From Verrucomicrobiota bacterium (GTDB taxonomy: Bacteria > Verrucomicrobiota > Verrucomicrobiia > Limisphaerales > DSYF01): 47,390 nucleotides of DNA. Both the position numbers and the translations under genes were made by a program. The notes under the pieces are model-generated. The model was not told the origin of the DNA, ran no database searches, and saw nothing but the letters and a program-made list of their open reading frames with translations. The stretch covers positions 1 through 47,390 of the forward strand of contig JALOTZ010000028.1 in assembly GCA_025457615.1 (NCBI GenBank), given 5' to 3'. Of the stretch, positions 1-47,390 are shown one piece after another. How positions within the stretch are numbered: the stretch's first letter is position 1; the number at the start of each line of letters is the position of its first letter.

Positions 1-25
1 GGGCGCATCTCAGTTTCTTGCAGGG
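1..25 (+). repeat. Left terminal inverted repeat of the IS
   Basis: 25 bp, perfect inverted match to 1449-1473. Confidence 0.93.
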
Positions 26-42
26 TGGTGTAAGCTCCCGGC

Positions 43-1464
43 ATGAAAACGACCTGCCTTGAGTCCGTTTCCACTTCTCCGTTCCTTCCCCTCCAAGCCG
101 AACCGTTGGCGGTGCTGGCCGCGCGGGCGGCGTGCGCGCTGGATCGTTCCATTCAACAGCTGGTCCAAGCCAGCGATCAAAATCTGGGTCATCTGGAAGT
201 GCAGGCCGCGCACGACGTTCAGGAACTGCTCCGTCAGGCGGTCGAACGGGGTGCGCAAGCCAAGGCTGACGCCACCCCGCCAACCTGTCTGGTGTGCGGC
301 CACGAACTGACCCGCTGTTCCAGCGGTCACGCCCGCACCTTCGAGTCCCGCTACGGTGCGATCACCATCAAGCGCACCCGCGGCTACTGCAAACGCTGCC
401 GCAAATGGCGCACCCCTGCCGATGCCGTCCTCGGGCTGGAGGAAAGCGCCGGCTACTCCCCCGCTGTGCAGGATATGGCGGCCCTGCTGGCCAGCAAGAT
501 GCCCGTGGAAGAGGCCGGCGCCGTGCTCGAACACCTGACCGGCATCAAACTTCCGCGCGCTACCCTCGACCGCGAAGCCAAGCGCCAGGGCGAGCGTGCG
601 CAGGCCCTGCGCACGCAACTGGACCAGCAAGCCGCCACAGAGAAACGCCAGTTGGAACTCTCCCTCGAACCCTATCAAATGATCCTCCAACTCGACGCGT
701 GGAACATCCGCGAACGCGACGGCTGGGGTCAAAGCGCCCGCCAGCGGCGCGCGGGCCAGGAACCCGAACGCTGGCACTGGGTTTATACCGGCACCTGTTT
801 CCGGCTGGATCAACGCGGGCGCACTGCCGGGGGCCGCCCCATCATCAGCGAACGTGGCTTTGTTGCCACGCGTTGCGGACTGGATGCCTTGCGCGAACAG
901 ATGCATGCCGAAGCGCTGCGGCGCGGGCTGGGCCAGGCGGCTGGGGCGCTGGTCGTTGGTGACGGGGCCGTGTGGCTGTGGCGGCTGGCCGACGACCGCT
1001 GGCCGCAGGCGCGACAGCGGCTGGACTTCTACCACGCCGTGCAGCATCTGGCGGCGGTGGGCCGGGCGCTCTTCGCCGAGGACAAAGTGAAACTCACGGC
1101 CTGGCTCAAGCCCCTGGTGCGGCAACTCAAGAACGAGTCGTCCGTCAAAGTGATTGGGCAACTGGAAGAGGCCCTGGCCGCGCTGCCCGGCGGAACCCGG
1201 GCCACGGCGATCACCAAGGAAGTCGAATACTTCCGTGAACATCAGGGGCGGATGGATTATCGGGCGGGCCGCCGGGCGGGCGAACCCATCGGGAGTGGCC
1301 CGGTGGAAGCGACCTGTCGCCAGTATCAATGCCGGTTCAAACGCCCGGGCCAGTTCTGGAGTCGGACTGGAGATGAATCCCTGCTCTGTCTGGAAACCTT
1401 CTGGCGCAACGGTCGCTGGTCACTGCTCTTCCCTCACTCCGCCTTTAACCCTGCAAGAAACTGA
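43..1464 (+). CDS. DDE transposase of the IS (ISKra4/ISLre2-like)
   Basis: A 473-residue transposase. Its N-terminal half carries a zinc-finger-like pair, CLVCGH (about residue 86) and CKRCRKW (about 115), probably for end binding. The catalytic half shows the acidic motifs of this DDE group: QLDAWN (about 223), VVGDGAVWLW (about 303) followed by LDFYHAVQHL, and GSGPVEATCRQ near residue 417, whose Glu would be the last catalytic acid. Length and motif order match full-length members, with no frameshift or internal stop. The ATG at 43 follows the left inverted repeat by 17 bases, and the stop is inside the right repeat. Assignment to ISKra4 rather than ISLre2/UPF0236 is from memory of motifs and is less certain than the call of transposase itself. 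Confidence 0.9.
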   Translation: MKTTCLESVSTSPFLPLQAEPLAVLAARAACALDRSIQQLVQASDQNLGHLEVQAAHDVQELLRQAVERGAQAKADATPPTCLVCGHELTRCSSGHARTFESRYGAITIKRTRGYCKRCRKWRTPADAVLGLEESAGYSPAVQDMAALLASKMPVEEAGAVLEHLTGIKLPRATLDREAKRQGERAQALRTQLDQQAATEKRQLELSLEPYQMILQLDAWNIRERDGWGQSARQRRAGQEPERWHWVYTGTCFRLDQRGRTAGGRPIISERGFVATRCGLDALREQMHAEALRRGLGQAAGALVVGDGAVWLWRLADDRWPQARQRLDFYHAVQHLAAVGRALFAEDKVKLTAWLKPLVRQLKNESSVKVIGQLEEALAALPGGTRATAITKEVEYFREHQGRMDYRAGRRAGEPIGSGPVEATCRQYQCRFKRPGQFWSRTGDESLLCLETFWRNGRWSLLFPHSAFNPARN

Positions 1465-1473
1465 GATGCGCCC
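1449..1473 (+). repeat. Right terminal inverted repeat of the IS
   Basis: 25 bp, perfect reverse complement of bases 1-25; it overlaps the transposase stop codon at 1462-1464. Confidence 0.93.
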
Positions 1474-1530
1474 GCGAACATCCACGGTTTCTCGTGGGTC
1501 CTGCCTTGGTGGCCGTGGCCGTGCTTGTGA

Positions 1531-1920
1531 AAGCACGGCAGACCGCCCCGAATGGATGCAATCCTGTGGGGTCTGCGGCTGGGGCCCTATCTGGAACTGC
1601 CCTTGAGCGAGCGGTTCCGGGTGCTCATCAACGGCGGCCTCGCCTTGGGCTGGCTCGACGCCGAGGTGACCTGGAACGAAGTCACCCCCCCGGGGGGAGG
1701 CTCGATGGCGGCATCCGGCGGGGGCGATGACCTGGCATTCCTGGTGGGCGCTTACGCCGGGGCTAGTGTGGCCTGGGATCTTAGTGAACGCTGGAGCGTG
1801 ATCGGCGGAGCGCAGTTCCAATACCTCGGCAGCTACGAGCAGTCCTTCGATTGGCGCAGTGTCGAGCTGGACTTCGGCCAGGCCATCTTCGCCACCCTCG
1901 GTCTCCAGTATTCTTTCTGA
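1531..1920 (+). pseudogene. 3' remnant of an outer-membrane beta-barrel protein gene
   Basis: About 130 codons stay open up to the stop at 1918-1920, with the first ATG at 1552. The translation alternates hydrophobic and polar residues in strand-like blocks (LGPYLELPLSERFRVLINGG, then FLVGAYAGASVAWDL, then WSVIGGAQFQYLG) and ends in Gln-Tyr-Ser-Phe; a terminal Phe is the usual signal for BAM insertion of beta-barrels. It lacks a signal peptide and the N-terminal strands, and the upstream frame is closed by TGA at 1528-1530, 55 bases after the IS end. I infer that the parent gene was broken by the IS or by a linked deletion. It could alternatively be a very short intact barrel fragment, but nothing supports its own start. 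Confidence 0.65.
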
Positions 1921-2065
1921 CAGCCGTCTCGGACCGGGGCCGCGAGTCGCAGCGACCTGCCAAGGGCACTTGCAAATCCACGGTCCGGGAGTGATGCTCC
2001 CGTCGGGCAGCCCGGCTGCAAGTCGGGCAGCGCGGCCGGCCCTGGGTGGCAATGAATGTGACGAC

Positions 2066-2800
2066 ATGAAAGCGCCTCGATCGGAGCACGAAGCCGCAAG
2101 GCTCCAAGCCCTGCGGCGGTACCACATCCTCGACACCGCGCCGGAGCGGGCGTTCAACGACATCATCGAGCTGGCTTCGTTCATCTGTCACACCCCCATC
2201 GCCTTCATGTCCCTCGTCGCGGAGGATCGCCAGTGGTTCAAGGCGGCGAAGGGCATCGAGATGACCGAGACGCCGCGCGACGATGCCTTCTGCGCCCACA
2301 CGATCCTGGAGTCGGGGGTGTTCATTGTGGAGGACGCCAGGAAGGACCACCGCTTCGCCAACAACCCGCTGGTTGAGGGCCACCCCGGGTTCCGCTTCTA
2401 CGCGGGGGCGCCGCTGGTGACGCGGGAGGGGCATGCCCTGGGTTCGCTCTGCGCTGTGGACCTCAAACCGCACCACCTGGACCAAGCCCAGATCCGTGCG
2501 CTGGAAGCCCTGGCCCGAACGGTGGTCAGCGAGCTTGAACTGCGCCGGGTTTCCCTCGAACTCCAGGAAGCGGCGGCCAAGATCAAGACCTTGCATGGAT
2601 TGCTGCCCATCTGCAGCTACTGCAAGGGCGTGCGGGACGACGCGGGCTATTGGCAGAGTGTCGAGGCGTACGTTGAAAGGCATAGCGACGCCCATTTCAC
2701 GCACGGGATTTGCCCGAAATGTTTCGAGAAGCATTACCCGGAGCTGGCTCGCCAGAAACAGGCCGCCGGCGCACGGGCCTCCACCCCCCCGGAACGCTGA
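2066..2800 (+). CDS. GAF-domain protein with C-terminal C4 zinc module
   Basis: 244 residues from the ATG at 2066. Residues about 8-165 form a GAF domain, opening with the common ARLQALRRYHILDTAPE stretch and containing FCAHTILE and FYAGAPLVT, as in GAF domains attached to phytochrome-like kinases and diguanylate cyclases. A short coiled segment (VVSELELRRVSLELQE) follows. The C-terminal module is LPICSYCKGVRDDAGYW plus HGICPKCFEKHYPEL: two CxxC pairs, probably a zinc ribbon, often found at the end of PAS/GAF signalling proteins. There is no kinase or cyclase domain, so it probably senses a ligand or redox state and acts by protein contact. The frame is open further upstream to 1859, but that part does not look like protein and has no family support. 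Confidence 0.8.
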   Translation: MKAPRSEHEAARLQALRRYHILDTAPERAFNDIIELASFICHTPIAFMSLVAEDRQWFKAAKGIEMTETPRDDAFCAHTILESGVFIVEDARKDHRFANNPLVEGHPGFRFYAGAPLVTREGHALGSLCAVDLKPHHLDQAQIRALEALARTVVSELELRRVSLELQEAAAKIKTLHGLLPICSYCKGVRDDAGYWQSVEAYVERHSDAHFTHGICPKCFEKHYPELARQKQAAGARASTPPER

Positions 2801-2824
2801 CCTGTCCACGCGGACAACGCCGGT

Positions 2825-5005
2825 TCAATAGTAGATCTGCGGTGCCCGTCGGGCCGGAACGGGCGTCGGCTTGAGCTCGCCGGCGGCGATGGGATAGATG
2901 CGCTCGTGCGCAGACCGGGCGCCTTCCATCAGCTCGGGGTAGGGGCGGTAGCTGATGTCCATGAACCCGATGTTGTAATTCTCACCATCGAACCGGCCGT
3001 GGATGGGCTGGTCCATCCATTGGAAGTAGTGCAGCCCCACCACCTCGGGCCGGGCGAACCCGTGTTCGACATAATACGCATAGGCCCGAGCCCGATCCGT
3101 TTGCGACGCCACTCCTTGAATGCCGGTGGCGGGCAGGCCGCGGTCGGTTGCCCCAAAGTGAAACTCCCCGATGATGACCGGCTTGCCCGAGCGCCGGGTG
3201 ATCTCGCCTGTGTCCGGTGGCGCAGGGAAGTTGTAGCCGTTGATGGAAAACACATCGAAGCGTTCCCCCGCGCGATACAGGAGGTCTGAACTAACCCAGG
3301 CATAGCGCATGCCCAGGTTGAGATGGTTTGGATCCACCGCTTCCACCGCATCGCACACGATGTCGATATACCGCTTCACCATCAACCCCGAGAAATCCCA
3401 GAAATCCCGGTCGGCAACCTCGGAAGGAACATCCCTGAAACTGCCTTCCCGGAGGTCCGCAAAGGCCCCCAACTCGATCGCCCACGCCTGGTTGAAGCGG
3501 TGGAGGTCGTCCTGATAGCGTTCCCGGATCCACTCGATGAAGCGTGTGCGCGTGAACGAAGGTTGTTTCGTGGCAAACATCTCAAACGCCAGGTTGTTCC
3601 GGCCAAAAGCCCAGTGCGGTTCGTTGGAGAGAAAGTAGCCGATCAGATAAGGATCCTCGCGATACTCCTCCAGTTGTCGGGCAAATCGTTTGGCCGAGGC
3701 TTCGTACTCCGCCGAAAACACATCCGGGAAGTCCCGGTAGAGCAGAGTCTGTGTCTGCGGAAACCCGCGCATCGGCAGCAGGTAAGGCCGCTTGGCCCCG
3801 CGCGCGAATTCGATGTCCGACCAGTTCGCCACCGTGTTGAATCCAGCCTTGACCAGCAACCCGGTCGTGAGCTTTTCCCAGTGCCCTCGCCAGTCGGCGC
3901 CGTAAACCCGGATCAAGTTGGCCCTCAGAAAATCCACGCCCCGCGGCGAGACCGCGTCGGCGAACCGGCCCTGGACCTCGGGCAGCCATGCAAACAGGTC
4001 CTCCTGCCCCTGGGTGGGGCCGCTGATGTCGGGTTGGACGCCGGTGACCCCCGCGCTGAGAAACGCGCAGCCCTCTGGATCCACCAGCCACCAGCGCGAA
4101 CCGTCGTGCGCGGTGCGGAAGTAACCCGTGGCCTTGAACCGGCGGTCCGTCCAGCCGCCGTATGGGCTCCAGTTCGTGGGATAGCAGGCGGTTGCGATCC
4201 CGCTCTCCAACTCTTGCAGTTGCGCGCGCAGGTGTTCCTCATCCCGGATTTTTCCCGGCCAATCCTTCCGCGCCCACTGCCCAAACTCGTCCACAGAGTG
4301 GAAGGGTTCCGCCGGCAACGGAGCCGGCAGCTCGCGCGTGAGAAACACCCGACTGATGCGCAATGTGCTCCGGTAATCCGGCGCCTCCACCGGATTCAGG
4401 CGCAGGCGCACGGCGGCAACCTCCTGGCGCCGCAATCGGCTGCCCATCACCGTGCCTTTCAACTGGCGCGGGAAACGCCTCATGAAGATCTCCTGTCCTT
4501 CCAGATAGGACAGCGGAAAGATCACCTGGGTTCGCAGGCCGGGCAGCACCCCGATCTTGGGTGAAATGCGAGGCCGCTGCGATGCCGCCGGGCTGGTTGG
4601 TTCACCCTGCTGCACGATCTCAGGTTCAGCCCGGGGATCCTTTCGATGGAAATCCAGGTTCAGGATCGCGCTGGTGACGTTCGTGTGCCACACCTCGCAC
4701 ACGAGGTAATTCGCCTCTTCCCAGTTCCCCGGATCGCCATCCTTCCACAATTCGAGCGCCTCCGCCGGTTCTGACGGCGCAAACCACAGGTCGCTGCCAC
4801 AGGCAGCTTCTCCCGGAACCAGCGTGGCGTGGCCGGCCGCGCGCTGTGCGATGGTCGGAAGGTCGAATTCCTGGATTTCCCGGGCCGGATTCTCCGATGG
4901 GTTGAACAGGAGCAGGCTCGCCGCCAACGCGGTGACGGCGAGGTGCGGGAGGCTTGCGTGCTGACGGGGTTGGGCGGTCGGGATGAACTCAGTCGGCTTT
5001 CTCAT
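2825..5005 (-). CDS. Secreted GH50-like (beta-agarase-type) glycoside hydrolase
   Basis: 726 residues. The N-terminus has a hydrophobic run (LAVTALAASLLLF, residues 22-34) consistent with a signal peptide or anchor. Residues about 55-225 resemble the beta-sandwich of GH50 proteins; residues about 280-705 form a clan A TIM barrel. Likely catalytic residues are E462 in FLSNEPHWAFG (acid/base) and E614 in VIIGEFHFG (nucleophile). The C-terminal block HYFQWMDQPIHGRFDGENYN followed by IGFMDISYRPYPEL is typical of GH50 agarases. The substrate is probably an algal-type or other galactan, or a related soil polysaccharide; substrate cannot be read from sequence. It is transcribed alone, away from the sugar-acid operon that starts after an ACT-domain relic. 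Confidence 0.8.
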   Translation of the reverse strand: MRKPTEFIPTAQPRQHASLPHLAVTALAASLLLFNPSENPAREIQEFDLPTIAQRAAGHATLVPGEAACGSDLWFAPSEPAEALELWKDGDPGNWEEANYLVCEVWHTNVTSAILNLDFHRKDPRAEPEIVQQGEPTSPAASQRPRISPKIGVLPGLRTQVIFPLSYLEGQEIFMRRFPRQLKGTVMGSRLRRQEVAAVRLRLNPVEAPDYRSTLRISRVFLTRELPAPLPAEPFHSVDEFGQWARKDWPGKIRDEEHLRAQLQELESGIATACYPTNWSPYGGWTDRRFKATGYFRTAHDGSRWWLVDPEGCAFLSAGVTGVQPDISGPTQGQEDLFAWLPEVQGRFADAVSPRGVDFLRANLIRVYGADWRGHWEKLTTGLLVKAGFNTVANWSDIEFARGAKRPYLLPMRGFPQTQTLLYRDFPDVFSAEYEASAKRFARQLEEYREDPYLIGYFLSNEPHWAFGRNNLAFEMFATKQPSFTRTRFIEWIRERYQDDLHRFNQAWAIELGAFADLREGSFRDVPSEVADRDFWDFSGLMVKRYIDIVCDAVEAVDPNHLNLGMRYAWVSSDLLYRAGERFDVFSINGYNFPAPPDTGEITRRSGKPVIIGEFHFGATDRGLPATGIQGVASQTDRARAYAYYVEHGFARPEVVGLHYFQWMDQPIHGRFDGENYNIGFMDISYRPYPELMEGARSAHERIYPIAAGELKPTPVPARRAPQIYY

Positions 5006-5034
5006 TCCGTGCGGTCGGTTCGGTCATTGGCTTC

Positions 5035-5304
5035 GTGCCAGACGGCACAAGGTCTCCGAATCTCAGACGCCTGACAACCAGTTTGACTTCAAAATCTGCC
5101 TTTCCTCCGCAGGGCCTCGAGGTGATTCTGGGCCTCCTGACGCCATTGGCCACCATCACCGTGATCGGACGGGACAAGACCGGGGTCATCGCACGCGTGA
5201 CCGGTTTTCTCTTCGAGCGGGGCGCCAACCTCGAGGCGCTGGAGGAACGCCTTCACCTGGGACGCGCAGATGATGAGGCCGCCGCCCTCAAAATTGGCTT
5301 TTGA
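5035..5304 (+). pseudogene. ACT-domain fragment
   Basis: The segment TITVIGRDKTGVIARVTGFL followed by FERGANLEALEE (about residues 40-71 of this frame) is the first beta-alpha unit of an ACT regulatory domain, as in small stand-alone ACT proteins and PurU/SerB-type domains. The frame then runs into LHLGRADDEAAALKIGF and stops inside the 3' end of the convergent LarA-like gene, so the second half of the ACT fold is missing. The upstream part (MPDGTRSPNLRR and following) looks non-coding. I read it as a truncated relic; a functional mini-protein is unlikely. Confidence 0.5.
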
Positions 5305-6571
5305 GCGCCCAGAGCCCAAGGGCGGGATTGCTGATGTAGAAAATCTCCTCGCCGTCGGGCAGACGATTGTAGCCGTCCTTCAAGGTGTCTGGGGGGTAAC
5401 GCCGGGTGGTGGTCTCCAGGTCTGCGGCTTCAAAGCCCACCGCCCGGATGGCTTCCAACGTCATTCCCGGGCCGGGGCAGTAGGTGATGCGAAAGCGGCC
5501 TTCGCTCGAACCGTGAATAAGATGCGCGGCGGCGCTCAGGTTGTGGCGCAACTCGTCCTGGGCCTTGACGGCGGCGAGTGTCGCGGACGTGCCCCGGTAG
5601 CCGTACTTGCGGATGAGCCGGTCAATCTCCGGATCCTCGCCGAACTCCTTCAGGCCGGGGGCGAGGATGATGAGGTCGCCGCCGTCGGCCATCACCATGC
5701 GCGTGCGATAGACCGCCTTGTTTCCCAGCCAGGTGCTCTTGAATTCGTGCGGGTCGAGGTAAACCACCGCCTTCTTCAACGGCTCCTCGAGCAGATCAAG
5801 GTTGACCTTCTGCGACAGCCGCGCGCCCAGCGTGAAGGTCTCCATGTCGTCCCCGATGTACAGACCGCGCATGGCCATCTGGCCCGTGGCGTTGTCCTTC
5901 TGCATCGTCGTCAGCACATAGACAATGGGCAGGTCGCCCAGAAAGGTCTCCACCTCGTAATTGAACAGCTTGCGGACAGGCGTGTCGATGCGGCCCATCA
6001 TGCGTTCCATGCCGAACACGGCGCCCAGGAAGTGCGATTTGTTGATGGCATCCGCGCCGCCCGCGCCGGTGACGATGTTCTTGGTGTAGTTGGCAATGCC
6101 AACCACCTCGTGCGGGACGAGCTGGCCGATGGACAGGATCAGGTCGTAGCCGCTGAAAAGGATGTTCGCCACCTCCACGCGCACACCGTCTTCCAGGGCG
6201 CCCTCCGACCATTCCTTGAGCTTGCTGCCCGGCACATCGCCGACGTGGCGGACGCCCTGGCGCCAGTCATGCACCTTGAACCGGTCGAGCGGAATCCGGT
6301 CGCCGAACATCATGCGGAGCTGGGCTTCGGTCATCGGCGAGTGCGTGCCGAGGGTCGGCATGATGTCCACCTCGGCCCCGGGAGAGAGCATCGCATACAG
6401 CAGATCCGCGAGTTCCCCGGCGTTGGAGTTCAGCCGCGTGTGGTCCGGCGGCAGCAGCAGCACCCGGCGCAGTGGCTTGTTGATGATCTTCAACGCCTGG
6501 GACAGCGCCTCACGCTTTTCCGGCGTGGTGATGTTGTCCCGGACGCCGCCTCGTGCAAAATAGGTTGCCAT
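5288..6571 (-). CDS. LarA-like nickel-pincer racemase/epimerase (DUF2088 family)
   Basis: 427 residues, the usual length for LarA homologues. Residues that in LarA bind or work with the nickel-pincer nucleotide are in place: PDHTR (42-46), catalytic His pair H77 (GTHSPM) and H154 (LVPHEV), the Lys that carries the cofactor K164 (NYTKNIV), and the Ni-ligand His H180 (NKSHFLG). Members of this family racemise or epimerise 2-hydroxy acids, including lactate, malate and sugar acids such as gluconate. It is the last gene of the minus-strand unit kdgK - gnd - SDR - larA-like, 128 bases after the SDR. I infer a C2 epimerase acting on an aldonate (mannonate/gluconate type). The LarB, LarC and LarE cofactor-making genes are not in the window. 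No strong ribosome site precedes the ATG. Confidence 0.8.
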   Translation of the reverse strand: MATYFARGGVRDNITTPEKREALSQALKIINKPLRRVLLLPPDHTRLNSNAGELADLLYAMLSPGAEVDIMPTLGTHSPMTEAQLRMMFGDRIPLDRFKVHDWRQGVRHVGDVPGSKLKEWSEGALEDGVRVEVANILFSGYDLILSIGQLVPHEVVGIANYTKNIVTGAGGADAINKSHFLGAVFGMERMMGRIDTPVRKLFNYEVETFLGDLPIVYVLTTMQKDNATGQMAMRGLYIGDDMETFTLGARLSQKVNLDLLEEPLKKAVVYLDPHEFKSTWLGNKAVYRTRMVMADGGDLIILAPGLKEFGEDPEIDRLIRKYGYRGTSATLAAVKAQDELRHNLSAAAHLIHGSSEGRFRITYCPGPGMTLEAIRAVGFEAADLETTTRRYPPDTLKDGYNRLPDGEEIFYISNPALGLWALKSQF

Positions 6572-6699
6572 GATTTGTCTGGTCTTGAAATGGAGCTGCC
6601 GCCTTGCGGGCGGCCACGTTCACCGCAGCTCAAGGCCACGGCGTCATCCGATGGCCCGTGGCACCTGTCGCCCCCGGGGGGACGTCCTGCGACGGCGCC

Positions 6700-7557
6700 T
6701 TAGACGCCGCTGAACGCCGCAAATCCACCGTCCACCGGAACGACCACGCCGGTGACAAAGCCCGCGCCCTCGTCCGATACGAGCCACAGCAGCGTGCCGA
6801 CGAGATCACTGGCGGCCCCGAACCGGCGCATGGGCGTGTGCGCCAGGATGGTGTCGGCGCGCGGCGTCCAGGAACCATCGGGTTTGGTGAGCAGGCCGCG
6901 GTTCTGATCGGTGACAAAAAAGCCGGGCGCGATCCCGTTGACCCGCACGCCGACGCGGGAGAAGTGGACCGCGAGCCATTGCGTGAAGTTGCTCACCGCC
7001 GCCTTGGCGCCGCTGTAGGCGGGGATCTTCGTGAGCGGCCGGAACGCGTTCATCGACGAGATGTTGATGACCACACCCTTGCCTTTGGCGGCCATTTCAC
7101 GCGTGAACGCCTGCGTGGGCAGCAGGGTGCCGAGGAAGTTGAGATTGAATACGAATTCGACGCCCTTGGGGTCGAGATCGTAGAAGGTGACCAGGTCGTT
7201 GTTCGTGCGGGCCAGGTCCTCCGGGCGGAGATACTCGGCGCTGGTTGTGCCTTTGGGATGGTTGCCGCCCGCGCCGTTGATGAGGATGTCCACGGGGCCC
7301 AGCTCCCGGTTGACCTTCTCGTTGGCTGCGGCAAGGCTTTCCTTCTCGAGCACGTTGCAGGCGACCCCGAGGGCGGTGCCGCCGGCCTTGCGGATCTGCT
7401 CGGCGACGGCCTCCGCGGCCTCCAGCCTGAGGTCGGCCACGGCGATCTTCGCGCCACTGGCCGCCAGGGCGCCAGCCATGGTGCTGCATAGCACGCCGCC
7501 GCCGCCGGTGACGACGGCCACCCGGTCTTTCAGGTCGATTTTGAAGGGGAGGGACAT
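6700..7557 (-). CDS. SDR oxidoreductase, D-mannonate oxidoreductase (fructuronate reductase) type
   Basis: 285 residues with a classical short-chain dehydrogenase fold. It has a nucleotide-binding glycine motif TGGGGVLC near residue 17, NGAGGNHP near 93-100 (the GGNHP signature is typical of the Bacillus UxuB/YjmF group), catalytic Ser in ISSMNAFRP and the YxxxK pair in YSGAKAAV. The known group reaction is NAD(P)-dependent interconversion of D-fructuronate and D-mannonate. It lies 19 bases after gnd and upstream of the LarA-like gene, in one operon, preceded by an AAAGGA ribosome site. The substrate is inferred from family and context; a related keto-uronate reductase is possible. Confidence 0.78.
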   Translation of the reverse strand: MSLPFKIDLKDRVAVVTGGGGVLCSTMAGALAASGAKIAVADLRLEAAEAVAEQIRKAGGTALGVACNVLEKESLAAANEKVNRELGPVDILINGAGGNHPKGTTSAEYLRPEDLARTNNDLVTFYDLDPKGVEFVFNLNFLGTLLPTQAFTREMAAKGKGVVINISSMNAFRPLTKIPAYSGAKAAVSNFTQWLAVHFSRVGVRVNGIAPGFFVTDQNRGLLTKPDGSWTPRADTILAHTPMRRFGAASDLVGTLLWLVSDEGAGFVTGVVVPVDGGFAAFSGV

Positions 7558-7576
7558 GGTGGGTTTCCTTTCCGGA

Positions 7577-9052
7577 TCAGACCGTGTAGGTGGTCGAGGC
7601 GGTGGTGCCGCCCCGGCCGGTCCAGTTGGTGTGGAAGAATTCGCCGCGCGGTCTGTCCACGCGCTCGTAGGTATGCGCGCCGAAGTAGTCGCGCTGCGCC
7701 TGGAGCAGGTTGGCCGGCAGCACGGCGCTGCGGTACTGGTCGTAGAAGGCCAGGGCCGTGGCGAAGGCGGGGGCGGGGATGCCCTTCTTGGCGGCGGTGG
7801 CCACGATGTTGCGCCAGCCCTTCTGGCAGCGCTTGATCTCGCCGCGGAAATAATCGTCCAGCAGCAGATTCGCCAGCTTGGGATTCTTGTCGAAGGCCTC
7901 CTTGATCTTGCCCAGGAACACGCTGCGGATGATGCAGCCGCCGCGCCACATGAGGGCGATGCCGCCGTAGTTCAGGTTCCACTTGTGCTCGGCCGCCGCC
8001 GCCCGCATGAGCATGTAGCCCTGCGCGTAGCTGATGATCTTGGAGGCGTAGAGGGCGTCGCGGATGTCGTTGATGAACGCCTTCTTCTTTTCCGGGTTGG
8101 CGGCGATGCCGGTGAGTGCCGGACGCGGCCCCTTGAGCTTGCGGGCCGCCTTCACGCGTTCGTCCTTGAGCGCCGACACGCAGCGGGAATAGACCGCCTC
8201 GGCGATGAGCGTGATCGGGATGCCGAGGTCCTGCGAGCTGACCACCGTCCACTTGCCCGTGCCCTTCTGGCCGGCGGTGTCGAGGATGTTGTCCACCAGC
8301 GCCGTGCCGTCGGCGTCCTTGACGCCGAGGATGTCGCGGGTGATTTCGATCAGGTAGCTGTCGAGTTCGCCGGTGTTCCATTCCTTGAAGACCTCGTGCA
8401 TCTCGGCGGCGCTCATGCCGAGGCCGCTCTTCATGATGTTGTAGGCTTCGCAGATGAGCTGCATGTCGCCGTATTCGATGCCGTTGTGGACCATCTTGAC
8501 GTAATGGCCCGCGCCGCCTTCGCCCACCCAGTCGCAGCAGGGCGAACCGTCGGCCACCTTGGCCGAGACGGCCTGGAAAATGTCCTTCACGTGCGGCCAG
8601 GCGGCGGGCGAGCCGCCGGGCATGATGCTCGGCCCGCGCCGCGCGCCCTCCTCGCCACCGCTCACGCCGGTGCCGATGTAGAGCAGCCCCTTGCTCTCCA
8701 CATATTTCGTCCGGCGGATCGTGTCCTCAAAAAGCGAATTGCCGCCATCGATGATGATGTCCCCGGCCTCGAGCTGGGGGATGAGCTGTTCGATGAATTC
8801 GTCCACCGCCTTGCCGGCCTTGACCAGCATCATGACGCGGCGGGGGCGCTTGAGCAGGGCGACCATTTCGGCGACGGAATGGGCGCCGAGCACCTGGGTG
8901 CCCTTGGCCTCCTGGGCCAGGAACTCGTCCACCTTCTCGACGGTGCGGTTGTAGGCCACGACCTTGAAGCCGTGGTCGTTCATGTTCAGGATGAGGTTCT
9001 GGCCCATGACGGCCAGTCCGATGAGTGCGAGATCTCCCTGGGGTGTTTGCAC
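7577..9052 (-). CDS. gnd: 6-phosphogluconate dehydrogenase, decarboxylating
   Basis: 491 residues from the GTG at 9050-9052. The protein begins with QTPQGDLALIGLAVMGQN and contains the NADP-binding motif GLAVMGQNLILNMNDHGF, the substrate motifs GTGVSGGEEGAR and GHYVKMVHNGIEYGDMQLI, and ALMWRGGCIIRS. It oxidises 6-phosphogluconate to ribulose 5-phosphate and CO2 (oxidative pentose phosphate pathway). The frame is open back to 9109, but a start there would overlap the upstream kinase (stop at 9075) and gives an N-terminus (PKAVRRGFNVNS) unlike the family, so the GTG was chosen. Its placement between kdgK and a mannonate-type SDR is unusual for gnd and suggests that 6-phosphogluconate is produced by this operon. 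Confidence 0.93.
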   Translation of the reverse strand: MQTPQGDLALIGLAVMGQNLILNMNDHGFKVVAYNRTVEKVDEFLAQEAKGTQVLGAHSVAEMVALLKRPRRVMMLVKAGKAVDEFIEQLIPQLEAGDIIIDGGNSLFEDTIRRTKYVESKGLLYIGTGVSGGEEGARRGPSIMPGGSPAAWPHVKDIFQAVSAKVADGSPCCDWVGEGGAGHYVKMVHNGIEYGDMQLICEAYNIMKSGLGMSAAEMHEVFKEWNTGELDSYLIEITRDILGVKDADGTALVDNILDTAGQKGTGKWTVVSSQDLGIPITLIAEAVYSRCVSALKDERVKAARKLKGPRPALTGIAANPEKKKAFINDIRDALYASKIISYAQGYMLMRAAAAEHKWNLNYGGIALMWRGGCIIRSVFLGKIKEAFDKNPKLANLLLDDYFRGEIKRCQKGWRNIVATAAKKGIPAPAFATALAFYDQYRSAVLPANLLQAQRDYFGAHTYERVDRPRGEFFHTNWTGRGGTTASTTYTV

Positions 9053-9074
9053 GATGAATGAAGGGGTGAATGAG

Positions 9075-10157
9075 TTAACGTTGAATCCGCGCCGAACCGC
9101 CTTGGGCAAAGGCCTTCACCTGTTCGACCGTCGCCATGGTGGTGTCGCCGGGGAAGGTGGTAAGCAACGCGCCGTGCGCCCAACCGAGCTTCACCGCTTC
9201 CGCGGGCGTCTCGCCCGTGAGCAGCCCGTAGAAGAAGCCCGCGGCATAGCCGTCTCCACCGCCGACCCGGTCCAGCACGTCCAGTTCGCAATGGGGTGAC
9301 TGGTAGGTCTGTCCGTTCACCCAGGCGACGGCGCCCCAGGTGTGGCGGTTGGTGGAATGAACCTCGCGCAGCGTGGTGGCGACGGCTTGGACGTTGGGAA
9401 ACTTTCTGGTCGCCTTTTCGATGACGGCGAAGAACGCGGAGGGGTCGAGTTTGGACCTGGCCTCCACATCCTGTCCCTCCACGCCCAGGCCCTTCTGCAG
9501 ATCCTCCTCGTTGCCCACCAACACATCCACGTGCTGGACGATGCGGGCCAGCACGTCCACCGCCTTGGCCTGGCCGCCCCAGATGTCCCACAGCTTCTGG
9601 CGGTAGTTGAGGTCGAACGACGTGACCGCGCCCGCCGCCTTGGCGGCCTTCATCGCCTCGATGATGAGTTCGCCGGTGGTTTCCGAGAGGGCGGCAAAGA
9701 TGCCCCCGCTGTGGAACCAACGCACCCCGGCTCCAAAGATGTCCTGCCAAGGGAAATCACCCGGCTTGAGCTGGCCGGCCGCTTCGTTGCTGCGGTTGTA
9801 GAACACCACCGGGGCGCGCACGCCCTGCCCGCGGTCCGAGTACACGGTGGCCATGTTCGGACCGCGAACGCCGTCGTGCCGAAACCGTTTGTAAAACGGC
9901 TTCACGCCCATCGCGCGGACGCGCTCGGCGATCAGGTCGCCAATGGGGTAATCCACCATGGCGGTGGCCACGCCGGTGTTGAGCCGGAAACAGTCGGCCA
10001 GGTTGGCCGCCACGTTGAACTCGCCGCCGCTGACGTGGATGTCACAGTGGGCGGCTTTCCGGAAGGGGATCAGTCCGGGGTCCAGCCGATGAACCAGCGC
10101 GCCCAGCGACAGGAAGTCCAGCGCCCCGGTTTTCGGAATCGTCAAAGTCTTGCTCAT
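9075..10157 (-). CDS. kdgK: PfkB-family sugar kinase, 2-keto-3-deoxygluconate kinase type (copy 1)
   Basis: 360 residues, ribokinase/PfkB fold. It shows the substrate-side glycine motif SGGEFNVAANLADCF (about 44-58) and the ATP/anion-hole motif DRVGGGDGYAAGFFYG with catalytic Asp near residue 302. The family phosphorylates KDG to KDPG for Entner-Doudoroff aldol cleavage. It is the first gene of a minus-strand unit with gnd, the SDR and the LarA-like gene, and is transcribed divergently from the XylR-type regulator. It differs considerably from the second kinase at 11442-12548, so the two probably differ in substrate or expression; phosphorylation of another aldonate is a fair alternative for this copy. 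Confidence 0.82.
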   Translation of the reverse strand: MSKTLTIPKTGALDFLSLGALVHRLDPGLIPFRKAAHCDIHVSGGEFNVAANLADCFRLNTGVATAMVDYPIGDLIAERVRAMGVKPFYKRFRHDGVRGPNMATVYSDRGQGVRAPVVFYNRSNEAAGQLKPGDFPWQDIFGAGVRWFHSGGIFAALSETTGELIIEAMKAAKAAGAVTSFDLNYRQKLWDIWGGQAKAVDVLARIVQHVDVLVGNEEDLQKGLGVEGQDVEARSKLDPSAFFAVIEKATRKFPNVQAVATTLREVHSTNRHTWGAVAWVNGQTYQSPHCELDVLDRVGGGDGYAAGFFYGLLTGETPAEAVKLGWAHGALLTTFPGDTTMATVEQVKAFAQGGSARIQR

Positions 10158-10281
10158 AGGTTTCTGCGAAACAGGATTTGGTCAAGGACACGTTATCCTA
10201 CGGTGACGCTACGGGCATGTCACTCCTGTCGTGGGCAAGAAAGTTTGAAAATCCGGCACTCGCCAGGCAGTCTCTCCTGGC
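10158..10281. promoter_or_regulatory. Divergent control region between kdgK operon and xylR-like gene
   Basis: 124 bases hold the promoters of both divergent units. A perfect 5-3-5 inverted repeat GTTTC-TGC-GAAAC lies at 10160-10172, directly before the kinase start. A second one, GCCAGG-N8-CCTGGC, lies at 10262-10281, directly before the regulator ATG. Either could be an operator for the XylR-type protein; this is an inference from position and symmetry. Confidence 0.45.
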
Positions 10282-11433
10282 ATGAAGCGTCGGCACAAGC
10301 GGGTGCTGCTGGCCCTGGGGTGGTATGATTACCGGCTCCACCTGGGCATCGAGCGTTATGCGCAGGAACACGACTGGTCGCTCTCCTCCAACCTGACCCG
10401 GGAACGGGTGATCCCCTGGGGCTGGGACGGGGACGGCATCCTGGCCTGGTTGGGGGCTGGGGACGACCTGGCGCGGTTTGTCCGCTCCGCGCATCGGCCC
10501 ACGGTGGATTACAGCCTGCGCCGCCCGCATTTTCGCTGCGCGCGAGTGCTCGAGGACCACGCGCACGCCGCCCGCTTGGCTGCCGACCATCTGCTCTCCC
10601 GCCATGTCCGCCACTTTTTGTACTACAGCGACACAGCCAATTGGGCCTATGAGGAGCGGGGGCGTGGGTTTATGGCCGCCCTCAAGCAGCACGGATGCGA
10701 TTGTCTTTGGTTGCGGCGGCACCGGGCGAGGGATTTTGTCCTGGGTCGCGGCGAATGGCGCCGACGGCTGAGATGGCTGGCGTCGGCCCTCCAGCAGGCC
10801 CCGAAGCCGGTGGGGGTGCTGGCCGCCAATGATCAGCATGCGATCGAGGTGTTGGAGGCGTGCGAGTTGGCGGGCCTGAAGGTGCCGGAAGAGGTGGCGA
10901 TTGTGGGGGTGGGGAATTACCTGCTGGCGGCTGACGCGATGCAGACGCCCATCAGCAGCGTGGATACCAACCTCGAGCTTCTGGGCTACCGCGGGGCGGC
11001 CCTCTTGGATGACCTCATGGGTGGGAAACCTGTCCTGCAAACCCCGCTCCGTGTTCCCGCCCGGCGCCTGGTGGCGCGCAAGAGCAGCGACCTGCTGGCC
11101 ATCAACCATCCCGGTGTGGCGCGCGCGCTGCGCTTCATCTGGGAACACGCCGACCAGCCCCTCAATGTGGATGATGTGGCGGGCGCCGCCGCGATGTCAC
11201 GACGCGGACTGCATCAGGCCTTTGTGGAGCAGGTGGGGCGCGCGCCGGGAGAAGAGATTCGCCGGGTGCGCGTGGACCTGGCCAGGCGCCGACTGACGGA
11301 GAGCGACGACAAAATCGAGGTGGTGGCGCTGCAATGCGGCTACCAGAGTCTGAACAGCTTCTGTGTCGCGTTCAAACAGGCGACCGGAGTCTCGCCGGGA
11401 CGTTATCGCTCCGAGGGCGCCGGCCCTGAATAA
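10282..11433 (+). CDS. XylR-type AraC-family transcriptional regulator
   Basis: 383 residues. The N-terminal ~265 residues form a LacI/periplasmic-binding-like sensor: it opens with KRRHKRVLLALGWYDYRLH, has the typical VGVLAANDQHAIEVLEACEL and IVGVGNYLLAADAMQTPISS segments, and ends at PARRLVARKSSDLLA. The C-terminal ~100 residues are an AraC double helix-turn-helix (VARALRFIWEHADQPLNVDD, then SRRGLHQAFVEQVGRAPGEE, and CGYQSLNSFCVAFKQATGVS). This is the architecture of XylR, which binds a sugar with the N-domain and activates with the AraC part. Placement between two sugar-acid units implies control by KDG, a uronate or a related acid. It ends 8 bases from the convergent second kinase. Confidence 0.9.
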   Translation: MKRRHKRVLLALGWYDYRLHLGIERYAQEHDWSLSSNLTRERVIPWGWDGDGILAWLGAGDDLARFVRSAHRPTVDYSLRRPHFRCARVLEDHAHAARLAADHLLSRHVRHFLYYSDTANWAYEERGRGFMAALKQHGCDCLWLRRHRARDFVLGRGEWRRRLRWLASALQQAPKPVGVLAANDQHAIEVLEACELAGLKVPEEVAIVGVGNYLLAADAMQTPISSVDTNLELLGYRGAALLDDLMGGKPVLQTPLRVPARRLVARKSSDLLAINHPGVARALRFIWEHADQPLNVDDVAGAAAMSRRGLHQAFVEQVGRAPGEEIRRVRVDLARRRLTESDDKIEVVALQCGYQSLNSFCVAFKQATGVSPGRYRSEGAGPE

Positions 11434-11441
11434 TGAGGGGC

Positions 11442-12548
11442 TCAGCGCTGGACACGTGCGCCGCCGCCTTTGAGGAGCTTGTCCACCTCGGACAGGGTGG
11501 CCATGCTCGTGTCGCCGGGCGTGGTCATGGCCAGGGCGCCGTGGGCGGCTCCGTATTCCACCGCCAGTTGCGGATCCTCCAGGCTCATCATCCCGTAAAT
11601 GAAGCCGGACGCGAAGCTGTCGCCTCCGCCCACCCGGTCCAGAATCTCCAAATCCGGGTAGGCGCGGCTCTCGTAGAACTTGCCATCCACCCAGGCGATC
11701 GCGCCCCAGTCGTTGACGGTCGCCGTCTTGGCCGCCCGGAGGGTTGTAGCCGTGGCTTTGAAGTTGGGATACGCCTTGACCGCCGTTTCGATCATTCGCT
11801 TGAAGGCCGTCACGTCAATTTGCAGCAGGTGCTCATCCGCTCCTTCCACCGGGAAGCCCAGGCAGGCCGTGAAGTCTTCCTCGTTGCCGATCATCACGTC
11901 CACATGCCGGGCGATCTCCCGGTTGACTTCCCGCGCCCGCGCCGGTCCCCCGATGGACTTCCACAGGCTCGGACGATAGTTCAAATCGTAACTGACCACC
12001 GTCCCGTGTTCCTTGGCCTTCTTCACACACTCGATCACCAGCGAGGGGGTGGTGTCGCTCAGGGCGGCGAAAATCCCGCCGGTGTGCAGCCAGCGCACTC
12101 CCAGCTGGCCAAAAATGTGGTCCCAATCGAAGTCGCCCGGCTGGAGCTGTGAGGCCGCACTCCAACCCCGGTCCGACACCCCCACCGCCCCCCGCATGCC
12201 AAACCCGCGCTCGGTGAAGTTCAACCCGTTGCGCACCGTGCGCCCGACACCGTCGAACGCCTTCCACTGGATGAAATCGGTGCTGACGCCGCCTTGCAGG
12301 ACGAAGTCCTCCAGCAACCGGCCCACGTCGTTGTCCGCGAACGCGGTGGCCACGGCGGTCTTGAGCCCAAAGCAACGGCGCAGGCCGCGCGCCACGTTGT
12401 ATTCGCCACCGCCTTCCCAGACGCGAAACTGGCGTGCCGTGCGGATGCGGCCCTCGCCGGGATCCAGCCGCAGCATGATTTCGCCCAGCGACAGTTGGTC
12501 GAAGGCACAGGTTCCGGCGGGTCGCAGTCGGAGGATGCTCTTCGTCAT
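11442..12548 (-). CDS. kdgK: PfkB-family 2-keto-3-deoxygluconate kinase (copy 2)
   Basis: 368 residues of the ribokinase/PfkB fold: WEGGGEYNVARGLRRCFG (about 45-62), SYDLNYRPSLWKS (about 180), and DRVGGGDSFASGFIYG with the catalytic Asp near residue 310. It is the last gene of kduI - kduD - kdgK; only 3 bases separate it from the kduD stop, which implies translational coupling. KduD yields KDG, so KDG phosphorylation is the natural role here and this copy is the better KdgK candidate. Confidence 0.88.
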   Translation of the reverse strand: MTKSILRLRPAGTCAFDQLSLGEIMLRLDPGEGRIRTARQFRVWEGGGEYNVARGLRRCFGLKTAVATAFADNDVGRLLEDFVLQGGVSTDFIQWKAFDGVGRTVRNGLNFTERGFGMRGAVGVSDRGWSAASQLQPGDFDWDHIFGQLGVRWLHTGGIFAALSDTTPSLVIECVKKAKEHGTVVSYDLNYRPSLWKSIGGPARAREVNREIARHVDVMIGNEEDFTACLGFPVEGADEHLLQIDVTAFKRMIETAVKAYPNFKATATTLRAAKTATVNDWGAIAWVDGKFYESRAYPDLEILDRVGGGDSFASGFIYGMMSLEDPQLAVEYGAAHGALAMTTPGDTSMATLSEVDKLLKGGGARVQR

Positions 12549-12551
12549 GGT

Positions 12552-13328
12552 TCAACGCGCCAGCCAGCCGCCGTCCACGTTCAGGATCGTGCCGTTGACG
12601 TAATCCGCGTCGCGGGAAGCCAGAAAGAGGATGGCCCCCGCAATGTCCTCCGGCGACCCCCAGCGGCCCTCGGGGATGCGGTCCAGGATGGCGCGGTTGC
12701 GGTGGGGATCAGTGCGCAAGGCCTGGGTGTTGTCGGTGGCAATGTACCCCGGGGCAATGGCGTTCACATTGATGCGTTCCCTGGCCCATTCGTTGGCCAA
12801 CGCCTTGGTGAGGCCCGCGATGCCGTGCTTGCTGGCCGCATAAGCGGGCACGGTGATGCCTCCTTGAAACGACAACAGCGAAGCCACATTCACAATCTTC
12901 AGCCGCGCCTCGGCTGGCCCCTTTTCCCGTCCCCCGGTGACCCACCACCGGGCCACCGCCTGCGACAGGAAGAACGGGGCATTCAGGTTGGTGCGCAGCA
13001 CGTCGTTCCAGTCGGCCTCGGAAAACTCCACCGCCGGCGCGCGGCGAATGATGCCCGCATTGTTGATCCACCCATCAATGCGTCCAGTCTCGCTCAGGAT
13101 GTCCGACACCAGTTGTCGGGCCTCCGCCTGGGTGCCCTGGCCGAGATCGGCGTTTTTGGGGATGAAGATGCCCCCCCCCGCGCGCACCTGATCGCCCGTC
13201 GCCGACAAATCGCCGCGGGCCACCCCGACCACCGTGGCGCCTTCGCGCCCGAACGCCGCGCCAATGGCCTGGCCGATTCCCCGGCTGGCGCCGGTGACCA
13301 CCATGATTTTGCCTGTGTAACGTGCCAT
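12552..13328 (-). CDS. kduD: 2-deoxy-D-gluconate 3-dehydrogenase / KDG 5-dehydrogenase (KduD-type SDR)
   Basis: 258 residues from the ATG at 13328, which is preceded by GAGGTGAGG and follows the kduI stop by 8 bases. SDR motifs: TGASRGIG (about 13-20), NNAGIIRR, catalytic Ser in NVASLLSFQGG, and YAASKHG. KduD-type enzymes interconvert 2,5-diketo-3-deoxygluconate and KDG with NAD(H), the step after KduI in the breakdown of unsaturated uronates from pectin, alginate or glycosaminoglycans. The frame is open upstream to 13604, but that would run deep into kduI. Confidence 0.9.
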   Translation of the reverse strand: MARYTGKIMVVTGASRGIGQAIGAAFGREGATVVGVARGDLSATGDQVRAGGGIFIPKNADLGQGTQAEARQLVSDILSETGRIDGWINNAGIIRRAPAVEFSEADWNDVLRTNLNAPFFLSQAVARWWVTGGREKGPAEARLKIVNVASLLSFQGGITVPAYAASKHGIAGLTKALANEWARERINVNAIAPGYIATDNTQALRTDPHRNRAILDRIPEGRWGSPEDIAGAILFLASRDADYVNGTILNVDGGWLAR

Positions 13329-13336
13329 GCGTTGCC

Positions 13337-14185
13337 TCACCTCAGTTCCAGCGGCTGCACGCGGTCCATGTCGTCGAAGCGCTGGTTCTCCCCCGCCATG
13401 CCCCAGATGAACTTGTAGTTCCCCTGTCCGCACCCGCTGTGAATGGACCACGACGGCGACAGCACTGCCTCCTCGTTGTGCAAAAACAGGTGTCGCGTGC
13501 CGGCCGGGTCGCCCATGAAATGCGCCAGCACCCGCTCGCCCAGATGGAAGTAGAAATAGACCTCGGTGCGCCGGCTGTGGATGTGTGGCGGAAAGGTGTT
13601 CCACACGCTGCCCTCGGCCAGTTCCGTGTAGCCCATCACCAACTGGCAGCTCTTGATCCCTCCCTCGTGGATGTACTGGAAGATCGTCCGCACGTTGGCG
13701 TCAGCCGCTGTCCCGAGCGGAACCCGGGTCGCCTCGTCCCGCCTGGCGGCGGTGGTGGGGAAGGGCTGATGGGCCGGACAACTCAGGATGAAATACTTCG
13801 CGGGGTGCTGCGCGTCCCGGCTGGCAAATTGCACCTCCCGGGCGCCCATGCCGACGTAGAGGCAGCCCTCGGTCTCCACCGGATAAAGCTGGCCATCCAC
13901 GGTCACGGTGCCCGGGCCGCCGGTGTTGATGGCCCCCAACTCACGCCGTTCCAGAAAGAAACCGCGGCCGGTCTCCCGGTGGCCCGGCAGCGCCAGCGGT
14001 CCGGAGGAGGTGGGCACGGCGCCCCCCACCACAAAGCGGTCCAGGTCAGTGAATTGCAGTTGGAGCTTGCCGGGCGCATACAGTCCCGGCACCAGAAATG
14101 CCGAGCGCAGTTCGTCCGTGGTCAGGCGGGCCACGTCTTCCGGACGGGGCATCCGGCGGATGGCCGGGGGTGGTTGGTGTGTCAT
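13337..14185 (-). CDS. kduI: 5-keto-4-deoxyuronate isomerase
   Basis: 282 residues, the family length. The zinc site is intact: H201 and H203 in PPHIHSRRTEV, E208, and H249 in SWSIHSGCGQ. The enzyme converts 4-deoxy-L-threo-5-hexosulose uronate, formed after lyase action on uronic polysaccharides, to 2,5-diketo-3-deoxygluconate for KduD. It is the first intact gene of kduI-kduD-kdgK; immediately upstream lies a decayed GH105/DUF4861 relic, which would have supplied its substrate. Confidence 0.95.
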   Translation of the reverse strand: MTHQPPPAIRRMPRPEDVARLTTDELRSAFLVPGLYAPGKLQLQFTDLDRFVVGGAVPTSSGPLALPGHRETGRGFFLERRELGAINTGGPGTVTVDGQLYPVETEGCLYVGMGAREVQFASRDAQHPAKYFILSCPAHQPFPTTAARRDEATRVPLGTAADANVRTIFQYIHEGGIKSCQLVMGYTELAEGSVWNTFPPHIHSRRTEVYFYFHLGERVLAHFMGDPAGTRHLFLHNEEAVLSPSWSIHSGCGQGNYKFIWGMAGENQRFDDMDRVQPLELR

Positions 14186-14193
14186 CGATGGGC

Positions 14194-14745
14194 CTAAAGA
14201 TGTTGTTCAGCGATCCCGTGGACCGACTCAATGGCATCTAATCTTGAGCGGAGCCCGCAGCCGCACAACAAAATTCTGCACACAAAATTCCGCCCCTGCT
14301 CTTCCCAGGCTTGGGCGTCGGCAAAATCGCCGCTCAGGCTCCAGCCGGCGCCCAGATAGTAAACCACCAGCCGGCCGGACCGCGCTTCGGCGATGGCATC
14401 ACGGCTGATCCGCTTCACCGCGGAGACCGATCGTCCGCCCGCATCCCACGCTTCATACGGCAACTCGAACACGCTGCGGACCGGTCCGGTGGCGATCAGG
14501 CGATGGCTCTGGAAATTGCCCGACACCCACAGCGTGGTCGCCCGCATGATAAAAGCGCGGGCCAGGTTTCCATGGGTTGGCCTCGCCCATGACCACCCTG
14601 GCGTCACGATACCTGGCCTCTCCCGAAACGTCCGCCAGCGCCATCAGGCCGGCGTAACCGGCACCCTGCGCCCAGTGCCCTTCGGACGTTGAAGCGGCCT
14701 GAAGCGCTCCGGGGGCAGTGTCCAGATACCCCCGGTTGCCTTTTG
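14194..14745 (-). pseudogene. GH105 (unsaturated uronyl hydrolase) and DUF4861 relics fused by deletions
   Basis: Reading the minus strand from about 14745, one frame gives GYLDTAPGALQAAS, then GHWAQGAGYAGLMALADVSG, then MGEANPWKPGPRFYHAGDHAVG. That is the middle of a GH105 unsaturated rhamnogalacturonyl/uronyl hydrolase (compare the GPRxYHADDHAVGQ motif). The frame is then lost. A second frame picks up NFQSHRLIATGPVRSVFELP, then SAVKRISRDA, and then GRLVVYYLGAGWSLSGDFAD, which resemble the N- and C-terminal parts of a DUF4861 protein with the middle missing. The nearest complete-looking frame is 14194-14607. I read this as remnants of two carbohydrate genes joined by at least two deletions. 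Family names are from recalled motifs. Confidence 0.6.
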
Positions 14746-14762
14746 GCCTGCCTTTTTGCCTG

Positions 14763-14790
14763 TTGACACGGCTTCGGTCCGTCCTACCCT
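14763..14790 (+). promoter_or_regulatory. Probable sigma70-type promoter of rpsU
   Basis: TTGACA at 14763-14768, 16-base spacer, TACCCT at 14785-14790; the predicted transcript start is about 70 bases before the rpsU ATG. Confidence 0.5.
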
Positions 14791-14865
14791 AGCCAACCCT
14801 GACCGGAGCGGACTGGCCTGCTGGGTGGGCTGGGTCCGAAGGTCCTTAGAGAGGAAGTGATATCA

Positions 14866-15063
14866 ATGACCGAGATACGACTGAAAAAGGGTGAATCTGT
14901 TGAGAAGGTACTGCGCCGGTTGAAAAAGAAGCTGGATCGCGAGGGTACCTTGCGGGCAGTTCGTAGTCGTCGTCACTTCGAGAAACCCAGCGAGCGCCGC
15001 CGGCGCAAGCAGAAGGTCGCTCGCTTCTCCGCCATGCTGGCCGCCCGTTATGCGGACATGTAG
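14866..15063 (+). CDS. rpsU: Ribosomal protein bS21
   Basis: 65 residues, very basic: MTEIRLKKGESVEKVLRRLK, then a Lys/Arg-rich tail with ERRRRKQKVARF. This is the bS21 pattern of the small subunit, near the anti-Shine-Dalgarno region. The ATG at 14866 was chosen because GAGGAAG (14851-14857) sits 8 bases before it; the upstream GTG at 14857 overlaps that site. A strong intrinsic terminator follows. Confidence 0.93.
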   Translation: MTEIRLKKGESVEKVLRRLKKKLDREGTLRAVRSRRHFEKPSERRRRKQKVARFSAMLAARYADM

Positions 15064-15088
15064 GCGGATGGGGTCAAGGACGTCTTTC

Positions 15089-15122
15089 AACCGGCCGGGA
15101 GTGGATCTTCCGGCCGGTTTTT
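15089..15122 (+). terminator. Rho-independent terminator after rpsU
   Basis: Perfect 10-bp stem AACCGGCCGG / CCGGCCGGTT with an 11-base loop, followed by a T run. It lies 25 bases after the rpsU stop. Confidence 0.9.
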
Positions 15123-15183
15123 CATGGGTGCGCCCGTGAAGTTTGGGATGGCGTCCCCGGGCTGTTGACCTAGAATCGCGCCC

Positions 15184-15588
15184 ATGGCGGAAATTGCATC
15201 ATTTGTGACCCGCGGCGCGGCTTCGATCACCCCGGCGGTTCTGCAGACGGTTGTGCGCCATCTGCCCCAATGGCGGCTGGAGTTCAGCCAGATCGATGAG
15301 CCCAAGTATCCGCACCTGATCGATCAACTGGAGTTGCTCGCCAATGCCGTCGAGGATTCCGTGGACGGCAGTTACAAGGATCTCCCCTATTACGCCGTTG
15401 CGCAGGCCACCTTCGCCCTGATCTATGCGCACAAGCGAATCGGCATCATTCCCGACGGGATTCTTGATCTCGGCCGGGCGGACGATTCCAGCGTGGTGCG
15501 CGCGGTGTTGATCCAGCACGAGCGCGCCTTTGCCATCTACGCGGGGAAGCAGAACATCGACTGGGCCTTGATTACCAGCCAGCCCTAA
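15184..15588 (+). CDS. YkvA/DUF1232-like protein
   Basis: 134 residues. The segment YYAVAQATFALIYAHKRIGI followed by IPDGILDLGRADDSSVVRAV is like the DUF1232 core, where a hydrophobic helix is followed by an IPD motif and an acidic turn. Function in this family is unknown; members are small, often membrane-associated. Its stop overlaps the stop of the convergent hydrolase by 4 bases. The first part (residues 1-50) has no feature I recognise. Confidence 0.6.
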   Translation: MAEIASFVTRGAASITPAVLQTVVRHLPQWRLEFSQIDEPKYPHLIDQLELLANAVEDSVDGSYKDLPYYAVAQATFALIYAHKRIGIIPDGILDLGRADDSSVVRAVLIQHERAFAIYAGKQNIDWALITSQP

Positions 15589-16391
15589 GCCCGGCCCTCG
15601 CCACTCGAGGCGAAAGCCGGCTTCGGCGGGCCGGCAAGGAAGCCGAGCAGGCCGTTCAGGAACGGTTCCGGCGCATCCACATGCACCCAGTGGCCGGCGT
15701 GCGCGATGGTTTCGATGCGCGCGCGGGGAAACAGCCGCGCGATGGCCGGACGGTCCGCCTCCCGGATGTAATCCGAACGTTCGCCCCGCAGGAAGAGGGT
15801 TGGACCTTCGAACGGCGTGGCGGCGGTGACCGCGGCGGTCAGTTGCTCCCGTTGCGCGAACAGGGCCTCGAGGTTGATCCGCCAGCGGAATCCCCCTGTC
15901 GGCACGGGTGTCAGGTTGGTCAGGAGGAAGCGCCGGAGGGCATGAAGCGGGAGGCGGGCCGCCAGCGCTTCGTCCGCCTGGGTGCGGGTGCGCAGCCTCG
16001 ACAGGTCGAGCCCACGCAAGGCTTCGAAGACCTCGTCATGAACCGCCTCGTACGCACGCGGGGCGATGTCCGCCACGGCCAGTTTCTTCACCCGGCCGCC
16101 ATGTCCGAGCGCGAACTGCATCGCCACCTTTCCGCCCAGCGAATGGCCCACCAGGTGCGCAGCCCGAATGCCCGCCTGGTCCATGAAGAATCGAAGATCC
16201 TCGGCCATCAGGGGATAATTCACGTCCCTGTGGTGGGGTGACGCGCCGTGATTGCGCAGATCCACCGTGTGAACGCGAAAGTGTCCGGACAACCCGCGTG
16301 CCACCGGCAGCCAGTTCTGGTGCGAACCAAACAGGCCGTGCAGGACGATCACGTCCGGTCCGGAGCCCACCACCTGCGAGTGCAATCTCAT
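15585..16391 (-). CDS. Alpha/beta-hydrolase, YbfF-like esterase
   Basis: 268 residues from the ATG at 16391. It has an oxyanion-type motif VLHGLFGSHQNW (17-28), the nucleophile elbow GHSLGG with S84, and the catalytic His in HAGHWVHVDAPE near the C-terminus. This is the pattern of YbfF-type acyl-CoA/ester hydrolases. Substrate unknown. The frame is open much further upstream (to 17303), but that part is antisense to the phosphopantetheinyl transferase gene and is not coding. Confidence 0.85.
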   Translation of the reverse strand: MRLHSQVVGSGPDVIVLHGLFGSHQNWLPVARGLSGHFRVHTVDLRNHGASPHHRDVNYPLMAEDLRFFMDQAGIRAAHLVGHSLGGKVAMQFALGHGGRVKKLAVADIAPRAYEAVHDEVFEALRGLDLSRLRTRTQADEALAARLPLHALRRFLLTNLTPVPTGGFRWRINLEALFAQREQLTAAVTAATPFEGPTLFLRGERSDYIREADRPAIARLFPRARIETIAHAGHWVHVDAPEPFLNGLLGFLAGPPKPAFASSGEGRA

Positions 16392-16459
16392 GCGTGCTGG
16401 AGGCGCCAGTGTTCGCCCAAGCCGCGCTCGCGTCAAATCCTCACCGACGCGTGTTTCGA

Positions 16460-16482
16460 GCTGCGAGTCGGCGACTCGCAGC
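16460..16482. repeat. Perfect palindrome in the divergent intergenic region
   Basis: GCTGCGAGTC-GGC-GACTCGCAGC, a 10-bp stem with a 3-base loop. Related CGCGAGTC/CGACTCG-type stretches occur near 1941-1955 and 20441-20462, so it looks like one member of a dispersed palindromic family; it could also act as an operator or terminator here. Confidence 0.6.
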
Positions 16483-16611
16483 GGGCCTGGTCCGGTCCAC
16501 GTCCTCCAAACCGCACGCAACTCGACCCACTGACGGCCCGCTCTCCGGTCAGTCCTTGATTCCACCCCCGTTTGAAATAGCATCCGGCACCGGCCCACTC
16601 CAGTAATCGAA

Positions 16612-17379
16612 ATGCACCCGCGCCCTTGCACCACTGCCTTGCGCGATGTGCGCTGGCCGGCGTCGGCGGAAGTCAGCCCGCCGCCCGACGGCACCGTGCT
16701 GGTCTGCTGTGCGCTGTTGGGCGGGGAAGGCCGGGACTTCGCCCAAGCCGCGCGGGTGCTTTCGGCAGAGGAACGGCAGCGGGCGGGGCGCTTTCTGACC
16801 GGGGAACCGCGTCGGCGATATGTCGTCTCACGACTCGTGCTGCGCCGCATTCTGGGAGCGTGCCTGGGCGTGGCCCCGGACCAGGTGCGGATCGAGTCCA
16901 ACATGCTGGGCAAACCGCAACTGGCGGGCGGGGAGAGGATCGATTTCAACCTGGCGCACTCCGGCGATCTGCTGCTGGTCGCCGTGGCGCGCGCGATCCG
17001 GGTGGGGGTGGATGTGGAACGGATTCGTCCGCTCAACGACGCGCAGGCCATCGCGCGCCGATTCTTCAGCCCCCATGAAGCCGATTGGCTGCAGGAACGG
17101 CAAGACGCGGAACGTGACCGGGCCTTCTTCCGGTTGTGGACCCGCAAGGAGGCGGTGCTGAAAGCGACCGGGGAGGGAATCTCCTCCGGTCTTGACACGA
17201 TCAGCGTGCTCGGAGCCGACGGCACGTTTCCGGACACCGTCCGTCGGCGGGGTGCGGGTGTGGAGGAAGCGGTCTGGGCGCTGATCGAACTGGAGCCGGC
17301 CAACGGATTCGTGGGCGCGCTGGCTTGTCCGGCTCAGGCCCGCCCGGTCGAGTTGCGCCGCGTGTGTCTCGATGCGTGA
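16612..17379 (+). CDS. 4'-phosphopantetheinyl transferase, Sfp type
   Basis: 255 residues. Family motifs in order: GKPQL (100-104), FNLAHSGD (112-119), VGVDVERI (131-138; D134 and E136 are the Mg ligands), FFSPHEADWL and WTRKEAVLKATGEG (176-189). It transfers phosphopantetheine from CoA to carrier proteins. No polyketide, peptide or fatty-acid synthase gene is adjacent, so the partner is elsewhere (it may serve as the cell's acyl-carrier-protein synthase). Its stop directly abuts the thyA stop on the other strand. Confidence 0.9.
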   Translation: MHPRPCTTALRDVRWPASAEVSPPPDGTVLVCCALLGGEGRDFAQAARVLSAEERQRAGRFLTGEPRRRYVVSRLVLRRILGACLGVAPDQVRIESNMLGKPQLAGGERIDFNLAHSGDLLLVAVARAIRVGVDVERIRPLNDAQAIARRFFSPHEADWLQERQDAERDRAFFRLWTRKEAVLKATGEGISSGLDTISVLGADGTFPDTVRRRGAGVEEAVWALIELEPANGFVGALACPAQARPVELRRVCLDA

Positions 17380-18213
17380 TTACACGGCCACCGGATACTT
17401 GATCGGGGGATGCGGATCGTAACCCTCGATGTCGAAGTCCGTGAACTGGTATTCCAGAATCGAAGGCGGTTTGCGCTTGAGGACCAGTCGGGGAAGGGGC
17501 CGGGGTGCGCGGCTGATCTGTTCTCGGACCCCGTCAACCTGGTTCACGTAGATGTGGCAGTCCCCTCCGGTCCATACGAAATCCCCGGGCTCCAGCTGGC
17601 ACTGCTGGGCGATCATGTGGGTGAGCAGGGCGTATTGGGCGATGTTGAAGACGAGGCCGACCGGCGTATCCGCACTGCGCTGGTAGAGCAGGCAGGAGAG
17701 CTTTCCGTCGGCGACATAGAATTGGAACAACGTGTGACAGGAAGCCAGGGCCGCCCGGCCGGCGCGCACGTTGTCCTGCGGGCTGAGGCGTTCATCGGGA
17801 AGCACCGCCGGATTCCAGGCGCTGACGATATGCCGGCGCGAGTCCGGTTTGGACCGGATCTGGTCCACGACCTGGCTGATCTGGTCGATCTTGCGTCCTC
17901 CCGGAGCCTCCCACGCCCGCCACTGGGCGCCATAGATCGGACCCAAGTCCCCCTTCTCATCGGCCCACGCATCCCAGATGTGAACCTGGTGATCGACCAG
18001 GTACCGGATGTTCGTGTCCCCGGCCAGGAACCACAGGAGCTCGTGGATGATCCCCTTGAAATAGACCTTGCGGGTGGTGGCCAGCGGAAAACCCTGGGCG
18101 AGATCAAACCGGAGCTGGGCGCCAAAGAGGCTCTGGGTCCCCGTGCCTGTGCGGTCATTCCGGGTGTGCCCGTGCTCCAGGATGTTCCTCAACAGGTCGA
18201 GGTATGGCTTCAT
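17380..18213 (-). CDS. thyA: Thymidylate synthase
   Basis: 277 residues. [18 protein letters not shown], the catalytic C159 in [32 protein letters not shown] and [15 protein letters not shown] are the ThyA signature blocks; the end [14 protein letters not shown] is typical. It makes dTMP from dUMP with methylene-tetrahydrofolate. About 12 extra residues ([13 protein letters not shown], 140-152) precede the catalytic segment compared with the Escherichia enzyme, which explains the extra length. No folA lies next to it. Confidence 0.96.
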
Positions 18214-18248
18214 GCATGACCGCCGCGGCGGCGGGCCGATTTAAGGCG

Positions 18249-18824
18249 ATGGAGCCGGTGCCGCCAAGCAAAACCTCCGGGCGGACGGGTGGCCGCGTCC
18301 GCCCAGCGATTCCGCAGGTGCCCACCTTCGCGGTGAGCGCGACGCTCTTTCTGGGGGCGCTGCTGCGCAAGCCTTCCTTCCTGCAACTGCAGTACGAAAG
18401 TGCCCGCCGCGGCTGGCAGCGGCTCATTGGGCATGGGGCGGCGCTCACCGATGACCGGATGGTCTATGTGTGCGAACGCTATCGCCTGGAGGATTGGCGC
18501 GCGATGCTGGTGAGCATCAATCAAACCCTCAAACGCAACAAAGCCTTCGAGACAGCCAAAATCCACGGGCTGCTGGTGGTGGCCCTCGACGCCAACGAGC
18601 AGTTCAAGAGCCGCTGCCGCTGGCTGGTCAGCCAGGACCTGGAGGGGATTCCTGCTCAAGGCCTCTGGCGCATGGGGCATTGGCGCTGGGGCATCGAAAA
18701 CCACGTCTTCAACGAACTGACGCAGCACTACCACCTGGAACACTGCCCCCATCACGAGCCGGCGGCGATTACGGCTTGGCGCCGCCAAAAAAATCACTCG
18801 CCGTGCGGTTCACCTAGATTTTAA
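18249..18824 (+). pseudogene. Deleted DDE transposase (IS4-like)
   Basis: The frame contains an N-terminal part (FLQLQYESARRGWQRLIG, then LLVVALDANEQFKSRCR with a first catalytic Asp) joined directly to a C-terminal part (HWRWGIENHVFNELTQHYHL with the Glu-Asn motif). The middle of the DDE domain, including the second Asp, is missing, so the protein cannot be active. No clear inverted repeats were found at its ends. It is wedged between thyA and asd; the tail (GSPRF) stops at 18822-18824. The true 5' boundary is uncertain because the frame runs in from thyA. Confidence 0.65.
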
Positions 18825-18861
18825 CCTCAGGTGCGGAATCGCTGCGGCCGCTCCCAGCCCG

Positions 18862-18889
18862 TTGACACCCTTGGGACTCCGGGTATCCT
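18862..18889 (+). promoter_or_regulatory. Probable sigma70-type promoter of asd
   Basis: TTGACA (18862-18867), 16-base spacer, TATCCT (18884-18889). The expected transcript start (about 18895-18897) is only about 5 bases before the ATG at 18901, so the asd message would be nearly leaderless. Confidence 0.6.
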
Positions 18890-18900
18890 GACACCCCTTT

Positions 18901-19908
18901 ATGCAAAGCAAACCGCATGTGGCCGTGGTCGGTGCGACGGGTGCCGTCGGCATCGAGATGATCAAGACCCTCGAGAAGCGCAACTTTCCCGTGGGCCAGC
19001 TCACGCTCCTCGCGTCGGCCCGCTCGGCGGGCAAGACGCTGCCGTTCCGCGGCCAGAAGGTCACCGTCCAGGAGCTCACAGCGAACAGCTTTGCGGGCCT
19101 CGACATCGCCCTGTTCAGCGCCGGCGGCGGCATCAGCAAGGAGTTTGCCCCGGTGGCGGCCAGGGCGGGGTGCGTGGTGGTGGACAATTCGAGCGCCTTC
19201 CGCCAGGACGACAACGTTCCGCTGGTCGTGCCCGAGATCAACGGGGCGGACATCCGCCGGCACCAGGGCATCATCGCCAACCCGAACTGCACCACCGCGA
19301 TCACGCTGATGGCGTTGTATCCGCTGCACCGGGCGTTCGACGTGAAGCGCATCTTCGCCTCCACCTACCAGGCCGTGTCCGGCACCGGCGCCAAAGCCAT
19401 CGCCGAACTCGAGCAGCAGGTCCAGCAGATTGTCCGGGGCCAGCCCGTGACCCGCGAGGTGTACCCGCACCAGATCGCGTTCAACGTCCTGCCGCACGTG
19501 GACGCCTTCCTCGACACCGGCTACACCCGGGAAGAGATGAAGATGCAGAACGAGGGCCGCAAGATCATGCATCACCCCGCGTTCCGGGCCAGTGTGACCT
19601 GCGTGCGCGTGCCGGTGTATCGTTCGCACTCGGTGGCGGTCAGCGCCGAATTCGAGAAGCCGGTCAGCGTGGCGGCCGCGCGCGAAGTGCTGGCCAAAGC
19701 CCCGGGCCTGGACCTGGTGGACGATCCGGAGAACAAGAAGTATCCGCTGCCGCTGCTCACCTCGGAGAAGTACAATTGCGAGGTCGGACGCATCCGCCAG
19801 GACTGCGCCTTCGACAACGGCCTGTGCTTCTGGGTGGCGGGCGACCAGTTGCTCAAGGGCGCCGCGCTGAACGCGGTGCAGATCGCCGAGGAACTGTTGA
19901 AACTCTGA
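18901..19908 (+). CDS. asd: Aspartate-semialdehyde dehydrogenase
   Basis: 335 residues. NADP-binding VVGATGAVGIEM (9-20), the active-site Cys130 in NPNCTTAI, and YQAVSGTGAKAIAELEQQ and FNVLPHVDAF are diagnostic of the bacterial Asd. It reduces aspartyl phosphate to aspartate semialdehyde for lysine/diaminopimelate, threonine and methionine synthesis. The ATG is separated from a TTGACA/TATCCT promoter by only 11 bases and has no ribosome site, suggesting leaderless translation. A small lipoprotein gene follows 62 bases later. Confidence 0.96.
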   Translation: MQSKPHVAVVGATGAVGIEMIKTLEKRNFPVGQLTLLASARSAGKTLPFRGQKVTVQELTANSFAGLDIALFSAGGGISKEFAPVAARAGCVVVDNSSAFRQDDNVPLVVPEINGADIRRHQGIIANPNCTTAITLMALYPLHRAFDVKRIFASTYQAVSGTGAKAIAELEQQVQQIVRGQPVTREVYPHQIAFNVLPHVDAFLDTGYTREEMKMQNEGRKIMHHPAFRASVTCVRVPVYRSHSVAVSAEFEKPVSVAAAREVLAKAPGLDLVDDPENKKYPLPLLTSEKYNCEVGRIRQDCAFDNGLCFWVAGDQLLKGAALNAVQIAEELLKL

Positions 19909-19970
19909 ACCGAACGGGCGGCTGGAAACGGCCTTTACACGGCCCGCCGCCTCATGCAACGCTCACCCTT

Positions 19971-20348
19971 ATGTTGAACAAGATTCTGCCGATGGCGCTG
20001 TTGGCGGTGCTGCTGACCGGCTGCAACGCCACGTTCACCAACCTGACCCCCAAGCAGCAGGTTCGCAACGCCGAGGGCCTCTACCCGGTCGAGGTGTCCA
20101 TGAACACCCGGCAGGGCACCCTGCGCTGGGACAGCATCCAGCCGAAGATCATGATCGGGACCAACGCCTACCCGATGCGCTCGACGTTGCTGATGTCCAA
20201 CCGGTGGGAGGGTCTGGTGCCGGTGGCGCCGGGCACAAACATCGTCTATTACAAGTACCGGCTGGATTTCCTCTACAACGACTTCGGCGGCCCCAAGCCC
20301 GACAGCAGGCTTTCTGAGCAGTACCGGCTGCTGATCCTGGACGAGTAG
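19971..20348 (+). CDS. Small lipoprotein
   Basis: 125 residues with a lipoprotein signal: MLNKILPMALLAVLLTGCNA, lipobox LTGC, so Cys18 would be lipidated. The mature part (NATFTNLTPKQQVRNAEGLY and following) is predicted to be beta-rich, with repeated VEVSMNT and VPVAPGTNIVYYKYRLDF segments. I do not recognise a named family. It follows asd on the same strand, but no link in function is obvious. Nothing recognisable is seen in 20349-20521 apart from GC-rich palindromic stretches. Confidence 0.75.
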   Translation: MLNKILPMALLAVLLTGCNATFTNLTPKQQVRNAEGLYPVEVSMNTRQGTLRWDSIQPKIMIGTNAYPMRSTLLMSNRWEGLVPVAPGTNIVYYKYRLDFLYNDFGGPKPDSRLSEQYRLLILDE

Positions 20349-20521
20349 GACAGGGCCGGTCCTGAACCGGACGTCCCGGAGCGCGGGTCCATCCACCCTG
20401 CGCCGCCGCTGCGGCTCACGGAGCCGCGCTCCAACAACGGACCGCGAGTCCGCGACCCGCAGCAGCCACGCTGCTCCTGACGCCCACGCCCTGATCGCAG
20501 GCCACCTTGGAGGCCTTGTCA

Positions 20522-20925
20522 TTACCCACATCTTTTTCCTTTCTGTTGCAGGAGTTCTACTCCTTGGCACATCCACAGCAACCGGTGCCAGCCACGCCAA
20601 ATCGTTTGCCAGCCGGGCATCCCATCATGCCGACGGGCCAGAAAACCGCCCAACCGCGCCACGCCCACCAGCACGTTGCGATGCGTCCAACCTGCCGGAG
20701 GCCGGCCGAACTTCCCTTCCAGCAGCGCCAACGCTTCCAGCCCAAACACCGCCGCGTCCACCGGTTCGTCGGGTCGCGCCCGCGCCAGATGCTTCGCGTT
20801 CAATAGCCGCACCGCCAGTGTCGCCAGCACCGCCACCAGCGACTCGATTCGATACGCCCGCTCCAATTGGCTGTCCTCGACCCCGGTCCCGGTCTTGAGC
20901 GCCTTGTGATATTCCTCCACCACAC
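20522..20925 (-). pseudogene. C-terminal fragment of an IS4/Tn5-like transposase
   Basis: The frame begins VVEEYHKALKTGTGVEDSQL and continues RAYRIESLVAVLATLAVRLL, then HDGMPGWQTIWRGWHRLLWM. These are the YREK-region Glu helix and C-terminal helices of Tn5/IS4-type transposases. The N-terminal two thirds with the two catalytic Asp residues are missing. It abuts the broken secreted-protein gene directly at about 20925, suggesting the element inserted there and then lost its 5' part. Confidence 0.75.
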
Positions 20926-21767
20926 GTCATCCGCGGGATTGCGATTGATCGCCAGACCCACATTCACCTTGCTGTACACCTGCCCGCCGCGACTCCGAAC
21001 ACAATACATCTGGTGAACTCCGCCGAACCATTTGTGCGGCGCATTGGTGGACATGATAAACATGTCATCCGCCTGATAGCCGGTTGCTGGCAGTGCGTCA
21101 GTCACCCTTGCTTCCCCCGCGTCTGGCCTAATCAAGCCACCCCCCACGGCTTCGATTTTAGCGATCCAGTCCTGCAAGGTCTGCGCCGAAACAACGCCCG
21201 CCGATCTGTTCACTGTGATTTAGAGGTCGCCGCCAGTCGGAACGAGTCTTCCGGCGAGCAAATCGACATTCACCGGCTCGGGTGTGTACGGGAACTTGTA
21301 ACGCTGGTCTATTCCCGTCAGCGGTTCGGCTCCTTGCAGCTTCCACATCTTGATGATGACGGGGTTGTTCGGATCTGGCGTGAAACGGTCTGAATACAGG
21401 TAGGAAAATTATTCCAAGGCGCTGGGTCGTTCGTGCTGCCCATATGATCGTAGCTTCCTCCCAATGTTGTGTCTGGCTTGAGGACTTGGTCGAAACCCCA
21501 TCGCGGCATCGCCAAGGCGAAATCGTTCGCGTTATAGAAGTTGATCCTTCGTCCAGCGGCAGCGCTGTTCCCTGCAAACCAATCTCTGTATATGTTCGGC
21601 GTGTCGGCGTCCGGTTGAGTTGATGACCGGGACGGCCACGCCGGACGCGGGGCGGCTTGCGCGGAGTTTGCTGCGATGATGGCGAAGGCAGCGAAAGCAC
21701 AAACAGGAACCCAGTGGAAGGTCCGAGGCAGTGGCCTATGCGTGGAGGCGCTTTTCATACCATGCAT
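20926..21767 (-). pseudogene. Broken secreted protein gene (frameshift, nonsense codon, 3' truncation)
   Basis: On the minus strand from 21767 the frame gives a signal peptide (VPVCAFAAFAIIAANSAQAA) and mature sequence up to DPAPWNNFP. A missing base near 21402-21404 then shifts the frame; the continuation reads YLYSDRFTPDPNNPVIIKMW, then TGIDQRYKFPYTPEPVNVDL, to PTGGDL and a TAA at about 21222. After that stop the same frame continues as protein (ITVNRSAGVVSAQTLQDWIA, then KWFGGVHQMYCVRSRGGQVY) to NPADD, where the transposase fragment begins. Each segment reads like normal protein and together they form one gene. Function unknown; I recall similar sequences only as verrucomicrobial hypothetical secreted proteins. 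Confidence 0.65.
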
Positions 21768-21879
21768 TCCCCAGGCGAGATTGCTGACCGGAGACGTGTG
21801 GCGTCAAGAGGGACAATCATCCGCTTAACTGGGTGGTGAGCGACCAGGAAGTCTGTTGTTGTGCCCGTTGTTGCCTTAG

Positions 21880-22092
21880 AATCCAGATTACCGAAGAGCA
21901 CTGGGCGCGACTATACGCAACCACCGGATCGGGTGCGGGCTCAGTCAGGAGGAGCTGGCCGAGAAGTGCGATCTCCACCCCAACTACTTTGGGAGGGGCG
22001 AGCGGGGTGAAGAGCACATTTCATTGTCGGCTCTTTGCCGCGTGGCGCGGTCGCTCAGGGTCCGGGTTCGTGATCTGGTGGCGGAGATTTGA
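21880..22092 (+). pseudogene. XRE-family helix-turn-helix regulator lacking a start codon
   Basis: This frame is open from just after a TAG (21877-21879) to TGA at 22090-22092. It encodes NPDYRRALGATIRNHRIGCG, then LSQEELAEKCDLHPNYFGRG, then ISLSALCRVARSLRVRVRDL, a clear Cro/C1-type HTH. There is no ATG, GTG or TTG between the stop and the HTH; CTG at 21901 is the best candidate. It is either a relic or uses a rare start. Its neighbours on the left are also relics. Confidence 0.6.
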
Positions 22093-22131
22093 TACGCAGC
22101 CAGTTGGACTGGGATGCTCTCAGCAGCATCG

Positions 22132-22338
22132 TCAGGACAGGCGGGTGATGATCTGCGGACGTTCGCCTTTGCGGGCCCGGTAGATGACCGACCCCCGCGG
22201 GGGTGAGGTCTGGGCTCGATCGCAGCCGCATTGCGATCCGCATCCGAAACGCGCACCCGCCCTCCGCCGCCAGGCGCGGAGGAACAGCGCGGCGGTCAAT
22301 CCGACCATCAAGAGCGCAATGCCCTGTTGCCAGTCCAT
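22132..22338 (-). CDS. FeoB-associated Cys-rich membrane protein-like small protein
   Basis: 68 residues from the ATG at 22338: a short start (MDWQQG), one hydrophobic helix (IALLMVGLTAALFLRAW, about 7-23), a basic stretch, and a cysteine cluster GCGSQCGC (about 32-39). This is the plan of small Cys-rich single-pass proteins found with or near the ferrous iron transporter FeoB. No feoA/feoB is present here, so the iron link is by resemblance only. Confidence 0.6.
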   Translation of the reverse strand: MDWQQGIALLMVGLTAALFLRAWRRRAGARFGCGSQCGCDRAQTSPPRGSVIYRARKGERPQIITRLS

Positions 22339-22512
22339 GCGCGAAGATAGCGCCCCGGCGGCCAACCGCAACCCACCGCAACCCGCCGGCGCCCCGAAAG
22401 AAAAGTCTTAAGAAGGCATTGCGCCGCTCCTGACTCTGGAACAGATTACGGCGGGATACGATGGAAGAGGCCTTCAAACATGCAGTGCGGTATTCGGAGG
22501 AGATGTAACACC

Positions 22513-22956
22513 ATGAAAAACACCCTTGTTGTGGTCGCGGATCTCGGTTGCCTCAAGGCCTATCGCCTGGACACGACCCCCGTTCAGCACACCCCCAGGC
22601 TGGAGCTGCTCGAGGAGTTCAGCAGCAACGGCGGCACCCCCAAACCGTCCGAGGTCAACACGGATTCGTCCGGACGTTTTCCGCGCGGGGGGGCCCACCC
22701 GGCGGGTGGGATGTCCGATGGGGAGCGGCACAACCTGGCCTTGGAACAGCGCCGGCGGCTGGTGCGCAAACTGGCCGGACGCCTCAGCCAGTTATTGCAT
22801 GAGACCGGGGCCGAGGATTGCTACCTCGCCGCCAGCCGCGAGATTCACAACCACCTGATCGAGGAGCTGGAGCCGGCCTTGCGGGCGCGGATCGTTCGGA
22901 GCGTGCATGCGGACCTGACCAGGGTGGACAAGGCGGAGTTGCTGGCCCACTTCTGA
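22513..22956 (+). CDS. Host attachment protein-like (Host_attach, PF10116-like)
   Basis: 147 residues from the ATG at 22513, preceded by GGAGGAGATG. It begins KNTLVVVADLGCLKAYRLD, has a Gly/Pro-rich middle (FPRGGAHPAGGMSDGE), and ends with a helical part (LVRKLAGRLSQLLHE) and the strand-turn motif YLAASREIHNHLIEEL. This resembles the host attachment family named from Agrobacterium plant-attachment work and related to archaeal release-factor-like folds. The exact role is unknown; in free-living bacteria it may be a stress or ribosome-linked protein. Confidence 0.65.
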   Translation: MKNTLVVVADLGCLKAYRLDTTPVQHTPRLELLEEFSSNGGTPKPSEVNTDSSGRFPRGGAHPAGGMSDGERHNLALEQRRRLVRKLAGRLSQLLHETGAEDCYLAASREIHNHLIEELEPALRARIVRSVHADLTRVDKAELLAHF

Positions 22957-23155
22957 CCGGGAGCGAACCCGACAGCCACGGCGCCCCGAGCTCTGGCGAT
23001 TGATTTCCGGAGACGCTCCCTTGGCTTCCCGGCAGGCCCAGACCAGGCAAGGCACCCGGGGACACGGGGGTTCAACCGCCGCGACCACGGCCGACGGCAT
23101 CCAGTGATCGACCGCAGCAAGAGCTTCTGATCTGGAAGGGGCCGGCTGACTCGCC

Positions 23156-25321
<2,166 letters not shown>

Positions 25322-25499
25322 TTACAAATCGCCGCCCTCCGGGGACAAGCGGGGAGCAAGGGCCGGGAACATTGAACGGCGGCTGGGGGGCATCGAGTTC
25401 CGCCTTCAGACGGACCCGGCTGCGTCCGTGCGGAACTCCAAACCGGAGTTGGCGCACGGGCCCCACCCTTCGACGCGGCCCCTCCCCGGTGTTCCCCGC

Positions 25500-27242
25500 T
25501 CACGCTCCCGCCTCCTCCGAGACATCCAGTTTCTCGAACCAGCGGCCCATCAGCATCAAGGCCAGCCCGACTTCGAGGGCGATGACCGCTGCGGCCAGGA
25601 TTCCCGCCACCGGGGCAGCCACCAACCAACCCACGGCCCATTTCAGCGCCACGAGCGCCACCGTGAACACCAACCCCGCCGGCAACAGGGCGATCACCAG
25701 CATCAGCATCTGGCCAAACAGCAGCAGGATCCGCTGGCCGGTGGCCTCCAGCCCATGCGGTGTCGTGCGGTCAGTCTGGAACCAGGCGGGGAGCAGGAGC
25801 ACCGCCGAGTTGGGAATGGCGAAGCTCAGAAGGTTGAGCGCCGGAACGATCATGGCCAGGGCCAGCGCCAGCCCGCCGATCATGCCCGGATCCAGCCCCG
25901 CGCCCCGATCCATGCCCAGCAACCCGCCAAACGCCAGCGGAATCAGCAGCCATTGAAGGCAGGTGAGAATGACGGCGGGCGCCAGCAGTTCACCCAGCAC
26001 CACCTCCCAACCGCGCAGCGGATACATCTTGAGCAGGTCCGCCATCTTCAAGTCCTGCCGCAGATCCTGCGCGAACACCTGCGGCCCCAGCAGGATCGAC
26101 CAGGCCAGCAACATCAGGGCGAACAGGCCGCTCAAAACCACGAAGCCGCCCGAACCGGCGCTGTTGGACATGGCCATGAACGCGCCCACGCAGAGAATCG
26201 CCAGGAGCAGCAACAACCGCTGGTTGAACATTCCGCCGGCGCCTATCAGGTTCTTCCAAAACAGTCCCACGACCGGCGACCCCCGCGGCGCGAGGTTGAA
26301 CGGCGCCCTTCGCGCCTTGGCCGCGCCCCCACCCTCGCCCCGACCCGCGCGCACCGCCGCCACCCGCTCCGCCAGTTTCCGCGACGCCTCGACCGACGCT
26401 TCTTCGAAGGCCACGTCGGCCCGGATCACGAACACGTAGTGCGCCAGCAGAATCAAGAATGCAGGCCACGCGGACGCCAGGAATCCTGTGAGGTCCGAGG
26501 CCAGATACGGCCGCACCAGCAGGCGGAAGGGGTAGATCACCCACGACACCGGCCCCTGGGTCAGAAGCAGGCGCAACTGCTCGAGCCATTGCTCCAGGCC
26601 GGCCGCGGGATGCAGCGCGGGGAAATGGCGCCCGAGCCACAGCCCAACCGCGCCCGTCACCAGCCCGGCCAGCGCCAGCAACCCGACCCGCCGGGGCCAC
26701 GACGTGATCCCGCGATCCAGCAGCAGGGTGCGGAGGAAGGAGACGCCGAGGAAATGCAGGTTGAGCACGGACAACACCAGCCACCACCCCAGCGCATGCA
26801 CCAGCGCGTTCCCGCCCGCGCGGCGCGAGATCAGTGTGAAGATCAGAACCGTGAAGAGGATTGCCCACTGCGAACGCAACAGCTTGAACTGGATCAGGGT
26901 CCGGCGCGGCACCGGCGCGGGGAACAGGAAGGCAATCTCGGCTTCCGTGAACGTCAGGGCCGCGCGCTTGTTGGGCAGGATCCAGGACAGCATCACGATC
27001 AGGCACAACAAAAGCCCGGCGCCGGATTCGATCAGCCACTGGTTCTCGAGGGTGAACCAGGACGCCGGATTCGCAGGTCCCCGCGGCGGGGCCACGAAGA
27101 GGTAGCGGAAGAAATAGAAGTAGAAATAGAGCCCGCCCACGATGCCGCCGATGAGATATTTCGGCTGCCGAAGCCGCTTGAGCCGCATCACGAACCGGTT
27201 GCGCGCGCTCGTGAACTGCAGGTAGAACAGCGCGCCCATCAT
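25500..27242 (-). CDS. ABC exporter membrane subunit (ABC-2-like)
   Basis: 580 residues, strongly hydrophobic in blocks: IGGIVGGLYFYFYFFRYLFV near the start, then LLLCLIVMLSWILP, GWWLVLSVLNLHFLG, LLLLLAILCVGAFMAMS and LVFTVALVALKWAVGWLVAA. I count roughly 10-14 membrane segments. The start overlaps the end of the ATPase gene by 4 bases (ATGA type), so the two are translationally coupled and form one exporter. Substrate unknown; the architecture recalls putative ABC exporters with a long soluble loop (about 290-330, rich in charge). Confidence 0.8.
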   Translation of the reverse strand: MMGALFYLQFTSARNRFVMRLKRLRQPKYLIGGIVGGLYFYFYFFRYLFVAPPRGPANPASWFTLENQWLIESGAGLLLCLIVMLSWILPNKRAALTFTEAEIAFLFPAPVPRRTLIQFKLLRSQWAILFTVLIFTLISRRAGGNALVHALGWWLVLSVLNLHFLGVSFLRTLLLDRGITSWPRRVGLLALAGLVTGAVGLWLGRHFPALHPAAGLEQWLEQLRLLLTQGPVSWVIYPFRLLVRPYLASDLTGFLASAWPAFLILLAHYVFVIRADVAFEEASVEASRKLAERVAAVRAGRGEGGGAAKARRAPFNLAPRGSPVVGLFWKNLIGAGGMFNQRLLLLLAILCVGAFMAMSNSAGSGGFVVLSGLFALMLLAWSILLGPQVFAQDLRQDLKMADLLKMYPLRGWEVVLGELLAPAVILTCLQWLLIPLAFGGLLGMDRGAGLDPGMIGGLALALAMIVPALNLLSFAIPNSAVLLLPAWFQTDRTTPHGLEATGQRILLLFGQMLMLVIALLPAGLVFTVALVALKWAVGWLVAAPVAGILAAAVIALEVGLALMLMGRWFEKLDVSEEAGA

Positions 27243-27982
27243 GGGGCGGAATTCCCCTCCACCTCGCTCGTGGCCCGGAAGAAGACTTCCTCCAGGTTGT
27301 TCCGCTCCGCACTGTGCAGGAACCGGCGCTTGATGTCGTCCATGGTGCCATCCGCCACCTTGCGCCCCTCCTTGAGGATCAACACATGCGTGCAGATCTC
27401 CTCGACCAGGTGCAGCAGGTGGGAACTGATCACGACCGCCGCCCCCTCCCGCACCCGGCGCAGGATCGAATCCTTCATCCGGCGGATGCCGTAGGGGTCG
27501 AGTCCGGTCAGCGGTTCGTCGAAATACAACACCCGCGGCGAATGCAGCAGGCCGCAGGCGATGGCCAGCTTCTGCTTCATCCCGCGCGACAGTTCGCCCG
27601 GCAGCGCGTGCCTCTTCCCGGCCAGCTCCAACTCGCCGAGCAACTGCTCCGCCGCCGGCTCGAAGTCCGCCACCTGATACACCCGCGCCGTGAACACCAG
27701 GTGCTGCCAGACGGTCAGATAGTCGAACAGGCGGGGTTCGTCGGGAAAAAACGCCAGGTGCCGCTTGGCGGCCAGGGGCGATTGGACGAGATCCTGTTCG
27801 CAGAGGCGAATGCGGCCTTGGGCGGGCGGGATGATCCCCGTCAGGCAGCGCAATGTGGTGGTCTTGCCGGCGCCGTTCGGACCGACCAATCCAAGGGCCT
27901 CCCCGGGACGAACGGTGAAGGACAGTTCGTTCACCGCCACGAACTCGCCGTAGAGTTTGGTCAGGCCCTCAACCTCGATCAT
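27239..27982 (-). CDS. ABC transporter ATP-binding protein
   Basis: 247 residues. Walker A GPNGAGKTT (34-42), Q-loop region, signature LSRGMKQKLAIA, and Walker B VLYFDEPLTGLDP followed by ISSHLLHLVEE (switch His). This is the DRA/CcmA-like class that pairs with ABC-2 permeases. Together with the overlapping permease it forms a two-gene exporter. Confidence 0.93.
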   Translation of the reverse strand: MIEVEGLTKLYGEFVAVNELSFTVRPGEALGLVGPNGAGKTTTLRCLTGIIPPAQGRIRLCEQDLVQSPLAAKRHLAFFPDEPRLFDYLTVWQHLVFTARVYQVADFEPAAEQLLGELELAGKRHALPGELSRGMKQKLAIACGLLHSPRVLYFDEPLTGLDPYGIRRMKDSILRRVREGAAVVISSHLLHLVEEICTHVLILKEGRKVADGTMDDIKRRFLHSAERNNLEEVFFRATSEVEGNSAP

Positions 27983-28161
27983 AACCGCGCAGCCGCAGCC
28001 TAGCAGTGCGCCGGGCCGAGTAAAGCGGTTGGACGACGGGAGGCGTGAACAGGCATCGACAACGGCTCGGCGAGGCGGGGACTGCGGGATTGCCGGCCGG
28101 ACCCGGACGGAATAGCGACTTCCGGATTGTCTGGCGGGCGGCCATCAGGCATACCCGGCCC

Positions 28162-28518
28162 ATGAATTATCTGCTCGCGGGCGTCATCGGGTTGTGCGGA
28201 GGGATCACCAGCGGCCTGTTCGGCGTGGGGGGCGGGGTCGTCATGGTCCCCGCCATGGTCCTGCTGATGCACACGGACATGAAATCGGCGGTGGCCACCT
28301 CGCTGGCTGTCATCGTGCCGAGCACGATCGCCAGTTCCGTGCTCAACCACGCCTATGGCCGCATCGATTGGCGCCTGGTGATCGCCCTGGCCATACCGGC
28401 CCTGGTGGGCGGCCTCGCCAGCACCTGGTTCAAGGAACAGGTGCCCTCCGAAACCCTCAAGCGGGTCTTTGGCGGATTCCTCCTGATCGTCGGCGCGCGA
28501 CTCTTGTTCTTCAAGTGA
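28162..28518 (+). CDS. Half-size TauE/SafE-family permease
   Basis: 118 residues from the ATG at 28162. MNYLLAGVIGLCGGITSGLF followed by GVGGGVVMVPAMVL is the typical start of TauE/SafE permeases (sulfite or sulfonate exporters), followed by segments SLAVIVPSTIASSVLN, LVIALAIPALVGGLAS and VFGGFLLIVGARLLF. Full proteins have about 240-270 residues from a duplicated unit; this is one half and would need to pair with itself or another half. It ends 5 bases from the convergent thiS. Confidence 0.8.
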   Translation: MNYLLAGVIGLCGGITSGLFGVGGGVVMVPAMVLLMHTDMKSAVATSLAVIVPSTIASSVLNHAYGRIDWRLVIALAIPALVGGLASTWFKEQVPSETLKRVFGGFLLIVGARLLFFK

Positions 28519-28523
28519 CCGGG

Positions 28524-28733
28524 CTATCCCCCGGCGACAATCTTGACGATCTCCAGCCGGTCTCCGGCCTCAAGCGGGCGCCGGGCGAACTCGGAGGGCG
28601 CCACGGCCTCGCCGTTGTGCTCGACCACCACGTTGCGCGGACGCAATCCCTGCGCGACCAGAAACGCCTCCAGGCTGCAGGGCACACTGGCGTCAACAGG
28701 CTTGCCGTTGGCCATGATGACCGCTCGTTTCAT
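28524..28733 (-). CDS. thiS: Sulfur carrier protein ThiS
   Basis: 69 residues from the ATG at 28733: ANGKPVDASVPCSLEAFLVA then VVVEHNGEAVAPSEF, ending LEIVKIVAGG. The C-terminal Gly-Gly is the site of thiocarboxylation for thiazole synthesis. It follows thiH on the same strand with a 32-base gap, so thiH-thiS are likely one transcript. thiG and thiF are not in the window. Confidence 0.92.
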   Translation of the reverse strand: MKRAVIMANGKPVDASVPCSLEAFLVAQGLRPRNVVVEHNGEAVAPSEFARRPLEAGDRLEIVKIVAGG

Positions 28734-28765
28734 TCGAACCTCGGACTTGGGGACGGGCACCTTCC

Positions 28766-29956
28766 TCAGACCGTGAGGGCGGCATCCCAATCCTTCCAAA
28801 CCGGCTCATACCCCAGGCGCCGGATCAGATCCGCCACCTCGCCTGCGGAACGTTGGTCGGCAATCTCGAACTGCCGTGTGGCCTCGCCCGCCGGGACCGG
28901 GGCCCACTCGCTGGCCCCCTGGTCGATGATCCGGCCGCGCACCGTCTGGTGCAGATGTTCCCGGCCCGCCCCCGTGTACCCGCCGGGCTCGGTGTGGCTG
29001 CCCGCGCTCATCAGCGTGATCCCCAGCGGAACCAACCCGTCCCGCAACCGGCCCGGTTCGCGCGTCGAGAGCACCAGGCCCACGTCCGGGAACAGGATGC
29101 GAAACGCGCACACCAACTGCACCAGCTCGCGGTCGGTCAGGGTGGTCAGGGGTTGGAACTCCCCCGCGCACGGACGCAGGCGCGGCAGCGAAATCGTGAA
29201 GTACCCCTTCCAACAATGGCGCTGCAGATAATCCGCGTGCGCCGCGACACACAACGCCTCGTACCGCCAGTCGGCCAGCCCCAGCAAGGCGCCGATCCCG
29301 ATCCGACGAAACCCGGCCGCATAGGCCCGTTCGGGGGTTTCCATCCGCCAGTCGAAGTTCCGTTTGGGTCCGGCCGTGTGCATCCGGGCGTACACTTCAC
29401 GGTCGTAGGTCTCCTGGTACACCACCAACCCCTCCGCCCCCGCCGCCACCAACGGACGGTAATCCGCCGTTTCCATGGGCCCGACCTCGAGCGACACGCC
29501 GGGCCAGTCCGCGTGCAGCGCCGCGACACACTCGCGCAGGTAATCGTTGGACACAAACTTCGGATGTTCCCCCGCCACCAGCAGGAGATTGCGGAACCCC
29601 TCGGCCTTGAGCGCGGCAGCCTCGCGGCGCACGTCGTCCAGGGACAGCGTCACCCGCAGAATGGGATTATCACGGGAGAAACCGCAGTAGGCGCAGTTGT
29701 TGATGCACTCGTTCGAGAGATACAAAGGCGCGAACAAGCGGATGACCTTGCCAAACCGCTGCTGTGTCAACTGTTGCGACCGCCGGCCCAGAGGCTCCAA
29801 CAACCCGGCGGCGGCCGGCGAAATCAGCCGCGCAAAATCCGCCAGCGCCGGACGCGACCGGGCCAGACTCTCGCGCACCTGGGCGGTGGAGGCTTCCCTC
29901 GATTGCCCGACCCAGGACCCCATCGGCAGCGCATTAAACTCGGAGACAAAGCTCAC
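28766..29956 (-). CDS. thiH: 2-iminoacetate synthase (tyrosine lyase)
   Basis: 396 residues from a GTG at 29954-29956. The radical SAM cluster motif is C84, C88, C91 in SNECINNCAYCGFS, preceded by FAPLYL as in ThiH/HydG-type enzymes; LVAGEHPKFVSNDYL and GIGALLGLADWRYE are further family blocks. It cleaves tyrosine to dehydroglycine (and p-cresol) for the thiazole ring of thiamine. Followed by thiS. I looked for a thiamine-pyrophosphate riboswitch before the start and saw none. Confidence 0.93.
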   Translation of the reverse strand: MSFVSEFNALPMGSWVGQSREASTAQVRESLARSRPALADFARLISPAAAGLLEPLGRRSQQLTQQRFGKVIRLFAPLYLSNECINNCAYCGFSRDNPILRVTLSLDDVRREAAALKAEGFRNLLLVAGEHPKFVSNDYLRECVAALHADWPGVSLEVGPMETADYRPLVAAGAEGLVVYQETYDREVYARMHTAGPKRNFDWRMETPERAYAAGFRRIGIGALLGLADWRYEALCVAAHADYLQRHCWKGYFTISLPRLRPCAGEFQPLTTLTDRELVQLVCAFRILFPDVGLVLSTREPGRLRDGLVPLGITLMSAGSHTEPGGYTGAGREHLHQTVRGRIIDQGASEWAPVPAGEATRQFEIADQRSAGEVADLIRRLGYEPVWKDWDAALTV

Positions 29957-30010
29957 GAGAAAAACTTAACAAAGACGGCCTGAATGTCGAGGGATGCGGA
30001 ACTCGACACA

Positions 30011-30039
30011 TTGACAGGGGCGGCGACCTGCAATACTGT
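30011..30039 (+). promoter_or_regulatory. lexA promoter
   Basis: Perfect -35 TTGACA (30011-30016), 17-base spacer, -10-like TACTGT (30034-30039) lying inside the LexA operator. The predicted transcript start is near 30045-30047, which is why a start at 30053 is favoured for LexA. Confidence 0.65.
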
Positions 30040-30054
30040 CCAAATGGACAGTAT
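30033..30054. promoter_or_regulatory. LexA-type operator (perfect inverted repeat)
   Basis: ATACTGTCC-AAAT-GGACAGTAT: 9-bp perfect arms with a 4-base spacer. It covers the -10 element, the presumed transcript start and the first possible ATG (30044), and touches the second (30053). Spacing and symmetry are those of a LexA half-site pair, and its position before lexA implies autoregulation. Confidence 0.85.
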
Positions 30055-30682
30055 GCCAGCATTGACAGAAAAACAGCAGGCCGTGCTTGAATTCATTGCC
30101 GCAGCCACGGACCAAAACGGGTCGCCGCCCACGCTGCGCGAGATTGCCGGGCATTTCGGCTTTCGCAGCAAGACCGCGGCGGCTGACCACATCCGCGCCT
30201 TGCAGGCCAAGGGCCTGTTGCGTCAGGACGCGCCGCGCCGGGCTCGCGGGTTGCGTCTCAGCGGCATGGGCCGGCGTCGCCCGCGCCTCGACATCCCCAT
30301 CTTCGGCGCCATCCCGGCCGGGTTTCCCCAGGACCGCTACCAAGACGCCAAGGGCTGTGTTTCGGTGGATCTCTCCACGTTGGGGATCAAATCCACGCCA
30401 CGCACCTTCGCGCTCGAAGTTCGTGGGGATTCCATGATCGGCCGGCACATCTGCGACGGGGACCTCGTGGTGCTGGAGCATGGCCGCCCCCCCCGTTCCG
30501 GCGATGTGGTGGCCGCGCTGATCGACAACCAGAGCACGCTCAAGACCTACGTGCAGGAACGCGGGAAGCCGCCCCATCTCCAGGCGGAAAACCCGAAGTA
30601 TCCCCAACTGCATCCCGCGGCGGAGCTGGTCATTCAGGGTGTCATGATCGCGCTTTTGAGGAAGGCAGAATCACAATTTTAA
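30053..30682 (+). CDS. lexA: LexA repressor, SOS regulator
   Basis: 209 residues from the ATG at 30053. Winged HTH (LTEKQQAVLEFIAAATDQNG, then PPTLREIAGHFGF), then an S24 protease domain: cleavage site A89-G90 in FGAIPAGFP, catalytic S127 in RGDSMIG and K164 in STLKTYVQ. All self-cleavage residues are present, so it should be inactivated with RecA. The ATG at 30044 is in frame but lies inside the operator and at or before the likely transcript start. Downstream on the same strand are a GxxExxY gene and the DinB-DnaE fusion, a modified form of the lexA-imuB-dnaE2 mutagenesis cassette. Confidence 0.95.
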   Translation: MPALTEKQQAVLEFIAAATDQNGSPPTLREIAGHFGFRSKTAAADHIRALQAKGLLRQDAPRRARGLRLSGMGRRRPRLDIPIFGAIPAGFPQDRYQDAKGCVSVDLSTLGIKSTPRTFALEVRGDSMIGRHICDGDLVVLEHGRPPRSGDVVAALIDNQSTLKTYVQERGKPPHLQAENPKYPQLHPAAELVIQGVMIALLRKAESQF

Positions 30683-30772
30683 CGCAAAGGGCAAAGGCGC
30701 AAGGACGCAAAGAGTCTTCAAGCTGATAACCATCACATTTCTTTGCGTCTGCGTCCCATGCCCTTTGCGTTA
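30680..30772. repeat. Inverted heptamer-type repeat pair after lexA
   Basis: Left arm 30680-30712 (starts TAACGCAAAGGGCAAAGG) and right arm 30741-30772 (ends TGCCCTTTGCGTTA) are imperfect inverted copies. The left arm reads in seven-base units (CGCAAAG, GGCAAAG, GCGCAAG). It begins on the lexA stop codon. Confidence 0.8.
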
Positions 30773-30795
30773 CAGATTGAAACCCAAAAGGTGTC

Positions 30796-31212
30796 ATGAC
30801 TGAAAACGAACTGAGCAAGGTCATTGTAGAATGCGCCATCGAGGTCCACCGCATCTTGGGTGGGCCAGGGCTGCTTGAAAGTGTTTACGAAGAGGCGCTG
30901 GTTTACGAACTGGAGCAACGCGGCCTCCAGGTGAAGCGGCAGGCTCCTGTGCCGGTTACCTATAAAGGCCGGATTCTCGGGGCGCCGCTCCGCCTGGACC
31001 TGCAGATCAACGAACGGGTGCTGGTGGACAATAAAGCCACCACAGCCTACAACCCCATCTTTGAGGCACAGATGCTGACCTATCTGCGCATGACAGGACT
31101 CAAACTGGGTCTCGTTATCAACTCTGGTGAGCGTTATGTCAAAGACGGCATTCACCGCGTGGTGAATGGCCTCGATCTCAACGTCAGCAGCAAGCTGCCA
31201 GGATACAGATAG
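30796..31212 (+). CDS. GxxExxY protein (PDDEXK-like)
   Basis: 138 residues. Name motif GLLESVYEEAL (GxxExxY), then the strand-turn block LDLQINERVLVDNKATTAYN, where the usual E-x-K of the PDDEXK-like core is D-N-K, then IFEAQMLTYLRMTGLKLGLV and YVKDGIHRVVNGL. The family is widespread, of unknown function, and usually single-domain. It is bracketed by near-identical 32-34-bp repeats (30741-30772 and 31234-31267) in the same direction, so the gene looks like a movable cassette placed between lexA and the polymerase gene. Confidence 0.88.
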   Translation: MTENELSKVIVECAIEVHRILGGPGLLESVYEEALVYELEQRGLQVKRQAPVPVTYKGRILGAPLRLDLQINERVLVDNKATTAYNPIFEAQMLTYLRMTGLKLGLVINSGERYVKDGIHRVVNGLDLNVSSKLPGYR

Positions 31213-31233
31213 ATGCCTCTCCAATGATTCCAT

Positions 31234-31267
31234 CTTTGCGTCTCCGCGTCCCGTGCCCTTTGCGTTA
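31234..31267. repeat. Direct copy of the repeat flanking the GxxExxY gene
   Basis: Starts CTTTGCGTCTCCGCG and ends GCCCTTTGCGTTA; nearly identical and in the same direction as 30741-30772, so the GxxExxY gene lies between direct repeats. Confidence 0.8.
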
Positions 31268-31280
31268 AGTCCCCCGCCGT

Positions 31281-34200
31281 ATGGCGTTGCACTCACTTAT
31301 CCACATCGATGCCGACGCTTTCTTCGCCTCGGTGGAGCAGGCGGCGGATTCGCGGCTGCGCGGCCAGCCCATCGCTGTCGGCGGTGAGAAGCGGGGGATC
31401 ATCGCCAGCGCGAGTTACGAGGCCCGGAAGTTTGGCGTCTTCACCCCCATGCCCACCGCCCGGGCACGCCAGTTGTGTCCGCGCCTGATCGTGCTGCCCG
31501 GGGATTTCGAGAAGTACGAGCGGTTCAGCCGCTGGATGTTCAGCTACGCCTACGACTTCACGCCCGAGGTGGAGATCCACTCGATGGATGAAGGTTACTT
31601 TGACCTGACCGGGGCGCGCGGATCCCCGGTGGAAATCGCGCGGACCATCCGCGACGCCATCCAGCAGGCGCTTAAGATCAGCGTCAGCGAGGGCATCGGC
31701 AGCAGCAAACTCGTCAGCCAGATCGCCTCGAAATACCGCAAGCCGGCGGCGTTGGAATACGTGGCGCCCGGAAGCGAACTCGCCTTCCTGCATCCCCTGC
31801 CCAATCACTGGCTGCCGGGCATCGGACCGAAAACTGCCCTCCGCTTCAACGCGGGCGGACTCACGCACATCCATCACATCGCCGCCGCCCCGCTGGACCG
31901 GCTCAGCCTGCTGGTGGGCCGGGCGGCGGCGCAGTTGCGCGACTTCGCCAACGGCATCGATGACCGCCCCCTCACTCCGGGCAACGCGCCGGCCCAAAGT
32001 TACAGTCAGCAGGAAACCTTTGAAGCGGATCAGACCAACGAGGCGTTTCTCGAGGCCACGCTGCGCCGCATGGCGGACCATCTCTTCGCCCAGGTCCGCG
32101 CCGATGCCAAATGCATCCGCACGCTCACGGTCAAGGTCCGTTACAACGACATGGATGAAGATCAATGCAGTGAAAGCCTGGCCGAGCCCACCGACCTGGA
32201 AGCCGACGTTTACAGCCGGTTGCACGCGATGCTGCGCCGCGCCTGGAAACGCCGGGTCAGCCTCCGCCTCGTCTCCCTCAAACTCTCCAACCTCTACAAC
32301 GACATCCTCGGGTCCGAGCTCGCGCTGGACCGCGCGGCCCAACAGCACGACGCCCGGCGCCGGCTGGCCTCGACCGTGGACGCGCTCCGCGAGGAACGCG
32401 GCCGTTACAGCGTGATGCGCGGGCACGATTTGGAATTGCGGATTGTGGATTGTGGATTGCGGATTGAAGAAGGGAGACTTGCCGGGCGAGCACGAAGCAG
32501 CCAATCCGCAATCCACAATCCGCAATCCGCAATCGGTGCGGTTCCTCTCTGCGTTCGCAGTCATTACTCCTTCCTCAACTCCACGCTGTCGCCCGAGGAC
32601 ATCGTGGCGCTGGCGAAGCGGCACGGGTTGACGTCCGTCGCGCTCTGCGACCAGGGCAACCTGCACGGGGCGCCGGCGTTTGCCACGGCGGCCCGGTCGG
32701 CGGGTATCCGGCCAGTGTTCGGAACGGAGATCCCGGTGAATGGGAAACCCTTGCGGCTGTATGTGGAGAATGCGGAGGGATACGCCAACCTGTGTCGGTG
32801 GCTGTCGAGGAAGGCGGATGGCGGATTGCAGATTGGAGATTGCCGAAGACAGAAGGGCTTCGAATCGAACATTCTGCCCTCTGCCCTCTGCCCTCTGCCT
32901 TCCCCCGCCCCCCTCTCCGGGCTGTTGGCCATCTCCTCCGACGCCTCCCTGGCCCCATGTTTTCCCGGCCGCTTCTACCTGGGCATCACGCATCCGGACG
33001 AGCTGCGCCGCCTGCGCAATCCGGACCGGCTGCCCGTGGTGGCCGTGCAGCCGGTCCATTACGCCACGCCAGCGGACCGCTGGAAGTGGAACATCCTGCA
33101 GAGCATCCGCACCCTCACCCTGCTGCGGCAGGAGCACCCGGAGAAACAGTTGGACGGCGACTTTCACTTCCGTCCGCCCGGCGAACTGGCGGATCTGTTC
33201 CGCGACCATCCCGGGCTGCTGCGCTGCACGCAGGACATTGCCGAACGCTGCGCCGGATTCGAGTTCCCGTTTGGCAAGCCGCAATTCCCGGCATTCCGCA
33301 CGCCGGACGGCTTCGGTTCCCGCGAGTTCCTGCGTCAGTTGGTGCTGCGCGGGTTTGAAGCGCGTTATGCCGGTTCACGCGCCACCCGCCGCGGATCGGG
33401 CACGAGGACGAAAGACGAGGACGAAGGACAAGGACGATTCGATTTGTCCCGCATCCGCGCCCAGGTGGAGACCGAGCTGCAGATCATTCATGAGGTCGGG
33501 TACGAGGACTATTTTCTCATCGTCTGGGATCTGCTGCGCGAGTGCCGGGGGCGGGGCATCGACTGGATCACGCGCGGCTCGGCGGCGGACTCGCTGGTGT
33601 GCCATTGCCTGGGCATCTCGAACGTCTGCCCGGTGCGGTTCGATCTCTACTTTCGCCGGTTTCTCAACCCGGAGCGCATGGCGCTGAACAAGCTGCCGGA
33701 CATCGACATCGATTTTCCGCACGACCGCAAGGACGACGTGGTGAATCTGCTGTTCGAGAAGTACGGGCCGGAGCACTGCGCCGTCGTGGGCGGGTTTTCG
33801 ACCTTCCAGGCGCGCAGCGCGTTTGCCGAGGTGGCCAAGGTGCTCGGGGTGGCGGAACGGGACGCGCGCCGATTCACGGAACACTTTCCATGGAGGTTTG
33901 AGGAAAGGCAGAATGAAGAAGGCAGAGCGCAGAAGGCAGAGGGTAGCCCGTCCTCCGCCACGACCCTGCTCCAGGGGGTGGAAAGGCAGACGTGTCCGGG
34001 CGAAGCAAGTCAGCCATCTGCCTTCTGCAATCTGCCTTCCGCCTTGGCGGAGCAGCTCCGCCGGCGTCCGGAAACCGCCGGTCTGCCGCTGGATGAGGAG
34101 CCCTATCGCAGCGCGCTGCTCATGGCCGGGTTTCTCGACGGCCGGCCGCGTTATCCCAAGATGCATCCGTGCGGCGTGGTGCTGTCGCGCCCGCCGATGC

Positions 34201-35930
34201 ATGACCTGACGCCCACGTGGGTCTCGCAGAAAGGCTGGGCCACGACGCAGTTCGACATGGACGCGGTCGAGGCGGTGGGCCTGGTGAAGATGGACATCCT
34301 GGCCCAGGGCGGCCTGGCCGTGATGCGGGACACACAGGCGGCGCTGGCCAGGCGGAACCTTGCGGTGAACCGGGAGCGGTTCGATGACGCCGCCGTTTGG
34401 GATCTCATCGCCTCGGGCAACGCGCGCGCGGTGCATCACATCGAGTCGCCGGCCATGATCTCGCTGTGTCGCATGACCAACGTGCGCGACATCGACACGC
34501 TGATTGCCCTCGTCAGCGTCATCCGGCCAGGCGCGGCCAACGAGGACAAGAAGCGCGAGTTCACGCGGCGCTACCAGGGATTGAGCCCGGTCACCTACCC
34601 GCATCCTTCGTTGGAGCCCTGTCTGCGGAGCACGTTCGGGCTGGTGGTGTACGAGGAGCACATCCTGCAAATTTGCGAGGCGTTTGCCGGGTTGTCCGGG
34701 GGGCGCGCGGACGTGTTGCGCCGGGCGTTGGTGAAGGAGAACTGGCCGGTGGTGAGGGCGATTGAACGGGAGTTTGTCGCCAGCGCCCGGAAGCGGGGGC
34801 AGGCGGAGGAAGACACGGCCCGGGTCTGGGAGGTGGTGACTGGCTTTCACGGATACGCCTTCTGCAAGGCGCACAGCACGGCCTACGGCGTCGAGGCGTA
34901 TCAAAGCGCCTGGTTGAAGCGCTATTTCCCCGCTGAATTCATGGCCGCCGTGCTCACCCACGGCAAGGGCTTCTATCATCCGCTGGTCTATGTGCTTGAA
35001 TGCTGGCGGCTGGGCCTCGGGATGCTGCCACCCCGGGTGAATGAGCCGGGACCGGGCTTCGCGGTGAAGTCAGATTGCAGAAGTCAGATTGCAAAAGGAA
35101 AAGGATCCGGCACTTCTGCAACCTGTCCACCCTCCGTAGCAGAGCCACGGCGGAGGACGGGCAATCCGCCTTCGGCCTGCTTGCGCGTCCCCGTCACCTC
35201 CATCGCTTCACTGACGGAGCAGACCAAGGAACGCCTTCTGGCCGAACGCCAGCACGGCGAGTTCACCTCGCTGGCGGATTTCTACCGGCGCGTGAACCCG
35301 TCGCGGGAGGAACTGGAGATCCTGTCGCGGGCGGGGGCGCTGGACGAATTCGGCCAGACCCGTTGCGAACAGTTCTGGGAAATCCAGCACCTCGTCGCCC
35401 GCTGGGGCGGCGGCGGGGAGCCGGGACAGGGGTGGCTGTTCTCCAAGGCGGAAGGCAGAAGGCAGATTGCAGAAGGAAAAAGGGCTGGCACTTCTGCAAT
35501 CTGCAATCTCCCTTCTGCGTTCACCGAGCCTTCCCGTCTCCAGCGGTTGCAGTGGGAGGCGGAGTTGCTGGGCTTTCCAGCCAGCGGACATCCGCTGGAA
35601 CGGTATCCGGACATTGCCTGGGACACGTATTGCCCGGTGTCGCGGCTGGGGGCGTTTGTGGGGCAGGAGGTGACCTTGTGTGGATTGGTGGTCGAGGATC
35701 GCGTGCATCACCAGGTCACCGGCGAGCCGATGAAGTTTCTGACCCTGTGCGACTGGACGGGGATGGTGGAGACGGAACTGTTTGCCGCCACCTACAAGAG
35801 CCACGGGCTGGCGACCGTGCGGTATCCGGTGCTGGAGGTCACCGGCCGGGTGGAGGCGTTCGAGAATGGCCGCGGGCACACGCTGCGCGTGTTGCGGGCG
35901 GGAAAACCCCGGACCATCGGCGGGAGGTAG
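31281..35930 (+). CDS. Fused Y-family (DinB) and C-family (DnaE2-type) DNA polymerase
   Basis: One uninterrupted 1549-codon frame. Residues 1-384 are a DNA polymerase IV: LIHIDADAFFASVE with metal ligand D10, SMDEGYFDLTG with D103/E104 (intact, unlike ImuB), thumb HhH near GIGPKTA, and little-finger end RYSVMRGHDL. Residues 385-418 are encoded by a palindromic repeat. Residues 420-1549 are a DnaE-type polymerase: PHP domain start (VRSHYSFLNSTLSPEDIVAL), palm motif LPDIDIDF with D807/D809, third acid D1005 in LVKMDILAQ, fingers (GFHGYAFCKAHSTAYG), HhH and a C-terminal OB fold (VTLCGLVVEDRVHHQV and following). It should carry out error-prone lesion bypass in the SOS response. Repeat-derived in-frame inserts lie near residues 510-541, 707-719, 874-922, 1263-1298 and 1389-1414. 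No clear ribosome site before the ATG; probably read through from lexA. Confidence 0.92.
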   Translation: MALHSLIHIDADAFFASVEQAADSRLRGQPIAVGGEKRGIIASASYEARKFGVFTPMPTARARQLCPRLIVLPGDFEKYERFSRWMFSYAYDFTPEVEIHSMDEGYFDLTGARGSPVEIARTIRDAIQQALKISVSEGIGSSKLVSQIASKYRKPAALEYVAPGSELAFLHPLPNHWLPGIGPKTALRFNAGGLTHIHHIAAAPLDRLSLLVGRAAAQLRDFANGIDDRPLTPGNAPAQSYSQQETFEADQTNEAFLEATLRRMADHLFAQVRADAKCIRTLTVKVRYNDMDEDQCSESLAEPTDLEADVYSRLHAMLRRAWKRRVSLRLVSLKLSNLYNDILGSELALDRAAQQHDARRRLASTVDALREERGRYSVMRGHDLELRIVDCGLRIEEGRLAGRARSSQSAIHNPQSAIGAVPLCVRSHYSFLNSTLSPEDIVALAKRHGLTSVALCDQGNLHGAPAFATAARSAGIRPVFGTEIPVNGKPLRLYVENAEGYANLCRWLSRKADGGLQIGDCRRQKGFESNILPSALCPLPSPAPLSGLLAISSDASLAPCFPGRFYLGITHPDELRRLRNPDRLPVVAVQPVHYATPADRWKWNILQSIRTLTLLRQEHPEKQLDGDFHFRPPGELADLFRDHPGLLRCTQDIAERCAGFEFPFGKPQFPAFRTPDGFGSREFLRQLVLRGFEARYAGSRATRRGSGTRTKDEDEGQGRFDLSRIRAQVETELQIIHEVGYEDYFLIVWDLLRECRGRGIDWITRGSAADSLVCHCLGISNVCPVRFDLYFRRFLNPERMALNKLPDIDIDFPHDRKDDVVNLLFEKYGPEHCAVVGGFSTFQARSAFAEVAKVLGVAERDARRFTEHFPWRFEERQNEEGRAQKAEGSPSSATTLLQGVERQTCPGEASQPSAFCNLPSALAEQLRRRPETAGLPLDEEPYRSALLMAGFLDGRPRYPKMHPCGVVLSRPPMHDLTPTWVSQKGWATTQFDMDAVEAVGLVKMDILAQGGLAVMRDTQAALARRNLAVNRERFDDAAVWDLIASGNARAVHHIESPAMISLCRMTNVRDIDTLIALVSVIRPGAANEDKKREFTRRYQGLSPVTYPHPSLEPCLRSTFGLVVYEEHILQICEAFAGLSGGRADVLRRALVKENWPVVRAIEREFVASARKRGQAEEDTARVWEVVTGFHGYAFCKAHSTAYGVEAYQSAWLKRYFPAEFMAAVLTHGKGFYHPLVYVLECWRLGLGMLPPRVNEPGPGFAVKSDCRSQIAKGKGSGTSATCPPSVAEPRRRTGNPPSACLRVPVTSIASLTEQTKERLLAERQHGEFTSLADFYRRVNPSREELEILSRAGALDEFGQTRCEQFWEIQHLVARWGGGGEPGQGWLFSKAEGRRQIAEGKRAGTSAICNLPSAFTEPSRLQRLQWEAELLGFPASGHPLERYPDIAWDTYCPVSRLGAFVGQEVTLCGLVVEDRVHHQVTGEPMKFLTLCDWTGMVETELFAATYKSHGLATVRYPVLEVTGRVEAFENGRGHTLRVLRAGKPRTIGGR
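32435..32533. repeat. Palindromic element at the DinB/DnaE joint
   Basis: Arms of 31 bp (32435-32465, starting ATTGCGGATTGTGG, and 32503-32533) match as inverted repeats with one mismatch; loop 37 bases; total 99 bases = 33 codons. The arms are iterations of a seven-base unit (CGGATTG/TGGATTG). Confidence 0.93.
32809..32904. repeat. Heptamer palindromic element inside the DnaE half (1)
   Basis: Left arm GGAAGGCGGATGGCGGATTG (from 32809) and right arm of repeated CCTCTGC units (32871-32904) form an imperfect inverted repeat, translated in frame (GGLQIGDCRRQKG and SALCPLPSPAP). Confidence 0.7.
33401..33438. repeat. Short GA-rich repeat inside the DnaE half (2)
   Basis: Iterated ACGAGGACGAA-like units encode the charged stretch GTRTKDEDEGQGR; no second arm is seen, so it may be half an element or a simple repeat. 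Confidence 0.45.
33902..34046. repeat. Heptamer palindromic element inside the DnaE half (3)
   Basis: Left arm of AAGGCAG-type units (33902-33945) and right arm of CTTCTGC/AATCTGC units (34011-34046) are inverted partners, with about 65 bases between. Translated in frame as a roughly 49-residue insert in the palm/finger region. Confidence 0.75.
35067..35175. repeat. Heptamer palindromic element inside the DnaE half (4)
   Basis: Left arm AGTCAGATTGCAGAAGTCAG (from 35068) and a short right arm CACTTCTGCAACCTG (35111-35125), then a stretch (35134-35165) resembling the inverse of the loop of the element at 33902-34046. Encodes SDCRSQIAKGKGSGTSATC and a Pro/Arg-rich tail. Confidence 0.65.
35445..35522. 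repeat. Heptamer palindromic element inside the DnaE half (5)
   Basis: Left arm reads AAGGCGG, AAGGCAG, AAGGCAG, ATTGCAG, AAGGAAA; right arm reads CTTCTGC, AATCTGC, AATCTCC, CTTCTGC. 78 bases = 26 codons, in frame. Confidence 0.82.
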
Positions 35931-36114
35931 CCCGGGCTCCGCCTGACCCTTCTGGTTCCCCTGACCGATTGGGATCCAGAGAACGGGGAAGGAGAAAGAC
36001 CAGGCCACGGCATCATTCCTTGAGTCCGGGGGCAGGCAGCGCGATGCTGCGGACGAGTGCCATGCGCTGCGGGATGATTGAGCGACTGAGAAACCCCGGG
36101 AAAGGACAGCGACC

Positions 36115-37749
36115 GTGACGGAATCCGTGTTCTTACAGCAACTGGGGCTGATCGTGGCGGGGGCGGCGGTCTGTGTGTTGGCCGCCCGCAGGTTCAAGCT
36201 CCCCTCGATCATCGCCTACCTGGTGGCCGGCCTGATCCTCGGGCCTTGGACGAACCTGGTCGAGGTCACCGGCTCGCTGGACCTGATTTCCGAGGCAGGC
36301 ATCGTGCTCCTGCTCTTTCTGGTCGGACTGGAGTTGCGCCTGGACAAGATCAAGGGGGTGGGAAAGGTGGTGGCGCTGGCCGGCCTGGTCCAGGTGCTGG
36401 CCACCCTGGCCGCCGGATTCCTGCTCTGCCGCGCCCTCGGTCTGGGCGCGACGGAATCCGCCTTCCTGGCGCTGGCTTTGACGTTCAGCAGCACGGTGGT
36501 GGCGGTGAAGCTGCTGGAGGAAACGCAGCAGTTCGACAGCCTGCATGGACGCATCGCCGTGGGCATTCTGCTGTTCCAGGACCTGGTGGTCATCGTGCTG
36601 CTGACACTGCTGGGCGGATTTCAGCCGGAGTCCCAACTGCGCTGGGAAACGGCCGGTCAGAGCGTGGGGCTGGCGCTGGTCAAGATGATGGCGCTCGTCG
36701 CCGCGGTGCTGGCGGTTTCCCGCTACGCGCTTCCCCAACCGTTTGCGTGGATGGCGCGGCTGCCGTCGGGGTTGTTCATCTGGAGCCTGTGCTGGTGCTT
36801 CTTCGTGGTGGCCGCCGCCCACGGACTTCACCTTTCCAGGGAAACCGGGGCCTTCCTGGCCGGCGTGAGCCTGGCCCAACTGCCCTATGACCATGATCTG
36901 CGGCGCCGGGTGCGCCCGCTGATGGACTTCTTCATCGCGGTGTTCTTTGTGTCGCTGGGGGCGCGGATGGACCCGGGGGCGGCCGCCGGCGAATGGGAGC
37001 TGGCCCTGACCCTGGCCCTGTTCGCGCTGGCCGGCAAGTTCGCCGTGGTGATGTTCACGCTGGCGCGACTGAAGGTCGGCGAACGCACGTCGCAGTTTGT
37101 CGCCCTCACCCTCGCCCAGATCAGTGAATTCTCCTTCATCCTCACAGCCGCGGCGGTGAGGTCGGGCTGGGTGGAGGACAAGGTTCTGGACCTGGTGGGG
37201 CTGATCGGCTTGCTGACGTTTTCCGTGTCGGCCTGCTTCATCATCCACAACAAAGCGGTTTACTTCTGGTCGCGGCGGCTCGGGTTGCTCAAGCCCTTTC
37301 TGGCCCGGCGCCACGACGCGATGGGATCCCGTCCGCGCCGGCCCCACCAACACATCATCGTGGTCGGCATGAACACCCTGGGGCGCGCCATCGTGTCGCG
37401 CCTTCAGTCCCGCGGCGAGCAGGTGCTGGCGGTGGATACCGATCCGCACAAGCTGGCCGGCCTGCCCTGCGAAACATTGCTGGGCGACGTGGAATGCTTC
37501 CCCGTCCTGGAGGAGGCGGGATTGCCCCACGCCAAGCTTCTGGTGTCGGCCCTGCGCATCGAACCCACGAACGATCTGCTGGCCTACCGCTGCCAGCAGG
37601 CCGGTATCCCGTGCAGCATCCAAGCGGTGGACCTGACCACCACGGACAACCTGCTCGAGATGGATGTGAAGTACCTGATGATTCCCAAGGTGGACGGCAT
37701 CAAACTGCAAAACCGCGAGCTGCGGGAACGCGGCTTCCTCAGCGCATGA
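36115..37749 (+). CDS. Kef-type cation:proton antiporter (CPA2) with TrkA-N domain (1)
   Basis: 544 residues from a GTG preceded by AAAGGA. About 12 membrane segments (for example FLQQLGLIVAGAAVCVLAAR and LPSIIAYLVAGLILGPWTNL), the antiporter motif AGIVLLLFLVGLELRLDKIK, and FLALALTFSSTVVAVKLLEE. A C-terminal Rossmann RCK/TrkA-N domain starts near residue 415 (HIIVVGMNTLGRAIVSRLQS). It probably exports K+ or Na+ in exchange for protons, gated by nucleotide. The start of the next antiporter overlaps its stop (ATGA). Confidence 0.88.
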   Translation: MTESVFLQQLGLIVAGAAVCVLAARRFKLPSIIAYLVAGLILGPWTNLVEVTGSLDLISEAGIVLLLFLVGLELRLDKIKGVGKVVALAGLVQVLATLAAGFLLCRALGLGATESAFLALALTFSSTVVAVKLLEETQQFDSLHGRIAVGILLFQDLVVIVLLTLLGGFQPESQLRWETAGQSVGLALVKMMALVAAVLAVSRYALPQPFAWMARLPSGLFIWSLCWCFFVVAAAHGLHLSRETGAFLAGVSLAQLPYDHDLRRRVRPLMDFFIAVFFVSLGARMDPGAAAGEWELALTLALFALAGKFAVVMFTLARLKVGERTSQFVALTLAQISEFSFILTAAAVRSGWVEDKVLDLVGLIGLLTFSVSACFIIHNKAVYFWSRRLGLLKPFLARRHDAMGSRPRRPHQHIIVVGMNTLGRAIVSRLQSRGEQVLAVDTDPHKLAGLPCETLLGDVECFPVLEEAGLPHAKLLVSALRIEPTNDLLAYRCQQAGIPCSIQAVDLTTTDNLLEMDVKYLMIPKVDGIKLQNRELRERGFLSA

Positions 37750-39323
37750 ACAGCCTGGCGGTCATTCTGGTGGTGGCGGCGGCCGGGTTCGGACTGGCGC
37801 GCTGGACCCGGCTGCCGGTGATCCCGCTGTTGCTGCTGGCGGGCATATCGCTGCCGTTGTCCGGGTTGCGGCAGGAGGAGCGCTTCTTGCAGGACGCCTT
37901 CCATCTGGGCATGGCCGTTCTGGTCTTTGTGGCCGGCATCGAGCTGAATCCCGACCGGTTCAAGGGGCTGTTCAAGTCGGTGCTCCTGGTGGGGTTCGGA
38001 CAATTCCTGGGGGCGGCGGTGGCTGGGTTCACGGTGGCGACACTGATCGGGTTCGACGCGGTGGAGGCGCTTTACCTCGGCCTGGCGCTCTCCACGAGTT
38101 CGACGCTGGTGGTGGTGCATCATCTCAAGCAACAGCAGCAGATGTTCGAACCGTTCGGCCGGCTGGTGATCGGGGTGCTGCTGGTGCAGGACTTGTTGAT
38201 GATTCTGGTCATCGTGGGGGTTTCCCGCTGGTTGAACGGCTCGCTGGCCATCGCGCAAGGGTTGGCGGCGGCGGCCGGACTGGCGGGCCTCGCGCTGGCC
38301 TGCCAGCGCTGGGTGATGCCCTTCCTCCTGATGCGCCTCAAACTGGACGACGAAGCCCTGCTGCTGCTCCTCCTGGCGTTGCTGTTCGGCTTCATCGGAC
38401 TGGCCCGCCTGGTCCAGGTGCCGCTGGTGGCCGGGGCGTTCCTGGCCGGGTTCGCCCTGGCCCGCTTCCCGGTCAACGGCGTGGCGCGAGGCGTGTTGCT
38501 GTCCCTGGGCGACTTCTTCCGCGCGATCTTCTTCGTCGCGATGGGCAGCCTGGTGGTGGTTCCCGATCTCGCGCTGCTCGGGCAGGCGGCGGCGCTGGCG
38601 TTGATGGTGTTGCTGGTGACGCCGCCGTTGGTGGCCGCGGTGGCGGAATGGCGGGGGATGATGTCGCGCCCGGCCATGGAGAGCGGATTGTTGCTGGCGC
38701 AGACCAGCGAACTGGCGCTCGTCCTGGGGCTGACGGGTTACGAGATGTCGGGCCAGGTGTCGCCCCGGATTTTCTCCCTGATTGCGCTGGTCACGGTCAT
38801 GACGATGACCCTGACGCCGTTTGTGGCCACGGACCGGTTCACCACCTTTCTGCTGCACCTGCACCCGTTGCGGCGGCGGATGAAAGCCGGGGAACCCATC
38901 AGCGGACACGTGCTGGTGCTGGGGTTCGGGGCCGGCGGCATGTGGGTGATCAAACCGCTGCTCCAGGCGGGACACCGGCTGCTGGTGGTGGATGACGATC
39001 CGGCGGTGGTCGAACAATTGACGCGGATGAACATTCCCTGCCTCCGCGGTGACGGATCCGATGACAAGGTGCTGGACAGGGCGGGAGCCGGCCGGGCGCG
39101 GCTTATCCTGGCCTCGATGCGGCGCGTGGCCGACACCCGCCGTGTTCTTCAACATGTGCAGGGGGTGCCGGTGGTGGCGCGCGTGTTCGAGGCGGACGAA
39201 GCGGATCAGGTCCGGCGCCTGGGAGGAACACCCATCCTCAATTCCCTGGCGGCCGCCGACACCTTCACCGAGTGGTTCGACAAGACCATGGCCGCGGGGA
39301 ACGATCGCAGCACGGCCGCGTGA
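37746..39323 (+). CDS. Kef-type cation:proton antiporter (CPA2) with TrkA-N domain (2)
   Basis: 525 residues from the ATG at 37746, overlapping the previous stop by 4 bases. Membrane part with LGMAVLVFVAGIELNPDRFK and LYLGLALSTSSTLVVVHHLK, and a C-terminal TrkA-N domain (HVLVLGFGAGGMWVIKPLLQ and LLVVDDDPAVVEQL). The sequence differs widely from the upstream antiporter, so this is not a recent duplication. Coupled translation suggests the two make a hetero-oligomer or two transporters needed together. The frame is open further upstream but there lies within the first antiporter gene. Confidence 0.88.
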   Translation: MNSLAVILVVAAAGFGLARWTRLPVIPLLLLAGISLPLSGLRQEERFLQDAFHLGMAVLVFVAGIELNPDRFKGLFKSVLLVGFGQFLGAAVAGFTVATLIGFDAVEALYLGLALSTSSTLVVVHHLKQQQQMFEPFGRLVIGVLLVQDLLMILVIVGVSRWLNGSLAIAQGLAAAAGLAGLALACQRWVMPFLLMRLKLDDEALLLLLLALLFGFIGLARLVQVPLVAGAFLAGFALARFPVNGVARGVLLSLGDFFRAIFFVAMGSLVVVPDLALLGQAAALALMVLLVTPPLVAAVAEWRGMMSRPAMESGLLLAQTSELALVLGLTGYEMSGQVSPRIFSLIALVTVMTMTLTPFVATDRFTTFLLHLHPLRRRMKAGEPISGHVLVLGFGAGGMWVIKPLLQAGHRLLVVDDDPAVVEQLTRMNIPCLRGDGSDDKVLDRAGAGRARLILASMRRVADTRRVLQHVQGVPVVARVFEADEADQVRRLGGTPILNSLAAADTFTEWFDKTMAAGNDRSTAA

Positions 39324-39366
39324 CGTGAAGGGAGCCGGCGGGCGGGTCCAGACCCTGATTCCCCGG

Positions 39367-40215
39367 CTAGAACACCTCCGCCGTCAAACCGGAAACCTCG
39401 CGCACACGCTGGGCGATGCGGGAGAGGCTCTTGAGGGGCAGGTGGGTGCATTCCGCCTGGAACGTGGGCCGGATGCACGAATAGATTTGCACCAGAGAGA
39501 TCTGGGCGCCGTGCTCCTTGAGTTCCTTGAGGCGCGAGGCGTATTGCTCGATCTCCTCGGACGGGGGCTCCTGACCGTCAAGGGCGGGGAAAAGGCTCTG
39601 GATGACCACCGGCCGCTGACGGGCCAGGTTCAGGATGTTCTGCAACGTGTGGCCCAGGGAAACCTGGCCCCGGTTGATGCGGTTGAGATAGGTCTGCGTG
39701 CCGCCGTCCAGCTTCATCCACACCTCGTCCTGGCGGGTGAGGAGCTTGAGCCCCTCCTGAACCTCCGGACGGACCAATCCGCTTCCGTTGGTCAACAGGA
39801 CCAGTTTGAAGAACGGCACCGCGCCCAGAGCGCGCACGTGGGCCACGGCCTGGAGGGCTTCCCGGAACTGGGGACAGAGCGTGGGTTCGCCATCACCGCT
39901 CAACGTCACGTGCCGAAGCCGCCGCAACTCGGGATCCAGCGCGGTATAGGGCGGGTGCGCGCGCAACTCGTCCCGCGCAATCAGGGACAGGGTTCGCTCC
40001 AGTTCCTCCGCCATCAACTCCACGTTCAACCGGCCTTCGGTGGAGGGCGTGCGCCGATCCACCTCGCAATAAATACAGTCGTAGTCGCAGAGTTTGTCGG
40101 GATTCATATTAACCCCCACCGACAACCCGTGCGCGCGCTCCGAGATCACCACATAGACAAAGCGGTTGCCCAGGAAGTTCCGCGGCGTGCCAAAGGCGGC
40201 CTTCCGGTGGGTCAT
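39367..40215 (-). CDS. Radical SAM protein
   Basis: 282 residues from the ATG at 40215; the frame is also open to a GTG at 40299, and neither has a clear ribosome site. The cluster motif is C43, C47, C50 in DKLCDYDCIYCEVDR, preceded by VYVVISERAHGLSVGVNMNP, and followed by LSGDGEPTLCPQF and LLTNGSGL. This matches a group of stand-alone radical SAM proteins of unknown substrate, related to the MoaA/PqqE core without a SPASM extension. There is no neighbouring target peptide or pathway gene. Confidence 0.85.
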   Translation of the reverse strand: MTHRKAAFGTPRNFLGNRFVYVVISERAHGLSVGVNMNPDKLCDYDCIYCEVDRRTPSTEGRLNVELMAEELERTLSLIARDELRAHPPYTALDPELRRLRHVTLSGDGEPTLCPQFREALQAVAHVRALGAVPFFKLVLLTNGSGLVRPEVQEGLKLLTRQDEVWMKLDGGTQTYLNRINRGQVSLGHTLQNILNLARQRPVVIQSLFPALDGQEPPSEEIEQYASRLKELKEHGAQISLVQIYSCIRPTFQAECTHLPLKSLSRIAQRVREVSGLTAEVF

Positions 40216-40415
40216 CGGGCTGTCGTTGGCCAGCCCGCCCGGCGCCAGCAACGGGGCGCCGGTCCTTGTCGATGCTTCATGCACGATGATGCCCGGCACG
40301 CTAGACCTGGAGGGGGGGGCGGACTACACGAGCCTTGGCAAAGAATGGACATTTTTTGCAGGCGGCGGCCCGTCACCACCGGCTGGCGGAGGGCCGTCAA
40401 TCCCTGACGACGTGG

Positions 40416-40444
40416 TTGACACGGGGTTCATCCCTCAACAGATT
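40416..40444 (+). promoter_or_regulatory. Probable promoter of the CBM48 gene
   Basis: TTGACA (40416-40421), 17-base spacer, CAGATT (40439-40444). A small hairpin GGCGCA-TGG-TGCGCC follows in the leader at 40461-40475, ahead of the AGGAGGAG ribosome site. Confidence 0.45.
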
Positions 40445-40506
40445 AAACGTGGATTCGGAAGGCGCATGGTGCGCCGTGGAATCGTGAAACCCAGGAGGAG
40501 TCAACT

Positions 40507-40818
40507 ATGATCAAGAAAGCCAGCAAGACGAAAAAGACCGCGCCGAGCGCCAAGCCGGCGGCCGAGAAGCAGGTCTTCTCGTACCGCGCCCCCACGGCCC
40601 TGAGCGTTCTCCTCGCCGGAGAATTCACGCATTGGCAAAAGGCGGCCATTCCGATGCAGCGGGGCAAGGACGGCGTCTGGAAGGCCGCGGTGGCCCTCGA
40701 TCCGGGCGTGCATCACTACCGGTTTATCGTGGACGGGCAGTGGCAGGACGACCCCGAGTGCGAGCTGCGCGTGCCCAATCCCTATGGCGGGCACAATTCG
40801 GTCCGCAGCGTGGCTTGA
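40507..40818 (+). CDS. Small CBM48/AMPK-type glycogen-binding domain protein
   Basis: 103 residues with a strong ribosome site (AGGAGGAG, 9 bases before ATG). After a Lys/Ala-rich start (KKASKTKKTAPSAKPAAEK), residues 22-100 form a CBM48 domain: VLLAGEFTHWQKAAIPMQR, then GVWKAAVALDPGVHHYRFIV, DGQWQDDPE and VPNPYGGHNSVRSV. The domain binds alpha-glucans such as glycogen. No enzyme domain is attached, so it may tether or regulate partner proteins on glycogen. Confidence 0.88.
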   Translation: MIKKASKTKKTAPSAKPAAEKQVFSYRAPTALSVLLAGEFTHWQKAAIPMQRGKDGVWKAAVALDPGVHHYRFIVDGQWQDDPECELRVPNPYGGHNSVRSVA

Positions 40819-40873
40819 TGGCCTCCGGGTCGCCGCACGCCAGCCGGATCATTACGCTTTGCCGGCGACCTGA

Positions 40874-42019
40874 ATGACACCGATATCCGCCAGCCAGCCT
40901 CCCCCGCCGCCCTCACCGGGCCGGAGCGTTCCCCACACGCCAGTGTCAGGCGCGGTTCCGATCACCGGGCGGCAGCGCTTTCAACAAGCCATCCGTTGTC
41001 AGGTTACGGATCGTCCCCCGGTCTGGTTGATGCGGCAGGCGGGGCGCGCGCTTCCGGAATACCGCCAACTCAAGGAGCGTTACACCTTTGTTGAACTGGT
41101 CCAGAATCCCGATCTGGCGGTCGAGGTGACGCTCCAGCCCATCCGCCGGTTCGGCTTCGACGCCGCCATCCTCTTCAGCGACATCCTCGTCATCCCGGAG
41201 GCCATGGGCCAACCCTATCACTTTCGCGAAACCGGGGGCGTGGAGATGGCGTTCGCGGTCCGCACGCGGGCGGATGTGGACCGGCTGGCCGTGGACGCGG
41301 TCTGCGAGCGGCTCGCCTATGTGGAACAGGCCCTGAAGCGGCTCCGCCGGGAACTGGGGGACCAGACGGCGTTGATCGGATTCAGCGGTTCGCCGTGGAC
41401 CCTGGCCACCTTCATGTTGGAAGGAGGCAGCGCCCGCCAATCCACCCGGGCCCTGGAATTGTTTCGTTCCGACCGGAAACTGTTCTACGCACTCCTCGAG
41501 AAGCTGACGCTGGCCGTCGCCCGCTATCTGCGCATGCAGGCCGGCTGCGGCGTGGACGCGCTGCAGATGTTCGACAGCCACGGCGGCCTGCTCCCGCCGA
41601 ACGAGTTCGAGGAAGCTTCCGCACGCTGGATGCGGGAGGTCGTTTCGGAGGTCGGACGGCGCAAGGCAGAAGGCGGAACGCGGGAGGGGGTTCCGATGAT
41701 TGTGTTTTCGCTCGGGACGCATGGAAGCTGGCCCGAGCTGATCGGCACCGGAGCGGAGGCGCTGGGGGTGGACTGGCAGAGCTCCCTCGCGGAGGTCCGC
41801 CGCCTGGTTCCCCAGAACATCGCGCTCCAGGGCAATCTGCCACCGGCGTTGTTGAGTGACGCCACCCCGGACACCGTGGCCCGCGAGACCCGTCGGGTGC
41901 TCGATGAGATGCGGGGCCGGCCCGGACACATCTTCAACCTCGGCCACGGCACCCCCCCGACCGCCAGACTCGATAACCTCGCCGCGCTGGTCGAGACCGT
42001 GAAAGGGTTCGTCCCATGA
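40874..42019 (+). CDS. hemE: Uroporphyrinogen decarboxylase
   Basis: 381 residues. Family motifs: PVWLMRQAGRALPEYR (49-64), DAAILFSDILVIPEAMG, and GFSGSPWTLATFML. It decarboxylates uroporphyrinogen III to coproporphyrinogen III. About 30 extra N-terminal residues (Pro/Ser-rich) precede the usual start, so translation may begin later, although the ATG at 40874 is the only good candidate upstream. An insert (RRKAEGGTREG, near residue 263) is encoded by an AAGGCAGAAGGCGGA repeat like the heptamer elements. The stop overlaps hemN by 4 bases. Confidence 0.95.
   Translation: MTPISASQPPPPPSPGRSVPHTPVSGAVPITGRQRFQQAIRCQVTDRPPVWLMRQAGRALPEYRQLKERYTFVELVQNPDLAVEVTLQPIRRFGFDAAILFSDILVIPEAMGQPYHFRETGGVEMAFAVRTRADVDRLAVDAVCERLAYVEQALKRLRRELGDQTALIGFSGSPWTLATFMLEGGSARQSTRALELFRSDRKLFYALLEKLTLAVARYLRMQAGCGVDALQMFDSHGGLLPPNEFEEASARWMREVVSEVGRRKAEGGTREGVPMIVFSLGTHGSWPELIGTGAEALGVDWQSSLAEVRRLVPQNIALQGNLPPALLSDATPDTVARETRRVLDEMRGRPGHIFNLGHGTPPTARLDNLAALVETVKGFVP
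41661..41680. repeat. Half heptamer repeat inside hemE
   Basis: GCAAGGCAGAAGGCGGAACG matches the AAGGCAG/AAGGCGG units of the elements in the polymerase gene; translated as RKAEGGT. No opposite arm nearby. Confidence 0.5.
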
Positions 42020-43392
42020 GCACCCTGAACGTCGATCTCTCGCTCGTCGAGAAGTACAACCAGCCCGGACCCCGTTACACCAGCTACCCGCCGGCGACCA
42101 AATTCACCGGGGACATCCCCTGGGCCGTGCTGGCCGAACGCATCGCCGCCAACAATCAGACGGCGCGGGATCTGTCCCTCTACTTCCACATTCCCTTCTG
42201 CGAAACGCTCTGCTGGTTCTGCGGCTGCACCACCGTCATCACCCTCAACCACGATCAGGGCATGGACTATGTCGAAGCCTTGGGACGCGAAGTGTCGAAC
42301 ATGGCTTCGAGGCTCAACCCCAGGCGCCAGGCAGTCCAACTCCATTTCGGCGGCGGCTCGCCCACCTTCCTGCGTCCGCACGAACTGCGCCGGCTGGGTG
42401 AAATCATCCATGGACACTTCACCCTCGCCTCCGACATCGAGGCCAGTGTCGAGGTGGACCCGCGCCGCCTGACCCGGGATCACCTGGTCGCGCTGCGCGA
42501 GATCGGATTCAACCGCGCCTCGATGGGGGTGCAGGACTTCAATCCGCAGGTGCAGCAGGCCGTCCACCGCCTCCAGCCCGTGGACATGACCCGGCAGGCG
42601 GTGGACTGGATGCGCGAACTGGGGTTCGGCTCGATCAATCTCGACCTCATTTACGGGCTGCCGCATCAGACGGTGGACTCCTTCGACAAGACGCTGGACA
42701 TCGTGCTGGAGATGGAGCCGGACCGTTTGGCGGTGTTCAGCTACGCGCATGTGCCCTGGATCAAGCCGGCGCAGAAGATTCTCCAGGGCAAGATCCTGCC
42801 CCCGCCCGAGGTCAAGTTGCAGATCCTCAAGCGCATCATCGAGCGGCTCACGGAACGCGACCGCTACGTTTACATCGGCATGGACCACTTTGCGCGGCCG
42901 ACGGACGAGCTGGCCGTGGCGCAGCGCCACAAGCAGCTCCAGCGCAATTTCCAGGGCTACAGCACGCGCGCCGGCACGGACATCTACGCCTTCGGCATGT
43001 CGAGCATCTCGCAGATTCCGGACGCCTACTGGCAGAACGAGAAGGAACTGCCGCCGTGGCGGGCGGCGGTGGATGCCGGCCGGGTGCCCCTGCACAAGGC
43101 CTGCCTCGTCACCGAGGAGGACCGCGTGCGGCGCGACACCATCATGCGCGTCATGTGCGACCTCTCCCTGGACTTCGCCGCCATGAGCCGGCGGCTGGGC
43201 GTGGACTTCGAAGCCCACTTCGCCACGGAACTCGCGTCCCTGTCAGACCTGGAAGCCGACGGCCTGGTTCGCCGGGTGCCCGGCGGCTTGGAGGTCACCG
43301 ACGCCGGTCGGCTGTTTATCCGCAACATCGCCATGCGCTTCGACAACACCCTGGCGCCGGTGGGGGAGCGTCGGCATTCACGGACGATCTGA
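42016..43392 (+). CDS. hemN: Oxygen-independent coproporphyrinogen III oxidase
   Basis: 458 residues. Radical SAM motif YFHIPFCETLCWFCGCTT with C62, C66, C69 and C71 at the same spacing as Escherichia HemN; HFGGGSPTFL, then GVQDFNPQVQQAVHRLQ and GSINLDLIYGLPHQT. C-terminal HemN domain with VEAHFATELASLSDLEADGL. It converts coproporphyrinogen III to protoporphyrinogen IX without oxygen. Translationally coupled to hemE (ATGA overlap). Its presence suggests heme synthesis under low oxygen. Confidence 0.96.
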   Translation: MSTLNVDLSLVEKYNQPGPRYTSYPPATKFTGDIPWAVLAERIAANNQTARDLSLYFHIPFCETLCWFCGCTTVITLNHDQGMDYVEALGREVSNMASRLNPRRQAVQLHFGGGSPTFLRPHELRRLGEIIHGHFTLASDIEASVEVDPRRLTRDHLVALREIGFNRASMGVQDFNPQVQQAVHRLQPVDMTRQAVDWMRELGFGSINLDLIYGLPHQTVDSFDKTLDIVLEMEPDRLAVFSYAHVPWIKPAQKILQGKILPPPEVKLQILKRIIERLTERDRYVYIGMDHFARPTDELAVAQRHKQLQRNFQGYSTRAGTDIYAFGMSSISQIPDAYWQNEKELPPWRAAVDAGRVPLHKACLVTEEDRVRRDTIMRVMCDLSLDFAAMSRRLGVDFEAHFATELASLSDLEADGLVRRVPGGLEVTDAGRLFIRNIAMRFDNTLAPVGERRHSRTI

Positions 43393-43470
43393 CCCCGCTC
43401 CCCCCACCCGGTTCAGCGAGAAAAAGCCGTCCAGGCCCCGCGGGAACACACTCGTGCCCGCTGCCTGTGG

Positions 43471-43502
43471 GAGTCTCAAATCTCGAATCTCAGATCTCAG
43501 AG
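43471..43502. repeat. Heptamer repeat (AAATCTC-type) before the CRISPR array
   Basis: GAGTCTC, AAATCTC, GAATCTC, AGATCTC: four seven-base units, the same period as the elements in the polymerase gene. It ends about 10 bases before the first CRISPR repeat. Confidence 0.6.
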
Positions 43503-43512
43503 AAGCATCCAA

Positions 43513-46500
43513 GCTTCAATCCGCGCCCCGCCCTCGCGAGCGGGGCGACCCCTGATGCGCGACCTGTGGCCGGCAGCGTGCCGGTTTCAATCCGCGCCCC
43601 GCCCTCGCGAGCGGGGCGACTCGAGCATCGCCACACCCTGGACCCCGCAGCCCTGTTTCAATCCGCGCCCCGCCCTCGCGAGCGGGGCGACACCAGGTCA
43701 TTCTCGGCTGAACCGCTCATCCACGAGTTTCAATCCGCGCCCCGCCCTCGCGAGCGGGGCGACCTGGCAATGGAATCGCCGAACTTCTCGGACATGGTGT
43801 TTCAATCCGCGCCCCGCCCTCGCGAGCGGGGCGACACGGCGGCGACGGATGAGTCAACGTACTGTTTGTTGTTTCAATCCGCGCCCCGCCCTCGCGAGCG
43901 GGGCGACGCGTGGCCGGCTGGCAGGGCTTGATGCCGAGGCCAGTTTCAATCCGCGCCCCGCCCTCGCGAGCGGGGCGACCCTTCGGACCGGCAGCCGGCA
44001 CCCTCGCACTCCCGTTTCAATCCGCGCCCCGCCCTCGCGAGCGGGGCGACACCTACGGATCAAGCCTCCTGACCTGTGGAGTTCCCGTTTCAATCCGCGC
44101 CCCGCCCTCGCGAGCGGGGCGACCTCCTTCCCCGCCGCCGTCTGGCCGGTGGACGACGTTTCAATCCGCGCCCCGCCCTCGCGAGCGGGGCGACAAATGG
44201 GAATAAACCCTTTGCAGCGTGCGCGGATGTTTCAATCCGCGCCCCGCCCTCGCGAGCGGGGCGACGCCGATGCGCCAGCCGATCACACCGTGCAGCATGG
44301 TTTCAATCCGCGCCCCGCCCTCGCGAGCGGGGCGACAGCAACTGATTGCCGCGAGGGATAGCTACGGGGAGTTTCAATCCGCGCCCCGCCCTCGCGAGCG
44401 GGGCGACTCCGCATGCTTGAGTATGGGCAGATCGTGGACGGTGTTTCAATCCGCGCCCCGCCCTCGCGAGCGGGGCGACACAGCACCTCGTGCAGGACGG
44501 CATCCGCTCCCTCGTTTCAATCCGCGCCCCGCCCTCGCGAGCGGGGCGACGGCGAAGTTGATCGAGTTTTGCAGGTTCCAGTCAGTGTTTCAATCCGCGC
44601 CCCGCCCTCGCGAGCGGGGCGACCCGGAATGAAATGCCGCAGCAAGACAGCCAACGAAGTTTCAATCCGCGCCCCGCCCTCGCGAGCGGGGCGACATCAC
44701 AGCCGGGTAAGCGGGCGGCCACGGTTTGGGTTTCAATCCGCGCCCCGCCCTCGCGAGCGGGGCGACGGCGGCACGGCGGCCTGTCGCCGTCGATGAACGC
44801 GTTTCAATCCGCGCCCCGCCCTCGCGAGCGGGGCGACTCCGGAACCCCGGCTGCCAGCTGCTGGTCTACGTAAGTTTCAATCCGCGCCCCGCCCTCGCGA
44901 GCGGGGCGACGCATAGGTCAATGGTCTTCCTTCTTCTTGGCAAAGTTTCAATCCGCGCCCCGCCCTCGCGAGCGGGGCGACGCGATGGCGCTCGATACGG
45001 CGTTGAACTGGGCTGTGTTTCAATCCGCGCCCCGCCCTCGCGAGCGGGGCGACCGCGGGGTGAGGCGCTCGTTGATGTCCACGAGCTGGTTTCAATCCGC
45101 GCCCCGCCCTCGCGAGCGGGGCGACTGGCCGGGCTTGAGCACGGCCCAACCCACCAGGTTGTTTCAATCCGCGCCCCGCCCTCGCGAGCGGGGCGACTTC
45201 GCACCAAGGCAAACGGCGATGGTGGGCAACCGTTTCAATCCGCGCCCCGCCCTCGCGAGCGGGGCGACTTCCTCCACTCCCGACTCCGCTCCCGCTTCCG
45301 CTGTTTCAATCCGCGCCCCGCCCTCGCGAGCGGGGCGACATGCGCAAATACTTTGTTTCGCAGGTTGCAGAACAGTTTCAATCCGCGCCCCGCCCTCGCG
45401 AGCGGGGCGACGTGCCGCTGGACACCCGATAGAACCCGATGATCCGTTTCAATCCGCGCCCCGCCCTCGCGAGCGGGGCGACGCAATACTTTGCCAGGGA
45501 GACGGCGATGGATCTGTTTCAATCCGCGCCCCGCCCTCGCGAGCGGGGCGACATGGATCAACGGGCGCCAGCGTGATTGCGCCGGAGTTTCAATCCGCGC
45601 CCCGCCCTCGCGAGCGGGGCGACAGTGGATCGTGATGGAGAACGTGCAACAAGCCATCGGTTTCAATCCGCGCCCCGCCCTCGCGAGCGGGGCGACGCGA
45701 GGACCTCCACAGCGTCCACCGGGTAGCGATGTTTCAATCCGCGCCCCGCCCTCGCGAGCGGGGCGACAGAGATTTCTCGCCAGCGCGTCGGGTGCAGCTT
45801 TCCGTTTCAATCCGCGCCCCGCCCTCGCGAGCGGGGCGACTCCCGTTTGTCCCGGAGTCGCGCCCGGTTGCGCGTGTTTCAATCCGCGCCCCGCCCTCGC
45901 GAGCGGGGCGACCTTTTTGATCAGCGTCCAACTGTTGCGGATAATCGGTTTCAATCCGCGCCCCGCCCTCGCGAGCGGGGCGACGGCAAGGTCCAGATTG
46001 GACTTCGTGAGTACTGCAGTTTCAATCCGCGCCCCGCCCTCGCGAGCGGGGCGACGGTGCGTTCCGGTGAACCAAAGGAAAGTAGTTATGTTTCAATCCG
46101 CGCCCCGCCCTCGCGAGCGGGGCGACACGAATACGCGCTGCCGGGTCACCATCGTAGCCGTGTTTCAATCCGCGCCCCGCCCTCGCGAGCGGGGCGACTC
46201 GAACACCCTTTATTTCTCCAACTCATTCGCGGTGTTTCAATCCGCGCCCCGCCCTCGCGAGCGGGGCGACTTCGGTGGCGCAATGTGAGTAATGGTGCGG
46301 ATTGTGTTTCAATCCGCGCCCCGCCCTCGCGAGCGGGGCGACTTGGTCTTGGGAGCGGTTGTGGTGCGCCACGTCGGGTTTCAATCCGCGCCCCGCCCTC
46401 GCGAGCGGGGCGACATGCTCATCGGCACGCACGGCACCGGCAAAACAATGTTTCAATCCGCGCCCCGCCCTCGCGAGCGGGGCGACCCAGAATCACGAAC

Positions 46501-47390
46501 AAACAAATAGACGACCACTTTGTTTCAATCCGCGCCCCGCCCTCGCGAGCGGGGCGACTTTACAACGTCGAACAATCCAGCGCCAACCACCAGTTTCAAT
46601 CCGCGCCCCGCCCTCGCGAGCGGGGCGACTCGGCCTCATCGGGAGGCGCAGCAACATCCGGATGCGTTTCAATCCGCGCCCCGCCCTCGCGAGCGGGGCG
46701 ACCTCCGGGACAAACGGGAGGCGTATGAGCCTACCACGTTTCAATCCGCGCCCCGCCCTCGCGAGCGGGGCGACCCCTTACATCAATTCTGGTGCCCGCA
46801 GGCAAGTCCGTTTCAATCCGCGCCCCGCCCTCGCGAGCGGGGCGACCCGGGTTGGCCGCCGGGCTCTCGTTCACGTCCGCGTTTCAATCCGCGCCCCGCC
46901 CTCGCGAGCGGGGCGACAGGTATCCAGGTTCACGCCCGAGCTGTCGAAGTAGTTTCAATCCGCGCCCCGCCCTCGCGAGCGGGGCGACGAACACGGACGC
47001 CTCCGCGCCCGCGCCCGCGCCGTGTTTCAATCCGCGCCCCGCCCTCGCGAGCGGGGCGACATCACCCAGTGATCGCCGCTGCGCCATGCTCATCGTTTCA
47101 ATCCGCGCCCCGCCCTCGCGAGCGGGGCGACGAGATTCACCCCAGGCACAGCACACAGCGTCAGAGTTTCAATCCGCGCCCCGCCCTCGCGAGCGGGGCG
47201 ACTTGTTGTTGTTGCGGATCATCCCAAACTCAGCCGGTTTCAATCCGCGCCCCGCCCTCGCGAGCGGGGCGACTCCAAAACCTGCGATGGTCTGCATAGC
47301 TGACACTGTTTCAATCCGCGCCCCGCCCTCGCGAGCGGGGCGACCTGCTGGATGTGTCCAAACCAATCGGACTACGAGTGGTTTCAATCC
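43513..47390 (-). CRISPR. CRISPR array, 54 complete 37-bp repeats plus a partial 55th; no cas in window
   Basis: Repeats start every 70-73 bases from 43513 to 47308; a 55th starts at 47381 and is cut by the window end. On the plus strand each reads GTTTCAATCCG, an 8-bp stem CGCCCCGC / GCGGGGCG around CCTCGCGA, then AC. All are identical by eye except the first, which has GCTTCAATCC. The 54 spacers are 33-36 bases and look unique. On the minus strand the repeat starts GTCGCCCC and ends GGATTGAAAC, the type I-C style end, so transcription is probably leftward, the degenerate repeat at 43513 is the trailer end, and the leader lies beyond 47390. Subtype is inferred from repeat form only; 37 bases is longer than the common 32-base I-C repeat, and other subtypes with a GAAAC end are possible. 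Confidence 0.97.

Follow-up and report, generated by a model that had tools for sequence, protein, structure and literature searches.

A DinB–DnaE2-type polymerase fusion encoded behind lexA in Verrucomicrobia: a candidate single-chain mutasome

INTRODUCTION

Can a Y-family polymerase and a DnaE2-type polymerase be made as one chain and, if so, what kind of enzyme would result? This question is raised by a reading frame in the window, by which we mean the whole analysed stretch of 47,390 nucleotides from a Verrucomicrobiota bacterium (GenBank assembly GCA_025457615.1, contig JALOTZ010000028.1). Mutasomes are believed to unite DnaE2 with a Y-family protein and with either RecA or ImuA. The looseness of their subunits makes the roles of inserter and extender, as well as the unity of PolY and DnaE2, hard to test. 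A fixed 1:1 fusion in a widespread uncultured lineage would be natural evidence for the predicted partnership of active PolY with DnaE2, and would allow either active site to be inactivated on its own within a single protein.

RESULTS AND DISCUSSION

One open frame with Y-family and C-family domains

A preliminary description of this DNA had proposed that DinB and a DnaE2-type polymerase share a single uninterrupted frame. This was borne out, as all 1549 codons are open and Pfam finds the Y-family domains followed by those of the C family, giving the following layout, in which the border of the Y-family half at aa 386 is our own choice.

31281..35930, + strand: fused dinB::dnaE2 gene, a single open frame of 1549 aa
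31281..32438, + strand: Y-family (DinB/PolY) half and tail, aa 1–386, with the IMS and IMS_C domains
32439..32540, + strand: interdomain linker, here largely an inverted repeat built of 7-nt units
32541..35927, + strand: C-family (DnaE2-type) half with PHP, palm, fingers and HhH, from Pfam and the DnaE tree

The N-terminal half thus carries both Y-family domains, IMS (aa 9–151; 147.9 bits, cut-off 23.2) and IMS_C (239–338; 63.4 bits, cut-off 20.7), after which come PHP (425–513), DNA_pol3_alpha (684–1008), the finger domain (1013–1173) and HHH_6 (1248–1363). The PHP-like start ascribed earlier to the C-family half is present, albeit with degraded metal residues, whereas the OB-fold end ascribed to it was not recovered, Pfam reporting no OB domain in the 1549-aa protein.

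Occurrence of the fusion in other genomes

The window genome (94.46% complete) is spread over 96 contigs and the DNA at the junction is repetitive, both of which would suit an artefact, be it a chimeric contig, a frameshift from sequencing or two genes read through as one. A search of genomes for co-linear DinB–DnaE proteins, as the preliminary description had asked for, gave 98 candidate frames, of which 61 were distinct; 54 of these were full length, including that of the window, and 7 partial, and they came from many assemblies. One fused gene (in G281) lies on a single-contig genome of 4,726,914 bases, and another (L041) on a record titled SCGC AAA164-E04, a name suggesting single-cell origin. 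With 54 junctions open, one of them on that 4.7-Mb contig, the concern over a join at 32400–32560 is allayed, and for the family as a whole we rejected an assembly artefact, to which we would give practically no chance.

The 48 loci of the contig search were titled Verrucomicrobia and kin, Limisphaera(les), Pedosphaera, Akkermansia (two), PVC group (two), Kiritimatiellae (one) or merely 'bacterium' (one), and among the full-length fused frames were, by hand count, those of 39 coded genomes with 30 family codes. Within the window's order, 114 of 245 genomes matched the fused protein at E ≤ 1e-100, and at least 70 of the 245 (hand count) had a stop-free frame of at least 1400 aa containing a match, four of these 70 showing a listed match to one half only. 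The class sample gave matches at 1e-80 in 74 of 286 genomes, a count that includes f67 genomes in which only a stand-alone DinB reaches this threshold. In the phylum sample matches were found in 31 of 387 genomes, those outside the class being only G324 and G520, with G520 the sole out-of-class genome having a match that crosses the junction. Among the closest relatives, a genome of the same genus (G001) matched in pieces from two contigs, one of which spans the junction (aa 336–464) before it is broken, and two of the same family (G002 and G003) gave no match at 1e-100. A phage or plasmid origin was rejected, since in none of 72,556 plasmid and 50,697 phage records did a single place account for 80% of the protein; viral contigs scanned with a pattern likewise yielded nothing.

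Conservation of both active sites

The catalytic residues of both halves could be assigned by alignment to the polymerases of E. coli.

31308..31316, + strand: PolY D10 and D12, both D in 54/54, corresponding to E. coli DinB D8 and D10
31587..31592, + strand: PolY catalytic D103-E104, 54/54, corresponding to E. coli DinB D103 and E104
33699..33707, + strand: C-family catalytic D807-x-D809, 54/54, corresponding to E. coli DnaE D401 and D403
34293..34295, + strand: C-family catalytic D1005, 54/54, corresponding to E. coli DnaE D555

The triads named earlier, D10/D103/E104 and D807/D809/D1005, were therefore correct, and together with D12 they are invariant in all 54 full-length fused proteins, window included. 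At the steric-gate position, 33 of the first set of 35 fused rows have F and the other two have Y. Both polymerase halves are thus apparently active, judged from their residues. None of the three comparison rows, two ImuB and one iPolY, has the complete PolY catalytic set.

The class of the DnaE half

In the DnaE tree (63 rows, including 36 of the 54 fused proteins; a quick search under LG+G4 with SH-aLRT support only, and with composition and long-branch warnings), the DnaE half fell on the DnaE2 side of a branch with a support of 100, with the DnaE1 rows outside. The DnaE2-side branch (support 100) comprises 53 rows, among them all DnaE2-labelled rows. The NCBIfam DnaE2 model NF004225 gave 465 bits, under its cut-off of 939, and the replicative DnaE model NF004226 gave 593 bits, above the DnaE2 score but under its own cut-off of 1002; the polc superfamily model TIGR00594 was passed (548 bits, cut-off 434). 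Because of these model scores we regard the half as DnaE2-type by the tree and not as a canonical DnaE2. As to the PHP metal site, the His of DHG is absent in all five fused rows displayed (36 aligned) and the first HxH in four of these five, being kept in L036. The label 'DnaE2-type' would hence rest on the tree and on this degraded metal site. A second DnaE of the window genome, on contig C79, groups with the replicative-type DnaE of relatives.

The linker and its repeats

The stretch at aa 386–422 is 36 aa long in the window and ranges from 28 to 101 aa across the 54 fused proteins. Their linkers comprise 2441 codons with no stop, compared with about 68 stops expected from composition, a count that is only supporting as the rows had been picked as open frames. 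No ATG occurs in 38 of the 54 junctions, 49 have some ATG, GTG or TTG codon, and in five, the window not among them, a start codon is preceded by an SD-like sequence. The two halves are thus likely to be translated as a single chain.

In the window the linker DNA is peculiar, with inverted-repeat arms at 32435–32466 and 32502–32533 that are 97% complementary, and related blocks recur within the gene.

32435–32533, 32811–32902, 33905–34045, 35062–35175 and 35445–35522: in-frame inverted-repeat blocks of 7-nt units, of GGATTGT and GGCAGAA types

Twelve of the 13 matches to GGCAGANGGCAGA in the window fall inside the fused gene, although only 0.35 would be expected over its full 47,390 nucleotides. 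Such a palindromic repeat could have caused the fusion in the window genome by removing the stop codon of dinB, as would fit a linker made almost wholly of it and the further in-frame copies elsewhere in the gene. The linkers of the other 53 fused relatives lie at the same place and have similar lengths, but are mostly unrelated to it in sequence, only a few (e.g. L049, L097 and L099) looking repeat-derived by eye. We therefore rejected the repeat as the origin of the fusion, a role for which we see next to no likelihood, and consider it a later tenant of a tolerant linker. Rickettsia palindromic elements are tolerated inside protein linkers, and the repeat blocks of the fused gene resemble such small elements.

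Fused and split genes

The Verrucomicrobia rows of the DnaE tree form one clade (support 100) inside the DnaE2-side branch, and the sister of the fused family consists of the Adhaeribacter and Persicobacter DnaE together with that of Desulfosarcina (support 98, with a long-branch warning). Split DnaE genes (L105, L062, L063 and L064) and an f82 copy (L134) are nested among the fused rows, and L029 is unplaced at the base. With U_L029 and SP_L052 set aside, the minimum number of changes between the fused and split states is five, which a single fusion followed by four splits would most simply explain, although a count of changes cannot separate gain from loss. A DinB tree (57 rows, 31 of the 54 fused proteins, quick method) agrees in outline, with the f67 stand-alone DinBs and L109 outside. 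In the f82 loci L134, L135 and L136, dinB and dnaE are adjacent genes on the same strand, and in other genomes the halves lie far apart. Beside dinB, lexA remains in five split loci (L070, L071, L075, L152 and L166); next to the split dinB of L104, and in the f82 loci L134–L140, none was detected.

Several genomes encode the halves apart, so that the covalent link is dispensable in these, and the nested position of the split genes means that most of the lineages sampled have retained the joined form. These patterns bear upon the notion that fusion serves merely as a stoichiometry device, one frame supplying two polymerases that act independently, do not cooperate within the molecule and may even be parted through proteolysis or internal initiation. 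The very existence of unfused halves, adjacent or distant, would suit that notion, as would the variable length of the linker and the presence of some potential start codon in most junctions. It is opposed by the scarcity of ATG codons and SD-preceded starts at the junctions, the window having none of the latter, and by the retention of joining in most sampled lineages, and we hold it to be unlikely.

On an Adhaeribacter plasmid, the annotated dinB–dnaE pair overlaps by 4 nt, an arrangement that is one step from fusion.

RecA-NT-like and clamp-like motifs

Two short motifs suggest how the protein might be tied to RecA and to the sliding clamp.

32358..32420, + strand: RecA-NT-like motif, aa 360–380 (RRLASTVDALREERGRYSVMR), from a profile scan of 54 rows
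35427..35441, + strand: QGWLF, putative beta-clamp motif, aa 1383–1387 in the DnaE half, from counts over 54 rows

When a 21-mer of the E. coli RecA N-terminus was run along the 54-row profile, aa 360 scored best of 1529 start positions (29.7, the next 11.4), and the RecA N-terminus of the window's own genome picked aa 358 (25.4, the next 15.2). A RecA-NT motif has been described in PolY tails (passages of PMC6511836; PMC12926913, sections 14, 16, 19 and 24). DUF4113, the Pfam model for the RecA-NT motif family, gave no match in the three fused tails tried and a weak one, under its cut-off, in the Adhaeribacter DinB (E 0.018).

In the columns of the clamp-like motif, Q is found in 44 of 54 proteins and hence missing in 10, W in 41 and L in 49, with F (8) or L (38) in the last place. 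A clamp-binding function of this QxWLL/F element is suggested by the beta-clamp consensus QxxLF, as given in section 16 of PMC12926913. The DinB tail of the fused proteins has an ELPLE-like sequence where its own clamp motif would be expected (E in 42, L in 52 and L in 49 of 54 at places 1, 2 and 4), and stand-alone DinB tails carry a clamp motif, QLEMF in the verrucomicrobial L167 and QIDLF in Adhaeribacter. From this we infer that clamp binding may have shifted from the DinB half to the DnaE half.

A PolY that may not bind the clamp alone would also suit a DinB half that in practice is a scaffold, bringing RecA and DNA to DnaE2 as ImuB does, with its intact site contributing little; this would parallel the recruitment of DnaE2 by ImuB as described in section 19 of PMC12926913. 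Such a role leaves D10, D12, D103 and E104 in 54 of 54 proteins, and the near-constant F at the steric gate, hard to explain, the more so as the two ImuB rows and the iPolY row lack the complete set. Conservation of the catalytic set over such distances argues that the PolY site is used, and we regard a pure scaffold as quite improbable.

lexA, a candidate operator and the neighbouring genes

Upstream of the fused gene lie the following features.

29984..30682, + strand: lexA (listed ORF), with LexA_DNA_bind (66.8 bits) and Peptidase_S24 (79 bits)
30034..30053, no strand assigned: LexA operator candidate at the lexA start, the perfect palindrome TACTGTCC-AAAT-GGACAGTA
30796..31212, + strand: PDDEXK_3 gene between lexA and the fused gene, from a domain match

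The true start of lexA may be the ATG at 30053, where the Pfam domain begins. A same-strand lexA is found upstream in 45 of the 54 fused loci, at distances of 7 to 602 nt; of the remaining nine, three have less than 1 kb of upstream DNA, one has a divergent lexA and five have none in more than 3 kb. The divergent case is L147 (in G242).

The palindrome overlaps the TACTGT (30034) of a promoter-like TTGACA(30011)-17-TACTGT, as seen by eye. Among 56 distinct lexA upstreams, 32 carried perfect inverted arms of at least 8 nt and 24 did not, whereas 200 mononucleotide shuffles gave 0.13 such cases on average and never more than 2. Excluded from this count were the Kitasatospora row, upstreams that were cut or contained N, lexA matches beginning beyond residue 15 and upstreams nearly identical to another, which left first 60 and then 56. 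The arm sequences vary between species. In the window's own genome the palindrome occurs without mismatch at one place, with another place at three mismatches, and the reversed control pattern also has one place. One LexA is over the cut-off in this genome, a second, weak LexA-domain match being under it. Linkage to lexA and a candidate operator are thus both found, which points to a LexA-regulated SOS operon. A paper by Erill from 2016 is said to deal with the LexA motif of Verrucomicrobia.

The PDDEXK_3 gene, which we take to be of the GxxExxY type, is probably a passenger. It is flanked by perfect 15-nt inverted repeats (TTAACGCAAAGGGCA/TGCCCTTTGCGTTAA; window 30679–31268), and among the 54 full fused loci the window is the only one to have it between lexA and the fused gene. 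At the same spot, the partial locus L082 holds a related gene (45%), whose long inverted repeats are imperfect and differ in sequence from those of the window. The upstream lexA, the RecA-NT-like motif, the clamp-like QxWLL/F motif and the repeat-derived linker had all been absent from the preliminary description.

Comparison with known systems

One counterpart is the ImuA–ImuB–DnaE2 mutasome, which likewise combines a Y-family homolog with DnaE2 in a LexA-linked cassette, as known from the literature (e.g. PMC3919608). In that system, however, ImuB is a separate and catalytically dead protein, as seen in the two ImuB rows compared, whereas the Y-family half of the fusion keeps its catalytic set in 54 of 54 proteins, so that the contrast drawn earlier stands and the fused protein is not ImuA–ImuB–DnaE2. 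Neither imuA nor imuB lies next to the fused gene, in agreement with the preliminary description. This gene is the only IMS-model match in the 94.46% complete window genome, and the Pfam RecA model found one protein there at E ≤ 0.001, being a general model that a diverged ImuA could escape; in contrast to genomes with ImuA–ImuB–DnaE2, neither a second IMS protein nor a second RecA-family protein was thus found.

Another is the putative DnaE2B–PolY–RecA mutasome of Bacteroidetes. Complexes of separate, active PolY and DnaE2 have been predicted there (excerpts of PMC6511836; PMC12926913, section 19), and the system would share with the fusion an active PolY with a RecA-NT-like motif and a DnaE2-type polymerase, with no ImuA or ImuB. 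The Adhaeribacter and Persicobacter rows are, by our own assignment, the DnaE2B of PMC12926913. There the two polymerases are two proteins, whereas in the fused family they are a single chain, and because the subunits form one chain the fused protein is by definition not a member of the DnaE2–PolY–RecA kind. The Adhaeribacter PolY further differs in having kept QIDLF where the fused DinB tail is ELPLE-like.

A Kitasatospora plasmid cassette (L185) also has PolY, an error-prone polymerase and lexA side by side, but as separate genes with lexA downstream; its PolY, a distant row, does not keep the catalytic positions in the alignment, and its DnaE2 groups with ImuB-linked DnaE2 rows (support 100). 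With E. coli DinB (Pol IV) and DnaE (Pol III alpha), each fused half aligns across the catalytic residues, although the two are independent proteins in E. coli.

The layout had been put forward as undescribed, which held for the covalent fusion but not for an active PolY with a DnaE2 partner, already predicted. We found no description of a DinB–DnaE fusion in the open-licence PMC literature, and there is none in the excerpts of PMC3919608, PMC8565304 and PMC9927291. PMC12926913 surveys more than 3000 species whose genomes are complete and distinguishes 11 types of association; its main text never uses 'fusion', has 'fused' twice, each time in another context, and mentions Verrucomicrobia a single time. 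The novelty, then, lies in the covalent link, in the lineage and in a cassette headed by lexA, the PolY–DnaE2 partnership being known as a prediction.

A proposed role in translesion synthesis

On the sequence evidence taken together, we consider it fairly probable that the gene encodes a single-chain, LexA-controlled SOS translesion enzyme, in which a flexible linker connects an active PolY with a DnaE2-type polymerase that is likewise active and poor in proofreading, making it a covalent form of the DnaE2–PolY–RecA mutasome. Upon damage, RecA would trigger self-cleavage of LexA and the lexA–dinB::dnaE2 cassette would be expressed. The RecA-NT-like segment would then dock RecA while the DnaE half would hold the clamp via QxWLL/F, and PolY and DnaE2 would alternate on one primer end, one inserting and the other extending, with no need for a separate recruiter such as ImuB.

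More tentatively, the primer end could be passed between PolY and DnaE2 inside one molecule, with the protein's own motif tying it to RecA, its DnaE half tying it to the clamp, and control exerted through a single-copy perfect LexA box. Because a box without mismatch occurs once in the genome, this cassette may make up the entire lexA regulon. That the only perfect operator belongs to a lexA–fusion cassette also hints that the SOS response may have been narrowed down to a switch for mutagenesis.

Additional observations

AlphaFold2 modelling of the first 1200 aa of the relative L076 (33 rows) gave a mean pLDDT of 75.9 and a pTM of 0.63, with residues 1–110 and 112–157 below a pLDDT of 50, the DinB palm unresolved and no usable arrangement of the two halves.

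In three cases the frame of a DnaE half ends at aa ~1030–1036, between palm and finger (L012/L089 with L090 in G022; L055; L164 with L165 in G148). Two of these three have the remainder on a different contig, which would fit either a split polymerase or an assembly break; no intein parts were recognised by eye in these three halves.

Two contigs titled Akkermansia muciniphila (L060 and L072) carry fused genes 60% and 59% identical to the window protein, and these titles of metagenome bins are probably wrong. One genome (G162) has two different full-length fused genes, L158 and L159 (on C41 and C31), each behind a lexA. Downstream of the fused gene in the window, at 36115–39323, lies a tandem pair of KefC-like Na+/H+ exchanger–TrkA_N genes.
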